Source of the DNA: Rhodobacter sp. SGA-6-6
Lineage (GTDB): Bacteria > Pseudomonadota > Alphaproteobacteria > Rhodobacterales > Rhodobacteraceae
Assembly (NCBI RefSeq): GCF_011043545.1
Contig: NZ_JAAKGP010000003.1
Coordinates: forward strand, 310,001-374,000
Direction: 5' to 3'
DNA: 64,000 nucleotides
The position numbers and the translations under genes were made by a program. Below the pieces are notes generated by a model. The model did not search any database, was not told the DNA's origin, and worked only from the letters and a program-made list of their open reading frames with translations. Positions 1-64,000 of this stretch are shown here, in pieces. Numbering within the stretch: position 1 is the stretch's first letter; every line of letters begins with the position of its first letter.

Positions 1-58
1 CTGCGGTCAGCCCGGCGATGCCGCCGCCGGAGACCAGGATGTCGGTGGTTTCACGCAT
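1..58 (-). CDS. FAD-dependent monooxygenase, UbiH/UbiF type (N-terminus only)
   Basis: Only the first 19 codons lie in the window; the gene runs off the left edge. The protein begins MRETTDILVSGGGIAGLTA, a short strand followed by the GxGxxG-type dinucleotide-binding turn (GGGIAG) that opens class A flavoprotein hydroxylases. UbiH/UbiF ubiquinone hydroxylases in this bacterial group start this way, but other FAD oxidoreductases do too, so the exact product cannot be fixed. Confidence 0.55.
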   Translation of the reverse strand, partial: MRETTDILVSGGGIAGLTA

Positions 59-118
59 GTCGCCTGCCTTATAGGCCGCGGCGGCGGCAGGGAACAGGCG
101 GCAAAGCGCCCCGGCGGG

Positions 119-319
119 TCAGGAATTCGACTTGCCGGGCCAGGCGATGGCGACGAAGAACCAGAACACCAGCGGCACCATGACCAGCGCGGCCAGGGTG
201 AAGACCACCGCCCCCCATTGCAGCGCCGCCAGCACCAGCAGCACCAGCGCGGCGGCGATGGCGAGAAGCACGCGCGGTGCGGAGGAAGGGGTGTTGCGGG
301 GGGTCATCGGGGGCTCCAT
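119..319 (-). CDS. Small two-helix membrane protein
   Basis: A 66-residue protein of unknown function. After a short proline-rich N-terminus it holds two hydrophobic stretches (roughly residues 17-36 and 39-58), so it is probably an inner-membrane hairpin protein with a short polar C-terminal tail ending PGKSNS. The ATG at 317-319 was chosen over an upstream ATG at 361 because the intervening residues look non-coding; an ATG at 305-307 is also possible. It lies between the UbiH-like gene and the HAD gene, all on the minus strand. No family recognised. Confidence 0.5.
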   Translation of the reverse strand: MEPPMTPRNTPSSAPRVLLAIAAALVLLVLAALQWGAVVFTLAALVMVPLVFWFFVAIAWPGKSNS

Positions 320-385
320 CAATGCTGCCCCGAAAATACAGGATTGCGGCGGCCGGCCCATCGGACCGAATGACGCATCCCGAAT

Positions 386-1036
386 TCAGCTTTCGACCAG
401 CCGGGCCAGGAACTCCGACAGGTCCTCGGCATGGTGGTGGATATGCGGCGCCTCCAGCCGCTGCGGCGCGATATGGACGGTCCGCATCCCCAAGGCGTGC
501 GGCACGGCGAGGTTGCGCGGGTCGTCCTCGAACATCGCCGCGGCGCCGGGGTCCAGCCCGTCGGCGGCCAGCACCGCGTCGAAGGCTTCGCGGGCGGGCT
601 TGGGGCGGAACAGCGTCTCCTCCACCCCGTAGATGGCGTCGAACAGGTCGTGCAGGCCGCGGGCCTTCAGCACCCGGCGGGCATAGGCGGCATCGGCATT
701 GGTATGGACGATCCGCCGCCCGGGCAGCGCCGCCAGCCGCGCCGCCAGCACCGGATCGGGCAGCAGGGGCGAGAAGTCGATGTCGTGCACCGCCGCCAGA
801 TAGTCGCCCGGGGCGATGTCGTGCTCGGCCATCAGCCCGGCCAGCGTGGTGCCGTAAAGCGCCCAGTAATGCCGGCGCAACTGGTCGGCGTGCTCCCGGC
901 CGACCTGCAGGCGTGCCATCACCCAGTCGGTCATCTTGGCCTCGATCTGGTCGAACAGCCGCGCCGAGGGCGGGTAGAGCGTGTTGTCGAGATCGAAGAC
1001 CCAGGTCTTCACATGGCGGAAATCATGGCGGGGCAT
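386..1036 (-). CDS. HAD-superfamily pyrimidine 5'-nucleotidase
   Basis: A 216-residue cytosolic phosphatase of the HAD IA type related to the Sdt1/pyrimidine 5'-nucleotidase group, which removes phosphate from UMP/CMP-like nucleotides. Motif I FDLDNTLYPP carries the nucleophile Asp15 and acid/base Asp17; motif II is the HTNAD segment; the KP of RPKPAREAF gives the motif III lysine; motif IV is FEDDPRN. The DNTLYPP signature and length fit the nucleotidase group better than phosphoglycolate phosphatase. Substrate is inferred from family only. Confidence 0.8.
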   Translation of the reverse strand: MPRHDFRHVKTWVFDLDNTLYPPSARLFDQIEAKMTDWVMARLQVGREHADQLRRHYWALYGTTLAGLMAEHDIAPGDYLAAVHDIDFSPLLPDPVLAARLAALPGRRIVHTNADAAYARRVLKARGLHDLFDAIYGVEETLFRPKPAREAFDAVLAADGLDPGAAAMFEDDPRNLAVPHALGMRTVHIAPQRLEAPHIHHHAEDLSEFLARLVES

Positions 1037-1169
1037 GTCCCCGTCATAGGCCGCGGCGGCGGGGTTGGAAAGGCCGATCTGCCGCGGACGGTCCTGCTTG
1101 ATCGGGGGGCGGGCGGGGGCTAGGGTGCGCGGCGCATGACGGAATTGTGACGGAAGGGCCGGGAGAGCG

Positions 1170-1805
1170 GTGCAGAAGGATGCCTATACGCTGATCCTCG
1201 AACAGATCGAGGGCGGGACCTACAAGCCCGGCGACCGGCTGGTGGAAAGCGAGCTGGCCGAACGGCTGGGGGTGTCGCGCACGCCCGTGCGCGAGGCGCT
1301 GCAGCGGCTGGAGACCCAGGCGATGCTGACCCGCGACGGCCGCAGCCTGATCGTCGCCAGCCTCGACCACAACCAGCTGGCCGAGCTGTATGCGGTGCGG
1401 ACGGAACTGGAAGGGCTGGCCGCCCGGCTGGCCGCCCGCCACGCCACCGAGGAAGAGATCCGGGTGCTGCAAAGCATGGTGGCCGAGGACCGGGCGCTGC
1501 TGGGCGGCGATCCGCGCGAGCTCAGCCGGGCCAACAAGCGCTTCCACAAGCAGATCCACCTGGCCAGCCACAACCGCTTCCTGGTGCAGCAGCTGGACCT
1601 GGTGCACCGCTCGATGGCGCTGATGGCCAACACCTCCTTCGCGGCCGAGGGCCGCGACGAGGTGGCGCTGGCCGAGCATGACGAGATCGTCGCCGCCATC
1701 GCCGCCCGCGACGGCGAGGCCGCCTACCAGGCGCTGAAGACCCACATCAGCCGCGCCTTCGAGACCAGGCTGCGGGTCGAGGCCGGAGAAATCCGCACCC
1801 GGTAA
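1170..1805 (+). CDS. GntR-family transcriptional regulator, FadR/FCD subfamily
   Basis: A 211-residue one-component regulator. The N-terminal winged helix (about residues 5-70) has the GntR signature GDRLVESELAERLGVSRTPV followed by REALQRLE; the C-terminal half is an all-helical FCD ligand-binding domain, a fold that normally binds a small carboxylate with the help of a metal. Translation starts at GTG 1170 behind a GGGAGAG ribosome site. It is divergent from the HAD gene, and its regulatory target and ligand cannot be told from the sequence. Confidence 0.85.
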   Translation: MQKDAYTLILEQIEGGTYKPGDRLVESELAERLGVSRTPVREALQRLETQAMLTRDGRSLIVASLDHNQLAELYAVRTELEGLAARLAARHATEEEIRVLQSMVAEDRALLGGDPRELSRANKRFHKQIHLASHNRFLVQQLDLVHRSMALMANTSFAAEGRDEVALAEHDEIVAAIAARDGEAAYQALKTHISRAFETRLRVEAGEIRTR

Positions 1806-1888
1806 CTCCGGTTGCCATATTGCGCGCCTTGCGGCGCAAGCCTTTCGTCTCGCCTCTGCGCGCAAGCGCGCAACCGGCTCGGGCGTGC

Positions 1889-2026
1889 CTCCGGCGGGGA
1901 TATTTTCGTCCAGAAAGAGGACAAAGGTCCCTCCTCTTTCTGGACTTAAATATCCTCTGGGGGTCCGGGGGGCGAAGCGCCCCCGGTCCGACGGCAGCCG
2001 CAAGAACCTCCGCCGGCGACGCCGGA
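1889..2026. repeat. GGATATTT hairpin repeat, copy 1
   Basis: This intergenic stretch holds a long hairpin at 1898-1955: GGATATTT and a 14-base arm GTCCAGAAAGAGGA pair with TCCTCTTTCTGGAC and AAATATCC, with only the two bases between the blocks unpaired. A second G/C hairpin (GGGGGC...GCCCCC) follows at about 1968-1985, and then a tail with GCAGCCGCAAGAACCTCCGCC-like sequence running to the end of the glycosyltransferase gene. The same plan recurs at 61618-61770. It could act as a bidirectional terminator between the convergent genes. Confidence 0.75.
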
Positions 2027-3889
2027 TCACGCCCGCGGGCCGGGCAAGTCGTAGAGGCCGTGGTTGGTCTTGTCCCAGTAATAGGGCCGGGCGATCATCT
2101 CCCACAGGCCCTTGTAGGCCGCCAGCGCCGCCAGCGGGAAATAGAGCTGCAGGGTCGGCACCCAGAGCGCCGAGATGCGGTGGCCGCTGCGCTTCAGCGC
2201 CACCACGCCCAAGGTGACGTTCACCGCCTCGGACAGCAGGAACAGCCCGATCATCAGCGCCAGTTCCCCCTGCGTCATCGCCGCCGCCAGCGGATGCCAG
2301 AGGCCGAGGGGCAGGACCCAGAAGCTCCACAGCAGCGGCGCCAGCAGCGATTGCAGGATCGAGCCGAGGAACATCACCTGGAAGCCGAGGAACCGCCGCG
2401 GGCCGAGTTGCCGCCACAACAGCACCGGCCGGCGCATGTGCACCGCCCAGGTCATCATGTAGCCCTTGATCCAGCGCGAGCGCTGCTTGATCCAGGGGAT
2501 CACCCGGCAGTTTGCCTCTTCCCCGGTCACGGTCTCCACCAGTTCGGTCCGGTAGCCGTGGCGGGCGAGGCGGATGCCGAGGTCGGCATCCTCGGTCACG
2601 TTGTGGGCGTCCCAGCCGCCCAGTTCCTCCAGCACCGCGCGGCGGAAGAACAGCGTCGTCCCGCCAAGCGGCACGGCAAGGCCGAGCCGGGCGATGCCGG
2701 GCAGCATCAGCCGGAACCAGCCGGCATACTCGATGGTGAAGCAGCGGCTCAGCCAGTTGGTGCGCGGGTTGTAATAGTCCAGCACGCCTTGCAGGCAGGC
2801 CACCTCGGGCCCGCGGGCGTGGAAGCGCTGCACCACCTTGCGGATCTGCCCCGGCTCGGGCGCGTCCTCGGCGTCGTAGATGCCGATGATGGCGCCGCGG
2901 CAATGGTCCAGCGCCAGGTTCAGTGCCCGCGGCTTGGTCTTGACCCGGCCCGGCGGCACGGTGATGACGCGCATCCAGGGCGGCAGGGCGGCGGCATCCA
3001 GCGCCTCGCGCGTCGTCCGATCCTCGGCCTCCACCGCCAGCACCACGTCCAGCAGTTCGCGCGGATAGTCCAGCCGCGACAGCCGCCGGATCAGCCGCGG
3101 GGCGATGTCGCTTTCGCGGTAGAGCGCCACGATCAGCGAGACCTGCGGCAGCCGGGCCATCGGCAGCGGCGGCGGCTCCTCCGGCGCGGGGCGCAGCGCG
3201 GCGAGGCCGGCGGCGAGTTTCAGGGCCATCGACAGCGCCAGCGAGATCAGCGCCAGCCCCAAGAGCGCCCGGGCGAAACCGAGCGGCGCCAGCCAGGCCA
3301 GCGTCAGCGCCAGCAGCCCGGCGAAGACCGGCGCCGCCAGCGCCTCGGGCCGGCCCCAGCCGCGGGCGCTTTCGGCCTCGGCCACCCGGTTCTCGGCGGC
3401 CAGCGCGAGGCGCGGGCCGCGGCGGGCGTGGACCGCCGCCTCTACCCCCGCGGCGGAGGCCACCGCCATCAGCACCGGGCCGAGGTCGCGCTCCAGCCGG
3501 GGACGCAGGCGGGCGAAATCCTCGGGCCGCGAAGTGGCGACCACCGTCGTGCCGCCCGCCCGCCGCCAGGGGACGAGGCCGAGGCGCAGGCACTCCGCCG
3601 CGCCGATCACGTCGATCAGCCGGGGGTCGGGCAGCGGCGCGGCGGGATCGACGCAGGAGGTGCCGAAATGCCGGGCGGCGGCCTGCAGCAGCGCCGCCTC
3701 GCTGCCGCGGCCGCGGGCGATCAGCAGGTCGAGAAGCCGCCCCCGCCGCCGGGGCAGGGCGGAGAGCGACTGGACCAGATCCTCGGGCCGGACCAGTCCT
3801 TCGCGCAGCAGCGCGGCGGCAAGCCCGTCCTCGCCTCTGGCGGGGCGGGGCGTATATGCCGGATTTTCCAGACGTCGCGCCGTCGCCAT
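2027..3889 (-). CDS. Family 2 glycosyltransferase with GspE/MshEN-like N-terminal domain
   Basis: A 620-residue membrane-bound processive-type GT2 enzyme. Residues about 20-150 look like a GspE N-terminal/MshEN module (two LL-x-G-L and RGRLLDLL segments), a fold that in other proteins binds cyclic di-GMP. Two helices follow (about 187-235), then the catalytic domain with DAED at 339-342, TED at 432-434 and the QxxRW signature (Gln469, Arg472, Trp473), and C-terminal membrane helices. It probably polymerises or exports a surface polysaccharide; the sugar is unknown. It follows carA on the same strand after 63 bp containing a CtrA-type box. Confidence 0.85.
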   Translation of the reverse strand: MATARRLENPAYTPRPARGEDGLAAALLREGLVRPEDLVQSLSALPRRRGRLLDLLIARGRGSEAALLQAAARHFGTSCVDPAAPLPDPRLIDVIGAAECLRLGLVPWRRAGGTTVVATSRPEDFARLRPRLERDLGPVLMAVASAAGVEAAVHARRGPRLALAAENRVAEAESARGWGRPEALAAPVFAGLLALTLAWLAPLGFARALLGLALISLALSMALKLAAGLAALRPAPEEPPPLPMARLPQVSLIVALYRESDIAPRLIRRLSRLDYPRELLDVVLAVEAEDRTTREALDAAALPPWMRVITVPPGRVKTKPRALNLALDHCRGAIIGIYDAEDAPEPGQIRKVVQRFHARGPEVACLQGVLDYYNPRTNWLSRCFTIEYAGWFRLMLPGIARLGLAVPLGGTTLFFRRAVLEELGGWDAHNVTEDADLGIRLARHGYRTELVETVTGEEANCRVIPWIKQRSRWIKGYMMTWAVHMRRPVLLWRQLGPRRFLGFQVMFLGSILQSLLAPLLWSFWVLPLGLWHPLAAAMTQGELALMIGLFLLSEAVNVTLGVVALKRSGHRISALWVPTLQLYFPLAALAAYKGLWEMIARPYYWDKTNHGLYDLPGPRA

Positions 3890-3926
3890 CGCCGCCCCTT
3901 TCCCGGGGCAGCATCGGTGCGCAGGG

Positions 3927-3942
3927 TTAACGGACGGTTAAC
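3927..3942 (-). promoter_or_regulatory. CtrA-type binding site
   Basis: TTAA-N7-TTAAC sits 38 bp upstream of the glycosyltransferase start codon and reads as TTAA-N7-TTAA on both strands. This matches the full CtrA recognition sequence known from Caulobacter and other alphaproteobacteria. The match is exact; regulation by CtrA is inferred. Confidence 0.6.
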
Positions 3943-3952
3943 CCGACCCCGA

Positions 3953-5107
3953 TCAGGCGGCGCGGCGGGCCTTCATCGCCGCCGAGAACCGCTCGAACAG
4001 GTAATAGCTGTCCTGCGGGCCGGGGCTGGCCTCTGGGTGGTATTGCACCGAGAACACCGGCCTGCCATCGACCGCGATGCCGCAATTGGTGCCGTCGAAC
4101 AGGCTGACATGGGTTTCGCTGACGCCCTTCGGCAGGGTGTCGGCGTCGACAGTGAAGCCGTGGTTCATCGAGGTGATCTCGACCTTGCCGGTGGTCAGGT
4201 CCTTCACCGGATGGTTGGCGCCGTGGTGGCCGTGGCTCATCTTGCGGGTCTGCGCACCAAGGGCCAGCGCCAGCATCTGATGGCCGAGGCAGATGCCGAA
4301 GAGCGGCAGGTCGCGCTCCAGCACGCCCTTGATCATCGGCACGGCATATTCGCCGGTGGCGGCCGGGTCGCCGGGGCCGTTCGACAGGAACACGCCCTCG
4401 GGGTTCAGCGCCAGCACATCCTCGGCGGTGGCGGTGGCGGGCAGCACGGTCACGTCGCAGCCGGCGGAGGCGAGGCAGCGCAGGATGTTGCGCTTGGCGC
4501 CGTAGTCCACCGCGACGACCTTGAAGCCGGGCGCGGTCCGCGGGGCATAGCCCTCGGGCCAGGCCCAGCGTTTCTCGTTCCAGGTATAGCTCTGGGCGCA
4601 GGTCACGTCCTTGGCGAGGTCGAGGCCGACCAGGCCCTTCCAGCCGCGCGCCTTCGCCACCAGCGCCTCGATGTCGAACTTGCCCGAGGGGTCATGCGCC
4701 AGCGCCACATGCGGCGCGCCCTGCTGGCGGATCGCCCGGGTCAGCCGGCGGGTGTCGATGCCGCCGATGCCGATGCGGCCGATCTTCGCCAGCCAGCCGC
4801 GCAGTTCGCCGGTGGCGCGCCAGTTCGACGGCTCGGTCGGGTCCCATTTCACCACCATGCCGGCGGCGGCCGGGGTTCCGGTCTCGTCGTCCTCGGCGGT
4901 GACGCCGGTGTTGCCGATATGCGGGAAGGTGAAGGTGACGACCTGGCCGGCGTAGGAGGGATCGGTCATGATCTCCTGATAGCCGGTCATCGCGGTGTTG
5001 AAGACCAGCTCGGCCACCGTCTCGCCGGTGGCGCCGAAGCCCTGGCCGTAGAACAGCGTCCCGTCGGCAAGAGCGAGGCAGGCGGTAGCATTCTGCGGCG
5101 CAGGCAT
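3953..5107 (-). CDS. carA: Carbamoyl-phosphate synthase small (glutaminase) subunit
   Basis: A 384-residue glutamine amidotransferase subunit that hydrolyses glutamine and passes ammonia to CarB for carbamoyl phosphate, the entry to pyrimidine and arginine synthesis. The N-terminal CPSase small domain (LALADGTLFYGQGFG, FNTAMTGYQEIMTDPSY) is followed by a class I GATase domain with nucleophile Cys273 in GICLGHQ and the His357/Glu359 pair in QYHPEA. Length and motifs are standard. The start ATG at 5105-5107 gives the usual N-terminus. carB is not in the window. Confidence 0.97.
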   Translation of the reverse strand: MPAPQNATACLALADGTLFYGQGFGATGETVAELVFNTAMTGYQEIMTDPSYAGQVVTFTFPHIGNTGVTAEDDETGTPAAAGMVVKWDPTEPSNWRATGELRGWLAKIGRIGIGGIDTRRLTRAIRQQGAPHVALAHDPSGKFDIEALVAKARGWKGLVGLDLAKDVTCAQSYTWNEKRWAWPEGYAPRTAPGFKVVAVDYGAKRNILRCLASAGCDVTVLPATATAEDVLALNPEGVFLSNGPGDPAATGEYAVPMIKGVLERDLPLFGICLGHQMLALALGAQTRKMSHGHHGANHPVKDLTTGKVEITSMNHGFTVDADTLPKGVSETHVSLFDGTNCGIAVDGRPVFSVQYHPEASPGPQDSYYLFERFSAAMKARRAA

Positions 5108-5191
5108 GGGGCGAGTCTCCGGTGCGGGCGAATTGGCCGGAACCTAAAGGTCGGGGCGAGCGGGGTCAAGCCCGGCAGGGAAATGGTTTTT

Positions 5192-5207
5192 ATATTGAAA
5201 TCAATAT
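5192..5207. promoter_or_regulatory. AT-rich palindrome in the carA/yqeY divergent region
   Basis: ATATTGA-AA-TCAATAT is a perfect inverted repeat with 7-base arms inside an otherwise GC-rich 180-bp divergent intergenic region. It lies 85 bp upstream of carA and just upstream of the yqeY promoter. It could be an operator or overlap the carA promoter. The TTGA...TCAA spacing of 2 does not fit FNR. Confidence 0.35.
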
Positions 5208-5227
5208 CTTGCCGCGGCGCGGCGGAG

Positions 5228-5256
5228 TTGCGGGCCTTGGGGCTTTCGGCTATATT
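5228..5256 (+). promoter_or_regulatory. Sigma-70-type promoter for the yqeY-like gene
   Basis: TTGCGG, a 17-base spacer and TATATT lie 31 bp upstream of the ATG at 5288. The hexamers and spacing fit a housekeeping promoter; the assignment is by eye. Confidence 0.5.
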
Positions 5257-5287
5257 GGGCAATCTGCAATCCAGGGAGCAGCCCGAG

Positions 5288-5746
5288 ATGTCATTGCGTG
5301 ATCGCCTGCAGGCGGCGCTGAAGGAAGCGATGAAGGCGAAGGCGGCGGACCGGCTGTCGACGCTGCGGCTGATCAATGCGGCGATCAAGGACCGCGACAT
5401 CGCCTCGCGCGGGGAAGGCGGGCCGGAGATGGTCTCGGATGCCGAGATTACCGCGATCATGGGCAAGATGGTCAAGCAGCGCCAGGAATCGGCCCGCGCC
5501 TACGAGGAGGGCGGGCGGCTGGAACTGGCCGAGAAGGAACTGGCCGAGATCGGGGTGATCCAGGAATACCTGCCCCGGCAGATGACCGAGGCCGAAGTGG
5601 CCGAGGCGGTGGAGGCGGCGATGGCCGAAACCGGCGCGGCCTCGATCCGCGACGTGGGCAAGGTGATGGCGGTGCTGAAGGCGAAATACGCCGGCCAGAT
5701 GGACTTCGGCGCCGTCGGCGCGCTGGTCAAGGCGCGCTTCGGCTGA
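5288..5746 (+). CDS. GatB/YqeY-domain protein
   Basis: A 152-residue soluble helical protein of the YqeY family, related to the tail domain of GatB, the tRNA-dependent amidotransferase subunit. The conserved core is visible: STLRLINAAIKDRDI, KMVKQRQESARAYEEGGR, and the terminal EIGVIQEYLPRQMTEAE followed by GKVMAVLKAKYAGQMD. It is thought to bind tRNA or assist amidation, but its role is not settled. The ATG at 5288 is preceded by GGAGCAG and matches the usual N-terminus MSLRDRLQ. It is divergent from carA. Confidence 0.9.
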   Translation: MSLRDRLQAALKEAMKAKAADRLSTLRLINAAIKDRDIASRGEGGPEMVSDAEITAIMGKMVKQRQESARAYEEGGRLELAEKELAEIGVIQEYLPRQMTEAEVAEAVEAAMAETGAASIRDVGKVMAVLKAKYAGQMDFGAVGALVKARFG

Positions 5747-5780
5747 GGCCGGAGGCGATTTTTCGGCGAAAGATCGGGTC

Positions 5781-6266
5781 TCAGCGGAAGGCAGCCAGCG
5801 CTTCCGTCAGTTCTCCTTGCAGGCTGATCCGCTCCTCCTCCGACAGGAAGGCGCCGATCTCCACCTCGCGCGGGCCGCCTTTCAGGGTCAGGTAGTGCGG
5901 CACCGGGCCGCCGGTCCTGTGGGACTCGACCCTCACCCAATGCGGGTTGGCCCGCCAGTCCTGCCGCTGGCCCTTCGGGCCGTGGCGGGTGAGGGTGATC
6001 TTGTCCCGGGAGAGCACCAGTTCCTCCAGGATGTCGCGGTCGCGACCGTTCTTTCTCAGCGCGAACCAGATCGCCCAGATCGCGGCGACGAGGAAGGGCA
6101 GCAGCCCCCAGAGCACCGGGTTGCCGAGCACGGCCAGCAGCGGCACGGCGATCAGCGCGGCGGTGGTGCCGACGAACCAGACGAAGCCCGGCTGCGTGAG
6201 CGAGCGGTGCGGCCAGAGATGCAGCCGCCGGGTGTCGCCGGAAGGGGGAAGCCATTGGTAGGGCAT
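5781..6266 (-). CDS. DUF2244-type membrane protein
   Basis: A 161-residue inner-membrane protein with two adjacent helices (about residues 26-65) and a soluble C-terminal half (DKITLTRHGPKGQRQDWRANPHWVRVE onward, split here for length). The pattern, two helices then a PH-like domain with an RANPHWVRVE segment, fits the DUF2244 family common in alphaproteobacteria, whose function is unknown. The ATG at 6264-6266 was chosen because upstream codons run into an inverted repeat. Its 3' end is 34 bp from the convergent YqeY-like gene. Confidence 0.75.
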   Translation of the reverse strand: MPYQWLPPSGDTRRLHLWPHRSLTQPGFVWFVGTTAALIAVPLLAVLGNPVLWGLLPFLVAAIWAIWFALRKNGRDRDILEELVLSRDKITLTRHGPKGQRQDWRANPHWVRVESHRTGGPVPHYLTLKGGPREVEIGAFLSEEERISLQGELTEALAAFR

Positions 6267-6388
6267 CGGATTGGACGTGCGGGTCGGTTGTCCCGATATG
6301 GCCCGGCGGGGAAGGGGAGTGCAAGGGCGGGGGAAGCGCCGGTCCCGTGCCTTGCCGAGATTGCGCTGTCCGATGGTCCTTCCTACCC

Positions 6389-6462
6389 CTGTCATCCCCG
6401 CGCAAGCGGGGACCCGTCTCCGACGGCAGCCTTCTGGGTCCCTGCTTGCGCGGGGATGACAG
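6389..6462. repeat. REP-like inverted repeat
   Basis: Two 27-base arms, beginning CTGTCATCCCCGCGCAAGC and ending in its complement GCTTGCGCGGGGATGACAG, differ by one base and are separated by 20 bases. Similar GTCATCCCCGCGCAAGCGGGGACCC-type repeats are scattered in many proteobacterial genomes. It abuts the 216-bp repeat that follows. Confidence 0.8.
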
Positions 6463-6469
6463 TTGCGCT

Positions 6470-6686
6470 TGCCTTGGCGAAGGCGGGTGCCTTCGCCATG
6501 CGCCCCGGACGTCATCTGAACCGGCCGGGCCCTCAAGGCCCGGCCAGCGCCCGCCCCGCCCTCGGCGGGCGCTTCTCGCCCGCCGGGTCGGGCGCTGGCC
6601 TCTCGGGGTTTAGAGTGACTGCCGTCTCCGGGTGCAGCCGCCGCGCACGGGCGGGGGCGAGGCAGTGCCTCGCCTTTTCCCGCCCG
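6470..6686 (+). repeat. 216-bp multi-palindrome repeat, copy A
   Basis: The element contains in order: a GGCGAAGGC...GCCTTCGCC hairpin, a GGCCGGGCC...GGCCCGGCC hairpin, CCAGCGCCCGCC...GGGCGCTGG arms, a variable stretch, and a terminal CGCACGGGCGGGGGCGAGG-CAGTGCCTCGCC-...CCCGCCCG compound hairpin. Further copies occur at 48066-48279 (inverted), 52645-52860 and 59409-59625, all of nearly identical length. It has no believable coding capacity. Confidence 0.85.
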
Positions 6687-6719
6687 AAGATACCGTGGGG
6701 GACAAGCGACCCGAAAAGC

Positions 6720-6747
6720 AAAAGGCCCCGGTTTCCCGGGGCCTTTT
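6720..6747 (-). terminator. Intrinsic terminator of ctaD
   Basis: Twelve-base arms AAAAGGCCCCGG and CCGGGGCCTTTT with a 4-base loop lie 20 bp beyond the ctaD stop codon. The A/T ends make it work on either strand. Confidence 0.85.
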
Positions 6748-6767
6748 CCGTTCCGTTCGGCCTTGCC

Positions 6768-8459
6768 TCAGTGGGCGTGGCCCTTGTCCCAGTCTTCGCG
6801 CTTCGGCAGCTGCTCGAAGGTGTGCTCCGGCGGCGGCGAGGGCAGGGTCCATTCCAGCGTGTCGGCGTATTCGTTCCAGTAGTTGTTCTCGGTCACGCGG
6901 CGGCCCCAGAGCAGGGTGTAGACCACGATGCCGATGAACAGCAGGAACGAGGCGAAGGACAGGAAGGCGCCCATCGAGGACCACCAGTTCCAGTAGGCGA
7001 AGGCCTCGGGATATTCGATGTAGCGGCGCGGCATCCCCTGGCGGCCGAGGAAGTGCTGCGGGAAGAAGGTCAGGTTCGAGCCGATGAACATCATCCAGAA
7101 GTGCAGCTTGCCCGCCCATTCCGGGTATTGCCGGCCCGACATCTTGCCGAACCAGAAATACATCCCGGCGAAGATTCCGAAGACCGCGCCCAGCGACATC
7201 ACGTAGTGGAAGTGCGCCACCACGTAGTAGCCGTCGTGGTAGACCCGGTCCAGCGGCGCCTGGCTGACCACGATGCCGGTCACGCCGCCGACGGTGAACA
7301 GGAACAGGAAGCCGAAGGCCCAGAGCATCGGCGTCTTGAACTCGATCGAGCCGCCCCACATCGTGGCGATCCAGCTGAACACCTTGATGCCGGTCGGCAC
7401 CGCGATGACCATGGTCGCCATCATGAAATAGCTTTGCTGGGTCAGCGACATGCCGACCGTATACATGTGGTGCGCCCAGACGATGAAGCCCAGCACCCCG
7501 ATGCCGACCATGGCATAGACCATCGGCAGGTAGCCGAAGATCGGCTTCCTGGAGAAGGTGGCGATGACCTGGCTGATGATGCCGAAGGCCGGCAGCACGA
7601 TGATGTAGACCTCGGGGTGGCCGAAGAACCACAGGATGTGCTGGTAGAGGATCGGGTCGCCGCCGCCCGAGGGGTCGAAGAAGGTGGTGCCGAAGCTGCG
7701 GTCGGTGATCAGCATGGTGATGGCGCCGGCCAGCACCGGCAGCGCCAGCAGGATCATCCAGGCGGTGACGAAGATCGACCAGCCGAACAGCGGCACCTTG
7801 TGGATGGTCATCCCCGGCGCGCGCATGTTCAGGAAGGTGGTGATCATGTTGATCGCGCCCAGGATCGACGAGGCGCCGGACAGGTGGACGGCGAAGAGCG
7901 CCAGGTCCATCGAGAAGCCGGATTCCTTGACCGAGAGCGGCGGATACAGCACCCAGCCCACGCCCGAGCCGCCGGCGACCGAGCCGTCGGCCCAGGTGCC
8001 GCCGCCCGGCGCGAACAGGGACGCGACCGCCAGCGAGGTGCCGGCGACATAGAGCCAGTAGCTCAGGTTGTTCATCCGCGGGAAGGCCATGTCCGGCGCG
8101 CCGATCTGCAGCGGCATGAAGTAGTTGCCGAAGCCGCCGAACAGCGCCGGGATCACCACGAAGAACATCATCAGGATGCCGTGCGCGGTGACGGTGACGT
8201 TCCACAGATGCCCGTTCGGGGTGCATTCGGCGATGGAGGCGGCGGCGGTGAGGCGCATCCCCTCCTCGCACATGTATTGCACGCCGGGGTGCATCAGCTC
8301 CATCCGCATGTAGACGGTGAAGATGACCGAGATCAGCCCGACAAGGCCCCCGGTGAACAGGTAAAGGATCCCGATGTCCTTGTGGTTCGTCGACATGAAC
8401 CAGCGGACGAAGAAGTTCTTCTGTCCGTGGTCATGGCCGTGGATGGCTGCATCGGCCAT
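6768..8459 (-). CDS. ctaD: aa3-type cytochrome c oxidase subunit I
   Basis: A 563-residue, twelve-helix catalytic subunit of the proton-pumping aa3 oxidase, which reduces oxygen with electrons from cytochrome c. Visible hallmarks are STNHKDIG near the N-terminus, the first haem-a histidine helix ([10 protein letters not shown]), the HPEVY motif with the CuB-ligand histidine and pump glutamate, WAHHMYT with two CuB histidines, and VVAHFHYV with haem ligands. The C-terminus [19 protein letters not shown] closely resembles Paracoccus CtaD. The ATG at 8457-8459 gives the family N-terminus [12 protein letters not shown]. It has its own terminator and an FNR-like site upstream. Confidence 0.97.
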
Positions 8460-8568
8460 TTGGCTACTCCCGCTTCGATTCCGTATCTGTCCCGCCGGTT
8501 GCCCCCGGGGACATTTTGCGTCCGGGTATCGGTTTAGCCCCGCTGGGGGGCGTCCGCAATCGGTGACT

Positions 8569-8582
8569 TTGACGCAGATCAA
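8569..8582 (-). promoter_or_regulatory. FNR/FnrL-type binding site upstream of ctaD
   Basis: TTGAC-GCAG-ATCAA matches the FNR/FnrL consensus TTGAT-N4-ATCAA at 9 of 10 defined positions. It lies 110 bp upstream of ctaD, downstream of the cycA terminator. In this group FnrL represses or activates respiratory oxidase genes with oxygen; repression of the aa3 enzyme at low oxygen is the simplest reading. Confidence 0.5.
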
Positions 8583-8657
8583 GAAATGATCGCCGGGCGC
8601 AGGCGAATCGTCGCAGCCGGGCGGGGCAGGATGTCGCAGGCGGCGGGCGGCCATGGA

Positions 8658-8689
8658 AAAGGGCACCGGGAGCGGTCCCGATGCCCTTT
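8658..8689 (-). terminator. Intrinsic terminator of cycA
   Basis: Arms AAAGGGCACCGGGA and TCCCGATGCCCTTT pair with a single mismatch around a GCGG loop, 21 bp beyond the cycA stop. It separates cycA from ctaD transcription. Confidence 0.8.
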
Positions 8690-8709
8690 GCCGCCTTGCG
8701 GAGCGGGTG

Positions 8710-9123
8710 TTACTGCGCGACCGAGGCCAGGTAGGCCGCCATGTCCTCGCCGCCCTTGGCCAGCTTGAAGGTCATCTTGGTCTTGGCCGAGTCGTCGCCC
8801 AGCGTGGTCTTCAGCCAGCTGCCCGGGTCGGCGACATAGGCGGCCAGCGAGGCTTCGTCCCAGACCGCGCCGGTCGCGCCGACGGCCTTGATCGCGTCGC
8901 CGTATTTGAAATCGGGGTCCGAGGCCACCTGACGGCCGATGATCCCGTAGAGGTTCGGCCCGGTCTTGCCGCCCTTCTGGATGTCGGTTCCGTCGGGGGC
9001 GGTGATCGAATGGCACGCCTTGCACTTCTTGAAGTCCGCCTCGCCCGCGGCCGGATCGCCGGCAAGCGCGGGGCCCGCCGCGGCGAGCGCGGCGAAGGCG
9101 GCAAGGAAGGTCAGCTTGGTCAT
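8710..9123 (-). CDS. cycA: Periplasmic class I cytochrome c (c550/c2 type)
   Basis: A 137-residue electron carrier that shuttles between the bc1 complex and oxidases. A Sec signal peptide (residues 1-21, ending in PALA before GDPAAGE) precedes the haem site CKACH (Cys34, Cys37, His38). [14 protein letters not shown] is the typical central segment and Met117 in TKMTFK is the distal haem ligand. It resembles Paracoccus c550 without the extended tail. It lies directly upstream of ctaD on the same strand but has its own terminator, so the two are neighbours rather than an obligate operon. Confidence 0.93.
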
Positions 9124-9302
9124 GATGTCCTCATGGATAGACGGGGCGCCGAGTCGTGCGCCTCGGCTGCTACATGGGGGAGGGGGGTGCTGATATGCAA
9201 TAGCAACCACGGTCGCAGAGGGGGCCGCAGGGGGCGAGGGGCCGCGCCCGGTCTCGCCCGAAGAAACTGTCCCGCCCGAAGAAAGCGGAGCATGGGGCGG
9301 CG

Positions 9303-10025
9303 CTACGCCTGTTCCCTCCGGCAGGCGGGTCCCTCGGCGAAGCTCGGCTCGAAGGTCCGCATCAGCGCGGCGTCGAGGTCGGCCATCGTCACCGGCAGGC
9401 CCAGGTCGACGAGGCTGGTCACGCCATGGTCGCGGATGCCGCAGGGAACGATGCCGGCGAAATGCGACAGGTCCGGCTCGACGTTGATCGAGATGCCGTG
9501 GAAGCTGATCCACCGGCGCAGCTTGATGCCGATGGCGGCGATCTTGTCCTCGGCCGGGCTGCCGTCCGGCCCCGGCGGGCGATCCGGCCGCACCACCCAG
9601 ACGCCGACGCGGCCCGGACGCACCTCGCCCTTCACGTTGAACTCGGCCAGGGTGGCGATCACCCAATTCTCCAGCGCCCGGACGAAGCAGCGCACGTCCG
9701 CCCCGCGCGCCTTCACGTCCAGCATCGTATAGATCACCCGCTGGCCCGGCCCGTGATAGGTGTATTGCCCGCCGCGCCCCACCGGATGGACCGGAAAGCG
9801 GCCGGGCTGCACCAGATCCTCGGCCCGGGCCGAGGTGCCGGCGGTGTAGAGCGGCGGATGCTCCAGGAGCCAGATCGCCTCATCGGCCTCGCCGCGGGCG
9901 ATGGCCTCGGCGCGGGCCTCCATCGCGGCCAGCGTCTCCTGATAGGGCGCGAGGCCGGGGATATGGGTCCATTCCACCATTCGCAGGGCGTCCTTCGGGG
10001 CAGGCGGGATGACGGCGCTTGTCAC
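9303..10025 (-). CDS. lipB: Lipoyl(octanoyl) transferase
   Basis: A 240-residue cytosolic enzyme that transfers octanoate from acyl carrier protein to lipoyl domains, the first step of protein lipoylation. The signature [13 protein letters not shown] spans residues 83-95, Lys161 lies in [17 protein letters not shown] and the acyl-thioester Cys195 in [15 protein letters not shown]. Two starts are possible: GTG at 10023-10025, used here, and ATG at 9978-9980 (MVEWTHIPG), which would give 225 residues and is closer to the usual family start. Confidence 0.95.
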
Positions 10026-10118
10026 CCCGCATCGGGATTTCCGGTCTTCCGGTCCTTCGCATCCATGCTAACATGGCCGCAGTTTCCAGACCTCTCCCCC
10101 GGATTTCGGAGTGATGCA

Positions 10119-11858
10119 ATGAAGATCAAGTATCTTGCAAGCGGCGCAGCCATTGTCGCCCTGTCCATTTCCCCGCTTTCGCCGATGCCCCAGCCCGCCC
10201 GCGCCGACAGCGGCGACGTGGTGGCCGGGCTGATCGTCGGCGCCATCATCGGCGGCGCCGTCGCCAGCGAGAAGGGCAAGAAGAAATCCAAGGCCAAGTC
10301 GAAATCCTCGAAGTCGAAGGCCAAGGCCCCCGCGATCTCGGCCGAGCAGAAGGCCGCGAATGTCGAGGTGCAGCAGGCGCTGAACCATTTCGGCTGGACG
10401 GTCGGCACCGCGGACGGCGCGCTCGGCCCGAAGTCGAAGGCGGCGGTCAAGGAATACCAGGCCTTCATGGGTTTCCCCGTCACCGGCGAGCTGACCGAGC
10501 ATGAGCGCAGCGTTCTGGTCACCGCCTTCCACCGCGCCGAGGCGGGCGGCTCGGCGATCTCGGAAATCGTCTCCGGCTCGGTCTACGGCCTGCGCGGCGT
10601 GCTGATCGCCCAGGCGCAGGAGATGGCGCCGGGCGGCACCATGGCCGCCGCGGGCGGCGCGACCGGGGGGACCGCCGGCGCCATCGTCGCGGAGCCGGCG
10701 GTGAAGCCGGGCGAGGTGGCCGCGGCCGCCGCCGCCGCGATCCCCTCGCTGCTGCCCGAGGAGGGCACCGTCGCCGGCCCCGCCGCGCCGATCGCGCCCT
10801 CGGCCCCGGCTGCGGTCGACCCCGTGCTGCCCGTGGCCCCGGTGGTGACGCCGGTCACCGCCCCGGTGGTCGCGCCCGAGGCCGGCAAGCCCGCGCCGAT
10901 CCCGCTGCCCGCCGCCCCCGTGGCCGCCGCGCCGGAGCCGGAGCCCTCGGCGCCGGTGGTGGAAGAGGCCGCCGTCGAGCCCGCAGAACCCGAGGAGACC
11001 GCGACGGCCGAGGCCACCGGCCCCGGCCTGCCCACCTTCCTCGGCGCCGGCGGCAAGGACACGCTGACCGCCGCCTGCAATGCGGTGGCGATGCAGACCG
11101 CGGTCAACGGCGCGCCGGTGTCGGAAGTGACGGTCGAGAATGCCGGGCTCGCGCTGGACGAACAGTTCTGCCTGGCCCGGGCCGAGGCCGTCGCCGCCGG
11201 CGACCATCTGGCCGCGCAGGTGCAGGGCTTCACGCCCGAGCAGATCGCCCAGCAATGCGACGCGCTGGCTCCGGTGCTGAAGGAGCACGTCGCCGCCCTG
11301 TCGACCAGGCCGGCGGAAGAGGTGCTGGAGGGGGTCGAGGGCTTCGCGCTGGCCTCCGGCATGTCGCCCGAGCAGCTGACGGGCACGGCGCAGGTTTGCC
11401 TCGGCGTCGGCTACAAGGCCGACAATGCCTCGGTCGCCATCGGCTCGGCGCTGCTGCTGACCGCGATGGGCGAGGCGGGCTATGCCGAGCTTCTGGGCTT
11501 CCATCTGGCCCGCGGGCAGGGGGCGGAGGCGCGTCCCGATCTGGCCGAGGGCTGGTATGAGCTGGCCGCCGGCGCGGGCGATCCGGTCTTCGCCGCGGGC
11601 GATGCCGGCCGCACCGACATGCTGCTGGACGCGGCCTATGCGCTGAACGGCCATGGCCCGGCGACCGAACCGGCGCTGCCCAGCTTCGTGGTGGCCCCCG
11701 CGGCGGAACCGGAGGCCGAGCCCGCGCCGCTGCCTGCGGCCCCGGGCGAGCCGGTGGCGATGCGGGTCGAGGGCCCCGGCGCCGATGCGCTGCGGACGGG
11801 AGCGGAGTTTGCCCGCGCCGCGCTGACCGCGCCCTTCATGGCGATGGCGGCGCACTGA
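10119..11858 (+). CDS. Secreted peptidoglycan-binding-domain protein with Pro/Ala-rich linker
   Basis: A 579-residue exported protein. A signal peptide (residues 1-30, ending in QPARA) is followed by a glycine-rich hydrophobic patch (VVAGLIVGAIIGGAVA), a lysine/serine tract, and a PGBD type-1-like segment (about residues 82-130: VQQALNHFGWTVGTADGALG then KSKAAVKEYQAFMG). A long Ala/Pro/Glu-rich linker (about 190-300) leads to a C-terminal helical region (about 310-500) with SEL1-like features and several cysteines. It probably binds cell wall in the periplasm; no catalytic domain is visible. The ATG at 10119 lacks a strong Shine-Dalgarno match. Confidence 0.65.
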   Translation: MKIKYLASGAAIVALSISPLSPMPQPARADSGDVVAGLIVGAIIGGAVASEKGKKKSKAKSKSSKSKAKAPAISAEQKAANVEVQQALNHFGWTVGTADGALGPKSKAAVKEYQAFMGFPVTGELTEHERSVLVTAFHRAEAGGSAISEIVSGSVYGLRGVLIAQAQEMAPGGTMAAAGGATGGTAGAIVAEPAVKPGEVAAAAAAAIPSLLPEEGTVAGPAAPIAPSAPAAVDPVLPVAPVVTPVTAPVVAPEAGKPAPIPLPAAPVAAAPEPEPSAPVVEEAAVEPAEPEETATAEATGPGLPTFLGAGGKDTLTAACNAVAMQTAVNGAPVSEVTVENAGLALDEQFCLARAEAVAAGDHLAAQVQGFTPEQIAQQCDALAPVLKEHVAALSTRPAEEVLEGVEGFALASGMSPEQLTGTAQVCLGVGYKADNASVAIGSALLLTAMGEAGYAELLGFHLARGQGAEARPDLAEGWYELAAGAGDPVFAAGDAGRTDMLLDAAYALNGHGPATEPALPSFVVAPAAEPEAEPAPLPAAPGEPVAMRVEGPGADALRTGAEFARAALTAPFMAMAAH

Positions 11859-11968
11859 CCATGCGGGAAGGGGGCAGGGCATCGTCCGGCCCCCTTTGCC
11901 CGCCAAATTGTCCCTTCCAATCCGGCCCGACTGCGGCTAGACAGCGGCCACCCGGAAGCCGGTGCCGT

Positions 11969-12055
11969 GCGGATGTGGCGGAATTGGTAGACGCGCAGCG
12001 TTGAGGTCGCTGTTCCTTAACCGGAGTGAAAGTTCGAGTCTTTTCATCCGCACCA
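11969..12055 (+). tRNA. tRNA-Leu (GAG anticodon)
   Basis: The acceptor arms GCGGATG and CATCCGC pair perfectly and are followed by an encoded ACCA. The anticodon stem CAGCG/CGCTG encloses loop TTGAGGT, giving anticodon GAG at 12003-12005. A long class II variable arm and the T-arm sequence GTTCGAGTC are present. Confidence 0.95.
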
Positions 12056-12311
12056 CCGGCCCGGGGCAGTCCTGCTCCCGGGCCGTTTGCTTTCCCCCGG
12101 GCCGCGATTCGCCGGGCCGCCCGCCGCGCCCTGCCGACCCTTCCGCGACAGGTCATATTTCCGCCGCAGTCCGGTCCGGCTGCACGGTTTTCCCGCATTT
12201 GCACCGGCGGCTTCCGCGGCCCTGATTCTGCGTTGCATTACGCCGCGGCATTTGCTTACGTCGCACTCCGACAAGGCCGGAACAACGGCCGGGACGACAG
12301 GGAGACCAAGC

Positions 12312-13415
12312 TTGGCCGCAGCACCCCAGGGTGACGCATACGTCGCATTCAAGCATGTCCAGAAAAGCTATGACGGCGTCTCGCTCGTCGTGAAGGACCT
12401 TAACCTGGACATTGCCAAGGGCGAGTTCCTGACCATGCTGGGCCCCTCCGGCTCCGGCAAGACCACCTGCCTGATGATGCTGGCGGGGTTCGAGACCGCC
12501 ACCCATGGCGAGATCCTGCTGGACGGCCGCAACATCAACATGGTGCCGCCGCACAAGCGCGGCATCGGCATGGTGTTCCAGAACTACGCGCTGTTCCCGC
12601 ACATGACCGTCGGCGAGAACCTGTCCTTCCCGCTGGAAGTCCGCGGCATGGGCAAGGACGAGCGCGAAACCCGGATCAAGCGGGCGCTGGACATGGTGCA
12701 GATGGGCGCCTTCGCCGCGCGCCGGCCGGCGCAGCTCTCGGGCGGCCAGCAGCAGCGCATCGCCTTGGCCCGGGCGCTGGTGTTCGATCCGGCGCTGGTG
12801 CTGATGGACGAACCCTTGGGCGCGCTGGACAAGCAGCTGCGCGAGCACATGCAGTTCGAGATCAAGCACCTGCACGAAAGCCTTGGCATCACCGTGGTCT
12901 ACGTCACCCACGACCAGGGCGAGGCGCTGACGATGTCCGACCGGATCGCCGTCTTCAACGATGGCCGCATCCAGCAGCTGGCCTCGCCTGCCGACCTTTA
13001 CGAGCGCCCCGAGAACAGCTTCGTCGCCGGCTTCATCGGCGAGAACAACAAGCTGCCCGGCACGATCGAGGAGCTGTCGGGCGACAAGGCCCTGGTGCGG
13101 CTGGCGACCGGAGAGGTGATCGACGCCACCCCGGTCAACATCCGCGAGAAGGGCCAGCAGACCCTGGTCTCGATCCGGCCGGAGCGGGTGGAGTTCAAGC
13201 CCGGCATGATGCCCGAGGGCGCGCATACGCTGGACGCCGAGGTGATCGAGGTCATCTACATGGGCGACATCCTGCGCGCCGTGCTGCGGGTGGCGGGCAG
13301 CGACGGCTTCGTGATGAAGATGCGCAACACCCTGGGCCAGACCAGACTTTCCGCCGGCGACCGGATCAAGGTCGGCTGGCATCCGCAGGACGCCCGCGCG
13401 CTGGACGTGATCTGA
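12312..13415 (+). CDS. ABC transporter ATPase, spermidine/putrescine type
   Basis: A 367-residue ATPase energising the permease pair that follows. Walker A is GPSGSGKTT, the signature is LSGGQQQR, Walker B is LVLMDEP and the switch His lies in YVTHDQGEA. The C-terminal about 110 residues form a TOBE regulatory domain (SIRPERVEF). Start TTG at 12312 was chosen because GGGAGA lies 8 bases upstream and the homologous N-terminus begins a few residues later; no ATG or GTG fits. It opens a four-gene operon (ATPase, binding protein, two permeases). The 255 bp between the tRNA and this gene holds no gene I can see. Confidence 0.9.
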   Translation: MAAAPQGDAYVAFKHVQKSYDGVSLVVKDLNLDIAKGEFLTMLGPSGSGKTTCLMMLAGFETATHGEILLDGRNINMVPPHKRGIGMVFQNYALFPHMTVGENLSFPLEVRGMGKDERETRIKRALDMVQMGAFAARRPAQLSGGQQQRIALARALVFDPALVLMDEPLGALDKQLREHMQFEIKHLHESLGITVVYVTHDQGEALTMSDRIAVFNDGRIQQLASPADLYERPENSFVAGFIGENNKLPGTIEELSGDKALVRLATGEVIDATPVNIREKGQQTLVSIRPERVEFKPGMMPEGAHTLDAEVIEVIYMGDILRAVLRVAGSDGFVMKMRNTLGQTRLSAGDRIKVGWHPQDARALDVI

Positions 13416-13488
13416 CGTCCCCGCGCGGCCACGACAACCGGGCCGGCGAAAAAGCCCGGGACTGAACCATCAACACGGGAGCGACCAG

Positions 13489-14568
13489 ATGAAAAGACTG
13501 CTGATCCTGACCACCGCCTTCGGGGCGCTTGCCCTGCCCGCCACGGCCGACGAGATCACCGTGATGGGCTGGGGCGGCGCCTATACGGCCAGCCAGATCG
13601 AGGCCTATCACAAGCCTTTCACCGCGGCGACCGGCACCACCGTGGTCTCGGTCGACAGCGACAACCCGGCGACGCCGATCAAGGCGCAGGTCGAGGCCAA
13701 CAACGTCACCGTCGACGTGGCGATCCTGGAAATCGCCGATGCTGTGCGCCTGTGCGACGAGGGCGTGATCATCCCGATCGACCCGGCCTCGCTGCCCGCG
13801 GGCGTGGACGGCACCGCCGCCGCCGACGACTTCCTGCCCGGCACGCTGACCGAATGCATGGTGCCGACCGACATCTTCTCGACCATCATCGCCTACGACG
13901 CCTCGAAATATGCCGAGGGCGAGGGGCCGAAGACCATTGCCGACTTCTTCGACACCGAGAAGTTCCCCGGCAAGCGCGGCATCCGCAAGTCGCCCAAGGT
14001 CACGCTGGAAATGGCGCTGATGGCCGATGGCGTGCCGGCGGGCGAGGTCTATGCCATGCTGGAAACCCCCGAGGGGCTGGACCGCGCCTTTGCCAAGCTG
14101 GACACGATCAAGGCGGACGCGGTGTTCTGGGAGGCCGGCGCGCAGCCGCCGCAGCTGCTGGCCGATGGCGAGGTGGTGATGACCATGGCCTACAACGGCC
14201 GGATCTTCAACGCCGCCCAGCAGGAGGGCAAGCCCTTCGACATCGTCTGGGACGGCCAGGTCTACGAATGGGAAGGCATGTCGATCCCGAAAGGCGCCCC
14301 GAACGAGGCCGCCGCGCTGGAGTTCGTGAAGTTCGCCACCTCCTCCGAGCCCGCCGCCAAGGCCGCCGAGTTCATCAGCTACGGCCCGCCGCGCAAGTCC
14401 TCGGCCAGCCTCGTCGGCAACATCCAGGGCACCGACCAGCCGATGTCGCCGAACCTGCCGACCGCGACCGAGAACCTGACCAACGCGCTGGCCTCGTCGC
14501 TGGACTTCTGGGCCGACCGCGACACCGAACTGGGTGAGCGCTACAACGCCTGGCTCGCCGCCAACTGA
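13489..14568 (+). CDS. Periplasmic polyamine-type substrate-binding protein
   Basis: A 359-residue ABC binding protein of the PotD/type 1 extracellular family. The signal peptide (residues 1-20, ending PATA before DEITVM) is followed by the opening segment VMGWGGAYTASQIEAYHKPF typical of this group. Acidic and aromatic residues that line polyamine pockets are plausible (WEAGAQPPQLLADGEVVM), but the ligand could equally be another organic cation. It sits 73 bp after the ATPase gene in the same operon. Confidence 0.85.
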   Translation: MKRLLILTTAFGALALPATADEITVMGWGGAYTASQIEAYHKPFTAATGTTVVSVDSDNPATPIKAQVEANNVTVDVAILEIADAVRLCDEGVIIPIDPASLPAGVDGTAAADDFLPGTLTECMVPTDIFSTIIAYDASKYAEGEGPKTIADFFDTEKFPGKRGIRKSPKVTLEMALMADGVPAGEVYAMLETPEGLDRAFAKLDTIKADAVFWEAGAQPPQLLADGEVVMTMAYNGRIFNAAQQEGKPFDIVWDGQVYEWEGMSIPKGAPNEAAALEFVKFATSSEPAAKAAEFISYGPPRKSSASLVGNIQGTDQPMSPNLPTATENLTNALASSLDFWADRDTELGERYNAWLAAN

Positions 14569-14619
14569 TGCCGACCGGCGGCGCGGGGGACCCCTGCGCC
14601 GCCCCTTTCCTTCAGGACG

Positions 14620-15876
14620 ATGCAAGCGATGACCGACGCCACCGCCCCCCTGACCACCACCGACGGACGGCCGCTGAAGGCCGCGCTCGCGGCGGCCGGG
14701 GCGCGGGCGCGGCGCCGGGCGCTGTTCCTGGTGCTGCCGTTACTCATCTTCGTGATGATCACCTTCGTGATCCCGATCGGCCAGATGCTGCACCAGTCGT
14801 TCTACAACCCCTATTTCTCGCGCAATGCGCCCAACGTCGCCGCCTGGTTCGCCGGGAACCCGGTGGGGACCGAGCCGGACGAGGCCGCCTATGCCGCCCT
14901 GGCCGAGGATTTCCGCGCCATGCAGGCCGCCAAGACCGCGGGCGAGGCCGCGACGCGGGTCAACTACACCCTGCCGGAAACCCGCTCGCTGATCACCAAG
15001 ACCGCGCGCAACGCGGGCGACCTGGCGCCGCCCTACAAGGAGGCCTTCCTCGCCATCGACAAGAAATGGGCCGATCCGGCGGTCTGGCAGGCGATGCGTT
15101 CCTCTTCCACCGCCTATACCTCGGACTTCTACCTGATCGCGGCGGATTTCGAGCGCGCCGCCGACGGCACGGTGCAGAAGGTGCCGGACAAGCAGCGGAT
15201 CTACGTCAAGCTGTTCATCAAGACCTTCATCCTGTCCGCGCTGATCACGGTGATCTGCCTACTGCTCGCGTTCCCCATCGCGCATCTGCTGGCGACGCTG
15301 CCGATGGCCAAGGCCAACCTGCTGATGATCCTGGTGCTGCTGCCGTTCTGGACCTCGCTCCTCGTGCGGACGACCAGCTGGATCGTGCTTTTGCAGCAGA
15401 AGGGCGTGGTGAACGAGACCTTCGTCGCCCTCGGCCTGGTCGGCGACGGCAACCGGCTGAACCTGATCTACAACCAGACCGGCACCATCATCGTGATGAC
15501 GCATATCCTGCTGCCCTTCATGGTGCTGCCGCTCTATTCGGTGATGCGGGTGATCCCGCCCAGCTATGCCCGCGCCGCCCGCTCGCTGGGGGCCACCTCA
15601 TGGACCACCTTCCGCCGCATCTACCTGCCGCAGACCCTGCCGGGGATCGGCGCCGGGGCGCTGCTGGTCTTCATCCTGGCGGTCGGCTACTACATCACCC
15701 CCGCGCTGGTCGGCGGCGCGGACGGGCAGCTGATCTCGAACCTGATCGACTTCCACATGGACAAGTCGAACTGGTCGCTGGCCGCGGCGCTGTCGGCGCT
15801 GCTGCTGGTGGGGGTGCTGCTGCTCTACTGGCTTTACGACCGGCTGGTCGGCATCGACAAGCTGAAGCTCGGCTGA
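14620..15876 (+). CDS. ABC permease, PotB type
   Basis: A 418-residue inner-membrane permease with about six helices. A large periplasmic insert (about residues 60-190) separates the first helix from the core. The EAA loop is recognisable as YARAARSLGATSWTTFRRIYLPQTLPG. It pairs with the next gene to form the channel. ATG 14620 and ATG 14629 are both possible starts; AGGA at 14614-14617 is rather close to the first and rather far from the second. Family is clear, substrate inferred from the operon. Confidence 0.88.
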   Translation: MQAMTDATAPLTTTDGRPLKAALAAAGARARRRALFLVLPLLIFVMITFVIPIGQMLHQSFYNPYFSRNAPNVAAWFAGNPVGTEPDEAAYAALAEDFRAMQAAKTAGEAATRVNYTLPETRSLITKTARNAGDLAPPYKEAFLAIDKKWADPAVWQAMRSSSTAYTSDFYLIAADFERAADGTVQKVPDKQRIYVKLFIKTFILSALITVICLLLAFPIAHLLATLPMAKANLLMILVLLPFWTSLLVRTTSWIVLLQQKGVVNETFVALGLVGDGNRLNLIYNQTGTIIVMTHILLPFMVLPLYSVMRVIPPSYARAARSLGATSWTTFRRIYLPQTLPGIGAGALLVFILAVGYYITPALVGGADGQLISNLIDFHMDKSNWSLAAALSALLLVGVLLLYWLYDRLVGIDKLKLG

Positions 15877-15889
15877 GGAGGAGAAGACC

Positions 15890-16822
15890 ATGGCCCTTCC
15901 GACCTATGCCGACCCGCTGGAGCGCGCCTGGCACTATGCCTACCTGCTGATCTGCGGCCTGATCTTCCTGTTCCTGATCGCGCCGATCCTGGTGATCATC
16001 CCGCTCTCGTTCAACGCCGAGCCCTATTTCACCTTCACCGAGAAGATGCTGACCTTCGACCCCGAAGGCTATTCCCTGCGCTGGTATGATGCGCTGGTCT
16101 CGGTCGGGATGCAGGCGCCGGATGCGGAAACCGGCTGGTGGGCCGACATGTGGCGCAACTCCACCTGGGTCCGGGCGGCGAAGAACTCGCTGATCGTCGG
16201 CTTCTGGGCGACCATCCTCGCCACCGTGCTGGGGACGCTGGCCGCGCTCGGCCTGTCGCGGCCCGAGATGCCCTACCGGCGGGTGATCATGGCGGTGCTG
16301 ATCTCGCCGATGATCGTGCCGATCATCATCATCGCCACCGGGCTGTTCTTCTTCTACTCCAACCCCTGCAGCATCCTCGCCACCAGCTGCGGCAAGCTGA
16401 CCTCGACCTATACCGGCATCGTGCTGGCCCATGCCACGCTGGGGATTCCCTTCGTCATCATCACGGTGACGGCCACGCTGTCGGGCTTCGACCAGTCGCT
16501 GATCCGCGCCGCCGCCAGCCTGGGGGCCAATCCGCGCACCACCTTCTTCAAGGTGGTGATGCCGCTGATCCTGCCCGGCATCATCTCGGGCGCGCTCTTC
16601 GCCTTCGTCACCTCCTTCGACGAGGTGGTGGCGGTGCTGTTCATCGCCGCGCCGGACCAGCAGACCATCCCGCGGCAGATGTGGAACGGCATCCGCGAGC
16701 AGATCAGCCCGGCGATCCTGGCGGTGGCGACGATCCTGGTGGTGATCTCCATCGCGCTGCTGGCCTCGGTCGAGCTGCTGCGGCGGCGGTCGGACCGGCT
16801 GAGGGGCGTGACGGGGCGGTAA
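15890..16822 (+). CDS. ABC permease, PotC type
   Basis: A 310-residue second permease subunit of the polyamine-type importer with about six helices and the EAA loop IRAAASLGANPRTTFFKVVMP. An insert after the first helix includes NPCSILATSCGKL between helices 3 and 4. The ATG at 15890 follows GGAGGAG by 6 bases and starts 13 bp after the PotB-like gene, consistent with tight co-translation. It is the last gene of the operon; the AEC transporter beyond is convergent. Confidence 0.9.
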   Translation: MALPTYADPLERAWHYAYLLICGLIFLFLIAPILVIIPLSFNAEPYFTFTEKMLTFDPEGYSLRWYDALVSVGMQAPDAETGWWADMWRNSTWVRAAKNSLIVGFWATILATVLGTLAALGLSRPEMPYRRVIMAVLISPMIVPIIIIATGLFFFYSNPCSILATSCGKLTSTYTGIVLAHATLGIPFVIITVTATLSGFDQSLIRAAASLGANPRTTFFKVVMPLILPGIISGALFAFVTSFDEVVAVLFIAAPDQQTIPRQMWNGIREQISPAILAVATILVVISIALLASVELLRRRSDRLRGVTGR

Positions 16823-16861
16823 GCTCCTCCCGCGCCTTCGGCTTGTCGTCGCGGCGGGCCG

Positions 16862-17800
16862 CTACGGCAGGATGTGCAGCCAGGCCCAGGTCGTCCCGAT
16901 CGAGGCCGCGGTGGCGAACAGCACCGCCGAGGCATTCACCCGCTTCGCCACCCCATACATATGGGCGAAGAGATAGGCGTTGACCCCCGGCGCCATCGCC
17001 CCGGTCATCACCGCCGAGCGCAGCCCGGCCTGGTCCAGCCCGAAGACCAGCCGCCCCAGCCCCCAGGTCACCGCCGGATGCACCAGCAGCGAGGCGACGC
17101 AGATCATGGCGATGGTCGCCTTGTCGCCCTCGGGCCGGTAGCGCAGCAGCACGCCGCCGAGGCCGAACAGCGCTGCGGGCAGCGAGGCTTGCACCATCAT
17201 CTCCACCGCGTCCCAGACCGGCACCGGCAGCGGATTGCCCATGAGGTTGACCACGAAGCCGGCGAGGATGCCGATCACCAGGGGCTGCAGCAGCACCGCC
17301 CGGGCGATCTTGCCCGCCAGCCGCGGCAGCGCCAGCCCGTGCCCGCGGCTGCGCCCCCATTCCATCAGCCCGATGCCGAGGGCATAAAGCAGCGGCGCGT
17401 GGATCGAGATGATGGCGTAGTTGCCGGCCAGCGCCTCCGGCCCGTAGGCGCGCTCGGTGATCGGCACGCCCAAGAGCAGCGAGTTCGAGAAACTGCAGGC
17501 GAAGCCGATGGCGATGGCGTCGGGCAGCGGCCGGCGGAACAGCCGCATCGCGCCGAGAAAGCCGAGCGCGCCGGCGGCCAAGGCGCCGAGGTAGAAGCTG
17601 GTCAGCAGCCGCAGGTCGTAGGCTGCCGACAGGTCCAGCCGCGCGATGGAGCGGAACAGCAGGCAGGGCAGCGCGAAGGTCTGGGCGAAGCGCATCAGCC
17701 CGTCCACCGCCGCATCCGCGAACAGCCCGGCGCGGGCGGCGGCATAGCCGAAGCCGATCAGCAGGAAGACGGGAAGGATGACTTCGATCAGGGCGGACAT
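16862..17800 (-). CDS. AEC-family transporter
   Basis: A 312-residue membrane protein of the auxin efflux carrier family, with about ten hydrophobic helices in two five-helix halves. The family pattern is seen in GFGYAAARAGLFADAAVDGL near the N-terminus and AIGFACSFSNSLLLGVPI, where SN and GxP residues mark helix breaks. Bacterial members move small organic acids such as malate or malonate. No neighbour gives a substrate clue. Confidence 0.8.
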   Translation of the reverse strand: MSALIEVILPVFLLIGFGYAAARAGLFADAAVDGLMRFAQTFALPCLLFRSIARLDLSAAYDLRLLTSFYLGALAAGALGFLGAMRLFRRPLPDAIAIGFACSFSNSLLLGVPITERAYGPEALAGNYAIISIHAPLLYALGIGLMEWGRSRGHGLALPRLAGKIARAVLLQPLVIGILAGFVVNLMGNPLPVPVWDAVEMMVQASLPAALFGLGGVLLRYRPEGDKATIAMICVASLLVHPAVTWGLGRLVFGLDQAGLRSAVMTGAMAPGVNAYLFAHMYGVAKRVNASAVLFATAASIGTTWAWLHILP

Positions 17801-17825
17801 CGGGCGCTTCCGGCTGGCGGCGGAG

Positions 17826-17881
17826 CCGGGGGTTTCACACCCCCGGACCCCCGTGGAGTATTTGGGCCAAGATGAAGGGGA
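17826..17881. repeat. GGGGGTCCGGGGG/ATTTGG intergenic repeat, half element
   Basis: CGGGGGTTTCACACCCCCG forms a G/C hairpin and is followed by GACCCCCGTGGAGTATTTGG and CCAAGATGAAGGGG. On the minus strand this reads as the right half of the GGATATTT hairpin repeat (ATACTCC, CGGGGGTCCGGGGG), so it is a related but shorter copy. It occupies the gap between the metallo-hydrolase stop and the AEC transporter start. Confidence 0.55.
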
Positions 17882-18685
17882 TCAGGGCAGGTTGTCGTAG
17901 GCGATCACCATGCCGTCGAAGGCGGGGCGGATATGGGGCGGCAATTCGGCGCAGAGCGTGTCGTGGTCGAGGTCGATGTGCATGTCGGTGATCACCGCGC
18001 GGTGCGGCCTCGCCCGGGCGATCCAGTCCAGCGTCAGGGACAGATGGGCATGGGTCGGGTGCGGCTTCCGCCGCAGCGCGTCGACGATCCAGCAGTCGAG
18101 GCCCTGGAGGATGGGCCAGCTTTCCTCGGGGATCTCCACCGCGTCGGGCAGGTAGGCCAAGGGGCCGATGCGGAAGCCGAGCGCATCGGTGGAGCCGTGG
18201 TCGGCGCGGAACGGGGTGAAGGCGATTTCGCCGCCCGGGCCGGCGACGGCGAAGGGGCCGTCGATGGTGTTGAGGTCGAGGATCGGCGGATAGGGGCTGC
18301 CCGGCGGCTGCACGAAGGCATAGCCGAAGCGGCCGAGCAGCGCCTCCTGCGTCGGGCCGTCGGCCCAGACCGGGATGCGGCGGCGCTGGCGGTAGGTCAG
18401 TTGGCGCAGGTCGTCGATGCCGTTCATGTGGTCGGCATGGGAATGGGTGTAGACCACGCCGTCCATCCCCTGCACCCCGGCGTCCAGCAGCTGGTCGCGC
18501 ATGTCGGGCGAGGTGTCGATCAGCACGGTGGTGGTGCCCTCGGCCGCGATGCGCTCCACCAAGAGCGAGCAGCGGCGGCGGCGGTTCTTCGGGTTCGCGG
18601 GATCGCAGTCGCCCCAGTCGCCGCCGATCCGCGGGACGCCGCCCGAGGAGCCGCAGCCGAGGATGGTGAAGCGCAGCGTGGCCAT
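17882..18685 (-). CDS. PhnP-like metallo-beta-lactamase-fold phosphodiesterase
   Basis: A 267-residue cytosolic hydrolase. It opens with FTILGCGSSGGVPRIGGDWG and a pair of cysteines, then the metal motif THSHADHMNG, and later metal ligands in FRADHGS and a C-terminal His-rich segment (HAHLSLTLDW). This is the pattern of PhnP-type cyclic phosphodiesterases. Its start overlaps the tatD stop by one base (TGATG), so it is translationally coupled. Substrate in this organism is unknown. Confidence 0.85.
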   Translation of the reverse strand: MATLRFTILGCGSSGGVPRIGGDWGDCDPANPKNRRRRCSLLVERIAAEGTTTVLIDTSPDMRDQLLDAGVQGMDGVVYTHSHADHMNGIDDLRQLTYRQRRRIPVWADGPTQEALLGRFGYAFVQPPGSPYPPILDLNTIDGPFAVAGPGGEIAFTPFRADHGSTDALGFRIGPLAYLPDAVEIPEESWPILQGLDCWIVDALRRKPHPTHAHLSLTLDWIARARPHRAVITDMHIDLDHDTLCAELPPHIRPAFDGMVIAYDNLP

Positions 18686-19515
18686 CAGGCGGCCCGCGGG
18701 AAGGCGGCCGCCCTGGCGAACAGCCGGTCGAAGTTGGCGCTGGTGGCGGCGGCGAATTCGGCCTCGGTCACGCCGAAGACCTGTGCGCCGACCTTCGCGG
18801 TGAAGGCGGTATAGGCGGGCTCGTTGCGGTGGCCGCGGTGGGGCGGGGGGGCAAGATAGGGGCTGTCGGTTTCCACCAGGATGCGGTCCAGCGGCGCGCG
18901 CGCGAAGATGTCCCGCAGGTCGCCGCTTTTCGGGAAGGCGGCGATGCCGGACATCGACAGGTAGAAGCCCATCTCCAGCGCCGCCTCCGCCAGCCGCGGG
19001 CCGGAGGAGAAGCAGTGCATCACGCAAGGATAGGGGGCGCGGGCCATGCCTTCGGAAAGGATCGCCTCCATCTCCTCGTCCGCCGCGCGGGCGTGGATGA
19101 TCAGCGGCAGCCCGGTTTCCTGCGCGGCCTGGATATGGATGCGCAGGGAGTCCCGCTGGGCGGGGGCGGAGTCGGGCGTGTAGTGGAAGTCCAGCCCGCT
19201 TTCGCCGATCCCCACCATCTTCGGATGCTTCGCCGCCTCCACCAGATCGGCCACCGACAAGGGCGGCACTTCGCCCGCGCTCATCGGGTGGATGCCGTAG
19301 GCGAAGAAGATGCCGTCATGGCCCTCGGCGATCTCGATGGCGCGGGGCAGGCGGTCGGGTTTCGTGCAGATATGCACCATGCGGGTGACGCCGGCGGCGC
19401 GGGCGCGGGCGACGATCTGCTCCAGCTCGCCGTCGAAATCGGGGAAGTCGAGGTGACAGTGGCTGTCGACCAATTCCGGGGGCAGGTCCGGGGGCAGTTC
19501 GGGCGGCGCGGTCAT
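18685..19515 (-). CDS. TatD-family metal-dependent hydrolase
   Basis: A 276-residue TIM-barrel hydrolase. The metal motif DSHCHLDF opens the protein; GESGLDFHY supplies the bridging Glu, and later motifs IHARAADEEM, MHCFSSG and ETDSPYLAPPPHRG match TatD/YcfH enzymes. Family members have been reported as DNases or D-aminoacyl-tRNA deacylases. It sits 13 bp after holB, a conserved tmk-holB-tatD order in alphaproteobacteria. Confidence 0.92.
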   Translation of the reverse strand: MTAPPELPPDLPPELVDSHCHLDFPDFDGELEQIVARARAAGVTRMVHICTKPDRLPRAIEIAEGHDGIFFAYGIHPMSAGEVPPLSVADLVEAAKHPKMVGIGESGLDFHYTPDSAPAQRDSLRIHIQAAQETGLPLIIHARAADEEMEAILSEGMARAPYPCVMHCFSSGPRLAEAALEMGFYLSMSGIAAFPKSGDLRDIFARAPLDRILVETDSPYLAPPPHRGHRNEPAYTAFTAKVGAQVFGVTEAEFAAATSANFDRLFARAAAFPRAA

Positions 19516-19528
19516 CGGGGGCTCGCTG

Positions 19529-20653
19529 TCAGGAGGCGAGGCGACCCGCCGTCTCGTCGATCTTCAGCAGGATATCCATGAGAAGCGCGGCAGGGTCAAG
19601 GTTGACCGCCTTGCCGCGCCGCGCCCGGGCGGCAAGGTCGTGGCCGAGGTCGGCCCAGGCCAGCGCGGCGGCGGGCGTGGGGGCGAGGCGGGCGATCAGC
19701 GCGGCCTCGCCCGCCGCGGCCTCGGGCGGGGCCTGGCCGGTGGCACCGGCGCGGGCGAGGCGGGACAGGAAGGTCTCCAGCAGCGTCACGATCAGCTCGA
19801 AACGGTCGGCGCCCTGCTTGCCGGCGGCGGTCTCGGCCAGTTGCAGGGCGCGGGTGCGGTCCAGCCGGGGCAGGTCGGACAGCAGGCGCAGCAGCGCGCC
19901 ATAGGTCTCCAGCCCGCCGGCATTGGTCAGCCGGAACGCCTCGCCCACCGATCCGGCGGCGAGTTCGGCCAGCGGCTGGCGGTCCTCGGGCGCGATCTCG
20001 TCGCCGGCCTGCACCAGCGCGTCGGACAGTTCCGGCGGAGGCAGGGGATGCAGGCGCAACTCGCGGCAGCGGGAGCGGATGGTGGGCAGCAGGCGGTTGG
20101 GCTGGTGTGCGACAAGGAAGAAGAATGCGCCGGGCGGCGGCTCCTCCAAGAGCTTCAGCAGCGCATTTGCGGCCGAGGGGTTCATCTCGTCCGCCGCATC
20201 GACGATGGCGGCGCGGCGGCCGCCGTCGGCGGCGGAGAGGGTGAAGAAGGACTTCAGCTTGCGCACCTCGTCCACCGCGATGACCTGGCTCAGCGCCGTG
20301 CCCTTGTCGTTCGGCCCGCGGCGGAGGAGGAAGAGCCGCGGCTCCGCCAGCGCCCGCATCCGGCGGGCGACGGGGTGGTCGTCGGGGATGTCGAGCGTTT
20401 CGGGCGGCGGCGGGGCGAACATGCCGCCGTCTTCCGGGGTTGCCAGCAGGAAGCGGGCGAGGTGCCAAGCAAGGGTGGCCTTGCCGATGCCCCGCGGCCC
20501 GGCGATCAGCCAGGCATGGTGCAGCCGGCCGGAGCGGTAGGCGTCGAGGAAGCCCGCCTGCGCCGCGGCATGGCCGAAGATCGCGCGGGTCTCGCGCGGA
20601 TGGGGGGCGCCCTCGATGCGGTCGGGTTCGGGAAGCGAAGCGGGATCGGCCAT
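19529..20653 (-). CDS. holB: DNA polymerase III delta-prime subunit
   Basis: A 374-residue clamp-loader subunit of the AAA+ family. After HHAWLIAGPRGIGKATLA, a Walker A-like loop, come the sensor segments VDAADEMNPSAANALLKLLEEPP and the arginine-finger-type SRC motif in TIRSRCR. The usual four-cysteine zinc module is not apparent. The ATG at 20651-20653 was chosen because the upstream codons run into a repeat and do not resemble the family. It is preceded by tmk. Confidence 0.92.
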   Translation of the reverse strand: MADPASLPEPDRIEGAPHPRETRAIFGHAAAQAGFLDAYRSGRLHHAWLIAGPRGIGKATLAWHLARFLLATPEDGGMFAPPPPETLDIPDDHPVARRMRALAEPRLFLLRRGPNDKGTALSQVIAVDEVRKLKSFFTLSAADGGRRAAIVDAADEMNPSAANALLKLLEEPPPGAFFFLVAHQPNRLLPTIRSRCRELRLHPLPPPELSDALVQAGDEIAPEDRQPLAELAAGSVGEAFRLTNAGGLETYGALLRLLSDLPRLDRTRALQLAETAAGKQGADRFELIVTLLETFLSRLARAGATGQAPPEAAAGEAALIARLAPTPAAALAWADLGHDLAARARRGKAVNLDPAALLMDILLKIDETAGRLAS

Positions 20654-20736
20654 GGCGGGACATTGCACCAGCGGGCGGATGGGGGGAAGGGGGGCCTGGC
20701 GATGCCGGCCTTCCTCCCGCCGCGGCCTCCACGGAT

Positions 20737-20803
20737 GTAGGGCGGGGTTCACCCCGCCGTCCCCGGTCCGGCAAGGGGAGGCGGGGTGAACCCGGCCCTA
20801 CGG
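20737..20803. repeat. GTAGGGCGGGG inverted repeat
   Basis: GTAGGGCGGGGTTCACCC and its continuation CGCC at 20737-20758 pair with GGCGGGGTGAACCCGGCCCT and AC at 20780-20802, separated by about 20 bases. The right arm contains the tmk stop codon. Single arms recur at 52876-52897 and a diverged pair at 59334-59394. Confidence 0.75.
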
Positions 20804-21418
20804 GGTGAGATGCGGCAGCACCAGTGCCAGAACCTCCTCGGCCACCGTCTCCGCCGGGCGGGCGCCGTCGATCACGCGGTAGCGGGGGAAGCGGTCCGCG
20901 AGTGCGAGAAACCCGGCGCGGGCGCGGGTCTGGAAGGCCAGGCCCATGTCCTCGAACCGCATCTCGTGGCCCTTGCGCGCCTGCGCGCGGGACAGGCCGA
21001 CCCCGGGGTCGATGTCGAAGAGCAGCGTCAGGTCGGGCTCCACCCCGATCATCAGCTCGTGCAGCCGGTCCACCGTGGCCGTCAGGTCGCCGCGGGTGAT
21101 GCCCTGGAAGATGCGGGTGCTGTCGGCGAAGCGGTCGCAGATCACCACCGCGCCGCGGGCCAGCGCGGGCCTTATGGTCTTTTCCAGATGGTCGCGGCGG
21201 GCGGCGGTGAAGAGCAGGATCTCGGTCTCGGCCGACCAGCGGTCGGGGTCGCCTTCCAGCACCAGCCGGCGGATTTCCTCGGCCCCCGGGCTGCCGCCGG
21301 GCTCGCGCGTCAGCACCGTGTCATGGCCGCGCGCCAGCAGCGCCTGATGCAGGAGTCGCCCCTGCGTCGACTTGCCGGAGCCGTCGATGCCTTCGAGAGA
21401 GAGGAACAGCCCCGCCAT
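20798..21418 (-). CDS. tmk: Thymidylate kinase
   Basis: A 206-residue P-loop kinase that phosphorylates dTMP to dTDP. GIDGSGKST forms the P-loop, TREPGG the dTMP-site loop, CDRFADSTRIFQG the DRX motif and SRAQARKGHEMRFE the lid region. Length is normal. The last codons and the TAG stop fall inside an intergenic-type inverted repeat. It abuts the carboxypeptidase gene (stop at 21419 with this start at 21418), so the two are closely coupled. Confidence 0.96.
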   Translation of the reverse strand: MAGLFLSLEGIDGSGKSTQGRLLHQALLARGHDTVLTREPGGSPGAEEIRRLVLEGDPDRWSAETEILLFTAARRDHLEKTIRPALARGAVVICDRFADSTRIFQGITRGDLTATVDRLHELMIGVEPDLTLLFDIDPGVGLSRAQARKGHEMRFEDMGLAFQTRARAGFLALADRFPRYRVIDGARPAETVAEEVLALVLPHLTP

Positions 21419-22573
21419 TCAGGATGCGGGAGCGCCGGCGCCCAGGTAGCGGTCGTAAAGCGCGCCCGCCGCGGTGGTCAGCCGGCCCAGGAAGCCCGCC
21501 TTGGCCACCGGCGCCTCGGCCACCAGCTGGACCTGATGGTCGGGCAGGCCGGGGACGTGGATCACCAGCTCGGCCACCGGCACGCCGGCTTCGACCGGGG
21601 CCATCAGCGGGCCCTTGTAGATCACCTCGGCCTCCACCTTGTCCTGCACCAGCGCGGGGACCAAGAGGCGCAGGTCCTCGGCCGGAACCAGGCCCACGGT
21701 GGCGGCCTCGCCCAGGAAGACCTCGGCCTCGGCCACCCGGACCCCGGCCTTGGCCACCGTCTTCTCGGCGAACTGGCGGAAGGCCCAGGCGACGATCCGC
21801 TCGGCCTCCTCGGCCCGGGCGGTCTCCGAGGGCAGGCCGGTGATGGCGAAGATGATCCGGCGGTCGCCCTGCTTGGCCGACCCGACGAGACCATAGCCCG
21901 CCTCGGAGGTATGGCCGGTCTTCAGCCCGTCCGCCCCGATCCCCAGCTTCAGCAGGGGATTGCGGTTGAAGCGGTTGTCGGGCGCGCGGTCCTTGTAGTT
22001 GAACTCGGTCTCGGCGAAGACCGGGTAGTATTCCGGGAATTCCTCGATCAGCCGCCGGGCGATGATGCCGAGGTCGCGCATCGACATCCGCTGCCGCGGG
22101 TCCGGCCAGCCGGAGGCATTGGCGAAGGTCGATGCCGTCAGGCCGAGCGCCTTGCCCCGTTCGGTCATCTGCGCGGCGAAGGCCTCCTCGGTGCCCGCCA
22201 GCCCCTCGGCGACCACGACGCAGGCGTCGTTGCCCGAGTTGACGATCATGCCGTGGATCAGCTCCTCCACCGTGGGGCGGTCGCTTTCCTGCAGGAACAT
22301 GGTCGACCCGCCCATGGCCTTGGCGCGGGAGGAGACGGCGAAGCTGGTGTCCAGCTGCACCCGGCCGTCGCGCAGCGCCTCGAACAGCATGTTGATCGTC
22401 ATCAGCTTCGACATGCTGGCGGGGGGCACCGGCTCGTCGGCGTTCTTGTCCATCAGCACCGTATGCGTGGTGACGTCGTAGACCCAGGCGGCGGTGGCCT
22501 GGGTCTCGAAGGCGCGCGCCGGCAGGGTTGCGGCGATCAGCAGGATGAGGGCCAGGCGCAGGCGGTGCAGCAT
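21419..22573 (-). CDS. D-alanyl-D-alanine carboxypeptidase, PBP5/6 type
   Basis: A 384-residue periplasmic penicillin-binding protein that trims the terminal D-Ala of peptidoglycan stem peptides. A signal peptide (residues 1-21, ending PARA) precedes the catalytic SxxK motif in PASMSKLMT, then SGN in VNSGNDAC and KTG in LKTGHTSEAG. A C-terminal beta domain and a membrane-anchoring amphipathic tail (LTTAAGALYDRYLG) follow. ATG 22573 was preferred to 22588 because AGGAG lies 5 bases upstream of it. Confidence 0.93.
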   Translation of the reverse strand: MLHRLRLALILLIAATLPARAFETQATAAWVYDVTTHTVLMDKNADEPVPPASMSKLMTINMLFEALRDGRVQLDTSFAVSSRAKAMGGSTMFLQESDRPTVEELIHGMIVNSGNDACVVVAEGLAGTEEAFAAQMTERGKALGLTASTFANASGWPDPRQRMSMRDLGIIARRLIEEFPEYYPVFAETEFNYKDRAPDNRFNRNPLLKLGIGADGLKTGHTSEAGYGLVGSAKQGDRRIIFAITGLPSETARAEEAERIVAWAFRQFAEKTVAKAGVRVAEAEVFLGEAATVGLVPAEDLRLLVPALVQDKVEAEVIYKGPLMAPVEAGVPVAELVIHVPGLPDHQVQLVAEAPVAKAGFLGRLTTAAGALYDRYLGAGAPAS

Positions 22574-22584
22574 GGGGGCTCCTG

Positions 22585-23460
22585 TCATTTCAGCAGATAG
22601 GCGTCGGCGAAGCCCGCCGACTTGATCTTCTTCAGCGTAGCGGCATCGCCGCGGGCGATCACCGACCAGAAGGACTTGCCCTTGGCGTTCTCACTGCGGA
22701 CCTCGGCCGGGACGCCGGCCTTGGCGAGGGTGTCGACCGCGCGCTTGGCATTGGCCTCGACCGAGAAGATGCCGATCTGGATCGGCCTTCCGCCCGAGGC
22801 CGCCGGGGCCGGTGCCGGCGCGGCGGCGTCGATGGCCGCGGCGGCCGTGGCGGCGGTGGCCGCCGGGCCCTTCTTGGCCGGAGCCGCGGGCTGCGGCGCG
22901 TCCAGCGGCTGCGTCGCCACCCCGCCGCCGTCGATCGCCCCCGGCTTGGCCCCGGCGGCCGGCGCAGAGGCCACCGTCTCGGCGCTGTCGAGGATCGGCG
23001 AGGTCGGGGCCGCGGCCGGCGCCTCCTCGCGCCGCAGCGCCGTCACCGAGAGTTTCGCCGGCGCCCCCGCCAGCATCCCCAGGGCGGCGGCGGCGTCCGA
23101 GGAGATCTGCAGCTTCGGCCCGGGATTGTCGCGCTCGCGCCGGAACAGCGCGCCGATGACGAACTTGCCGTTGGCCGGGTTGCGCATGATCACCCGCTCG
23201 GGGTCCTTGGCGTCGGGCGAGGCGACCCAGACGCCGCCCAAGGAGGGCCGGCCGTCCCAGAGCGCATCCTCGGTGACCTGGAAGACGTTGGGCGCCTCGA
23301 CGTCGCGGTCGACCAGCCGGGTGGATTTCTGTGTCTTCGCAGGGGCTTCGCCGCCCGCCGCGGATTTGGTGCCGCCCCCCGCCCCCTCCACGCAGCCGCC
23401 AAGCGCCAGTGCGGCGGCGGAAACCAGAAGGATCAGCCTGTAGGATGCCCTTGCCATCAT
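22585..23460 (-). CDS. SPOR-domain lipoprotein (RlpA-related)
   Basis: A 291-residue lipoprotein. The N-terminus ends in the lipobox LALGGC (lipid-modified Cys about residue 22-23). The central segment NVFQVTEDALWDGRPSLGGVWVASPDAKD followed by ERVIMRNPANGK resembles the double-psi barrel of RlpA, and a Pro/Ala-rich linker leads to a C-terminal SPOR domain (IQIGIFSVEANAKRAVDTLA) that binds denuded glycan at the septum. It heads the carboxypeptidase-tmk-holB-tatD gene run. Starts at 23472, 23460 and 23457 are all possible. Confidence 0.75.
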   Translation of the reverse strand: MMARASYRLILLVSAAALALGGCVEGAGGGTKSAAGGEAPAKTQKSTRLVDRDVEAPNVFQVTEDALWDGRPSLGGVWVASPDAKDPERVIMRNPANGKFVIGALFRRERDNPGPKLQISSDAAAALGMLAGAPAKLSVTALRREEAPAAAPTSPILDSAETVASAPAAGAKPGAIDGGGVATQPLDAPQPAAPAKKGPAATAATAAAAIDAAAPAPAPAASGGRPIQIGIFSVEANAKRAVDTLAKAGVPAEVRSENAKGKSFWSVIARGDAATLKKIKSAGFADAYLLK

Positions 23461-23658
23461 GCCCTCTCGCATGCGCGGTCTTGCCGCCGCGCTGATTGCC
23501 CTGCCGCGGGCGCGCCCGGGCCGGTTCCGGCGGGCATCATACCGGCGCCGCCCCGCGCTGGAAAGGCCCGAGCGGCCCTGCCGGCTTCACGATCAGCGGA
23601 TTTCACCGCAACCGTGCTCTTTCAGAATCACCCCCGCCTGCGTAAGCCCGTGCCGGTC

Positions 23659-23748
23659 GGAGGAGTGGCGGAGTGGTCTATCGCACCGGTCTTGAAAACC
23701 GACGTGGGCGCAAGCCCACCGTGGGTTCGAATCCCACCTCCTCCGCCA
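23659..23748 (+). tRNA. tRNA-Ser (TGA anticodon)
   Basis: GGAGGAG pairs with CTCCTCC and is followed by G and an encoded CCA. The anticodon loop CTTGAAA gives TGA at 23693-23695. A long variable arm (GTGGGCG...GCCCACC) and the T-arm GTGGGTTCGAATCCCAC identify a class II serine tRNA. Confidence 0.96.
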
Positions 23749-23820
23749 CTTAGGTATAAAACCGGGAGCGCCGATTCCCGCCGATTTCCTTCCCTTAGCG
23801 GCGGGCCCGCCCCCGCCCCG

Positions 23821-24945
23821 TCAGAACCTGATCTGTGAGGTCAGGAAGAAGCTCCGGCCGGGTTCGGGGTAGCCCTCCACCACCTGGACGTTGCGGTCGA
23901 ACAGGCTGCGGATGCCGAAGTCCACCGCGGCGTTCTCGTTTACCTTCCAGCTGGCGGAAAGGTTGGCGAGGCCGAAGCCGCCCATCCGGCTGTAGACATA
24001 GCTCGGGCTGGTGCCGCGCGGCTGGCCGGCGGCGGGGTCGGACCAGCGCGGGCCGTAGACCTCGACCGAGGGGGTCAGGGTCAGGGTATCTGTCGCCTGC
24101 CAGTCCAGCGCCAGGTAGAGCTTGTGGGCGGGGATGTCGGTGATCCGCAGCCCGGCGATCAGCGGGTCCTCGATGTCGGCATCGATCCAGGTGTAGTTCG
24201 CCGTCAGGCCGAGACGGTCGTTCACCTCCCAGCCGGCCGCCAGTTCCAGGCCCTTGAAGGTGCCCCTGCCGACGTTCTGCTGCTGCGAGATCACGTTGGC
24301 CGGGTCGCTGTTGTCGTAGACGACCGACTGGATCAGATCCTCCACCCGGCTGTAGAAGACCGCGCCTTCCAGAGTGACCGGCCCGAGGTCGCCGCTGTAG
24401 CCGAGTTCCACGTTGGTGGCGCGTTCGGCCTTCAGGTCGGGGTTCGGCTCGAAGGTGCCGAAGCGGGTGCTGTAGCGGTGGAACAGCGTCGGGAAGCTGG
24501 TGCGGGACGAGATGCTGGCATGGAAGGCGCCGCCCGCGTCCGGCGTCCAGATCGCGGCCAGCTGTCCGTCCAGCGCCTCGGTCTCCACTTTCGGGCGGCC
24601 CGGGCTGGTGGTCGGGCGGCGTGCCGTTGGTCGGATAGTTGGTCTCCTTGTGCACGTCGCGGCGGAAATGCAGGGCGAACTTCAACTCGTGCGCGCCGAG
24701 GGTCAGGCCGTATTCGGCGCTCGCCCCCAGGGAATGGTCGTCGTAGACGCTGTCGAAGGCGCGTCCCACGGTCTGGGTGTCGTGATCCGGGTCGTCCCAG
24801 GCCGACAGGGTGTTGTCGAAGGTGTTGTAGTAGACCCGCGTCTTCACATAGCTGCCGCCCAGGTCGGTGTGGGTGTAGAGCGCCAGCCGGGGATCGCGGC
24901 CCCGGCAAGGATCAGGCGGTGCAGCAGGCTTTTGGGCAGTCTCAT
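23821..24945 (-). pseudogene. TonB-dependent receptor, internally deleted and frameshifted
   Basis: The remnant starts with MRLPKSLLHRLILAGAA, a good signal peptide start, then jumps at about 24905 into the middle of a beta-barrel in another frame (RDPRLALYTHTDLGGSYVK), with the entire plug domain missing. A second frame change near 24595 separates that piece from the C-terminal barrel (SISSRTSFPTLFHRYSTRFG onward), which ends in the proper outer-membrane signature FFLTSQIRF. An intact receptor would be about 650 residues; barely half remains in three frames. The normal neighbour would be the divergent FecBCD-type transporter, so it once served as its outer-membrane gate. Confidence 0.85.
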
Positions 24946-25001
24946 CGGCGGGGTTCCTCCTCCTCCTCGGGCGCAGCTTCGGGGAAGGTCTGCCGAATTG
25001 T

Positions 25002-25019
25002 TATGTTTACAGAAACATA
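25002..25019. promoter_or_regulatory. Palindromic operator candidate near the TonB receptor remnant
   Basis: TATGTTT-ACAG-AAACATA is a perfect inverted repeat with 7-base arms, 57 bp upstream of the receptor remnant start. It stands out as AT-rich in a GC-rich context. Its half-site resembles that of the second palindrome at 25122-25143. Confidence 0.5.
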
Positions 25020-25121
25020 TCCAATCCGCCCGGCAAGACCCCCGCCTTCGCGGCGGCAACACCACTGTGGCATCGCTGCATCGGCGGCGGTCCGGCCGCT
25101 TCCGGCTTGCAAGCCGGGGAT

Positions 25122-25143
25122 GATATGTTTCATCATACATATC
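25122..25143. promoter_or_regulatory. Palindromic operator candidate upstream of the DUF2478 gene
   Basis: GATATGT-N8-ACATATC is a perfect inverted repeat 40 bp upstream of the ATG at 25183. The ATATGT half-site loosely recalls ModE-type Mo-boxes, which would suit the molybdate-like gene set, but the match is not exact. Confidence 0.5.
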
Positions 25144-25182
25144 GTGCCCCGGTGATAGGGGCCCGACTCGCGAGGGGCCGAG

Positions 25183-25695
25183 ATGGACATCCGATACGTC
25201 AGTTCCGATCAGGACCGGCAGACCAACCGCATCCTGTCCGAAGTGGCCGAACGCGCGGGGCGCGAAGGCATCCGGCTGGCCGGGACGGTGCAGCCCGTCG
25301 GTCCCGACATGCCGCAGCAGAAATGCGAGATCGTGCTGAACCTGCTGCCCGACGGCCCGATCCACAACGTCAGCATGGACCTCGGCCCCGGCGCCACCGG
25401 CTGCCGGCTGGACGCCGGCGCGCTGGAAGAGGCGGTGATCGTGGTGCACGACCGTCTGCCGATGGCGCAGGCGCTGGTGGTGAACAAGTTCGGCAAGCAG
25501 GAGGCCGCGGGCCGCGGGCTGGTCGAGGCCATCGGCCGCGCCTGCGCCGCCGGGCAGCCGGTGCTGGTCGGCGTCTCGCCGGAATGGCGTTCGGCCTTTC
25601 TCGCCTTCGCCGGCGGCACCGCGCTGCCGCTGGAGGCCGATGCCGACCGGGTGATGGACTGGCTGCGCGCCGCCTGCCGCGCCCGGGCCGCCTGA
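25183..25695 (+). CDS. DUF2478 protein (NTPase-like, molybdenum-operon family)
   Basis: A 170-residue cytosolic protein. The conserved tail of the family is visible as ALVVNKFGKQEAAGRGLVEA followed by GQPVLVGVSPEWRSAFLAFAGG. DUF2478 proteins are commonly encoded beside molybdenum transport genes and are distantly related to THEP1-type nucleotide-binding proteins; no P-loop is obvious here. GAGGGG precedes the ATG. It is the first gene of a six-gene run of overlapping or closely packed genes. Function is unproven. Confidence 0.75.
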   Translation: MDIRYVSSDQDRQTNRILSEVAERAGREGIRLAGTVQPVGPDMPQQKCEIVLNLLPDGPIHNVSMDLGPGATGCRLDAGALEEAVIVVHDRLPMAQALVVNKFGKQEAAGRGLVEAIGRACAAGQPVLVGVSPEWRSAFLAFAGGTALPLEADADRVMDWLRAACRARAA

Positions 25696-25718
25696 CCTGT
25701 CCGAAGGGGAGAAGACCG

Positions 25719-25928
25719 ATGAAACTCAGCGCCCGGAACGTCCTGCGCGGCAAGGTGGTGGAGATCGTCACCGGCGCGGTGACCAGCCATGTCCGGATCG
25801 ACATCGGCGGCACCATCGTCACCGCCTCGATCACCAATGCGGCGGTGCAGGAACTGGGGCTGGCGGTCGGCAAGCCCGCCGCCGCGGTGATCAAGGCCTC
25901 GGACGTGATGGTCGGGGTCGATGACTGA
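25719..25928 (+). CDS. Molybdenum-pterin-binding (Mop/TOBE) small protein
   Basis: A 69-residue protein made of a single TOBE/Mop domain: MKLSARNVLRGKVVEI, then GAVTSHVRIDIGG, ITNAAVQELGL and KASDVMVGVDD. Such molbindins assemble into hexamers that store or sense molybdate or tungstate oxyanions. This is the strongest pointer to the metal handled by the cluster. The gene follows DUF2478 by 23 bp and overlaps the next gene by 8 bases (ATGACTGA). Confidence 0.9.
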   Translation: MKLSARNVLRGKVVEIVTGAVTSHVRIDIGGTIVTASITNAAVQELGLAVGKPAAAVIKASDVMVGVDD

Positions 25929-26406
25929 GGCCCTGGCCGATCCGCTGCGCCCGCATGAGGAAGCCGTCGCCCTGCCCGAGGCCTTCGACGCCGGGCTCTG
26001 GTTCATCGGCCGCATCCGCACCCCTTGGGCGCAGCGCAGCGACTGCCCGAAGCGCGGCGACATCGAGACCGGCCCGCCCTGCCGGATCGAGGTGGACGAC
26101 CGCTGGGCCGCCGCGCTGGACGGGATCGGCAAGCACCTGAACCTGCAGGTGCTCTACTGGATGCACCTGTCGCGCCGCGATGCGGTGCGGCAGAACCCGG
26201 CCTTTACCGACAGTTCCATCGGCACCTTCGCCATCCGCTCGCCGCTGCGGCCGAACCCCGTCGCCTCCTCGGTGGTGCGGCTTCTTGGCGTCGAGGGCAA
26301 GGTGCTGACCGTCCGCGGTCTTGACTGCGTGGACGGGACCCCGCTGATCGACCTCAAACCCGAATTCGGAGCCCTCTGGTGCGATACTTCCCCGCAACCG
26401 CGCTGA
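25921..26406 (+). CDS. TrmO-like (UPF0066/TsaA) SAM-dependent methyltransferase
   Basis: A 161-residue single-domain beta-barrel protein. Diagnostic segments are GRIRTPWAQRSDCPKRG, FAIRSPLRPNPVASSVVRLL and DGTPLIDLKPEFG, matching TrmO, which N6-methylates threonylcarbamoyladenosine 37 in tRNA-Thr. The C-terminal domain of E. coli TrmO is absent, as in short family members that often lie in metal-transport operons. Its role here may differ from tRNA modification. It overlaps both neighbours. Confidence 0.8.
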   Translation: MTEALADPLRPHEEAVALPEAFDAGLWFIGRIRTPWAQRSDCPKRGDIETGPPCRIEVDDRWAAALDGIGKHLNLQVLYWMHLSRRDAVRQNPAFTDSSIGTFAIRSPLRPNPVASSVVRLLGVEGKVLTVRGLDCVDGTPLIDLKPEFGALWCDTSPQPR

Positions 26407-27407
26407 AAGCCGCGGCCCTTGCCGCGCTGGTGGCCCTGCCGGCGCTGGCCTTTGACGGCCGCTCCTTTACCGATGCCACCGGCCGCGATGTGCTGGTGCC
26501 GGAGAACCCCGCCCGGGTCTTCGCCGCCGGCCCGCCGGCCTCGACCCTGCTCTACGTGCTGAAGCCGGACAGCATGGTCGGCTGGGTCCGCGCGCCGAAG
26601 CCGGACGACCTGCCCTTCCTGCGGCCCGGGGCGGCGGCGCTGCCGGAACTCGGCCAGCTGACCGGCAAGGGCGATACGCTGAACCTGGAGGTGCTGCTGA
26701 CCGCGACGCCCGAGCTGATCGTCGACTACGGCTCGGTCAACGCCACTTACAAGGACCTCGCTGCCCGGGTGCAGGAGCAGTCGGGCGTGCCCTACGTCCT
26801 GATCGACGGTTCCTTCGCGGCGCTGCCGCAGTCGATCCGGCAGATGGGCGAGGTGCTGGCGGTGCCCGAACGGGCCGAGGAACTGGCGACCTATGCCGAG
26901 ACGGTGCTGGCCGAGACCGACGCGCTGCTGGCGGAAATCCCCGAGGAGCGGCCCTCGGTCTACCTCGCCCGCGGGCCGGAGGGGCTGGAGACCGCCACCA
27001 AGGGCTCGATCAACGCCGAGATCATCGAGCGGGTCGGCGGCCGCAACGTGGCGGAAGAGGGCACCGGCAACCTCGCCACCGTCTCGCCCGAACAGGTGCA
27101 GGCCTGGGCGCCCGAGGTGATCATCACCATCGACCGCGATTTCGCCGCCAAGGTCGGCACCATGCCGGAATGGCAGGGCATCCCGGCGGTGGCGAACGGC
27201 CGGGTCTACCTGGCCCCCGCCGCGCCCTTCGGCTTCATCGACCGGCCCCCTTCGGTCAACCGGCTGATCGGGCTGAAATGGCTGGCGCACAAGTTCTACC
27301 CCGACCACGCCGAGGGCGACCTGCGGGCCGATGTGGCGGCGTTCTACGGCCTCTTCTACGGCGTGACGCCCGACGATGCCGCCCTTTCGGCGCTGCTGGG
27401 TGACTGA
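26379..27407 (+). CDS. Periplasmic metal/metal-chelate binding protein (FecB/BtuF-like)
   Basis: A 342-residue ABC binding protein of the cluster A-II (helical backbone) type. A signal peptide ends near PALAF (about residue 24). Typical segments are RVFAAGPPASTLLYVLKPD, TPELIVDYGSVNA, GGRNVAEEGTGNLATVSPEQ and EVIITIDRDF. The same fold serves iron-siderophores, haem, cobalamin and, in MolA-type systems, molybdate/tungstate. Start GTG 26379 overlaps the TrmO-like gene by 28 bases. It is co-transcribed with the permease and ATPase. Confidence 0.85.
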   Translation: MRYFPATALKAAALAALVALPALAFDGRSFTDATGRDVLVPENPARVFAAGPPASTLLYVLKPDSMVGWVRAPKPDDLPFLRPGAAALPELGQLTGKGDTLNLEVLLTATPELIVDYGSVNATYKDLAARVQEQSGVPYVLIDGSFAALPQSIRQMGEVLAVPERAEELATYAETVLAETDALLAEIPEERPSVYLARGPEGLETATKGSINAEIIERVGGRNVAEEGTGNLATVSPEQVQAWAPEVIITIDRDFAAKVGTMPEWQGIPAVANGRVYLAPAAPFGFIDRPPSVNRLIGLKWLAHKFYPDHAEGDLRADVAAFYGLFYGVTPDDAALSALLGD

Positions 27408-28389
27408 GCGCAGCCTTGCCCCGCTGCTGCTGGCCGGCCTCGCCCTTGCGCTGCTGGCGGGGATCGCCATCGGTCCCTTCCCGCTGTCGCTGCGCCGGAT
27501 CGCCGAGGTGCTGGCAGGCGGCGGCGATGCCCAATCCGCCACCGTGCTGTGGAACATCCGCCTGCCGCGGGTCTTCGCCGCGGCTTTGGTGGGGGCCGCG
27601 CTGGCCGCCGCCGGCACCGCCTACCAGACCGCCTTCCGCAACCCGCTGGTCTCGCCCGACATCCTGGGCGTCTCGGCCGGGGCGGGGTTCGGGGCGGTGC
27701 TCGGCATCCTCCTCGGCCTGCCGGTGCTGGCGATCCAGCTGACCGGCTTCGCCACCGGGCTGGCCACCGTGGCGCTGGTGCTTGTGCTGTCCTTCTCGCT
27801 GCGCGGCGGCGGGCAGGTGCTGGTCATGGTGCTGTGCGGCATCGCGGTGGGGGCGCTGGCCGGGGCCGGGATTTCGCTGGTGAAGCTGCTGGCCGACCCC
27901 GAGCAGCAACTGCCCGCCATCACCTTCTGGCTGATGGGCAGCCTCGCCGGGGCCAAACGCACCGATGTCGCCGCCGCCCTGCCCGCCATCGTCGCCGGCC
28001 TCATGCCGCTGGTGTTGCTGCGCTGGCGGATCGGCTTGCTTGCGCTCGGCAACGACGAGGCGAAGACTTTGGGGGTGGAGGCCACGCGCCTGCGGCTGCT
28101 GATCATCGCCTGCGCCACGCTGATGACCTCCGCCGCGGTGTCGATGGCCGGCGTGGTCGGCTGGATCGGCCTGATGGTGCCGCATATGGCCCGGCTGCTG
28201 ACCGGCCCGCGCTTCGACCGGCTGCTGCCCGCCGCCACCCTGATCGGCGCCGGGTTCATGGTGCTGGTCGACACCGCCGCCCGTTCCATCGCCCAGATGG
28301 AAGTGCCTCTGGGCATCCTGACCGCCGTCCTCGGCGCGCCGGTCTTCGTCTGGCTGCTGGCGCGGGGCAGCCGGGGATGGGCGGAATGA
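27400..28389 (+). CDS. FecCD-family ABC permease
   Basis: A 329-residue inner-membrane permease with about nine to ten helices, forming a homodimer channel in a BtuCD-type importer. Family marks are RLPRVFAAALVGAALAAAGT near the N-terminus, FRNPLVSPDILGVSAGAGFG and GWIGLMVPHMARL. The GTG at 27400 overlaps the binding-protein stop by 8 bases and was preferred to an ATG at 27376. Its stop overlaps the ATPase start (ATGA). Confidence 0.92.
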   Translation: MTERSLAPLLLAGLALALLAGIAIGPFPLSLRRIAEVLAGGGDAQSATVLWNIRLPRVFAAALVGAALAAAGTAYQTAFRNPLVSPDILGVSAGAGFGAVLGILLGLPVLAIQLTGFATGLATVALVLVLSFSLRGGGQVLVMVLCGIAVGALAGAGISLVKLLADPEQQLPAITFWLMGSLAGAKRTDVAAALPAIVAGLMPLVLLRWRIGLLALGNDEAKTLGVEATRLRLLIIACATLMTSAAVSMAGVVGWIGLMVPHMARLLTGPRFDRLLPAATLIGAGFMVLVDTAARSIAQMEVPLGILTAVLGAPVFVWLLARGSRGWAE

Positions 28390-29153
28390 CACCGCTCTTG
28401 CAGGCCCGCGGCCTGACGGTCGGCCATGGCAACAGGCCGGTGCTGTCCGGCATCGACCTGACACTGGAACCCGGGCAGGTCCTCTGCCTCCTCGGCCCCA
28501 ACGGCGCCGGCAAGACGACGCTCTTCCGCACGCTCCTCGGCCTGCTTCCACCTCTGTCAGGCGAAATCCTGCTGGAGGGCCGCCCCCTGGCCCCGATGCC
28601 GCGGACCGAGGTCGCCCGGGCGCTGGCCCATGTGCCGCAGAGCCTGTCCACCCCCTTCGCCTTCCGCGCCCTCGAACTGGTGCTGATGGGCGCCTCCGCC
28701 CACCTCGGCCCCTTCGCCCGCCCCGGCCGGGCCGAGATCGCGCGGGCGATGGCGGCAATGGGAGCCCTCGGCATCGCCGGACTGGCCGGCGAGGAGATCA
28801 CCCGGCTTTCCGGCGGCCAGCGCCAGATGATCCTGATCGCCCGCGCGCTGGCGCAGGGCGCGCGGACGGTGGTGATGGACGAGCCGACCGCCAGCCTGGA
28901 CTTCGCCAACCGCATCCGGGTGGGCCAGGCGATCCGGTCGATGGCGGATCGGGGCACCGCGGTGATCCTCTCGACCCACGACCCCGACCAGGCCGCAGCC
29001 CTGGGCGAATGCGCCCTTCTGGTCGGGAGAGGGCGGGTTCTGGCCAGCGGCAAGATTGCCGAGGTGATGACTGATACGAAGCTCTCGACTCTCTACGACA
29101 TCCCCGTGCGGCGCGAGGAACTCTCGGATGGAGCGCTGCACTTCCGCGGCTGA
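28386..29153 (+). CDS. ABC transporter ATPase (FecE/MolC-like)
   Basis: A 255-residue ATPase that completes the BtuCD-type importer. Walker A GPNGAGKTT, signature LSGGQRQM, Walker B TVVMDEP and the His switch STHDPDQ are all intact. It is the last gene of the metal island; the gene beyond is convergent. Together with the Mop and DUF2478 genes it suggests molybdate/tungstate uptake, although iron-chelate uptake uses the same ATPase type. Confidence 0.92.
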   Translation: MTPLLQARGLTVGHGNRPVLSGIDLTLEPGQVLCLLGPNGAGKTTLFRTLLGLLPPLSGEILLEGRPLAPMPRTEVARALAHVPQSLSTPFAFRALELVLMGASAHLGPFARPGRAEIARAMAAMGALGIAGLAGEEITRLSGGQRQMILIARALAQGARTVVMDEPTASLDFANRIRVGQAIRSMADRGTAVILSTHDPDQAAALGECALLVGRGRVLASGKIAEVMTDTKLSTLYDIPVRREELSDGALHFRG

Positions 29154-29204
29154 TGCGGTGCGGCCCCTTGCGGGCGGTCTGTGCCGGGCAGGAACCGGCC
29201 GTTG

Positions 29205-31652
29205 TCAGGCGCGGATCCGCTCGCCCTTGGGATCATACCAGGGACCGAACTGCACCCGGATGGGATGGCGTTTCATCGCGACCTCGACCTCCCATGTGCC
29301 GGTTTCCAGCCAGTTCTTCGCCACCCCCTCTGGATGCGAGACATAGCCGAGGCCGAGCGAGGCGCCCACCCTGTGACCATAAGCACCCGACATCACCGAG
29401 CCCACCAGCTTACCGTCGCGCCAGAGCGGCTCGTGATGGTAGAGCATCGGCGCCTCCGCGCCGCCGGTCAGCATGACCTGCACCAGCCGGCGGCGGACCG
29501 GCCCTTCGGCCTTTTGCGCCAGCAGGGCGGCCTTGCCGATGAAATCCGGCTTGTCCATCGCCACCGCGAAGCCGAGACCTGCGTTGAAGGGGGTGTCCTC
29601 CTCGCCGATGTCATGGCCCCAGTGGCGGTAGCCCTTCTCCATCCGCAGCGCGTTCAGCGCGAAATAGCCCGCCGGTTTCAGTCCCAGATCGCGGCCCGCC
29701 TCCGCCAGAACCTCCCAGACATGGGCGGCGAATTCGGTCTCGATCATCAGCTCGAAGCCAAGCTCGCCGACGAAGGTCAGCCGGCTGGCGCGGACGCGCG
29801 CATAGCCGAGGTCGATCTCGCGCGAGGTGCCGAAAGGGAAGCCCTCGTTCGAGACATCGTCGGGCGAGACGCGGGCCATCAGCTCGCGGGCCTTCGGCCC
29901 CATCACCGCCAGCATCGCCGTGCCGGAAGTCACGTCGGCGATATGGACGTTCAGCCCTGCGGGGATGTTGCGGCGGAACCAGGCAAGGTCGCGGCGCTGC
30001 GACAGCGCCACCGTCACCACAAGGAAAGCGTCTTGCGCCAGCCGGATCACCGTCACATCGGCCTCGATCCCGCCGCGCGGGTTCAGCCATTGGGTATAGA
30101 CGATCCGGCCCACCGGCACGTCGCATTCCCCGGCGCAGATGTGGTTCAGCGCCGCCAGCGCATCCGGCCCCTCGACCCGGTATTTGACGAAGCAGCTGTA
30201 GTCGAAGACCGAGACGTTCTCGGCGGTATTCCGGCATTCGGCGGCGACGTTCCCGAACCAGCTGGGCCGGTGGTAGGAATATTCGACATGCGCCACTTCC
30301 TCGGGCGTGCCGAAGAAACCCGGCCGCTCCCAGCCCGCCAGTTCGGTCATGAAGGCGCCCGCCTCCAGCATCCGGTCATGGAAGGGCGAGCGGCGGACGC
30401 CGCGGGCGGTGGCGAATTGCAGCCCCGGCCAGTGCATGTCGAACAGCGTGCCGATGGTCTCGACCGAGCGGTCCTGCAGGTATTTGCGGTTGCGCTGGAA
30501 CGCCTGGGTGCGGCGGACATCGACATCGATCAGTTCCACCGGCGGATGGCCCTCGGCGATCCACAACGCCATCGACTTGCCCACCCCGCCCGAGGACAGG
30601 ATGCCGATCGAGTTGAAGCCGGTGGCCGAGAAGAGACCGCGGACCTCGGCGGTCTCGCCCAGGTGATAGCGGTTGTCGGGGGTGAAACTCTCGGGGCCGT
30701 TGAAGAAAAGCTGGATCCCGGTGCGTTCCAGCACCGGCACCCGCTTCATCGCCATCTCCAGATAGGGGCCGATGTGGTCGATGTCCTCGGGGAGGGAATC
30801 GAAGCAGAAGCTTTCGGAAATCCCGTTCTGCCCCCAGGGCTTGGCGCCCGGCTCGAAGAAGCCGACCAGCAGCTTGCCGGCGTCTTCCTTGTAATAGGCC
30901 CATTCGTCGGCCGTGAACATCACCGGCAGGTCGCGCGGCAGGTCGGGGATGGCCTCGGTCACCACGTAGAAATGCTCGGCCGCGTGCAGGGGCAGGGTGA
31001 CGCCGATGTCGGCGGCCAGGTCGCGCGACCACATGCCGCCGCAGATCACCACCTTCTTCGCGGCGATTTCGCCCTGATCGGTCATCACCCCGGTCACGCG
31101 GCCGTTCGCGGTCAGGATCCTGGTGACGGCGACGCCCTCCAGCACCTTCGCCCCGCCCATCCGCGCGCCCTTGGCATAGGCCATGGTCACGTCGGCCGGG
31201 TTGACCTGGCCGTCGTCGGGGAACCAGAAGCCGCCCATCAGCCCCTCGGTGCTGATCGGCGACCACCGCTCCTTGATCTGGCCGGGCGTCAGCGCCTCGA
31301 CCGGCAGGCCGAAGTTGCGCCCCATCGAGGCCCCGCGCGCCAGTTCCTCGTAGCGCGCCGGGGTCTTCGCCAGCCGCAGCGAACCGTTGCGCCTGAAGCC
31401 GGTGGCCTGGCCGGTCTCTTCCTCCAGCCTGCCGAAAAGCTCGCCGGTGTATTGCGCAAGCTCGGTCATCCGCTGCGTGGCGCGCAACTGCGTCACCAGC
31501 CCCGCCGCGTGCCAGGTGGTGCCGCAGGTCAGTTGCTTGCGCTCCAGCAGCACCACGTCGGTGATGCCGATCTTGGTCAGGTGATAGGCGATGGAACAAC
31601 CGGCGACACCGCCGCCGATGATCACGGCTTCGGCGGTCTGGGGAATGGACAT
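29205..31652 (-). CDS. Dimethylglycine/sarcosine dehydrogenase-like flavoprotein with GcvT domain
   Basis: An 815-residue two-part enzyme. Residues about 1-430 form a DAO-type FAD domain: [18 protein letters not shown] binds ADP and His48 in GTTWHAAG is the residue that covalently holds FAD in dimethylglycine and sarcosine dehydrogenases. The C-terminal half is a GcvT/aminomethyltransferase-like folate domain ([37 protein letters not shown]). Such enzymes oxidise N-methyl groups and pass the carbon to tetrahydrofolate. It is the last gene of the operon, 10 bp after the ureohydrolase gene. The exact N-methyl amine is unknown. Confidence 0.85.
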
Positions 31653-31662
31653 GAAAGGAGCC

Positions 31663-32664
31663 TCAGCGGTTGGTGTGGATATAGTCGGCCATCAGCGAGA
31701 GAATCTCGAACATGACCACCATAGCGTTCTGCGCGGTGATCTTGTTCGGATTATCCTTGGTCGGGATCAGGCAGACCACATCGCCGCCGACCACGTTCAA
31801 CCCGCGCAGCCCCTGAAGCATCCGCACCGCATCGCCGATGCGGATGCCGGGGTAGCCCGGCTCCAGGTTCGAGGCGCCGGGGGCGTCGCAGGGATCGAGG
31901 CTGTCGAGGTCGAAGGTGACATAGACCGGCGCGTCGCCGATCCGCTCGCGCAGGATGTCCACCACGCCCTTCCAGCCGATCTCCTCCACCTCGTCCATGC
32001 CGACGACGCGATAGCCGAGCTGGTCCGAGGTGTTCAGCGACCCGGCGGTGCCGACATTGGGACGGATGCCGATCTGGGTGGAGCGGGCGGCATCGACATG
32101 CCCCTCTTCCACCAGATAGGCGCCCCAATGCGCCGCCGACCGCTTGTTGCCCAGCCAGTGCGGCAGGTGCATCAGCGTGTCGGTGTGGCTGTCGAAATGC
32201 ACCAGCGCCACCTTCTGCCCGCCGGTCAGGCCGGAATGCGCCCCGGCGCAGGCCTTGACCAGCGGGCCGGTGATCGCATGGTCGCCGCCCATGGCCACGA
32301 CCCGGGTGCCCGCCTTCTGGAACTGCGCGGCATAGGCCTCGATATGCCCGACCGAGACATCGTTGTTCATCGCCTCGGGCAGCGGCGTGTCGCCGGCGTC
32401 GTTGATCCGCACCAGATCCCAGGGCGTGATGCCGAAGCGTCCGTGGCTGCGCCGGTAAAGCGCCGAGATGTTCCTGACCGCCCGCGGACCCAGATGCTGG
32501 TCGCGCTCGGTCGAGCCGTTGCCGGAGCTGTGCGGCACCCCGATCAGCGCGATGTCCGCAGCCGCCGGATCCTCGTTCCAGTCGCAGCGGAAGAAGGTGG
32601 GGATGCCGTGCCAATACCAGCGGCCGACCTCTTTCCTTGCCTGTTCGATGTCGAAATCAGCCAT
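31663..32664 (-). CDS. Arginase-fold ureohydrolase (agmatinase family)
   Basis: A 333-residue binuclear-metal hydrolase that releases urea from a guanidino compound. Metal ligands are complete: His129 (GGDHAI), Asp158, His160 and Asp162 (FDSHTD), and Asp252/Asp254 in FDLDSLDP. The segment that in agmatinases reads DVVE, whose Glu contacts the guanidinium, is DVVC here (Cys298), so the substrate is probably not simple agmatine. It lies between amino acid transporter genes and an N-methyl amine dehydrogenase gene, pointing to a guanidino acid such as creatine or guanidinoacetate. Confidence 0.85.
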
Positions 32665-32703
32665 GTCTTTCTCCTTGGATGTCTGGTGCGGGACCGGCCC
32701 CGG

Positions 32704-33426
32704 TCAGTGAGAGATCTGGGACAGGAAGGCGCGCGCGCGTTCCGATTGCGGCGCGGCGAAGAACTGTTCCGGCGGGGCAACCTCGACGATGCGGCCCGCA
32801 TCCATGAAGACCACCCGGTCGGCCACGCGGCGGGCGAAGGCCATCTCATGGGTGACGCAGATCATGGTCATCCCTTCGGCGGCCAGCTCGCCCATCACGT
32901 CCAGCACCTCGCCCACCATTTCCGGGTCGAGCGCCGAGGTCGGCTCGTCGAACAGCATCACCTTCGGCTTCATGCACAGCGCCCGGGCGATGGCGACGCG
33001 CTGCTGCTGGCCGCCCGAAAGCTGGATCGGATATTTCCAGGCCTGGTCCAGGATATGCACCCGCGCCAGATATTCCTCGGCCATCCGCCGCGCCTCCCTG
33101 TCGGGAATGCCATGCGCCAGCTTCGGGGCGAGGGTGCAGTTCTCGATCACCGTGAGATGCGGAAACAGGTTGAAGTTCTGGAACACCATCCCGGCGGTGC
33201 GGCGCACCGCCAGCACGTCGCGCGCCGCGCCGACGGTCAGCCCGTCGAGGAGGATCTCGCCGCGGTCATGCGGTTCCAGATGGTTGATGCAGCGGATCAG
33301 GGTCGATTTCCCCGATCCCGAGGGGCCGCAGACCACGACCTTCTCGCCCTGGGCCACATCCAGGCTGATGTCCTTCAGCACGTGGAAGCTGCCATAGTTC
33401 TTGTCGACGTTTCTCAGGCTGATCAT
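32704..33426 (-). CDS. Polar amino acid ABC transporter ATPase (GlnQ type)
   Basis: A 240-residue ATPase with Walker [10 protein letters not shown], signature [15 protein letters not shown], Walker [15 protein letters not shown] and VTHEMAFAR. It is typical of importers for polar or basic amino acids. It lies 3 bp after the permease gene and 39 bp before the ureohydrolase gene in one operon, so the transporter most likely brings in the substrate of the two enzymes. Confidence 0.93.
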
Positions 33427-33429
33427 GGC

Positions 33430-34155
33430 CTACCACCCCCTGCCGCGGCGGCTTTCGGCCAAGGCGGCGGCCTCGGTCCGGCTTGCCCAGCGGAAGCGGC
33501 GCTCGACCAGCTTCTGCAGGCCCATCAGGCTGTAGACCATGACCAGATACCAGGTCAGCGCCACGGCATAGTATTCCGAGAACTGGAAGGTGCGGGCCAC
33601 GTTGATCTGGGTGACGGTCATCAGTTCCTGCAAGGAAATGATCGAGGCCAGCGAGGTCAGCTTCAGCAGCGTGATGAATTCGTTCATCGTCGGCGGCAGC
33701 GCCACCCGCAGGGCCTGCGGCAGCAGGATATAGCGGTAGATATGCGATTTCTTCAGCCCGATGGCCTGTCCCGCCGCCATCTGCCCGCCGTCGACCGAGG
33801 ACAGCGCGGCGCGGTTGATCTCGACCTGATAGGCGGATTCGTTCAGCGACAGCGCGATCCAGGCGGCAAGGAAGGGCGTGAACCATTCCTCGCGGAAGAT
33901 CGGGAAGATCTGCGGCAGCGCGTTCCAGACGAACAGCAGCTGCAACAGCGTCGGCACCGCGCGGAAGAAGCCGACATAGGCGGTGATCAGCTTGCGCAGG
34001 GCCGAGGGCGGCCCGTTCAGCACCACCGCCAGCGGCACCGCGATCAGGATCGCGGCCATATGCGCGGCGACCGTCAGCCCGAGGGTCAGCAGGGCGCCGC
34101 GCAGGAAGGGCCATGAAAACAGCGCCTCCCAGAAGGTCGAAGGATCGAAGTTCAT
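33430..34155 (-). CDS. Polar amino acid ABC permease
   Basis: A 241-residue inner-membrane permease of the HisMQ/GlnP family with about five helices. FFRAVPTLLQLLFVW, FLAAWIALSLNESAYQVEI with NRAALSSV, and the EAA loop GQAIGLKKSHIYRYILLPQAL are characteristic. Only one permease is encoded, so the channel is presumably a homodimer. It is followed after 3 bp by the ATPase gene. Confidence 0.92.
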   Translation of the reverse strand: MNFDPSTFWEALFSWPFLRGALLTLGLTVAAHMAAILIAVPLAVVLNGPPSALRKLITAYVGFFRAVPTLLQLLFVWNALPQIFPIFREEWFTPFLAAWIALSLNESAYQVEINRAALSSVDGGQMAAGQAIGLKKSHIYRYILLPQALRVALPPTMNEFITLLKLTSLASIISLQELMTVTQINVARTFQFSEYYAVALTWYLVMVYSLMGLQKLVERRFRWASRTEAAALAESRRGRGW

Positions 34156-34171
34156 GGCCCGTCCGGTGGTC

Positions 34172-34990
34172 CTATTCGCCGATGCCGTTCAGCTGTTCGG
34201 GCGAAAGGTTCCACTTCTCCACGATGCCCATCAGGCTGCCGTCGGCGACCAGCGCCTTCACCGCCTCGGCGACTTTCGCGGTTTCGGCCTCATCCTTGCG
34301 CAGATAGACCGAGAAGGGCTCGAAAGCGGCGGCCGGCATGGTGAACACCACGTCGAACTTGCCGGGGTCCTCGTATTCGCGGAAGGCGATCTCGGTGTCC
34401 TGGGTCACCACGTAATGCGCCCGCCCGACCAGCAGTTGCTGGATCGCATCGCTCTGCTTCGGATATTGCTGGATCTTCGTCGGGGCATGTCCCCCGGCTT
34501 CAAGCTGGACATTCAGCTCTTCCATCCGGCCGGGATAGCTGGTGCCCGACTGGACCGCGACCGTCTTCCCGGCAAGCTCGGCGATGTCCGCGATCGGGGC
34601 AGAGCCTTTCGGCGCGATCAGCACCGACGAGGTATCGAGATAAGGCACGGCGTTGAAGGTCCTCAGCCGGTCCTCGCGCAGGACGGTGCCCGAGATGACC
34701 GCATCGCAGCGCCCGGCCTCCAGGCTGGGCAGGAGGCCGGCGAAATCCATGCTGACGAAGCTGACCTCGACGCCCCAGAGCGCGGCAAGGGCGCGGGCGA
34801 CGTCGATGTCCACACCGCTCGGCTCCTTGTCGGCGGCGTCGGCCATGAATTCCATCGGCGGGAAGGTCGGGTCGACGCAGACCGAGAAACCGTCGGCGGC
34901 GAAGTCAGGGGCCGTCTGGGCCGGGGCCTGCGAGGCGACGCCGGCAAGAAGCGCGGCGGCGGCGGTTCCGAGGGCAAGGCGAGTTGTCAT
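34172..34990 (-). CDS. Periplasmic polar amino acid binding protein
   Basis: A 272-residue ABC binding protein of the SBP type 3 family. A signal peptide (residues 1-25, ending PAQT/APAQ) precedes the mature start. SVCVDPTFPPMEFMAD, DIDVARALAALWGVEVSFVS and the ligand-gripping DAVISGTVLREDR are family signatures; most members hold the ligand's alpha-amino/carboxylate with an Arg and Asp. Translation begins 65-80 bp downstream of a predicted operator shared with the regulator gene. It heads the structural operon. Confidence 0.9.
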   Translation of the reverse strand: MTTRLALGTAAAALLAGVASQAPAQTAPDFAADGFSVCVDPTFPPMEFMADAADKEPSGVDIDVARALAALWGVEVSFVSMDFAGLLPSLEAGRCDAVISGTVLREDRLRTFNAVPYLDTSSVLIAPKGSAPIADIAELAGKTVAVQSGTSYPGRMEELNVQLEAGGHAPTKIQQYPKQSDAIQQLLVGRAHYVVTQDTEIAFREYEDPGKFDVVFTMPAAAFEPFSVYLRKDEAETAKVAEAVKALVADGSLMGIVEKWNLSPEQLNGIGE

Positions 34991-35053
34991 CTGGAGACTC
35001 CCTGTTCTGGTTTTCCCGGAGCGTGGAGCGGTGCGGCAGGTTCGTCAATCGAA

Positions 35054-35072
35054 ATTTCGCTATTTACGAACT
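35054..35072 (-). promoter_or_regulatory. Predicted operator of the XRE-cupin regulator (structural operon)
   Basis: On the minus strand the site reads AGTTCG-N7-CGAAAT, 64 bp upstream of the binding-protein start codon. The same AGTTCG-N7-CGAAA plan occurs just upstream of the regulator gene at 35727-35746. The shared motif at exactly these two places suggests the regulator's binding site. Confidence 0.55.
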
Positions 35073-35095
35073 TTTTAATCTAATACCAGAAATCC

Positions 35096-35707
35096 TCAGG
35101 CGGGCGGCGGTGTCATGATGAAGACCGCCGTGGTGCCCACCTCCTGCGAGGGGTTGCGGAAACTGTGGGGGCGGCGGGGGTCGAAGGTGATGGAATCGCC
35201 GACATGGAGGACCGTCTCCTCGCCTTCGATGTTCAGCGCCAGGTCGCCGCTGATCACCAGCACCAGCTCCTCCTCCGAACGCAGGGAATAGAGCTGCTCG
35301 CCGCCGGTGCCGCCCGGTGCGATCTCGGACCAGATCGCCTGCATCCTGACCCCGTGGCTGGGCGTCAGCAGGTGATCCGACACGCCGATGCCGCCGAACT
35401 TGATCGGCTGGCGCTCGGCGGCCCGGACAAGCACGTTGCGCGTGGTGGCGAAAAGATCGCCGACCGGCAGGTTCAAGGCGTCGCACAGGCTGACCAGGGA
35501 AGCGACCGAGGGCGAGGTCTTGTCCCGCTCGATGTCGCTGAGAAAGCCCTTGGTCAGCCCGGTCTTCTCGGACACATCGTGCAGGGTCAGGTTGAGCGCG
35601 CGCCGCCGCTCGCGCAACACCCCGCCGAAGTTGAGCTGATCGCGCTTCGGGGCGGCCTCGGCTTCGCCGGGGGCGGAGTCCGCCTGCCTTGCCGTTGTCC
35701 TGACCAT
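35096..35707 (-). CDS. XRE-family regulator with cupin domain
   Basis: A 203-residue regulator. The helix-turn-helix (about residues 25-80: LRERRRALNLTLHDVSEKTG then GFLSDIERDKTSPSVASL) is followed by a cupin sensor domain (about 125-200: GGEQLYSLRSEEELVLVISG, GDSITFDPRRPHSFRNPS). This is the PuuR-like architecture that often senses amines or amino acids. ATG 35705-35707 was preferred over 35791 because the extension has no family resemblance and would cover the predicted operator. It stands upstream of the transporter/ureohydrolase operon on the same strand. Confidence 0.88.
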   Translation of the reverse strand: MVRTTARQADSAPGEAEAAPKRDQLNFGGVLRERRRALNLTLHDVSEKTGLTKGFLSDIERDKTSPSVASLVSLCDALNLPVGDLFATTRNVLVRAAERQPIKFGGIGVSDHLLTPSHGVRMQAIWSEIAPGGTGGEQLYSLRSEEELVLVISGDLALNIEGEETVLHVGDSITFDPRRPHSFRNPSQEVGTTAVFIMTPPPA

Positions 35708-35726
35708 ATCCGCTGCATCCCGCCAA

Positions 35727-35746
35727 AGTTCGCTGCTGCCGAAACT
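35727..35746. promoter_or_regulatory. Predicted operator of the XRE-cupin regulator (own gene)
   Basis: AGTTCG-N7-CGAAACT, an imperfect inverted repeat, begins 20 bp upstream of the regulator's start codon, a position suited to autorepression. It matches the site at 35054-35072. The rest of the 306-bp gap to the next gene (35747-36013) shows no gene or other motif I recognise. Confidence 0.5.
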
Positions 35747-36013
35747 AATCGATCCCTTCGGCGGAAAGTGCAAGCATTCAGCGGAGCACATGGGCCTGTT
35801 CCGGCGCGGTCGCGGGGCAAATGGGTGCCCGAGGAGGCTGGAAGTCGCCGAAGGTTCCGATGCCGGGCATCCGGGGCACAGGCGGATGAAAACCTCTCCT
35901 GCGCGTCAGTCCCGAAGCAGCTTCCTTCCTCCTCGGCGTCGATCTTTGGAATGGCCGGAGAGGGCCGCGAACGGCAGGATATACGACAAGAGAAATCGCC
36001 TTTGGAGCCGCCC

Positions 36014-36565
36014 ATGTCCGCTCATGTCGTCGGAATAGCCGGAAGCCTGAACCGCCCGTCGAAGACCCGCGCCCTTGTCGATCTGGTCGCGGCGCGGGTG
36101 GCGGCCCGCCTTGCCATCCCCGCCGCCACCTATGACCTGGCCGACCTTCAGCCTGCCCTTGGCGCCGCCGCAACGCTGGACGATCTGCCCCCGCAACCGC
36201 GCGCAATCGTCAACACCCTTCTGGCCGCGGAGGTCCTGGTCGTCGGCACGCCGGTCTACAAGGGCAGCTACACCGGCCTTTTCAAGCATCTCTTCGACCT
36301 GTTCGACCCCGCTGCGCTTGCCGGAAAGCCGGTGCTGCTGACCGCAACCGGAGGAGGAGAGAAACATGCGCTGGTGATCGAACACCAGCTGCGCCCGCTG
36401 TTCGGCTTCTTCGAGGCCGCGACCCAGCCGATCGGCATCTATGCGTCGGGCGCCGATTTTGCCGATGGCCTGCCGAAAGGCCCCGCCCTGTTGGCCCGCA
36501 TAGACCGCGCGGTGGGCCAGCTTCCCGAAACCGTTGCGCCGCGATCCGCCGCGACAGCCGCCTGA
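36014..36565 (+). CDS. NADPH-dependent FMN reductase (SsuE/MsuE-like)
   Basis: A 183-residue flavodoxin-fold reductase that supplies FMNH2 to a two-component monooxygenase. GIAGSLNRPSKTRALVD is the FMN phosphate-binding loop; VVGTPVYKGSYTGLFKHLFD and GGGEKHALVIEHQLRPLF are typical of SsuE/MsuE proteins. The next gene encodes the matching flavin-dependent monooxygenase. The ATG at 36014 follows GGAG and gives the standard N-terminus MSAHVVGIAGS. It opens a five-gene operon. Confidence 0.9.
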   Translation: MSAHVVGIAGSLNRPSKTRALVDLVAARVAARLAIPAATYDLADLQPALGAAATLDDLPPQPRAIVNTLLAAEVLVVGTPVYKGSYTGLFKHLFDLFDPAALAGKPVLLTATGGGEKHALVIEHQLRPLFGFFEAATQPIGIYASGADFADGLPKGPALLARIDRAVGQLPETVAPRSAATAA

Positions 36566-36639
36566 TCCGCCCCCCCTGCCGGAACACCGTCCCCCGTCCT
36601 CTTTCGGGGCCGGCCCCGGCTTGCCTGAAAGGAACGACC

Positions 36640-38010
36640 ATGTCCAACCTTCCCGAACCCGCCCGCAAGATCCGTCTTGGCGCCTTCCTGCCCGGTGGCG
36701 GCCAGCACATTGCCGCCTGGCGTCATCCCGACAGTCCCGCCGATGGCGCGACCAGCTTCGACTTCCATGTGAAGCTTGCGCAGGAGGCCGAACGCGGCCT
36801 GTTCGACGCCTATTTCCTTGCCGACGGCCTCGCCATCGCCTTTGGCGGCGGAGTCGAGGGCGGCAATGCCAAGGTGGCCGGGTTCGAGCCGGTGACCCTG
36901 TTTTCGGCCCTCGCGCCGCTGACGAAGCACCTTGGCTTCATCGCCACCGCCTCGACCACCTATGAGGAACCCTACAACACCGCCCGCAAGTTCGCCTCGC
37001 TGGACCTGATCTCGGGCGGGCGCGCGGGCTGGAACGTGGTGACCACCGCGACCGAGGCCGCGGCGCACAACTTCAACCTCGACCACCAGCACCCCCATGC
37101 TTTCCGCTACCGCCGCGCGGCGGAACATGTCGAGGTGGTCAGGAAGCTTTGGGACAGTTTCGAGGATGACGCCTTCCTGCGCGACAAGGACAGCGGCCAG
37201 TTCTTCGACCCCGCCAAGGTGCATCCCGCCAACCACAGCGGCGACCATTTCAAGGTGCGCGGGCCGCTGAACGTCAGCCGTTCGGCCCAGGGCCATCCGG
37301 TGATCGTGCAGGCGGGCCAGTCCGACGATGGCCGGGGTCTGGCGGCGGCGACGGCCGAGGTGATCTTCACCGCACATCAAAGGCTGGACACTGCGCAGGA
37401 ATTCTACCGCGACATCAAGGCCCGTGCCCAGGGTCTGGGCCGCAACCCCGACCATATCCTGATCATGCCCGGCGTCTCGCCCTTTGTCGGGAAAACCGAG
37501 GCGGAAGCGCGCGAGAAATACGACCGCTTGACCGGCCTCATCCTCGAAGAGGACGGCATCGCCCTGATCAAGGGTCTGACCGGGGGCACGCTGGACCTGA
37601 CCGGAGTGGATCTCGACGGCCCGCTGCCGCCGGTGGAGCCGACCGAGGGAATGAAGTCGCGCCAGGCGCTGATCCGGCAGATCGCGGATGAGAACGGCTT
37701 TACCATCCGCCAGCTCTACCAGCATGTCGCCAGCGCGCGCGGGCATTTCACCGTGGTCGGCACGCCCGTCCAGATCGCCGATATTCTCGAGGACTGGTTC
37801 CACAACGACGGCGCCGACGGGTTCAACATCCTGCCGCCCTGGCTGCCGACCGGCCTGACCGATTTCGTCGATCTCGTCATCCCCGAACTGCAGCGCCGTG
37901 GCCTGTTCCGCACCGCCTATGAAGGCCGGACCCTGCGCGAGAACCTCGGGCTGCCTTTCCCGGAAAACCGCTGGTCCGCCGTCCGCCGCTCGGCCCTTGC
38001 CGCGGAGTGA
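36640..38010 (+). CDS. FMNH2-dependent monooxygenase, NtaA/SnaA/DszA family
   Basis: A 456-residue luciferase-like TIM-barrel monooxygenase. GAFLPGGGQHIAAWRHP, AERGLFDAYFLADG, ASTTYEEPYNTARKFASLD and SGGRAGWNVVTT are hallmarks of the nitrilotriacetate/dibenzothiophene-sulfone monooxygenase branch rather than of SsuD. These enzymes cleave C-N or C-S bonds with FMNH2 and oxygen. With an SsuE-like reductase upstream and SsuCAB-like transporter genes downstream, an organosulfur compound is the likelier substrate; an amino-polycarboxylate remains possible. Confidence 0.85.
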   Translation: MSNLPEPARKIRLGAFLPGGGQHIAAWRHPDSPADGATSFDFHVKLAQEAERGLFDAYFLADGLAIAFGGGVEGGNAKVAGFEPVTLFSALAPLTKHLGFIATASTTYEEPYNTARKFASLDLISGGRAGWNVVTTATEAAAHNFNLDHQHPHAFRYRRAAEHVEVVRKLWDSFEDDAFLRDKDSGQFFDPAKVHPANHSGDHFKVRGPLNVSRSAQGHPVIVQAGQSDDGRGLAAATAEVIFTAHQRLDTAQEFYRDIKARAQGLGRNPDHILIMPGVSPFVGKTEAEAREKYDRLTGLILEEDGIALIKGLTGGTLDLTGVDLDGPLPPVEPTEGMKSRQALIRQIADENGFTIRQLYQHVASARGHFTVVGTPVQIADILEDWFHNDGADGFNILPPWLPTGLTDFVDLVIPELQRRGLFRTAYEGRTLRENLGLPFPENRWSAVRRSALAAE

Positions 38011-38014
38011 CGCC

Positions 38015-38857
38015 ATGACCTACCAGGGCCTCGACTCCTCCGTCCCCGTGCCGGTCAACGTCGCCCCGGGTGCCGCGATCCTGCGCCGGGGGGCGGTGCG
38101 CGCCGGCGCGGCCCTGCGCCGCTATGGCCTGTTGGCGGGCTTTCTGGCCGCCTGGCAGATCGGCGCCACCGGAGGCTGGATCAACCCCACCGTCTTTCCG
38201 CCGCTGGACGCGATCCTGGCCGCGCTGTTGCAGGGCCTGTCGGGCGGGGCGCTGATCGACGACATCGCCATCAGCCTGCAGCGGTCCGGCCTTGCCTTCG
38301 CGGCGGCGGTGGCCATCGGCATCCCGCTGGGCCTGTTCATGGGCCAGATCCGCGCGGTGGAACAGGCGCTGGACCCGATCCTGCAGTTCTTCCGCCAGAC
38401 TTCGGCGCTGGCGCTGTATCCGGTCTTCATCCTGCTGCTGGGTCTGGGCGAGGCATCGAAGGTCTTCGTCATCTTCTGGGCCACGCTGTTCCCCATCCTG
38501 CTGGCCACCATCGGGGGGGTGAAGGAGGTGGACCGCAAGCTGATCGAAATGGCAGCCACCTTCGGCGCCGGGCGTGCCACCATCTTCCGCCGGGTCGTGC
38601 TGCCCGCCTCGGTGCCCTCGATCTTCGTCGGCCTGCGCCTGTCGGCCACCACCGCCCTTCTTCTGCTGATCGCGGCCGAGATGATCGGCGCGAACAAGGG
38701 GCTGGGGTTTCAGGTGATGAATGCGCAATACAACTTCCAGATCCCGCAGATGTTCGCCGCCATCCTGCTTCTGGCCCTGCTTGGCCTGACCGCGAATGCC
38801 GCCCTTGTCGCCCTGCAGCGCCGTCTCTGCCGCTGGGCCGAGCTTTCGTCCCGCTGA
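38015..38857 (+). CDS. ABC permease, SsuC/TauC type
   Basis: A 280-residue inner-membrane permease with about six helices. The EAA loop is EMAATFGAGRATIFRRVVLPAS, and ALALYPVFILLLGLGEASKV with FWATLFPILLATIGGVKEVD matches sulfonate/nitrate/taurine permeases. The ATG at 38015 starts 4 bp after the monooxygenase stop. The N-terminal about 35 residues are a cytosolic extension without recognised function. Confidence 0.9.
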   Translation: MTYQGLDSSVPVPVNVAPGAAILRRGAVRAGAALRRYGLLAGFLAAWQIGATGGWINPTVFPPLDAILAALLQGLSGGALIDDIAISLQRSGLAFAAAVAIGIPLGLFMGQIRAVEQALDPILQFFRQTSALALYPVFILLLGLGEASKVFVIFWATLFPILLATIGGVKEVDRKLIEMAATFGAGRATIFRRVVLPASVPSIFVGLRLSATTALLLLIAAEMIGANKGLGFQVMNAQYNFQIPQMFAAILLLALLGLTANAALVALQRRLCRWAELSSR

Positions 38858-38882
38858 ATTCTCTCAACCAAGGAAAAAGATC

Positions 38883-39857
38883 ATGACCCTCCCGCTTCGC
38901 ACGCTCGTGCTGTCCACCGCGCTTGGCCTGTCGCTGACCCCCGCATGGGCCGACGTGACCATCCGCTACCTTGCCAGCCAGGGCGGCCTTTCCGCCCATG
39001 AACTGGCCGCCGAACTGGGCTATTTCGACGGCACCGGCATCACGCTGGAAAACGTGGGCTATGCGCAGGGGGGACCCGCCTCGCTGGTGGCGCTGGCCGG
39101 AGGCAGCGTCGAGCTTGGCTCTGCCGCCACGGCCGCCGTGCTGAACTCCATCGCCGCCGGCAATGATTTCGTCGCGGCCTTCCCCTCGAACGGCATCGAC
39201 GACGAGGTGCAGTCGATCTTCTATGTGCTGGAAGGCAGCCCCATCAAAAGCATCGGGGACATCGTCGGCAAGACCATCGCAGTGAACACGCTGGGGGCAC
39301 ATCTCGACTATACCGTGCGCGAGGGGCTGCATCAGAAGGGCCTGCCCGCCGACAGCGCCAACCTGATCGTGGTGCCCGGTCCGCAACTGGAACAGGTGCT
39401 GCGCTCGGGCCAGGTCGATGTCTCGGCCTTCGGCTACTGGCAGACCACCTTCACCGGCGCGGCGCTGAAGAACGGCGGGCTGCGCGCGATCTTCGACGAC
39501 ACCGACGTTCTGGGTGAAATCGCCGGTGGCTTCATCGTGCTGCGCCGCGACTGGATCGAGGCGCACCCCGAAGAGGCGAAGATCTTTGTCCAGGGGTCGG
39601 TCAAGGCGCTGGATTATGCCCGCGAACATCCTGAAGAGACCAGGGCCATCTTTGCCCGCGTCCTGGCCGAACGCGGCGAGAACCCCGATGTTGCGCAATA
39701 TTTCGCGGGCTACGGCGTGCGCGAAGGCGGGCTGGCCATCGATCGCGACATCCAGTTCTGGATCGACGTTCTGGAACGCGAAGGCGCCGTGCCGAAAGGC
39801 AAGCTGGTCGCCAGGGACATCCTTTACACCACGGGCGACAGCCCGGTCACCAACTGA
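38883..39857 (+). CDS. Periplasmic sulfonate-type binding protein (SsuA/TauA-like)
   Basis: A 324-residue ABC binding protein. The signal peptide (residues 1-23) ends in PAWA before DVTIRYLA. GGPASLVALAGGSVELGSAA and TAAVLNSIAAGNDFVAAFP, then VGKTIAVNTLGAHLDYTVRE and PQLEQVLRSGQVDVSAFG are standard for the NMT1/SsuA family, whose members bind sulfonates, nitrate or pyrimidine precursors. It lies between the permease and ATPase genes of the same operon. Confidence 0.88.
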   Translation: MTLPLRTLVLSTALGLSLTPAWADVTIRYLASQGGLSAHELAAELGYFDGTGITLENVGYAQGGPASLVALAGGSVELGSAATAAVLNSIAAGNDFVAAFPSNGIDDEVQSIFYVLEGSPIKSIGDIVGKTIAVNTLGAHLDYTVREGLHQKGLPADSANLIVVPGPQLEQVLRSGQVDVSAFGYWQTTFTGAALKNGGLRAIFDDTDVLGEIAGGFIVLRRDWIEAHPEEAKIFVQGSVKALDYAREHPEETRAIFARVLAERGENPDVAQYFAGYGVREGGLAIDRDIQFWIDVLEREGAVPKGKLVARDILYTTGDSPVTN

Positions 39858-39866
39858 GGCAGGCAG

Positions 39867-40637
39867 ATGAGCGTGGTCGAACACAGCCGCCGCGGAGAGG
39901 TCACCGTGCGTGACCTCTCCAAATCCTTCGCGCTGAACGGCCAGCGTCTCGATGTGTTGCGCGATCTGCAGCTGGAAGTGCGGGGCGGCGAGGCGCTGGC
40001 CATCGTCGGCCCTTCGGGCTGCGGCAAGACCACGCTTCTGCGTGTGCTGGCGGGGCTGGAACAGCCGGATCGGGGCGAGATCCTGATCGACGGCCATCCC
40101 GTGCAGGGCGTGGGCACCGAACGGGCGATCATCTTCCAGGAGCCGCGCCTGCTGCCTTGGCTGACCGTGCTCGGCAACGTGGCCTTTGGCCTGACCGTTC
40201 GTGGTCTGCCCGCCGACCGGGCCGAGGCGCGGGCCCGGCATTACATCCGGCTGGTTGGCCTGGCTGCGTTCGAGAAGGCCTATCCCCGCCAGTTGTCGGG
40301 CGGCATGGCGCAGCGCGTGGGAATCGCCCGCGCGCTGACCGTGCAGCCCGGAATTCTGCTTTTGGACGAGCCGCTTGGCGCGCTGGACGCCATGACCAAG
40401 CTGACCATGCAAGAGGAGCTGGCCCGCATCTGGCGCGAGGAAAAGGTCACGATGATCCTCGTCACCCACGATCTGGAAGAGGCGATCTTTCTCGCCGACC
40501 GGGTGTTGATGCTGCCGAACGAGCGGGGCAGCCAGCCCCGCCTGATCGATATCCGCCTGCCAAGACCCCGCGACCGCAGCGAACCGGACTTCGTGGCGAT
40601 GCGCCGCCGCCTGATGGCCGAGTTCGGCCTGCACTGA
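39867..40637 (+). CDS. ABC transporter ATPase, SsuB/TauB type
   Basis: A 256-residue ATPase with Walker A GPSGCGKTT, Q-loop IIFQEPRLLPWLTV, signature LSGGMAQRVGIARAL, Walker B ILLLDEPLGALDAMTK and switch VTHDLEEAIFLADRV. This is the SsuB/TauB/NrtD pattern. It closes the five-gene operon, 9 bp after the binding-protein gene. The next gene is convergent. Confidence 0.93.
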   Translation: MSVVEHSRRGEVTVRDLSKSFALNGQRLDVLRDLQLEVRGGEALAIVGPSGCGKTTLLRVLAGLEQPDRGEILIDGHPVQGVGTERAIIFQEPRLLPWLTVLGNVAFGLTVRGLPADRAEARARHYIRLVGLAAFEKAYPRQLSGGMAQRVGIARALTVQPGILLLDEPLGALDAMTKLTMQEELARIWREEKVTMILVTHDLEEAIFLADRVLMLPNERGSQPRLIDIRLPRPRDRSEPDFVAMRRRLMAEFGLH

Positions 40638-40710
40638 CTTCGGCTTCCCGATCGGCTCCCCGGAAAGCAGCGCCTCGGCCCGCCCGACCCGGCTTGTTGT
40701 CGGCGATCCG

Positions 40711-41613
40711 TCATCCGCGGACGTCGCCCCGATCCGGCCCCTGGGCCAGCATCTCCATCAGCCGCCGCGCATCGTCCGGGGCATGGAGCTTGTCGGTGTT
40801 GTCGAAGAAGACGAAAACGTCGCGGGCCGCGTCGGCCGGGTTTTCCCCGCCGGCGAAATCGCCGTCGTGCATCGGGCGTCCCTCGGACCAGGCGCGTATG
40901 CGGCCGGCCCATCGGGCCAGGTCCTCGTCGTCATAGCGCGAGCGGTAGAGTTCGGCCGAGCCGTGCAGGCGGCAATAGACGAAGTCCGAGGTCAGATCCA
41001 TCAGGCGCGGCCAGTCCACCGTATCGGCGCAGACCAGCGCGACATCATGCTCGCGCAAGAGGTCCACGAAGGCCGGGGTGCGGAAGCTTTCGTGCCGGAT
41101 CTCGATGGCATGGCGCAGCGGGCGGCGCGCGTCGGTCGCGGTCGCGGCGCGTCCTTCGACCTGCCGGTCGTGCCGGCGCGCAAGCTCTGCCGCGGCCCGG
41201 GTATCCTTCGGCAGCAACCCGAGGAACTCGCCGATCAGCGCGGCGTCGAAGCGGAAGCTGGGCGGCAATTGCCAGAGCAGCGGTCCCAGCCTGGGGCCGA
41301 GGCAGAGCAGTCCCGACGCCAGGAAATTCGCCAGCGGGGTCTCGGCATCGCGCAGGCGGATCTCATGGGTGATGAAGCGCGGGGCCTTGACGGCGAAGAG
41401 GAAATCCTCCGGCACCGCCTCGGCCCAGCGCGCGAAGACCTCGGGGCGTTGCAGCCCGTAGAACGTGCCGTTGATTTCCAGCGCGGAAAACCGGCTTGCC
41501 GCGAATGCGAGTTCTCGGTGCTGCACCAGACCCTTGGGATAGAAATGCCCGCGCCACGGCGGATAGCGCCAGCCCGACACGCCGATGCGGATGTCGCCCC
41601 GGCGCGAGGTCAT
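40711..41613 (-). CDS. DUF72 (YecE-like) protein
   Basis: A 300-residue TIM-barrel protein of the DUF72 family: GVSGWRYPPWRGHFYPKGL, ALEINGTFYGLQRPEVFARW, FAVKAPRFITH, LLWQLPPSF and, near the end, DVFVFFDNTDKLHAPDDARR. The family's biochemical role is unknown. The ATG at 41611-41613 matches the typical start; nothing useful lies upstream of it. It is divergent from the HhH-GPD gene, with 264 bp between them, of which only a LexA box is recognised. Confidence 0.85.
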   Translation of the reverse strand: MTSRRGDIRIGVSGWRYPPWRGHFYPKGLVQHRELAFAASRFSALEINGTFYGLQRPEVFARWAEAVPEDFLFAVKAPRFITHEIRLRDAETPLANFLASGLLCLGPRLGPLLWQLPPSFRFDAALIGEFLGLLPKDTRAAAELARRHDRQVEGRAATATDARRPLRHAIEIRHESFRTPAFVDLLREHDVALVCADTVDWPRLMDLTSDFVYCRLHGSAELYRSRYDDEDLARWAGRIRAWSEGRPMHDGDFAGGENPADAARDVFVFFDNTDKLHAPDDARRLMEMLAQGPDRGDVRG

Positions 41614-41850
41614 GGTCTTGTGCCCCGCGTCGGGCCGGTCGGGATGGACAGCATCGGCAGCCGCTCCGGGTGTTTGACGTGCGGCATTGCACGTCCTTCT
41701 CCAATCCCGCAGCCCTCGCCGGGGTTCCCGGTTGCCGGCGATTGCAGGCGGCAACGCGCGGCTGAACGGCGGGGGCGCAGCCCGTAGGGGCGCCTTTCCA
41801 TGGCACATGACAGGATGTTGATCGCTTGCACGATCTGCCCGCCTTGCATC

Positions 41851-41865
41851 GTTCTCTTTTTGTTC
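41851..41865 (+). promoter_or_regulatory. LexA (SOS) box of the HhH-GPD gene
   Basis: GTTC-N7-GTTC, the exact alphaproteobacterial LexA recognition sequence, ends 12 bp before the ATG at 41878. An identical motif precedes imuA at 48001. Confidence 0.75.
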
Positions 41866-41877
41866 ACAAGGTGAGTC

Positions 41878-42615
41878 ATGCAGATGGCATTCAGCTTTGG
41901 GGCTGCCGAGGACATGGCGTGGGTGCGGGACCGGCTGAGGTCCGGCTTCGGCCCCGCCGGGCCGATCCATGTCCGCCCGCCCATCGGCCAGCTGGTGAAA
42001 TCCATGATCAGCGGGCGCACACGGGACGAAGTCTCTCTGGGCGCCTATCTGCGGCTCGTGGCGGCTTATCCCGACTGGTCCGGCCTCGCCCTTGCGCCGG
42101 CGGCCGATATCGAGGCCGTCATCGGCGATGTGACCTTCCCTGACGTGAAGGCGCAGCATCTTTGCACCGCCTTGGCCGACATAGCCTCGTCCCGCCCGGA
42201 TTTCGACCTGACCTTTCTTGGCAGCCTGGGCGTGGCGCGGGCGCTTGCATGGCTGGAGCGTCTGCCCGGCGTCGGCCGGAAGGTCTCGGCCTCCACCCTC
42301 AACTTCAGCACCCTGCACATGCCGGCCTTCGTGGTGGACACCCATATCCTGAGGATCCTGCGCCGGTTCGGCTTCGTCCGGTGCAAGGCCGACACGCGGA
42401 CCGCCTACGACTGGACGATGGCGGCGGTGCCCGGCTGGAGCGCCGCCGATCTTGCGGAACTGCATGTCCTGATGAAGCGCCTCGGCCAGACCATCTGCCA
42501 CGCCGACTGCGCGGAGTGCCGGAACTGCCCGATCCGCCAGCGGTGCCGGGCCGCTGCAGCCTTCCGTCAGAACGAAGCGCCCGTCCTCAATGGAAATCCC
42601 GCGAATTCGGCATGA
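41878..42615 (+). CDS. HhH-GPD DNA glycosylase/AP lyase, endonuclease III-like with Fe-S cluster
   Basis: A 245-residue base-excision enzyme. The helix-hairpin-helix LPGVGRKVSAS carries the expected catalytic Lys, VDTHILRILRRFG supplies the catalytic Asp, and the C-terminal CHADCAECRNCPIRQRC provides the four-cysteine [4Fe-4S] loop. It is not the canonical Nth (the HhH is followed by SASTL instead of TANVV), so the damaged base may differ. A LexA box lies directly upstream. Its 3' end overlaps dnaE2 on the other strand by 29 bases. Confidence 0.85.
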   Translation: MQMAFSFGAAEDMAWVRDRLRSGFGPAGPIHVRPPIGQLVKSMISGRTRDEVSLGAYLRLVAAYPDWSGLALAPAADIEAVIGDVTFPDVKAQHLCTALADIASSRPDFDLTFLGSLGVARALAWLERLPGVGRKVSASTLNFSTLHMPAFVVDTHILRILRRFGFVRCKADTRTAYDWTMAAVPGWSAADLAELHVLMKRLGQTICHADCAECRNCPIRQRCRAAAAFRQNEAPVLNGNPANSA

Positions 42616-45600
42616 TCCGCGCGTTCCGCGGATGGCCGAGGACGGGGGCGGGAAGCGAAGGATGCGCCGGCGAAGGCGGCAGGCTGCGGTCGGCCAGGCG
42701 CAGCAGGGCGTCGCTGCGGTCCTGCAGGATCTCGGCCACGACATGGGTCACGCCGGAGCCGGGGTCGCGCTGCAGGCGGCCGGTCACCTGCATCAGCCGG
42801 GCGGTCATCACCACCTTGCGGAAGGCCGCCATCACCTTGGGCCAGACCACCAGGTTGGCGGCGCCGGTCTCGTCCTCCAGCGTGATGAAGCAGACGCCCT
42901 TGGCGCTGCCGGGGCGCTGGCGGATCAGCACCAGCCCGGCCAGCCGCACCCGGCGGCCGCTGGGCAATTCCGCCAGATCCTCGGCGCGGACGAAACCCTG
43001 GCGGGTCATGCTGGCGCGCAGGAAGACCATCGGATGGGCCTTCAGCGACAGTCGCAGGGTCTGGTAGTCGGCGACCACCTGTTCGCAGCGCGGCATCGCG
43101 GGCAGGGGGACGGGGGGCTCGTCGCCTTCGTCCTCGCCGCGGCGGAACAGCGGCAGGTCGGGCGCCTCCTTCAGCGCCTTCGCCTCCCACAGCGCGGCGC
43201 GGCGGTCGAGCCCGGTGGAGCGGAAGGCATCCGCCGCCGCCAGCGCCCGGATCGCCCGCGCGGGCAGGCGGCTGCGGGCGGCGAGGTCGGGAAGGCCGGA
43301 GAAGGGCGCGTCCCGGGCTTTCATCAGCCGCTCGGCCGCGTCCTGCCCCAGCCCTTCGATCTGCCGGAACCCCAGCCGCAGGGCGAACTGCCCCGGCGCG
43401 GCGGGTTCCAGCGTATTGTCCCAGTCGGAGAAGTTCACGTCCACCTCCCGCACCTCCACCTTGTGATCGCGCGCATCGCGGACGATTTGCGCCGGGGCGT
43501 AGAAGCCCATCGGCTGGCTGTTGAGCAGCGCGCAGGCGAAGGCCGCCGGGTAAAAGCATTTCAGCCAGGCCGAGACATAGACCAGCAGCGCGAAGCTGAC
43601 CGCATGGCTTTCCGGGAAGCCGTAGTCGCCGAAGCCCTTGATCTGGTCGAAGCAGCGCCGGGCGAAATCCGGGTCGTAGCCGCGGTCGATCATCTTGCCG
43701 ACCATCCGCTCCTCCAGATCCGCGATGGTGCCGCGCGAGCGGAAGGTGGCCATGGCGCGGCGCAACTCGTTGGCCTCTTCCGAGGTGAACCTGGCCGCAT
43801 CCATGGCGATCTTCATCGCCTGTTCCTGGAAGATCGGCACGCCGAGGGTGCGCTTCAGGATGTTCTTCAGCTCCTCCGGCGGATGCGGGCGGGCGGGCGA
43901 GGGGTAGACCACCGCTTCCTCGCCGTTCCGCCGCCGCAGGTAGGGATGCACCATGTCGCCCTGGATCGGGCCGGGGCGGACGATGGCGACCTCGATCACC
44001 AGGTCGTAGAACTCGCGCGGCCGCAGCCGCGGCAGCATGTTCATCTGCGCCCGGCTTTCCACCTGGAACACGCCGATGGCATCGCCCTTGCACAGCATCT
44101 CGTAGACCTCCTTCTTTCCCTGCGGGATCGAGGCGAGGTCGTGGTCCTCCCCGTAATGACCTCTCAGCAGGTCGAAGCACTTGCGGATGCAGGTCAGCAT
44201 CCCGAGCGCCAGCACATCGACCTTGAGGATGCCCAGTTCGTCGATGTCGTCCTTGTCCCATTCGATGAAGCTGCGGTCGGGCATGGCGGCATTGCCGATG
44301 GGAACGGTCTCGTGCAGCGGCCCCTCGGTCAGGATGAAGCCGCCGACATGCTGGCTCAGGTGGCGGGGCATCCCGATCATCTGCTCGGCCAGCCGCAGGG
44401 TGCGGGCCAGCAGCGGATCGGTCAGGTCCACCCCCGCCTCGCTTGCGTTGGCGCCGTCCATCGAGGTGCCCCAGTTGCCCCAGACGGTCTTGGCCAGCGC
44501 GGTGGTCACGTCCTCGGACAGGCCCATGGCCTTGCCGACCTCGCGGATGGCGCTGCGCGGGCGGTAATGGATGACGGTGGCGCAGAGGCCGGCGCGGTGG
44601 CGCCCGTATCTGTCGTAGATGTGCTGGATCACCTCCTCGCGCCGCTCATGCTCGAAATCCACGTCGATGTCGGGCGGCTCGTCGCGGTCCAGGCTGATGA
44701 AACGCTCGAACAGAAGCTCCTGCTCGGCCGGATCGACCGAAGTGATCCCCAGCACGTAGCAGACCGCCGAATTGGCGGCCGAGCCGCGGCCCTGGCAGAG
44801 GATGCCTTCGCCCCGGGCGAAGACCACGATCTCCTGCACGGTCAGGAAATACTGGGCGATGTTCTTGCGGCCGATGATCTCCAGTTCCTTCTCGAGCAGG
44901 CCGCGCACCTTCTGTGGCACGCCGTCGGGGTAGCGGCCTTCCGCGCCCTGCCAGGTCAGCTTCTCCAGCTGGCTCTGCGCGGTCTCGCCCTCGGGGACGG
45001 TCTCCTGCGGATAGTGATAGGCCAGTTCCTCCAGCCCGAAACCGCAGGCATCCGCCACCTCGCGCGTGGCGCGGATGGCGTGGGGCCAGTCGGCGAAGAG
45101 CTGGCACATCTCGGCGGGGGATTTCAGGTGCCGCTCGGCATTGGCCTCCAGCAGGAATCCCGCCTGGGGAAGGGTGACCTTCTCGCGGATGCAGGTCATC
45201 ACGTCCTGCAGCGGGCGGCGGTCCGGCACATGGTAATGCACGTCGTTGGTGGCGAGGATGCCGATCCCGTGCGCCTTGGCCAGCCGGTCCAGCCGGTTGA
45301 TCCGCGCCCGGTCGTCACCGCGGTAGAGATGGCGGACGGCGATGTGGCGCAGCCCGGGCAGGCGGCGGACCAGCCCGGCCAGCCGCTGCGGCAGGCTTTC
45401 GTCGGGAATGACGATCAGCTGCACCCCCTCGGCATGGGCCTCCAGGTCGGCAAGCGTGAGATCGCAGACGCCCTTGGCCTGCCATGCCCCGGAAGGATCG
45501 TGCCGCTTGCCCTTGGTCAGCAGGGTGCAGAGCCGGCCCCAGGCCGCCCGGTCGCGCGGATAAGCCAGGAATTCCTCGCCCGTCAGCAGCTTCAGCCGGC

Positions 45601-45856
45601 AGCCGATGACGGGGCGGAGGCCGGCCTTCCGCGCCTCGGCATGGATACGGACCACGCCGGCCATGGTGTTGAGATCGGCCACGCCGAGCGCGTCGTAGCC
45701 GAGGGCATGGGCGGTGGCGGCCAGGTCCGGGGCCTCCGAGGCGCCGCGCAGGAAGGAATAGGGCGTGGTCACCGCCAGTTCCACGTAAGCCGCGCGCGGA
45801 TTGGGCGGGAAGTGCCCGCTCAGGGTCTTGCGGAAATGGCGGTCGTTGTCGGGCAT
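42587..45856 (-). CDS. dnaE2: Error-prone DNA polymerase DnaE2 (ImuC)
   Basis: A 1089-residue C-family polymerase used in SOS mutagenic translesion synthesis. The N-terminal PHP domain (VTTPYSFLRGASEAPDLAAT, ALGYDALGVADLNTMAGVVR) is followed by the polymerase core with catalytic aspartates in EPPDIDVDFEHERREEVIQH, and by an OB-fold near the C-terminus (RVRLAGLVLIRQRPGSAKGV). Length is right for DnaE2, shorter than the replicative DnaE1. The ATG at 45854-45856 overlaps the imuB stop by one base. Confidence 0.96.
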   Translation of the reverse strand: MPDNDRHFRKTLSGHFPPNPRAAYVELAVTTPYSFLRGASEAPDLAATAHALGYDALGVADLNTMAGVVRIHAEARKAGLRPVIGCRLKLLTGEEFLAYPRDRAAWGRLCTLLTKGKRHDPSGAWQAKGVCDLTLADLEAHAEGVQLIVIPDESLPQRLAGLVRRLPGLRHIAVRHLYRGDDRARINRLDRLAKAHGIGILATNDVHYHVPDRRPLQDVMTCIREKVTLPQAGFLLEANAERHLKSPAEMCQLFADWPHAIRATREVADACGFGLEELAYHYPQETVPEGETAQSQLEKLTWQGAEGRYPDGVPQKVRGLLEKELEIIGRKNIAQYFLTVQEIVVFARGEGILCQGRGSAANSAVCYVLGITSVDPAEQELLFERFISLDRDEPPDIDVDFEHERREEVIQHIYDRYGRHRAGLCATVIHYRPRSAIREVGKAMGLSEDVTTALAKTVWGNWGTSMDGANASEAGVDLTDPLLARTLRLAEQMIGMPRHLSQHVGGFILTEGPLHETVPIGNAAMPDRSFIEWDKDDIDELGILKVDVLALGMLTCIRKCFDLLRGHYGEDHDLASIPQGKKEVYEMLCKGDAIGVFQVESRAQMNMLPRLRPREFYDLVIEVAIVRPGPIQGDMVHPYLRRRNGEEAVVYPSPARPHPPEELKNILKRTLGVPIFQEQAMKIAMDAARFTSEEANELRRAMATFRSRGTIADLEERMVGKMIDRGYDPDFARRCFDQIKGFGDYGFPESHAVSFALLVYVSAWLKCFYPAAFACALLNSQPMGFYAPAQIVRDARDHKVEVREVDVNFSDWDNTLEPAAPGQFALRLGFRQIEGLGQDAAERLMKARDAPFSGLPDLAARSRLPARAIRALAAADAFRSTGLDRRAALWEAKALKEAPDLPLFRRGEDEGDEPPVPLPAMPRCEQVVADYQTLRLSLKAHPMVFLRASMTRQGFVRAEDLAELPSGRRVRLAGLVLIRQRPGSAKGVCFITLEDETGAANLVVWPKVMAAFRKVVMTARLMQVTGRLQRDPGSGVTHVVAEILQDRSDALLRLADRSLPPSPAHPSLPAPVLGHPRNARIMPNSRDFH

Positions 45857-47394
45857 CAGGCGAAGATCCCGTGCAGGAACCAGCGCGGGGCGCCGCCGCG
45901 GCCGTCGCCCTGCACCCCCTCGCGGTAAAGCCAGTAGCGGTGGCCGGCCTCGTCCTCGACCTTGAAATAGTCGCGCAGGCGGGTGCCGGGGCGATCCTGC
46001 CACCATTCCGGCGCGATGCGTTCCGGGCCCTGGTAGCGGGCGACGCGATGGGTGCGCCGCCGCCAGCGGAACTGCGCCGGCGGGCCTTCGGGCACGGCGT
46101 AGAGCACCAGCACCTCCTCGGCCGGGGACAGCAGGCGCTGCGGGCGTTCGGTGTCGGCGGGCTCCACCTTCGGCGCGGCCAGCGGCGGCAGGCGGGTCTC
46201 GGCCCGTTCGGGGATATGGCTTTCCACCGCGGCCAGCCGCGACAGCGCGGCCTTGCCGAAACGGGCGGCCAGCCGGTCGGCCAGTTGCGCCAGCTCCACC
46301 GCCGCATCGGTGCCGCCGGCCAGGTCGGGCTGGCGGGGCGCCAGCGGCTCGGTCAGCGGCGCCTCCAGCGAGATCAGGTCGAAGCCGAAGCCGGGGTCGA
46401 TCCGCTCCAGCCGGTCGCGGAACAGGAAGGCCAGATGGGCGGCGTCGCGGCTGGCCGAGGCGCAGGCGGCCTCGATCCGCCGGGTCTCGCCATCGGTGCG
46501 GTAGACGGTCAGCGCCAGCCGCCGGGCGCCGCGATGGGCACGGTCCAACTGGCCGCAGAGATCGGCGAAGAGGCCGGGCAGATGATGGGTCGGGTCGAAG
46601 ATCGGCTCGGCCAGCCGGGCATCGGCGCGGAAGGGCTCGGGGATGCCGGGCGGCGACACCGGCTCCGGCAGCTTGCCGGTCAGCTGGTCCAGCCGGATCA
46701 GCGGGTTCTGCGGCGGGGCCGCGCGGGCGAAGCGGCGGGCCAGCGACAGCCGGGGCAGGGCGGCCAGCGTGCCGATGGTCCGCAGCCCCAGCCGGTTCAG
46801 GAGCAGCAGCGTCTCGCCGTCCAGCCGCAGCGCGGCGGCGGGCAGCGGGTCCAGGTCCTCGGCCGCCGCCTGGATCGCCCGCACCGGGCCGAAGCGGGCC
46901 AGCGCCCAGGCCGCGCCCCAGGTCGGCGCCAGCGCCGGGCGGGCGGTGAAGCCCAGGGTGGAGAGCCCGGCCTCCATCCCCTCCAGCATCGCCGGTTCGC
47001 CGCCGTGAAGATGGGCAGAGCCGGTGGTGTCGAGGATCAGGCCGTGGGTCTCGGCCGGGCTGTCCTCCGGCGCGTCGGCGGCGGTCCAGGGGCACCAGCG
47101 CCGCGCCCAGAGGGCCAGCTGCCGCAGCGCCGCCCGGTCGCCCTGCGGGTCGGCATGATCCACCCGCAGCGTGGGCACCAGCGCCCGCATGTCGGCCAGC
47201 CGGGCGCCCAGGGTCACGCCGGCGGCCCGGGCGGCGCGGTTGGCGGCATGGATCACCGGCCCGTGCGGGCCTTCCGCGGCCAGCGCCATGGGGGCATCAT
47301 CGCAGGGTGCCTCGCCCCGCCGCGCGGCCTGCCGCATCCAGCGCTCCATCGGGAACTGCGGCAACCAGATCGAGACGATCCGACGTCCGGTCAT
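45856..47394 (-). CDS. imuB: ImuB, Y-family polymerase-like mutasome hub
   Basis: A 512-residue Y-family-like protein. It begins RRIVSIWLPQFPMERW, lacking the catalytic aspartates found at this place in active Y-family polymerases, as expected for ImuB, which bridges DnaE2 and the sliding clamp. LILDTTGSAHLHGGE, PTWGAAWALARFG and LDRAHRGARRLALTVYRTDG are family segments. The gene overlaps the end of imuA by 98 bases and the start of dnaE2 by one, so the three are tightly coupled. Confidence 0.93.
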   Translation of the reverse strand: MTGRRIVSIWLPQFPMERWMRQAARRGEAPCDDAPMALAAEGPHGPVIHAANRAARAAGVTLGARLADMRALVPTLRVDHADPQGDRAALRQLALWARRWCPWTAADAPEDSPAETHGLILDTTGSAHLHGGEPAMLEGMEAGLSTLGFTARPALAPTWGAAWALARFGPVRAIQAAAEDLDPLPAAALRLDGETLLLLNRLGLRTIGTLAALPRLSLARRFARAAPPQNPLIRLDQLTGKLPEPVSPPGIPEPFRADARLAEPIFDPTHHLPGLFADLCGQLDRAHRGARRLALTVYRTDGETRRIEAACASASRDAAHLAFLFRDRLERIDPGFGFDLISLEAPLTEPLAPRQPDLAGGTDAAVELAQLADRLAARFGKAALSRLAAVESHIPERAETRLPPLAAPKVEPADTERPQRLLSPAEEVLVLYAVPEGPPAQFRWRRRTHRVARYQGPERIAPEWWQDRPGTRLRDYFKVEDEAGHRYWLYREGVQGDGRGGAPRWFLHGIFA

Positions 47395-47992
47395 GGCTGG
47401 CCACCCATTCGCCGGGCCGTCCGCTGCGGGACCGGAACAGCTCCACCCGCCAGCGCGGGGCGCCGGGGGCGCGGGGGTCGTCCGGGTTGGCGGCCGAGGG
47501 CAGGGGCGCGATCCGCCAGCGGTCGCGCGCGGCGCTGAGGTCCTCGGCCGCGGCCTGCCGGATCAGCCAGCAGGGCAGGCCGGAGGCTTCCGCCCGCAAG
47601 GCCAGCCGCTTCAACGCGGTGAAGGAGACGGCGGGCGGATTGCCCCGCAGTTCGGCCACCACCCCGGCCAGGGCGGCGCAGCGCAGCCCCTCCTCCGCCG
47701 CGGCCAGCACGTCGGCGGGGCGCGACAGCTGCATCAGCAGCAGGCTGCGGGGGCCGAGGCCGGGCAGGTAGGGCCGCCCGCTCTCGCGCGCCGCCGGATG
47801 GTCCTGCAGCCAGAGGATCGGCGCGGTGCCGCGCGGCAGCCGCGCCAGCACGAAGCCCGCCGCCGCGGCTTCGGCCCCGGAAGGGGCGAAGACCTCGGAG
47901 AGCGTCGCGCCCGCCGGGACCAGCCGCGGGCGGCGGAAGGGCGGCGCGGTTGTCGAATGAGCCTCTGTCCGCGGCATGGCGCACGGAATCAT
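47297..47992 (-). CDS. imuA: ImuA, RecA-like SOS mutasome component
   Basis: A 231-residue RecA-related protein that, with ImuB and DnaE2, carries out damage-induced mutagenesis. Recognisable features are GATLSEVFAPSGAEAAAAGF, RGTAPILWLQDHPAARESG, YLPGLGPRSLLLMQLSR and WRIAPLPSAA. The start at 47990-47992 is chosen for its position just after the LexA box; a second ATG lies at 47975-47977. The 3' 98 bases overlap imuB. It is the first gene of the SOS operon. Confidence 0.88.
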   Translation of the reverse strand: MIPCAMPRTEAHSTTAPPFRRPRLVPAGATLSEVFAPSGAEAAAAGFVLARLPRGTAPILWLQDHPAARESGRPYLPGLGPRSLLLMQLSRPADVLAAAEEGLRCAALAGVVAELRGNPPAVSFTALKRLALRAEASGLPCWLIRQAAAEDLSAARDRWRIAPLPSAANPDDPRAPGAPRWRVELFRSRSGRPGEWVASHDRTSDRLDLVAAVPDGALDAAGRAAGRGTLR

Positions 47993-48000
47993 ACCTGAAT

Positions 48001-48015
48001 GTTCCTGATTTGTTC
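48001..48015 (-). promoter_or_regulatory. LexA (SOS) box of the imuA-imuB-dnaE2 operon
   Basis: GTTC-N7-GTTC (GAAC-N7-GAAC in the direction of imuA) lies 9 bp upstream of the imuA start codon and matches the alphaproteobacterial LexA site exactly. Confidence 0.85.
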
Positions 48016-48065
48016 TTTTAACGCTGTTGGGGGGAGAGGGCAAGGCGGGGCGCCCCACGTCTGGC

Positions 48066-48279
48066 CGGGCGGGATCAGGCGAGGCACTGCCTCGCCCCCG
48101 CCCGTGCGCGGCATGTCAACCGGAGACGGTGGCAGTTCTAAACCCCGAGAGGCCAGCGCCCGCCCGGGCGGGCGAGAAGCGCCCGCCGAGGGGCGGGCGG
48201 GCGCTGGCCGGAACTTATGGTCCCGGCCGGGACAAGGGGAAGCGTTGCCGCCGTGGCGAAGGCACGCGCCTTCGCCAAG
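48066..48279 (-). repeat. 216-bp multi-palindrome repeat, copy B (inverted)
   Basis: This is an inverted copy of the 6470-6686 element. It starts with CGGGCGGGATCAGGCGAGGC and the CACTGCCTCGCC hairpin, continues through CCAGCGCCCGCCCGGGCGGG, and ends GGCGAAGGCACGCGCCTTCG with CCAAG. It fills most of the gap between the imuA promoter and the stress-island genes. Confidence 0.85.
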
Positions 48280-48308
48280 ACAGAGGGGAAAGCGCAGGAG
48301 CCTTCGCC

Positions 48309-49277
48309 TCAATGCGTCGTCGAAGCCCCGTTCAGCGTGGCCTCGGCCGCGTCGGCGGCCTGCTCCACCGACTTCTGGACCGCCTTCTCGGCCTTTCTCA
48401 CCCCCGCCTTCGCCGCCGATTTCGTCCGGCGGGTGGCGGTCTTCGCGGTCTCGGCCGCGGCCCGGGTCGCCTTCTCGCCCGCGGCTTCGGCCTTGCGGCT
48501 GGCGCGGCGGACGGCCTTGCCGGCGCTGCGGATGGTGTCGTCGGCGGCCTCCTTCAGGTCCTCCGCCACCTCTTCCACCCCGCCGTTCCGGCGCAGGCGC
48601 AGCGTCATCTCGGTCACGGCGGCGACCAGCGCCACCGGGGCCAGCGTCTTCAGCACCCCGCGGCTGCGCAGGAGCAGGGCGACCAGCCCCGCCCCCACCG
48701 CCAGCCCGGTGACCGAGGCGGCGATTGGGTGCTCCTGCGCCATCCGCCGGCCTTCGTCCAGCCCGCGTCCGGCCATGCGCCCGGCCATCCGTCCGCCCTC
48801 TTCCATCGCGTCCCAGGCCTTGCGGCGGGCTTCCAGCGCCATGTCGGCGGCTTCCTCGCCCAGATGGCCGAGGCCCTGGCGCATCGCGGCGGCGACCGCC
48901 TCGGCCTGCTCGGCCGCCACGGCGGCGCGGGCCTCGGCGGTGGCGCGGCCCTGTTCGTAAAGCTCCAGCAGCCGGTCGCGGGCGGCGTCGCGGGCCGAGC
49001 GCGCGGCGGCCATCCAGTCGTCGGCCGCCTGCCCGGCGGCCTCGGCGGCGGTCTCGCGGGTGGCGGGGCGCAGCATCATCAGCGCCAGCCCCGCGCCCGC
49101 GATCCCCGCCCCGGCCAGCGCCACCGGCACCGGATGGGCGCGGGCGATGCCGGCGGCGCGGACCCCGGCCTTGCCGAGGCCGATGGCGGCGGCCAGTTCG
49201 GCCAGGGTCTGGCCGAGATTCACGTCCTCCGCGTCGATCGCGGATTTCAGCCGGCGGGTGTCGGAGGAAAAGAACAT
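48309..49277 (-). CDS. Ala-rich membrane-associated coiled-coil protein of the stress island
   Basis: A 322-residue protein of unknown function. Two hydrophobic segments (about residues 48-68 and 195-245) flank long Ala/Glu/Arg-rich helices with heptad character, and the C-terminal 80 residues are Lys/Ala-rich (KAVRRASRKAEAAGEKATRA), recalling histone-H1-like or YtxH/DUF3618-type stress proteins. It begins 63 bp after the holin-like gene on the same strand, so it is probably transcribed from the EcfG promoter at 49709-49733. No catalytic motif. Confidence 0.6.
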   Translation of the reverse strand: MFFSSDTRRLKSAIDAEDVNLGQTLAELAAAIGLGKAGVRAAGIARAHPVPVALAGAGIAGAGLALMMLRPATRETAAEAAGQAADDWMAAARSARDAARDRLLELYEQGRATAEARAAVAAEQAEAVAAAMRQGLGHLGEEAADMALEARRKAWDAMEEGGRMAGRMAGRGLDEGRRMAQEHPIAASVTGLAVGAGLVALLLRSRGVLKTLAPVALVAAVTEMTLRLRRNGGVEEVAEDLKEAADDTIRSAGKAVRRASRKAEAAGEKATRAAAETAKTATRRTKSAAKAGVRKAEKAVQKSVEQAADAAEATLNGASTTH

Positions 49278-49340
49278 GGAACTCTCCTTGAATGCGCCGG
49301 GACAGCCCGGCGGTCGGGGGAACGAGGGACGCGGCGGGGA

Positions 49341-49676
49341 TCAGCGCCGCGACGAAAACGCCCGGGCCAGCGCCTGCCGGCCGAGGAGCAGAAGGATCAG
49401 GCCGACCACCGCCGACCCGCCCGCGGTCAGGCCGAGCGCGGCCGGCACCGACCAGCCCGCGGCGCAAAGCGCGGCGACCACGGCGGCAAGGCCGAGGCCG
49501 ATGGCGGCAACGGCGAGGATCGCCCCCAGCACCGCCAGCACCAATCCCTGCCCGGCGAAGCGCCCGCGCTCGCGCGTCTCGGCCTTCATCAGCGCCAGCC
49601 GCAGCCGCAGCGATTGCCGCGCCGACAGCGCGAAGCGCAGGAGAGGCCAGAGGCTTTGGGAACGCGGGTCGGACAT
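49341..49676 (-). CDS. Holin-superfamily III/Phage_holin_3_6-like membrane protein
   Basis: A 111-residue protein with an amphipathic N-terminal helix (SLRLRLALMKAETRERGRFA) and two closely spaced membrane helices (about residues 44-70 and 77-98), the layout of the Phage_holin_3_6/DUF1469 group. These proteins are often stress-induced and not true phage holins. A consensus EcfG promoter lies 32 bp upstream of the ATG at 49674-49676. It leads a probable two-gene unit with the coiled-coil gene. Confidence 0.65.
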   Translation of the reverse strand: MSDPRSQSLWPLLRFALSARQSLRLRLALMKAETRERGRFAGQGLVLAVLGAILAVAAIGLGLAAVVAALCAAGWSVPAALGLTAGGSAVVGLILLLLGRQALARAFSSRR

Positions 49677-49708
49677 TGCGGGCTCCGCTGGGGTCGGGAT
49701 GCGGGAAC

Positions 49709-49733
49709 AACGCTGCAACTGCGGCCCGGTTCC
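49709..49733 (-). promoter_or_regulatory. EcfG-type promoter for the holin-like gene
   Basis: GGAAC-N16-CGTT on the minus strand, an exact match to the alphaproteobacterial general stress sigma factor consensus, ends 32 bp upstream of the start codon. Confidence 0.75.
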
Positions 49734-49746
49734 CTCTGCACCGCAG

Positions 49747-49774
49747 AAAAAGGCCGGGCGTTGCGGCCCGGCCT
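49747..49774 (-). terminator. Intrinsic terminator of the csbD-like gene
   Basis: AGGCCGGGC and GCCCGGCCT form a hairpin followed on the minus strand by a run of T, starting 13 bp beyond the csbD-like stop codon. Confidence 0.8.
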
Positions 49775-49787
49775 CTCTCTGTCGCGG

Positions 49788-49985
49788 TCAGAGCCCGCGC
49801 GACCAGTCGTCCAGCTGGCGCTCGGCCTCTTCCTTGGCGATGCCGTATTTCTGCTGCAGCTTGCCGACCAGCTGGTCGCGCTGGCCCTCGGCCATGTCCA
49901 GCTCGTCGTCGGTCAGCTTGCCCCATTTGACCTTGGCCTAGCCCTTCAGCTCTTTCCATTTGCCTTCGATCTGGTCCCAGTTCAT
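49788..49985 (-). pseudogene. CsbD-family stress protein interrupted by an amber codon
   Basis: The 65-codon frame reads MNWDQIEGKWKELKG, then TAG at 49938-49940, then AKVKWGKLTDDELD and MAEGQRDQLVGKLQQKYGIA up to a normal stop. CsbD proteins have Lys at the position of the TAG (GKAKxxWGKLTDDD), so a single AAG-to-TAG change explains it. Everything else is intact: ribosome site, consensus EcfG promoter and terminator. Either the gene was lost very recently, the stop is read through, or it is a sequencing error. CsbD is a small general-stress protein of unknown mechanism. Confidence 0.88.
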
Positions 49986-50027
49986 CGCGGGTTCCTTTCT
50001 GGTGTCAGGGATGCGGTATGGCAGGGC

Positions 50028-50053
50028 AACGCCGGCCGCGACGGGACGGTTCC
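50028..50053 (-). promoter_or_regulatory. EcfG-type promoter for the csbD-like gene
   Basis: GGAAC-N17-CGTT on the minus strand ends 42 bp upstream of the csbD-like ATG. Exact consensus match. Confidence 0.75.
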
Positions 50054-50076
50054 CGGCCCCGCCGCCGGGCCGCGCT

Positions 50077-50102
50077 GGAACCGATCCGGCCGCCGTCGCG
50101 TT
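50077..50102 (+). promoter_or_regulatory. EcfG-type promoter for the periplasmic protein at 50151
   Basis: GGAAC-N17-CGTT on the plus strand ends 48 bp upstream of the ATG at 50151. It is back-to-back with the csbD promoter, 23 bp away. Confidence 0.75.
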
Positions 50103-50150
50103 GTCCTGCCGTAATCGCCAGCGATGGCATCAACGGAATGGAGAGATCCC

Positions 50151-50639
50151 ATGCCTTGCATCAAGACGCTTGCCGCCGCCCTGACCGCGACCGCCCTGGG
50201 CACCATGGCCTTCGCCGAGGTGGACAAGATTTCCAAGGTCGACGTGAGCGCGGACCTGACCGCGATCCAGGACGAGAAGGCCGTGGCCTATTGGGGCAAC
50301 CTCGAAAAGGACCTCGAAGCCGCGATCGGCGCCCGGGTCGGCGACCTGATGGCCGAGGACGGCGCCGAAATCCTGGTCGACATCCGCGAGGTGGAACTGG
50401 CCAATGCCTTCGAGCGCGAGCTGAACCTGGGCGATGCGGTGCTGGTGGGTCAGGTCAACGTCAACGACCAGACCGACAACAGCAACTACGACGCCTACGA
50501 ACTGAGCGTCTCGCTGGAGAACGCCCATGTCATCCTGGCCGAGGGCGAGGTGCTGCGGCTGAGCACCACCGACACCGACGAGACCTATCGCAAGCTGGTG
50601 GACACCTTCGCCGAGGGCGTGGTGTCGCGGCTGAAGTAA
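50151..50639 (+). CDS. Exported protein of unknown function, stress regulon
   Basis: A 162-residue protein with a signal peptide (residues 1-22, ending TMAFA) and a mature acidic domain: VDVSADLTAIQDEKAVAYWG, LEAAIGARVGDLMAEDGAEI and VDIREVELANAFERELNLG. The fold looks alpha/beta with a terminal helix VDTFAEGVVSRL. I do not recognise the family. GGAGAG precedes the ATG and a consensus EcfG promoter lies 48 bp upstream, so it is likely induced by general stress. A terminator follows. Confidence 0.8.
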   Translation: MPCIKTLAAALTATALGTMAFAEVDKISKVDVSADLTAIQDEKAVAYWGNLEKDLEAAIGARVGDLMAEDGAEILVDIREVELANAFERELNLGDAVLVGQVNVNDQTDNSNYDAYELSVSLENAHVILAEGEVLRLSTTDTDETYRKLVDTFAEGVVSRLK

Positions 50640-50660
50640 TCCCTTCCGGCCGACGTTTCG

Positions 50661-50688
50661 GGGCCGTCCCTTCGGGGGCGGCCCTTTT
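50661..50688 (+). terminator. Intrinsic terminator of the 50151 gene
   Basis: GGGCCG and CGGCCC arms with inner CCC/GGG pairs are followed by TTTT, 22 bp beyond the stop codon. Confidence 0.75.
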
Positions 50689-50892
50689 GCTTTTCCCCTC
50701 GGCCCTAACGTCAAGGGGAAAATTCGGCTCGACCGCTCAGCGGGACCGTTGACCTGCGGCCCGGCTTTGCGGAATGTGGGCGCGGTCTCAGCCTGCTTCG
50801 CAAGAAAGGTCGCACGGAAATCCCATGGCCGGCTTTCCCGCTCCTGCGTCACGCCGGCCTGCCTGCGGGCGGACCCTGCCCGGAGGCGGGAG

Positions 50893-52602
50893 GTGAGGCG
50901 TCTTCTCGGCCGGCTCATGCCTTGGGCTGCGCTGGCGGGCGCGCTGCTGATGGGGCTGGCGATGACCTTCGCCGTGCATCTGGCCGAAACCCGGCGGGCC
51001 ACGGCGGAATTCGCCCGCACCGCCGATCTGGCGGTGGACCTGATCACCACCCGGCTGCACCAGCATGTCGTGGTGCTGCGCGCGGCCAAGGGCCTGTTCG
51101 CGGCGCAGGACGGTCTGGTCGCCCGCAACGAATTCCTGCGCTTCATCGTCGAGGTGGGAATCGCCAGCGACCTGAGCGGCGTCCGCGGCGTCGGCTTCGC
51201 GCCGCTGGTTCCCGCGGCGCAGACGGCGGGGCCCGAGGCCGAGCTTCTGGCCCATTACCGCCAGCAGATCCCGGTCCGTCCCGCCACCGACCAGCCCTGG
51301 CGCGCGCCCATCGTGCTGCTGGAGCCGGCGGACGAGCGCAACCTGGCCGCGCTCGGCTACGACATGTATTCCGATCCGGTCCGCCGCGCCGCAATGCTGC
51401 GCGCCATCGCCAGCGACGAGCCCGAGATGAGCGGCCCCGCCGTTCTGGTGCAGGAGATCGACGGCGAGAAGCAGATGGGCTTCCTGATCTACCTCGCCTA
51501 TGGCGGCCGGCCGGACCTGCTGGAGGCGGCGGACACCGCCGGCGGGCCGCCGGCGGAGGGCTTCGTCTACGCCCCCTTCCGCGGCGCCGACCTGATCCGC
51601 GCCGCGCTGGCCGAGGCGCCCGACCTGCCGGTGGCGCTGGAGATCGTCGACAAGGCGGCGCCCGAGCGGCCGCTCTACCGCGGCGACATCCCGGCGGAGG
51701 GCACGGCGCTGCGGCAGGTGCGCGAGGTGGAGGTGATGGGGCGCAGCTGGCGGATCGACGTCTGGCAGACCGGCGGCCGGGCCTGGCACCGGCATCTCGG
51801 CACCCTGCTGGTCGGGCTGATCTCGGTCTTCTTCGCCGCCGCGACCGGCCTTGCCGTCGCCGCCCGCCGGCACGAGGAGGCGCAGGCGCGCGAGGTGATG
51901 GCCGCCGCCGCGCGCGAGGCTGAATACCGCGGGCTGCTGCTGCAGGAGATGAAGCACCGGATCAAGAACCACATCGCCCGCATCCAGTCCATCGCCCGGC
52001 AGAGCGCGCGCGGGGCGGAGGATGTCGCCACCTTCACCGCGGCCTTCGACGCCCGGTTGCAGGCGATGGCGGCGGTGCAGGAAATCCTGGCCGGCACCGC
52101 CATGGCGCAGGCGGGCCTGCGCGAGATCCTGCGCAAGGAGCTGCAGCAATGCCTCGACACCGAGGAGGTGGAGCATCTGCTCGACGGCCCGCCGGTTATC
52201 CTGGACGAAAGGCAGGCCCACGCCCTGGCGCTGGTGGCGCATGAACTGGTGACCAATGCGATGAAATACGGCGGCCTGTCCGAGGGCGGCGGCGGCCTGA
52301 GGGTCGGCTGGCGGATCGAGGAGAGCAGCCCGCCCGAGGTGGTGATCGACTGGGTGGAACGGTTCGAGACCGCAGAGGCGACGCCGGCGGCGGGCAAGGG
52401 CTTCGGCTCGCGCCTGATCGAGGCCAGCCTGAAGGGCGAATTGTCCGGGACCATAGAGCGCAGCTTCACCGGGGAGGGGCTACGGATCACTCTGCGCTTC
52501 CCGCTGAACCCGGCGATGAAGCCGAAGGACGAAGGGGCAGGGTCCCGGGAAAGGCGCCGGCGGCGGGGGATGATGGTCAGAGACGGAGAAACGGCGGGGT
52601 GA
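50893..52602 (+). CDS. CHASE-domain HWE-type sensor histidine kinase
   Basis: A 569-residue membrane sensor. One helix (about residues 8-28) leads to a periplasmic CHASE domain (about 60-270, with FAAQDGLVARNEFLRF, GVGFAPLVPA and GYDMYSDPVRRAAM), a second helix (about 300-323), then an HWE/HisKA_2 kinase: phospho-acceptor in QEMKHRIKNHIARIQS, N-box HELVTNAMKYGGL, WVERF and a G-box GKGFGSRLIEASLKG. All ATP-binding motifs look intact. Start GTG 50893 has GGAGG 6 bases upstream; ATG 50917 is an alternative. HWE kinases commonly phosphorylate PhyR, encoded 0.4 kb away. Confidence 0.85.
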   Translation: MRRLLGRLMPWAALAGALLMGLAMTFAVHLAETRRATAEFARTADLAVDLITTRLHQHVVVLRAAKGLFAAQDGLVARNEFLRFIVEVGIASDLSGVRGVGFAPLVPAAQTAGPEAELLAHYRQQIPVRPATDQPWRAPIVLLEPADERNLAALGYDMYSDPVRRAAMLRAIASDEPEMSGPAVLVQEIDGEKQMGFLIYLAYGGRPDLLEAADTAGGPPAEGFVYAPFRGADLIRAALAEAPDLPVALEIVDKAAPERPLYRGDIPAEGTALRQVREVEVMGRSWRIDVWQTGGRAWHRHLGTLLVGLISVFFAAATGLAVAARRHEEAQAREVMAAAAREAEYRGLLLQEMKHRIKNHIARIQSIARQSARGAEDVATFTAAFDARLQAMAAVQEILAGTAMAQAGLREILRKELQQCLDTEEVEHLLDGPPVILDERQAHALALVAHELVTNAMKYGGLSEGGGGLRVGWRIEESSPPEVVIDWVERFETAEATPAAGKGFGSRLIEASLKGELSGTIERSFTGEGLRITLRFPLNPAMKPKDEGAGSRERRRRRGMMVRDGETAG

Positions 52603-52644
52603 ACGCCGGCTCCATCGGGGCCCCCGAGGGTTCCATCGCCCTCT

Positions 52645-52860
52645 GCCTTGGCGAAGGCGTGTGCCTTCGCCACAGCGCAACGGTTCAACCGGACCGGCCA
52701 GGCCCTCACGGCCCGGCCAGCGCCCGCCCCGCCCTTTGGCCAGGCGCTTCTCGCCCGCCGGGTCGGGTGCTGGCCTCTCCCGGTCTAGGGCTGCCAGCGT
52801 CTCCGGCTGACGTGCCGCGCACGGGCGGGGCGAGGCAATGCCTCGCCTGTTCCCGCCCGC
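52645..52860 (+). repeat. 216-bp multi-palindrome repeat, copy C
   Basis: Same order of hairpins as copy A: GGCGAAGGCGTGTGCCTTCG, CGGCCAGGCCC...GGCCCGGCCAGCGCCCGCC, GGGTCGGGTGCTGGCC, and the terminal CGCACGGGCGGGGCGAGGCA...CCCGCCCG. It occupies most of the 417-bp gap between the kinase and phyR. Confidence 0.85.
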
Positions 52861-52875
52861 GGAAACCGAAGGAAC

Positions 52876-52897
52876 GGCGGGGTGAACCCCGCCCTAC
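52876..52897. repeat. Single arm of the GTAGGGCGGGG repeat
   Basis: GGCGGGGTGAACCCCGCCCT and AC match the right arm of the 20737-20803 repeat. It follows copy C of the 216-bp element by 15 bases. The remaining bases up to phyR show nothing recognisable. Confidence 0.6.
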
Positions 52898-53019
52898 CAT
52901 CCCTGTGCAGATCGACGGGATAACCCGCCTCCACCCGCGTGCAGCTGCCCTCCCAACGCGAGCGGGGAGGACAGGGCCGGCATGTCGTCGTCCGGGGGCA
53001 GGGCGGAGCCTGCCCCGTC

Positions 53020-53829
53020 TCACGCCACCAGCGTCTCGGTCGAGGCGAAGAACATCGCCTGGCTGACGGCGGAGCGGATCTGTTCCTCGGTATAGGGCTT
53101 GTTGATCAGGAAGGCCGGCTCGGGCCGCTCGCCGGTCAGCAGCCGTTCTGGGAAGGCGGTGATGAAGATCACCGGCAGGTCGCCGAACTGCGACAGGATC
53201 TCGTTCACCGCGTCGATGCCCGAGGAATTGTCGGCCAGCTGGATGTCGGCCAGGATCAGGTCGGGCCGGTCGGCCGCGGCCAGCGCCACCGCCTCGGCAT
53301 GGGTGCGGGCATTGCCGGTGACGCGGTGGCCCATGGCCTCCACGATGTCGGCGATGTCCATGGCGATGATCGCCTCGTCCTCGATCACCAGCACCGCGCC
53401 GCGGACCGAGGCCTCCATCTCGCGCCGGGCCACGTCGACCAGATGCGCGGCCTCGTCGGCGCCGATGCCCATGATCGCGGCGATCTGGTCGTGGTCGAAG
53501 CCCTCGATGGTGTGCAGCAGCAGCGCCTCGCGCGAATTGTGGGTCAGCCCGGCCAGATGCGCCTGCGCCCGGCCCGAGATGCCGGTGTCCGGCTCGGCCA
53601 CCGGCGCGCCGGAGCTGGACCAGATGGTATGGAACACCGCGAACAGCGCCAGCCGCGTGTCGGGATGGTCCGAAACCAGCGCGGGATCGGCGACCACCGA
53701 TTCCAGCACGGCCACGGCATAGGCATCCCCGCTGGCCTGGTTCCCGGTCAGCGCGCGGGCATACCGGCGCAGATAGGGCAGGTGGCGGGCCACGCGGGAG
53801 GTCAGGTCACTGGCTTCCTGTGCGATCAT
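53020..53829 (-). CDS. phyR: PhyR, general stress response anti-anti-sigma response regulator
   Basis: A 269-residue regulator with an N-terminal ECF sigma-like domain (about residues 5-130: RHLPYLRRYARALTGNQASG, NSREALLLHTIEGFDHDQIA) and a C-terminal receiver (from about 144: GAVLVIEDEAIIAMDIADIV) whose phospho-acceptor is Asp195 in LILADIQLAD. When phosphorylated, the sigma-like domain takes NepR away from EcfG. The start at 53827-53829 is 40 bp from an exact EcfG promoter, giving positive feedback. It is divergent from nepR-ecfG. Confidence 0.96.
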   Translation of the reverse strand: MIAQEASDLTSRVARHLPYLRRYARALTGNQASGDAYAVAVLESVVADPALVSDHPDTRLALFAVFHTIWSSSGAPVAEPDTGISGRAQAHLAGLTHNSREALLLHTIEGFDHDQIAAIMGIGADEAAHLVDVARREMEASVRGAVLVIEDEAIIAMDIADIVEAMGHRVTGNARTHAEAVALAAADRPDLILADIQLADNSSGIDAVNEILSQFGDLPVIFITAFPERLLTGERPEPAFLINKPYTEEQIRSAVSQAMFFASTETLVA

Positions 53830-53861
53830 CTGGTCGGCTCCGATATTTTTCCAACTCACCG

Positions 53862-53886
53862 GGAACCGAACGCGCAGGCAGGTGTT
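53862..53886 (+). promoter_or_regulatory. EcfG-type promoter for nepR-ecfG
   Basis: GGAAC-N16-TGTT on the plus strand, one base from consensus, ends 33 bp upstream of the ATG at 53920. It overlaps the phyR promoter on the opposite strand almost completely. Confidence 0.65.
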
Positions 53887-53893
53887 TGGTTCC
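53869..53893 (-). promoter_or_regulatory. EcfG-type promoter for phyR
   Basis: GGAAC-N16-CGTT on the minus strand, an exact consensus match, ends 39 bp upstream of the phyR start codon. Confidence 0.8.
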
Positions 53894-53919
53894 AAGGAAA
53901 AATGTGGGAATATCGGGAA

Positions 53920-54096
53920 ATGGCAGGCGAGCAGGACGAGAACACTCCGCGCAGGCAGGCGATCCACGCACAGATCGACGAGAATCTCAAGCGTGTCTAT
54001 GCCCTTGCAGCGGCCGAAGAGTTGCCCGACAGGTTTAAGGACCTTCTGGCGCAACTGAAGGCGCGGGATGCGGCGATCAAGGGAGGCGACTCTTGA
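53920..54096 (+). CDS. nepR: NepR anti-sigma factor
   Basis: A 58-residue anti-sigma factor that holds EcfG inactive until phosphorylated PhyR displaces it. The core AIHAQIDENLKRVYALAAAE followed by ELPDRFKDLLAQLK has the two NepR helices and the conserved LPDRF segment. ATG 53920 (MAGEQDEN) was preferred to ATG 53902, which would lie only 15 bp from the promoter -10 element and add six atypical residues. Its stop overlaps the ecfG start by three bases. Confidence 0.92.
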   Translation: MAGEQDENTPRRQAIHAQIDENLKRVYALAAAEELPDRFKDLLAQLKARDAAIKGGDS

Positions 54097-54668
54097 CCGC
54101 CGCCGCCGTTGCCCCCGAAGACCCGCGCGACAGGCTGCCCGCGGCGATCCCGCGGCTGCGCGCCTTCGCCATCAGCCTGACGCGCGACGTGACCCATGCG
54201 GACGACCTGGTGCAAGACACTATCCTGAAGGCCTGGTCGAACATGGACAAGTTCGACCCGGGCAGCAACCTGGATGCCTGGCTCTTCACCATCCTGCGCA
54301 ACACCTTCTACTCCGGCCTGCGCAAGACCCGGCGCGAGGTGCAGGACAGCGACGGCGCCTTCGCCGCCACCCTGTCCGAGCGCCCGGCCCATGACAGCCG
54401 GCTGGCGCTGAAGGACTTCCAGCGCGCCTTCGACCAGCTTTCCCCCGAGCATCGCGAGGTGCTGATCCTGATCGGCGCCTCCGGCTTCTCCTGCGAAGAG
54501 GCGGCGGGGATGATGGGCGTCGCCGTCGGCACGGTGAAAAGCCGCGCCAGCCGCGCCCGCCGCCGCCTGACCGAGCTTCTGCATCTCGCCGATGGCGAGG
54601 ACATGTTCTCCGGCACCGACGGTGCGACACAGGCGGTCGTGCTGCGGGCATCGACGGCGGCGCGGTGA
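54093..54668 (+). CDS. ecfG: EcfG general stress response sigma factor
   Basis: A 191-residue ECF sigma factor of the ECF15 group. Region 2 spans about residues 14-80 (RLRAFAISLTRDVTHADDLV, QDTILKAWSNMDKFDPGSNL, DAWLFTILRNTFYS) and region 4 about 110-165 (LSPEHREVLILIGASGFSCE, EAAGMMGVAVGTVKSRASRA). It directs RNA polymerase to the GGAAC-N16/17-CGTT promoters seen around it. Start TTG 54093 with GGGAGG 6 bases upstream overlaps the nepR stop, and the stop overlaps the next kinase gene (ATGA-type). Confidence 0.95.
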   Translation: MTAAAVAPEDPRDRLPAAIPRLRAFAISLTRDVTHADDLVQDTILKAWSNMDKFDPGSNLDAWLFTILRNTFYSGLRKTRREVQDSDGAFAATLSERPAHDSRLALKDFQRAFDQLSPEHREVLILIGASGFSCEEAAGMMGVAVGTVKSRASRARRRLTELLHLADGEDMFSGTDGATQAVVLRASTAAR

Positions 54669-56362
54669 AGGCCCCCGGCCGCAGGCAGGGGTTCTCGGCC
54701 AGCAGCCTCGGATTCCGCCTGGGCTCCACCCTGGTGCTGGCGCTGCTGCCGCTCGGCATCCTGTCGGTGGTGCAGACCTGGGTCTCGCTGGACCAGATGG
54801 AGAAGACCACGCTGGACGGCATCGGCGGCGCCTCGCGCGAGGCGGTGCGGCCGCAGATCGACCTGATCCGCGACGCCCAGGCCGCGGCGCGCACGGTGGC
54901 GGCGATGCTGGCGCCCGGCATCACCACCGGCGCCAGTTGCAGCGCCCGGCTGGCGGCGGTGGCCGCAGCCATTCCGCAGGCCACAATCGTGGCCTATGTC
55001 CCCGCCGAGGGGCCGATCACCTGCGCCTCGGACGAGGCGAAGGCGGACCTGGCGGCCGATGCCTTCATTGCCGAACTGCCGACCCGGCCCGAGCCCTCGC
55101 TGCGCTACAACCCGCGCGGGCCGGTCACGGGCCTGCCGGTGATCGTGGTCGGCGCGCCGGTGGTGGACCGGCAGGGGGTGCAGCAGGGCGCCATCGGCAT
55201 CCTGCTGACCCATCAGGCCGTCACCCCGCGGCCGTATCAGAGCGATTACGGCCTGTGGCAGCCGGCGCTGATGGCCACCTTCACCGGCGACGGCCGGATG
55301 CTGGCGGCCGACCGGGACCCGCCGGATGTTGCCGGGCTGCTGCCGTCCGATCTTGCCACCGACCGGCTGGAGGGGCAGGTGGGCCAGCCCTTCTATCACC
55401 GCGGGGCGGAGGGCAAGCGGCAGATCGTCTCGGTCACCCGGGTCGCCGACGACCTTTACCTGCTGGCGCTGTGGCAGCACGATGCCGTGGCCGGGTGGAG
55501 CACCGGCCTCGCGCCCTTCCTCCTGCCGGCGCTGACCTGGGCCGCGGCGCTGCTGGCGGCCTCCATCGCCTCGCAGCGGCTGGTGGTGCGGCATGTGCGG
55601 GCGCTGTCGCGGTCGATGACCTCCTACATGGCCAGCCGCCGCCGCACCGCCGTCCCCGGCATCGCCGGCGCCCCGGCCGAGATCCAGAAGCTGCACGGCG
55701 TCTACGAGGAGCTGATCGACGCCATCGCCCAGGACGAGGCCGAGCTGGAGAACCTGCTGGTCGACAAGGACCGCCTTCTGCACGAGGTGCATCACCGCAG
55801 CGGCAACAGCCTGCAGATCATCGCCTCGATCATGCGGATGTATCGGCGCGAAAGCGGCGATCCGGGGATGCGCGGGGTGCTGGACGGGCTGATCAACCGG
55901 GTGATCGCGCTCTCTTCCACCCATACCAGCCTCTACGGGCTGGAGGGCCGCCACGACGTGCCGATGGACGAGGTGCTGAACGCGGTCATCCTGCGGCTGA
56001 AGGCGATCCACGGCATCGCCATCGGCTCCGCCCGCAAGCGGTTCGAGCCGATCCTGCTGCCGGCCCAGACCGCCATTCCGCTGGCGCTGGCACTGGCCGA
56101 GACGGTCAGCTGCCACTTCGCCGCGAAAGAGCGCATGGCCCGGGGCATCGAGGTCTCGCTCCTCGGCTCGGGCGAGGACATCTGCCTGAAGGTCGAGGGC
56201 CCCGACGTGCCCGAGTTCCGGCCCGAGACCACGCAGGGCCTGGCCGCGCTGCCGCGGCGGATCCTGATGCAGTTCGCCACCCAGCTGCGCGGCCGGGTGG
56301 TGACCCGGATCGAGGGCGACCGCTCGGTCGTCGAGCTGACCTTCCCGCGCACCCCGATCTGA
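54665..56362 (+). CDS. HisKA_2-type sensor kinase with degenerate ATPase domain
   Basis: A 565-residue membrane sensor: a helix at about residues 20-40, a periplasmic dCache-like domain (about 45-275), a second helix (about 281-302), a HAMP-like linker, and a HisKA_2 dimerisation helix with His376/His377 in LLHEVHHRSGNSLQ. The ATPase domain is unusual. The N-box reads LAETVSCHFA, with Cys483 where Asn normally binds Mg-ATP, and the G-boxes are reduced to EGPDVPEFRPETTQGLAAL. It may not bind ATP normally. It is translationally coupled to ecfG (overlap at 54665-54668), so it most likely controls PhyR. Confidence 0.82.
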   Translation: MKAPGRRQGFSASSLGFRLGSTLVLALLPLGILSVVQTWVSLDQMEKTTLDGIGGASREAVRPQIDLIRDAQAAARTVAAMLAPGITTGASCSARLAAVAAAIPQATIVAYVPAEGPITCASDEAKADLAADAFIAELPTRPEPSLRYNPRGPVTGLPVIVVGAPVVDRQGVQQGAIGILLTHQAVTPRPYQSDYGLWQPALMATFTGDGRMLAADRDPPDVAGLLPSDLATDRLEGQVGQPFYHRGAEGKRQIVSVTRVADDLYLLALWQHDAVAGWSTGLAPFLLPALTWAAALLAASIASQRLVVRHVRALSRSMTSYMASRRRTAVPGIAGAPAEIQKLHGVYEELIDAIAQDEAELENLLVDKDRLLHEVHHRSGNSLQIIASIMRMYRRESGDPGMRGVLDGLINRVIALSSTHTSLYGLEGRHDVPMDEVLNAVILRLKAIHGIAIGSARKRFEPILLPAQTAIPLALALAETVSCHFAAKERMARGIEVSLLGSGEDICLKVEGPDVPEFRPETTQGLAALPRRILMQFATQLRGRVVTRIEGDRSVVELTFPRTPI

Positions 56363-56395
56363 CCTTCCCCACCCGTGATTTTTCTTTCCGCTCAG

Positions 56396-56420
56396 GGAAC
56401 CCCGGTCCCCGCCGCGGGTT
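56396..56420 (+). promoter_or_regulatory. EcfG-type promoter for the DUF1328 gene
   Basis: GGAAC-N16-GGTT, one base from consensus, ends 54 bp upstream of the ATG at 56475. Confidence 0.6.
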
Positions 56421-56474
56421 GTCCTTCCGATCATCGGCACCCCGGGTGCCGCCCCGATTGAAAGGAGCGTTCCA

Positions 56475-56639
56475 ATGCTTGGTTGGGCAGTCACCTTCCT
56501 GGTCATCGCCATCATCGCCGGTGTCCTGGGCTTCAGCGGCATCGCCGGCACCTCGGCGGGGATCGCGCAGATTCTGTTCTTCATTTTCCTGGTGCTCTTC
56601 GTTCTGTCCCTGATCGGCCGCGTCCTGCGGCGCGGCTGA
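56475..56639 (+). CDS. DUF1328 small membrane protein
   Basis: A 54-residue two-helix inner-membrane protein: [20 protein letters not shown], then [20 protein letters not shown] and [14 protein letters not shown]. This is the DUF1328/YtjA family, small proteins often induced by osmotic or general stress. GGAG lies 9 bases before the ATG, and a near-consensus EcfG promoter is upstream. A strong terminator follows, so it is a one-gene unit. Confidence 0.92.
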
Positions 56640-56709
56640 TGCCCGCCGAAGGGGTGCGGGCCCCGTAGCAGGCCCGGACCCGCTTCGTTTTCCCTCCTGT
56701 CCCTGGACT

Positions 56710-56739
56710 GGGCTGCGTCTTTCGGCGCAGCCCTTTTTT
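56710..56739 (+). terminator. Intrinsic terminator of the DUF1328 gene
   Basis: GGGCTGCG and CGCAGCCC form the stem and are followed by six T, 70 bp beyond the stop codon. Confidence 0.85.
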
Positions 56740-56749
56740 CCGGCCGGAA

Positions 56750-56793
56750 CGGATTTCGCGCGAAATCCGCCGCGATCTCCGTGCGGAGATCGC
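56750..56793. repeat. Tandem pair of perfect palindromes
   Basis: CGGATTTCGCGCGAAATCCG (56750-56769) is a perfect 20-base palindrome. Two bases later GCGATCTCCG-TG-CGGAGATCGC (56772-56793) is a perfect inverted repeat with 10-base arms. They sit between the DUF1328 terminator and the convergent gene at 56824. They look like a compact intergenic repeat or protein-binding element. Confidence 0.65.
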
Positions 56794-56823
56794 CGATTGT
56801 CGGGATGTGGGAAAAGGAAAGGC

Positions 56824-57303
56824 TCAGCCCGCCGGAACCGCCGGCGGCAGCACCACCTCCAGCCCGACCGAGATGCCGTCGCCGCGCAGCCGGGGCGCCA
56901 GCCGCTGGAGGAACTCCTGCAGCGAGGCCACCGCCGGCCCGTCGTCCAGCAGCAGCGTGACCTGCGCCCGGCCGGGGCGGCGCAGCGCCGGCAGCAGGCT
57001 GAGGATCGCGCACATCACCGAGAACACCGCCTCGGCCCTTTCGCCGTCGGCCGAAAGCACCAGCCGGTCCAGGCCGCCGAGCGCGTCGATGCGCTGGTGC
57101 AGCCGACCGAGCGCGCTGCTCTGGCGGAAATCGGTCCAGATCATCTCGGCCCCGGGCAGGGCCAGTTCGGCCAGGGTCATGTCGACGATGCCGCTGCCGG
57201 CGACCAGCAGGATGCCCCCGGAGGCCGGCACGGGCATCCGGCGCAGGGCGGCGGCGTTGATCAGGGTGACGGGAAGGCGGGCCGGTCCGGTGGTGTCGGG
57301 CAT
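56824..57303 (-). CDS. Protein of unknown function under EcfG control
   Basis: A 159-residue soluble protein with alternating hydrophobic strands and helices: GGILLVAGSGIVDMTLAELA, GLDRLVLSADGERAEAVFSV and RAQVTLLLDDGPAVASLQEF. The order of strands and helices recalls the Rossmann fold of short-chain dehydrogenases, but no cofactor or catalytic motif is convincing. The ATG at 57301-57303 lies 37 bp from an exact EcfG promoter. It is divergent from the AI-2E-type gene, which has its own EcfG promoter. Confidence 0.6.
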   Translation of the reverse strand: MPDTTGPARLPVTLINAAALRRMPVPASGGILLVAGSGIVDMTLAELALPGAEMIWTDFRQSSALGRLHQRIDALGGLDRLVLSADGERAEAVFSVMCAILSLLPALRRPGRAQVTLLLDDGPAVASLQEFLQRLAPRLRGDGISVGLEVVLPPAVPAG

Positions 57304-57340
57304 CGTCTTGTCCCTCTGGCTGGGGTCCGAGTGACGGGAA

Positions 57341-57365
57341 AACGCGCGCTGCGGGCAAAGGTTCC
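57341..57365 (-). promoter_or_regulatory. EcfG-type promoter for the 56824-57303 gene
   Basis: GGAAC-N16-CGTT on the minus strand, exact consensus, ends 37 bp upstream of the start codon. Confidence 0.75.
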
Positions 57366-57375
57366 CGGCCGGCAG

Positions 57376-57401
57376 GGAACCCGGCCACATCCTCCGCCGT
57401 T
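57376..57401 (+). promoter_or_regulatory. EcfG-type promoter for the AI-2E-type gene
   Basis: GGAAC-N17-CGTT on the plus strand, exact consensus, ends 49 bp upstream of the ATG at 57451. It is back-to-back with the preceding promoter, 10 bp away. Confidence 0.75.
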
Positions 57402-57450
57402 ACCCCCTGCGCAACGCCCCGGGGAAGGGGCGCTGGGGGGGACAGGGATC

Positions 57451-59316
57451 ATGCAGGCGCCCGAACAGCCAGAGGGGCGGCCCGAGCGGCGGAACGTCCC
57501 GGCAAGCGGCCGCACGGCCGGAGGGTGGGGCGGCAACGGGCTTCACCTGCCGGAGCGGGCCGGCCATTCCATCGTCTCGCTGACCGCGCTGGCGGTGATC
57601 ACCGCGGTCTGCATCATCCTTGCCGTGGGGCGGGAGCTGTTCCTGCCGCTCGCGCTCGGGATGCTGTTCGCTTTCATCCTGACGCCGGTGGTCAACGCCC
57701 TGCGCCGCCTCGGCCTGGGCGACAAGACGGCGGTGGTGCTGACGGTGATCGCGGCGGCGCTGCTGGTGGGGTCCTTCGTCCTCGTCCTCGCCTACCAGCT
57801 CAGCCAGATCGGCGCCAACCTGCCGCAATACCAGGGCAACGTGATCTCGAAGATCGACGCCATCCTCGACATGGGCAAGGACAGCCGCGTCGTCGCCCAT
57901 CTGCAGGAGATGGTGGCCGACATCGGCGCAAGGCTGCAGCCGCAGGAGGGCGCGGCGGCCGACCCCGGTGCGATGCGGGTCGAGGTGGTGGACCAGACCA
58001 GCCTGACCGACTGGCTGAGCGCGGTGATCCTGCCCGCGCTGAGCCCGGTGGTGGTGTTCGGCCTGGTCGCCGTGGTGGTGGTCTTCGCCCTTCTGGAGCG
58101 GGCGGCGCTGCGCGACCGGCTGGTGCTGCTGATCGGCGGCAGCAACATCCTCGCCACCTCGCGGCTGCTGGCCGAGGCCGGGGCGCGGGTCTCCACCTAT
58201 CTGGTGGCGCAGCTGGTGGTGAACGTGATCTATGCGGTGCCGATCTGGCTGGGCCTCTGGCTGATCGGGGTGCCGAACGCGATGTTCTTCGGCCTCGTCA
58301 CCCTGATCCTGCGCTTCGTGCCCTATCTCGGCACCGCGATCTCGGCGATCCTGCCGCTGGTGATGGCCTTCGCCGTCTCGCCCGGCTGGTCGATGGTGCT
58401 GTGGACGGCGGCGCTGTTCCTGGCGGTGGAATTCCTCACCTCCAACGTGATCGAGCCGTTCTTCTACGGCCGCCGCACCGGGGTCAGCCCGCTGGCGGTG
58501 ATCGTCTCGGCGATGTTCTGGACCTGGCTCTGGGGGCCGATGGGGCTGATCATCGCCACGCCGCTGACCGTCTGCCTGGTGGTGATCGGCCACCATGTGC
58601 CCGGGCTGCGGGTGTTCTCGATCCTGCTCGGCGACAACCCGGTGCTGGAGGAGACCGCCCGGCTCTACGACCGGCTGCTGACCGGCCATGCCTTCGCCTT
58701 CGACGAGGCCGCCGCGCTGGCCGAAGGCGGCGAGCGTCCGGCGGACGAGATCGCCGCCTATTACGACCGCCAGGCGATCCCGGTGCTGGCAATGGCGCAG
58801 GCGGACCACGACGCGGGGCTTTTGACCGACCGGCAGGCGCAGCACATCGCCCATGCCGTCTTCGACCTGACCGAGCGGATGGAGCCGTTGATCGAGGAGG
58901 AGAAGGCCGAGGACGCGGCGCTGCCGGGCGAGGGGCGGCGGGTCGCGGTGGTGGGCGCGCGGACCTTGCTGGACGATGCTGCGGCCGAGCTGCTGGCGCA
59001 GGCGCTGCGGGCCAGGGGGGCCGAGACGCTGGTGCTGCCGCACCGCGCGCTGCCGGGGCCGGGCTTGCGCGATTTCGGCGCCGGGACGGTGCTGATCGCC
59101 GCGCTGGACGGCGCCGCCGGCCCGCGGGCGGCGATGCAGCTGCGCCAGCTGCGGCGGCGCTTCCCCGGGTTGCGGGTGGTGCTGGCGCTCTGGCCGCTGA
59201 CCGGCGAGACCGAGGTGCCCGAGGCCCGGACCGGGGCCGATGCGGTGGCGGTGGGGCTGGAGCAGGCGCTGGCGCTGGCGTTCGAGCGGCCGGTGGAGGC
59301 GGAACGGGCGGGGTGA
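57451..59316 (+). CDS. AI-2E-family transporter with long C-terminal cytosolic extension
   Basis: A 621-residue membrane protein. Residues about 40-390 form the AI-2E/PerM/YdiK fold with about eight helices (ELFLPLALGMLFAFILTPVV, FRLVPYLGTA-like ILRFVPYLGTAISAILPLV, FLTSNVIEPFFYGRRTGVSP). The remaining about 230 residues are soluble and not part of the usual family: a helical segment, then a Rossmann-like tail (RRVAVVGARTLLDDAAAELL, GTVLIAALDGAAGPRAAMQL) resembling a nucleotide- or cobalamin-binding fold. Substrate unknown; AI-2E members export small molecules or ions. An exact EcfG promoter lies upstream. Confidence 0.8.
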   Translation: MQAPEQPEGRPERRNVPASGRTAGGWGGNGLHLPERAGHSIVSLTALAVITAVCIILAVGRELFLPLALGMLFAFILTPVVNALRRLGLGDKTAVVLTVIAAALLVGSFVLVLAYQLSQIGANLPQYQGNVISKIDAILDMGKDSRVVAHLQEMVADIGARLQPQEGAAADPGAMRVEVVDQTSLTDWLSAVILPALSPVVVFGLVAVVVVFALLERAALRDRLVLLIGGSNILATSRLLAEAGARVSTYLVAQLVVNVIYAVPIWLGLWLIGVPNAMFFGLVTLILRFVPYLGTAISAILPLVMAFAVSPGWSMVLWTAALFLAVEFLTSNVIEPFFYGRRTGVSPLAVIVSAMFWTWLWGPMGLIIATPLTVCLVVIGHHVPGLRVFSILLGDNPVLEETARLYDRLLTGHAFAFDEAAALAEGGERPADEIAAYYDRQAIPVLAMAQADHDAGLLTDRQAQHIAHAVFDLTERMEPLIEEEKAEDAALPGEGRRVAVVGARTLLDDAAAELLAQALRARGAETLVLPHRALPGPGLRDFGAGTVLIAALDGAAGPRAAMQLRQLRRRFPGLRVVLALWPLTGETEVPEARTGADAVAVGLEQALALAFERPVEAERAG

Positions 59317-59333
59317 GGCTTCCGGCGAGCAGT

Positions 59334-59394
59334 GGCGGGGAGACCCCTCGCCCTACATCGAAATCCCGGCTTGTAGAGCGAGGTTCACCCTGCC
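59334..59394. repeat. Diverged GTAGGGCGGGG-type inverted repeat
   Basis: GGCGGGGAGACCCCTCGCCC and TAC at 59334-59356 and GTAGAGCGAGGTTCACCCTG and CC at 59373-59394 are arms of the repeat family seen at 20737-20803, in the opposite order and with several changes. It directly precedes copy D of the 216-bp element. Confidence 0.55.
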
Positions 59395-59408
59395 GCGCCA
59401 TCCGCCTC

Positions 59409-59625
59409 CCTTGGCGAAGGCGCGTGCCTTCGCCACAGCGCAACGGTTGAACCGGGACCGGCCGGGCCTCCAAAGGCCCGGCCAGCGCCCGCCCCGCCCC
59501 CGGCGGGCGCTTCTCGCCCGCCGGGTCGGGCGCTGGCCTTCCGGGGGTCTCGTGTTGCCAATGTCTCCGGTTGATCCACCGCGCACGGGCGGGGGCGAGG
59601 CAGTGCCTCGCCTCATCCCGCCCGC
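59409..59625 (+). repeat. 216-bp multi-palindrome repeat, copy D
   Basis: All hairpins of copy A are present: TTGGCGAAGGCGCGTGCCTT, GGCCGGGCC...GGCCCGGCCAGCGCC, CCGGGTCGGGCGCTGGCC, and the terminal CGCACGGGCGGGGGCGAGGC...CCCGCCCG. With the repeat before it, it fills the 427-bp gap up to the membrane-protein gene at 59744; the last 118 bases show nothing recognisable. Confidence 0.85.
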
Positions 59626-59743
59626 CTGATCGCGGCCCCTCTCTCGCCGGGGCCCCGCCGCGCCGCGCGAAAGGCCCGGCGGCGCCACATCCCCGCCCGA
59701 TTCCCGGCGCAGGGGAGAGGAAGCTGCCCGAGGATGCCTGCTC

Positions 59744-60379
59744 ATGCTGCGCCAAACGCTCGACTCCCTCCGTCTGGTCCTGGAGCTGTTCCGGGACGTG
59801 CCGCCGATGCCGCGCCGGATCTTCCTGCCCGGCGCGGTGCTGGTGGCGGCCTATCCGCTGCTCTCGGTGCTGCTCGGCCCCGGCGAGGGCGGGCAGGCCT
59901 TCGTCACCGCCTTCCTGCTGGCGCTGGCGGTGCGGATCGCGGTGCGGTTCGAGGGGATGGTGACGAAACTCCTCGACCAGTTCAGCCGCCGCGAGACGGT
60001 GCTGATCGCCCTTCTGGTCGGCATGGGCCCCCTGTTCCTGCTGGCCTCGGTCGACGATCCGCTGTGGTGCCAGCGCAGCCAGAGCGCCTATTACATCATC
60101 CTCGGCGCGATGTTCGTCTCGGACATGCTGGCGGGCCGCCATGACATGGCCGCGCGGTTCTGGCCCTGGCCGGAGATGGCGCCGCACCTGCCGGCGATGA
60201 CGCGGATCATGGTGCTGTTCAACCTGGCCTTCCTGCTGCTGAACGAGACGATGATCCGCAGCCTGGACCCCTCGCACTGGCTGCTGTTCTGGGCGGTGCT
60301 GCCGGTGCTGTCCCATGTGGCGCTGTCGGCGCTGATCCTGACGCTGATCCACGGGGATGACGGCGAGGCCTTGGGCTGA
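59744..60379 (+). CDS. Multi-helix membrane protein of unknown function
   Basis: A 211-residue inner-membrane protein with about five to six helices (near residues 27-45, 50-68, 84-100, 115-128, 152-168, 180-203). Charged loops include VRFEGMVTKLLDQFSRRETV and a central DDPLWCQRSQSAYY segment. It resembles no family I can name; a VUT or septation-protein-A-like layout was considered without convincing motifs. The ATG at 59744 has GAGG about 14 bases upstream, so the start is uncertain. The next gene is convergent, 13 bp away. Confidence 0.6.
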   Translation: MLRQTLDSLRLVLELFRDVPPMPRRIFLPGAVLVAAYPLLSVLLGPGEGGQAFVTAFLLALAVRIAVRFEGMVTKLLDQFSRRETVLIALLVGMGPLFLLASVDDPLWCQRSQSAYYIILGAMFVSDMLAGRHDMAARFWPWPEMAPHLPAMTRIMVLFNLAFLLLNETMIRSLDPSHWLLFWAVLPVLSHVALSALILTLIHGDDGEALG

Positions 60380-60392
60380 AGCGCCGCGACCC

Positions 60393-61523
60393 CTAGCTCC
60401 CGATCCGGCACTCCGCCCCCTTCGCCTCCAGGCAGCGCTGCAGGGCGAGGGCGACGTTGTAACGGGCGGCCGAGAGCGGCAGGAAGCCGAGCGTGGAGAG
60501 GCCGCGGGCGTAGATGCGGGCCAGCGCCGGGTCCAGCGCCATCGCCAGGGTGAACTGCCGCGCCGCGCCGGCCAGGTCGCCCTGCGCCAGCGCCAGCTGG
60601 GCCAGGGCGTCGTGGAAGCTGCCCTGCATCGGCGCCCCCGCGGTTTCCGCCGCCCGCAGCGGCGCGGCCTCGGCTTCCGCCTCGTCCAGCCGGCCGGCGC
60701 GGGTCAGGGTCCAGACCTTCACCGCCGGGCCGGTCAGGCTGTCGGGATAGTCCGCCGCCAGCGCCGCGGCCTCGGCCAGCACCTCCTCCACCGGCCGGCT
60801 GCGCGCCAGCGCCTGCAGCCGCAGGCTGCGCAGCGCCTCCTGCGCCGAACCGTCGTCGGCGGGCAGGGCGGCCAGCCCCTCGTCGGCCGCCGCCAGCGCC
60901 TCCTCCGCCCGGCCGAGCGCCAGCAGCGCCGAGACCCGGGCGATCCGCACCGCCGCCCAGGCCGGATCGGCGGCGAGCGCCCGGTCCAGATGCGCCAGCC
61001 CCTCCTCGGCGCGGCCGAGCCCGGTCAGGCAGCGCCCCTGCACCAGATTGGCCCAGGGGTCGTCGGGTGCGCCGTCCAGCGCCGGCCCGCTGTCTGCCAG
61101 GCAGCGGTCGGGGGCGTTCAGCCGCCACCAGCCCTCGGCCCGGTTCAGCCTGGCATAGCCGTCCTGCGGGTCCAGCTCGATGGCGGCGGAGTAATGCGCC
61201 ACCGCCCCGGCCGGATCGCCGGCGTCGAAGCGGACATGGCCCAGTTCCACCCAATACCACGGGTTCTGCGGCGCGAGCCGCAGCGCCGCCCGCAAGGTCT
61301 CCGCCGCCTCGTCCAGCCGGCCGAGCATCCGCTGCGCCTCGGCCTTGTAGCCGAGCGCGGTGGCGGCATCGTCGGGATCGCCCGCCTGGGCATAGGCGCT
61401 GTCGCAAAGGGCGATCCGTGCCTCGTAATCCTTGCCGCGGTCCTCGCAGGTGGGCGCGGCCAGCGCCGGCGCGGCCAGAAGGGTCAGGCAGAGGGCGAGG
61501 GGGCGGAAAGCTGCGAAGGCCAT
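60393..61523 (-). CDS. Exported TPR-repeat protein
   Basis: A 376-residue protein with a signal peptide (residues 1-22, ending PALA before APTC) and about eight tetratricopeptide repeats. Clear units include ALGYKAEAQRMLGRLDEAAE, NPWYWVELGHVRFDAGDPAG and PDDPWANLVQGRCLTGLGRA. Cysteines near both ends (CEDRGKDYEARIALC, CLEAKGAEC) may form disulfides in the periplasm. TPR arrays mediate protein-protein contacts; the partner is unknown. Confidence 0.75.
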   Translation of the reverse strand: MAFAAFRPLALCLTLLAAPALAAPTCEDRGKDYEARIALCDSAYAQAGDPDDAATALGYKAEAQRMLGRLDEAAETLRAALRLAPQNPWYWVELGHVRFDAGDPAGAVAHYSAAIELDPQDGYARLNRAEGWWRLNAPDRCLADSGPALDGAPDDPWANLVQGRCLTGLGRAEEGLAHLDRALAADPAWAAVRIARVSALLALGRAEEALAAADEGLAALPADDGSAQEALRSLRLQALARSRPVEEVLAEAAALAADYPDSLTGPAVKVWTLTRAGRLDEAEAEAAPLRAAETAGAPMQGSFHDALAQLALAQGDLAGAARQFTLAMALDPALARIYARGLSTLGFLPLSAARYNVALALQRCLEAKGAECRIGS

Positions 61524-61617
61524 GGCGGGTCCCTGGAACTACGCCGCGCAGCCTTAGGCAGGGCCTCGGGAAAATCAAGTCCGGCGGGCCGGTCTTCCGG
61601 GACGGAGCGGCGGATGC

Positions 61618-61770
61618 CTCCGGCGGGGATATTTATCGAACAGGTGAAAGGGCGAAGAAAATCTCTCTGATTTCGCCTGTCGATAAATATCCTCAGGGGG
61701 TTTGGGGGCAGAATGCCCCCATCAGGCGACAGCAGCCGCAAGAGACTCCGCCAGCCGACGCGCAATATCC
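61618..61770. repeat. GGATATTT hairpin repeat, copy 2
   Basis: CTCCGGCGGGGATATTT leads into a hairpin at 61627-61692 whose outer arms GGATATTTATCGA/TCGATAAATATCC are perfect. It is followed by CAGGGGGTTTGGGGGC...GCCCCC and a tail CGACAGCAGCCGCAAGAGAC with TCCGCC. Flanks and tail match copy 1 at 1889-2026, but the inner stem is a completely different palindrome. Confidence 0.75.
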
Positions 61771-61817
61771 TTCCGATCCGCGGTTGACCCTGCCGGATCA
61801 TGGGCGTATGCCGCTTG

Positions 61818-61872
61818 CCGTGGCGCTTTGTTACCGGATTGCGGGCCACGTTAAACAAGCCGCTAAAGAGGT
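61818..61872 (+). ncRNA. SAM-II riboswitch
   Basis: The P1 stem CGTGGC/GCCACG (61819-61824 with 61845-61850), the U-rich loop segment GCTTTGTTACCGG and the diagnostic GCTAAAGAGG at 61860-61869 match the SAM-II (metA motif) consensus, a pseudoknot that binds S-adenosylmethionine in alphaproteobacteria. It lies 61 bp upstream of metZ, the expected target. Confidence 0.88.
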
Positions 61873-61882
61873 TCGGGCATCG

Positions 61883-61914
61883 GCCCCGGCACCTCTGGTT
61901 TGCCGGGGCTTTTC
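61883..61914 (+). terminator. Rho-independent attenuator between SAM-II and metZ
   Basis: GCCCCGGCA and TGCCGGGGC form a perfect 9-base stem with a 9-base loop, followed by TTTTC. Its position after the riboswitch and before the metZ ribosome site suggests transcription is stopped when SAM is bound. Confidence 0.7.
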
Positions 61915-61932
61915 TATGGCCGGAGGGCCGCG

Positions 61933-63114
61933 ATGACCAGGAACTGGAAAACCCGCACCAAGCTCGTCCATCAGGGCGTCCGCCGTAGCCAGTATGGCGA
62001 GATGGCCGAGGCGATCTTCCTGACCCAGGGCTTCGATTACCCGAGCGCCGAGGCCGCCGAGGCGCGCTTCGTCAAGGCGGGCGAGGACGAGTTCATCTAT
62101 GCCCGCTACGGCAACCCCACCACGAGGATGTTCGAGGAGCGGATCGCGGCGCTGGAAGGGGCCGAGGACGCCTTCGCCACCGCCTCCGGCATGGCGGCGG
62201 TGAACGGGGCGCTGGTCTCGGGGCTGCGGGCGGGGGACCATGTGGTCTCGGCCCGGGCGCTGTTCGGGTCCTGCCTCTACATCCTGGAAGAGGTGCTGAC
62301 CCGCTTCGGGGTGAAGGTCACCTTCGTCGACGGCGCCGACCTCGACCAGTGGAAGAAGGCCGTGGTTCCGGGCACCAGGATGGTGTTCTTCGAGTCGATG
62401 TCGAACCCGACGCTGGAACTGGTGGACATCGAGGGCGTGACGAGGATCGCCCATGCCGCCGGCGCGGTGGTGGTGGTGGACAATGTCTTCGCCACCCCGG
62501 TCTTCTCGCGCGCGGTGGAGCAGGGGGCGGATGTGGTGGTCTATTCCACCACCAAGCATGTCGACGGCCACGGCCGGGCGCTCGGCGGGGTGATCTGCGG
62601 CACGCAGGAGTTCATCCGCAAGACCGTGGAGCCCTACATGAAGCACACCGGCGCGGCGATGAGCCCGCTGACCGCCTGGATGCACCTGCACGGCCTCGCC
62701 ACGCTGGACCTGCGCTGCCGGGCGATGGCGGAGAGCGCGCTGAAGATCGCCCGGGCGCTGGAAAGCCATCCGAAGATCGCCAAGGTGATCTATCCGGGGC
62801 TGGAAAGCCATCCGCAGCACGCGCTGGCGATGGCGCAGATGGGATCGGGCGGCACGCTGGTGACCTTCGAGGTGAAGGGCGGCAAGGAGGCGGCCTTCCG
62901 CTTCATGGACGCGCTGGAGATCGCCTGCATCTCCAACAACCTGGGCGACGCCAAGTCGATCGCCACCCATCCGGCCACCACCACCCACCAGCGCCTGCCG
63001 CAGGAGCAGAAGGACGCGCTGGGGATCACCCCCGGCCTGATCCGCTTCTCGGTCGGGCTGGAGGATGCCGCCGACCTGATCGCCGACCTGACCGGGGCGC
63101 TGGACGCGGCCTGA
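61933..63114 (+). CDS. metZ: O-succinylhomoserine sulfhydrylase
   Basis: A 393-residue PLP enzyme of the Cys/Met metabolism family that makes homocysteine directly from an O-acylhomoserine and sulfide. GEDEFIYARYGNPTTRMFEE, EDAFATASGMAAVNGAL, FFESMSNPTLELVDI and the PLP-lysine segment VVYSTTKHVDGHGRALGG are all intact. The ATG at 61933 follows GGAGGG by 5 bases and gives the family N-terminus MTRNWKTRTKLVH. The upstream SAM-II riboswitch and attenuator mean expression falls when SAM is plentiful. Confidence 0.95.
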   Translation: MTRNWKTRTKLVHQGVRRSQYGEMAEAIFLTQGFDYPSAEAAEARFVKAGEDEFIYARYGNPTTRMFEERIAALEGAEDAFATASGMAAVNGALVSGLRAGDHVVSARALFGSCLYILEEVLTRFGVKVTFVDGADLDQWKKAVVPGTRMVFFESMSNPTLELVDIEGVTRIAHAAGAVVVVDNVFATPVFSRAVEQGADVVVYSTTKHVDGHGRALGGVICGTQEFIRKTVEPYMKHTGAAMSPLTAWMHLHGLATLDLRCRAMAESALKIARALESHPKIAKVIYPGLESHPQHALAMAQMGSGGTLVTFEVKGGKEAAFRFMDALEIACISNNLGDAKSIATHPATTTHQRLPQEQKDALGITPGLIRFSVGLEDAADLIADLTGALDAA

Positions 63115-63309
63115 GACCCGGGCGGGGCGGCGCTTTCGGCCGCCGCCCTGTCGGGAACGGCGCTTGCTTTCGGGCCGGAAATGACTATCTCATGAGTCTT
63201 CGCGCGCGGACCAGGGTGATCCGGGCGCGGGCCACCCCTGTCGAACTGGCTTCACCAATCCCGGATATTGACGGCGGCATGGGTCCGCCCGAACCGAAAG
63301 GATCACCTG

Positions 63310-64000
63310 ATGAACATCCATACTCCCGCTCTGGACGATGCCCCCTCGCGCGAGGAGGCCGAGGCCGCGCTGGCGGTCCTGCGCCAATGGGCCGGCCGCG
63401 CCTCGGACGCGGAGATCGCCGCGCTGGACCCGGCCGTCGGCACGCTGACGTCCGACCAGTCGTATCCGGCGCTGTCGCGGGCCTACCCCGAGGATTTCAT
63501 CGCCGACCCGGCCTATCGCGCCACGCTGCCCGACCTGCAGAACGGCCCGGCCAGCCTGATCCGCGGCGCCAGGCAGCTGATCCAGCATGTCGGCATCTCC
63601 AACTTCCGCCTGCCGATCCGCTACCGCAGCCGCGATGCCGGCGAGATCACGCTGGAGACCAGCGTCACCGGCACCGTCAGCCTGGAGGCCGAGAAGAAGG
63701 GCATCAACATGAGCCGCATCATGCGGTCCTTCTATGCCCATGCCGAGAAGGACTTCTCCTTCGCGGTGGTCGAACATGCGCTGGAGGACTACAAGCGCGA
63801 CCTCGGGTCCTTCGATGCGCGGATCATGATGCGCTTCTCCTTCCCGGTGCGGATCGGTTCGCTGCGCTCGGGCCTGTCGGGCTGGCAGTATTACGACATC
63901 GCGCTGGAACTGGTGGATGTGGCGGGGGTGCGCAAGCATTTCATGCACCTGGACTACGTCTATTCCTCGACCTGCCCCTGCTCGCTGGAGCTGTCGGAGC
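63310..64000 (+). CDS. folE2: GTP cyclohydrolase FolE2 (3' end outside the window)
   Basis: The first 230 residues of a type IB GTP cyclohydrolase, which opens GTP to dihydroneopterin triphosphate for folate (and queuosine). GISNFRLPIRYRSRDAGEIT, EKKGINMSRIMRSF and the metal-binding YSSTCPCSLELSE just before the window edge identify FolE2. Unlike FolE it works with metals other than zinc. GATCACCTG precedes the ATG at 63310 with only a weak ribosome site. No convincing Zur box was found in the 195 bp upstream. Confidence 0.93.
   Translation, partial: MNIHTPALDDAPSREEAEAALAVLRQWAGRASDAEIAALDPAVGTLTSDQSYPALSRAYPEDFIADPAYRATLPDLQNGPASLIRGARQLIQHVGISNFRLPIRYRSRDAGEITLETSVTGTVSLEAEKKGINMSRIMRSFYAHAEKDFSFAVVEHALEDYKRDLGSFDARIMMRFSFPVRIGSLRSGLSGWQYYDIALELVDVAGVRKHFMHLDYVYSSTCPCSLELSE

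Follow-up and report, generated by a model that had tools for sequence, protein, structure and literature searches.

A probable PhyT/PhyK-type pseudokinase beside ecfG in the general stress response locus of Rhodobacter sp. SGA-6-6

A putative PhyR phosphotransferase and brake

In a stretch of 64,000 nucleotides from Rhodobacter sp. SGA-6-6 (contig NZ_JAAKGP010000003.1; below, the window), the gene at 54665..56362 on the + strand encodes a protein of 565 aa which, judged by homology and anatomy, is probably a PhyT/PhyK-type HisKA_2 pseudokinase that serves PhyR both as phosphotransferase and as brake. The analysis supports the loss of the ATP-binding motifs, the retention of the phosphoacceptor histidine, a fold that is predicted to be kept, purifying selection, the position of the gene at the stress locus and the presence of the other parts of the pathway. 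A first-pass annotation, made from the sequence of the window, had proposed a pseudokinase or phosphatase-type partner for PhyR, fed by the intact kinase nearby, as an unusual signalling design; this interpretation turned out to be partly right and mostly already described.

According to the proposed mechanism, the ATPase domain would be a structural domain that does not bind ATP, and the protein would not autophosphorylate. His377 would take a phosphoryl group made elsewhere and pass it to PhyR, and the unphosphorylated pseudokinase would probably restrain PhyR from direct phosphorylation; both steps are modelled on published relatives. The phosphoryl source would be at least one intact HWE/HisKA_2 kinase, namely the adjacent CHASE-HWE kinase, a CheB-CheR-PAS-HWE kinase on contig C55 or a HisKA_2 kinase on contig C8. 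The transfer from kinase to pseudokinase could be direct, or could run through a FATGUY-type regulator encoded beside the C55 kinase.

Organization of the general stress response locus

The region 50749-56362 is a general stress response locus, made up of genes for a CHASE-HWE kinase, PhyR, NepR, EcfG and the pseudokinase. The CHASE-HWE histidine kinase, whose ATPase motifs are intact, occupies 50749..52602 (+), these being the limits of the open reading frame, with an uncertain true start. On the opposite strand lies phyR (53020..53829, -), encoding 269 aa that match the NCBIfam PhyR subfamily at 357 bits and whose translation contains an intact receiver with D, T and K present. The product of 53920..54096 (+), a 58-aa protein read from the sequence, carries the core motif of the NepR anti-sigma factors, to which we presume it belongs; its gene overlaps the start of ecfG and keeps this position in relatives (tblastn). 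The general stress ECF sigma factor gene itself, ecfG, spans 54093..54668 (+; NCBIfam PRK12546, 292 bits), and its stop codon is overlapped by the GTG start of the pseudokinase gene at 54665 (GTGA, as read from the frames), which ends with a stop codon at 56360-56362. A gene at the phyR-nepR-ecfG locus is one of the features of the PhyT/PhyP type.

A pattern search of the 64-kb window for EcfG-type promoters (GGAAC-N15-18-SGTT) returned 8 matches against 1.98 expected. One of them, GGAAC-N16-CGTT at 53869..53893 (-), is located between phyR and nepR; the further ones are at 50077-50102 (+), 56396-56420 (+), 57341-57365 (-) and 57376-57401 (+), together with three others. These matches suggest that neighbouring genes may belong to the stress regulon. 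A small ORF, 56475-56639, is preceded by one such match.

The ATP-binding motifs are lost while the phosphoacceptor histidine is retained

Motifs were compared across 181 aligned HisKA_2 proteins. The N-box remnant (residues 479-487, 56099..56125, +) keeps E479, and its Asn is replaced by Cys483 (56111-56113), just as the first-pass annotation had read it; the K and H/Y positions of the box are Ala486 and Ala487. The remnant of the G1 box (residues 512-516, 56198..56212, +) reads GPDVP instead of DxGxG, and that of the G2 box (residues 528-530, 56246..56254, +) consists of A528-L529-P530 instead of GxG. Thus, the N-box Asn, G1 and G2 found in active HWE/HisKA_2 kinases are represented here by Cys483, GPDV and ALP, and the ATPase domain is degenerate, as in the PhyT/PhyP type. 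The same annotation had described an eroded glycine-rich lid; since G1 and G2 are both gone, more than the lid has been lost. Pfam gave no match to a HATPase domain in this protein. In the neighbouring CHASE-HWE kinase it gave a weak HATPase_c match, and the motifs HELVTNAMKYG, WVE and GFG confirm that the ATPase domain of the neighbour had rightly been called intact. The N-box Glu, E479 (56099-56101), stays invariant even in the clade of eroded homologs, although nothing else of the ATP site is left there.

The dimerisation and phosphotransfer (DHp) domain, of the HisKA_2 type shared by HWE/HisKA_2 kinases, covers residues 365-446 (55757..56002, +) according to Pfam and the alignments. Pfam HisKA_2 (PF07568) matched residues 374-446 with 51.3 bits at a cut-off of 22.3, and HWE_HK matched as well. 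The phosphoacceptor His377 (55793-55795, +) stands in the motif HRSGNS where HRVKNN is usual. The dimerisation histidines, earlier described as kept, are indeed present (H376 and H377, and also R378 and N381), but the motif around them is not the usual one: V379-K380 is replaced by S-G and N382 by S. H377, R378 and N381 are invariant in both homolog alignments (18/18 and 28/28), so the protein has the HRxxN DHp with phosphoacceptor His of the PhyT/PhyP type. The changes K380>G and N382>S may alter DHp chemistry.

At the other end of the protein, the AlphaFold model contains a putative periplasmic dCache-type sensor domain at residues about 38-280 (54776..55504, +). In the model, long helices flank the dCache fold at 37-281, which aligns with the PctA dCache structure 5ltx at Z 19.3 over 230 residues (VIA-align). 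By this predicted topology, the protein shares the membrane anchor and periplasmic sensor domain of the PhyT/PhyP type. Two periplasmic cysteines, Cys92 (54938-54940) and Cys120 (55022-55024), are invariant in all aligned homologs (alignments A1 and A2) and perhaps form a disulfide. A periplasmic Cys has been reported as necessary for the function of Caulobacter PhyK.

The eroded domain keeps a predicted fold and is under purifying selection

The first-pass annotation had proposed a comparison of the predicted structure with HisKA_2 kinases. In the AlphaFold model (mean pLDDT 82), residues 370-565 fold like the kinase EL346 (4r39), with Z 17.4 over 173 residues in VIA-align; at the level of sequence, a PDB search gave weak EL346 matches only. 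Compared with the nearest ortholog (G006), dN/dS by the NG86 method was lowest in the DHp (0.09), intermediate in the ATPase domain (0.23) and highest in the periplasmic part (0.35); these values are rough since dS is high. Because the EL346 fold is predicted to persist, selection is purifying and the motif loss is shared by orthologs, the ATPase domain seems to be retained for structure.

Random decay or a pseudogene was ruled out by the open frame, the loss common to orthologs and the purifying selection on the ATPase domain, and sequencing error was ruled out on the same grounds. An oddity of one strain alone was ruled out by the ortholog census.

Motif loss is graded across Rhodobacteraceae and Caulobacterales-type homologs

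The pseudokinase is present in 11 of the 13 genomes of the genus. All 10 distinct full-length copies aligned from the genus lack the N-box Asn, as does the split copy of G012 (L021). On a FastTree phylogeny calculated with the ATPase-domain columns left out, the eroded proteins (n=15, from six genera) form one clade with support 99, and N-box loss takes 5 changes on this tree against 18.4 in shuffles. HR[ST]GNS replaces HRVKNN in every member of the clade (15/15), each of which lacks the N-box Asn; N-box and G2 were lost together with the change beside the histidine. Rhodobacteraceae homologs outside the clade (n=146) retain the N-box Asn in 143 cases, and not one has the G1 Asp, with Asn at this position in 143. 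All 13 Caulobacterales-type homologs have an intact N-box, G1 Asp and G2. The Pfam match to the ATPase domain weakens in parallel: it scores above the cut-off in two proteins of the Caulobacterales type, falls short of it in two from Rhodobacteraceae and is absent from three eroded proteins. Five further proteins (L309, L335, L024, L026 and L028) lost the N-box Asn separately from the eroded clade. Two genomes, G034 (L390, L391) and G004 (L008, L028), have two general stress loci each; an eroded protein is encoded at one, and at the other a PhyK-type protein distinct from it.

What emerges is a natural series, which runs from the intact Caulobacterales-type PhyK through the G1 Asp-to-Asn change across Rhodobacteraceae to full loss in one clade, where erosion of the ATPase domain is paired with a corresponding change next to the phosphoacceptor His. 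A description of the family-wide G1 change was not found in the open-licence papers searched. The series recasts a puzzle from Caulobacter, where PhyK keeps an ATPase domain that it does not use.

Partner kinases, candidate shuttles and alternative readings

Pseudokinase and PhyR occur together in 16 of 22 genomes of the family and are both absent from the other six (G002, G011, G015, G017, G019 and G020). Each genus genome with a pseudokinase encodes at least one further HWE/HisKA_2 protein; the two PhyR-less species of the genus encode none, and therefore the whole stress system seems to have been lost there. In the extra kinases examined, those of G005, G006, G009, G010 and the window genome, the ATPase motifs are intact. 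The window genome has three further kinases: the CHASE-HWE kinase, the CheB-CheR-PAS-HWE kinase on C55 and the HisKA_2 kinase on C8. Since HWE/HisKA_2 proteins track the presence of PhyR and their motifs are intact, other intact kinases are supported as the phosphate source. The earlier suggestion of a pseudokinase partner of PhyR fed by intact kinases is therefore supported by the lost ATP motifs, the retained His377, the co-occurrence with PhyR and the additional HWE/HisKA_2 proteins.

One candidate shuttle was found in the window genome. At L392 (G000:C55:92500-98500), the CheB-CheR-PAS-HWE kinase gene is followed by two receiver genes, the first for a FATGUY regulator (PFFFITGY) and the second for another receiver protein (PFVFYSAY). 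The first is a single-domain protein, its motif is one residue off the SdrG/MrrA-type PFxFATG[G/Y], and its best PDB match is Sma0114 (2lpm), with SdrG (5ieb) third; the neighbouring kinase may be its only partner. A DNA pattern search of the genome for FATGUY proteins gave 31 matches against 56 in the reversed control, of which the C55 match alone was useful. In G005, G009 and G010, a FATGUY-profile search returned nothing above PhyR's own receiver, and in G006 the best match was a degenerate protein; nine more short receiver matches, from G000, G005, G006, G009 and G034, all lacked the FATGUY motif. Judging from these draft genomes with divergent sequences, the regulator is likely absent from G005, G009 and G010. 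Because three relatives seemingly have no FATGUY regulator and G006 has a degenerate one, it would be unsafe to assume an SdrG-type relay for the whole clade, and the published relay may fail to cover all of it.

A less likely reading is that the eroded clade does without an SdrG/MrrA-type shuttle, an intact HWE/HisKA_2 kinase driving PhyR directly or trans-phosphorylating His377 while the HR[ST]GNS pseudokinase gates PhyR. If true, this would give the alphaproteobacterial stress response a second and shorter wiring. The main rival to the phosphotransferase reading appears unlikely: the intact HWE kinases would phosphorylate PhyR directly, and the pseudokinase, tuned by its periplasmic sensor, would sequester or dephosphorylate PhyR with no relay at all. 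It fits the three relatives that retain PhyR and the eroded protein along with an intact HWE/HisKA_2 kinase and in which a FATGUY regulator was not found, although the donors there could be regulators of another type. The Asn of HRxxN also sits where HisKA phosphatases use a residue to help activate water. Moreover, PhyT of Sphingomonas melonis Fr1 binds unphosphorylated PhyR and holds it at the membrane (PMC5898713). However, conservation in the protein peaks at the DHp, at a level beyond what sequestration alone seems to require. The phosphatase idea, which the first-pass annotation shared, was once entertained for the Sphingomonas protein under the name PhyP; in vitro assays showed no PhyR phosphatase activity, and the name was changed to PhyT, for a phosphotransferase (PMC5898713), which by analogy would argue against the idea here.

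A conserved pairing of the pseudokinase with the CHASE-HWE kinase, implied by the claim that the neighbour feeds it, was rejected: this kinase adjoins the locus only in the window genome and G006, and relatives of it are placed elsewhere in G008 and G010. For the same reason we regard it as very improbable that an intact HWE kinase and the pseudokinase form a mixed complex in which the ATPase domain of the former phosphorylates His377 directly. The adjacency in these two genomes would suit such a partnership, as would G006, whose only two HWE/HisKA_2 proteins are the adjacent HWE kinase and the eroded protein, and a passage of PMC12148442 reports trans autophosphorylation by an HWE/HisKA2 kinase; a mixed pair of this kind was not found in the literature drawn on. 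The idea that the protein continues to work as an ATP-using kinase, only with unusual motifs, can be practically dismissed, since, for all the invariant E479 and the retained predicted fold, it has neither the N-box Asn nor the G1 Asp nor the G2 Gly, and Caulobacter PhyK does not autophosphorylate even with intact motifs (PMC5964349).

Three results are worth keeping: the motifs were lost in grades, a change in the DHp is coupled to the loss, and some relatives apparently have no shuttle. Species like G006, with one intact HWE kinase and one eroded protein, offer small natural systems for the complete PhyR phosphate path.

Comparison with known systems

Loss of kinase activity followed by reuse in other signalling pathways is known from further relatives of histidine kinases, among them DivL, ChpT and Spo0B. 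Within the general stress response, Caulobacter PhyK lacks autophosphorylation and obtains phosphate from MrrA; its G1 and G2 mutants complement fully, while the His mutant fails (PMC5964349). The window protein matches the NCBIfam PhyK model NF051872 over positions 1-536 of 537 with 160.4 bits (E 6e-47), below the equivalog cut-off of 750, and for this reason it is a PhyK relative for which the name PhyK is unwarranted. It resembles Caulobacter crescentus PhyK in end-to-end homology, in the periplasmic sensor and in the HisKA_2 DHp, and PhyK function is independent of ATP binding (PMC5964349). In contrast, Caulobacterales PhyK-type proteins keep N-box, G1 and G2, all three of which are lost here.

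Closer in taxonomy, a section of PMC5830050 describes the same arrangement in Rhodobacter sphaeroides, where RSP_1272 and RSP_1271 have overlapping start and stop codons. On that description, RSP_1271 is likewise a sensor histidine kinase gene following ecfG at the phyR locus. Unlike the window protein, a related protein of Cereibacter johrii (L044) still has its N-box and G2, with Asn in place of the G1 Asp.

For alphaproteobacteria the design as a whole is not the unusual one first proposed, since Sphingomonas is already known to have it and PhyK of Caulobacter functions with no need to bind ATP (PMC5898713, PMC5964349). In S. melonis Fr1, the phyR locus encodes PhyT, formerly PhyP, whose ATPase domain is degenerate and which transfers phosphate from SdrG to PhyR via His341 (PMC5898713). 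The present case differs in that SdrG is a defined donor in Sphingomonas, and in the HR[ST]GNS DHp of the eroded clade. By published description, nevertheless, PhyT and the window protein are alike in their place at the phyR locus, membrane anchor, periplasmic domain, HRxxN motif and degenerate ATPase domain.
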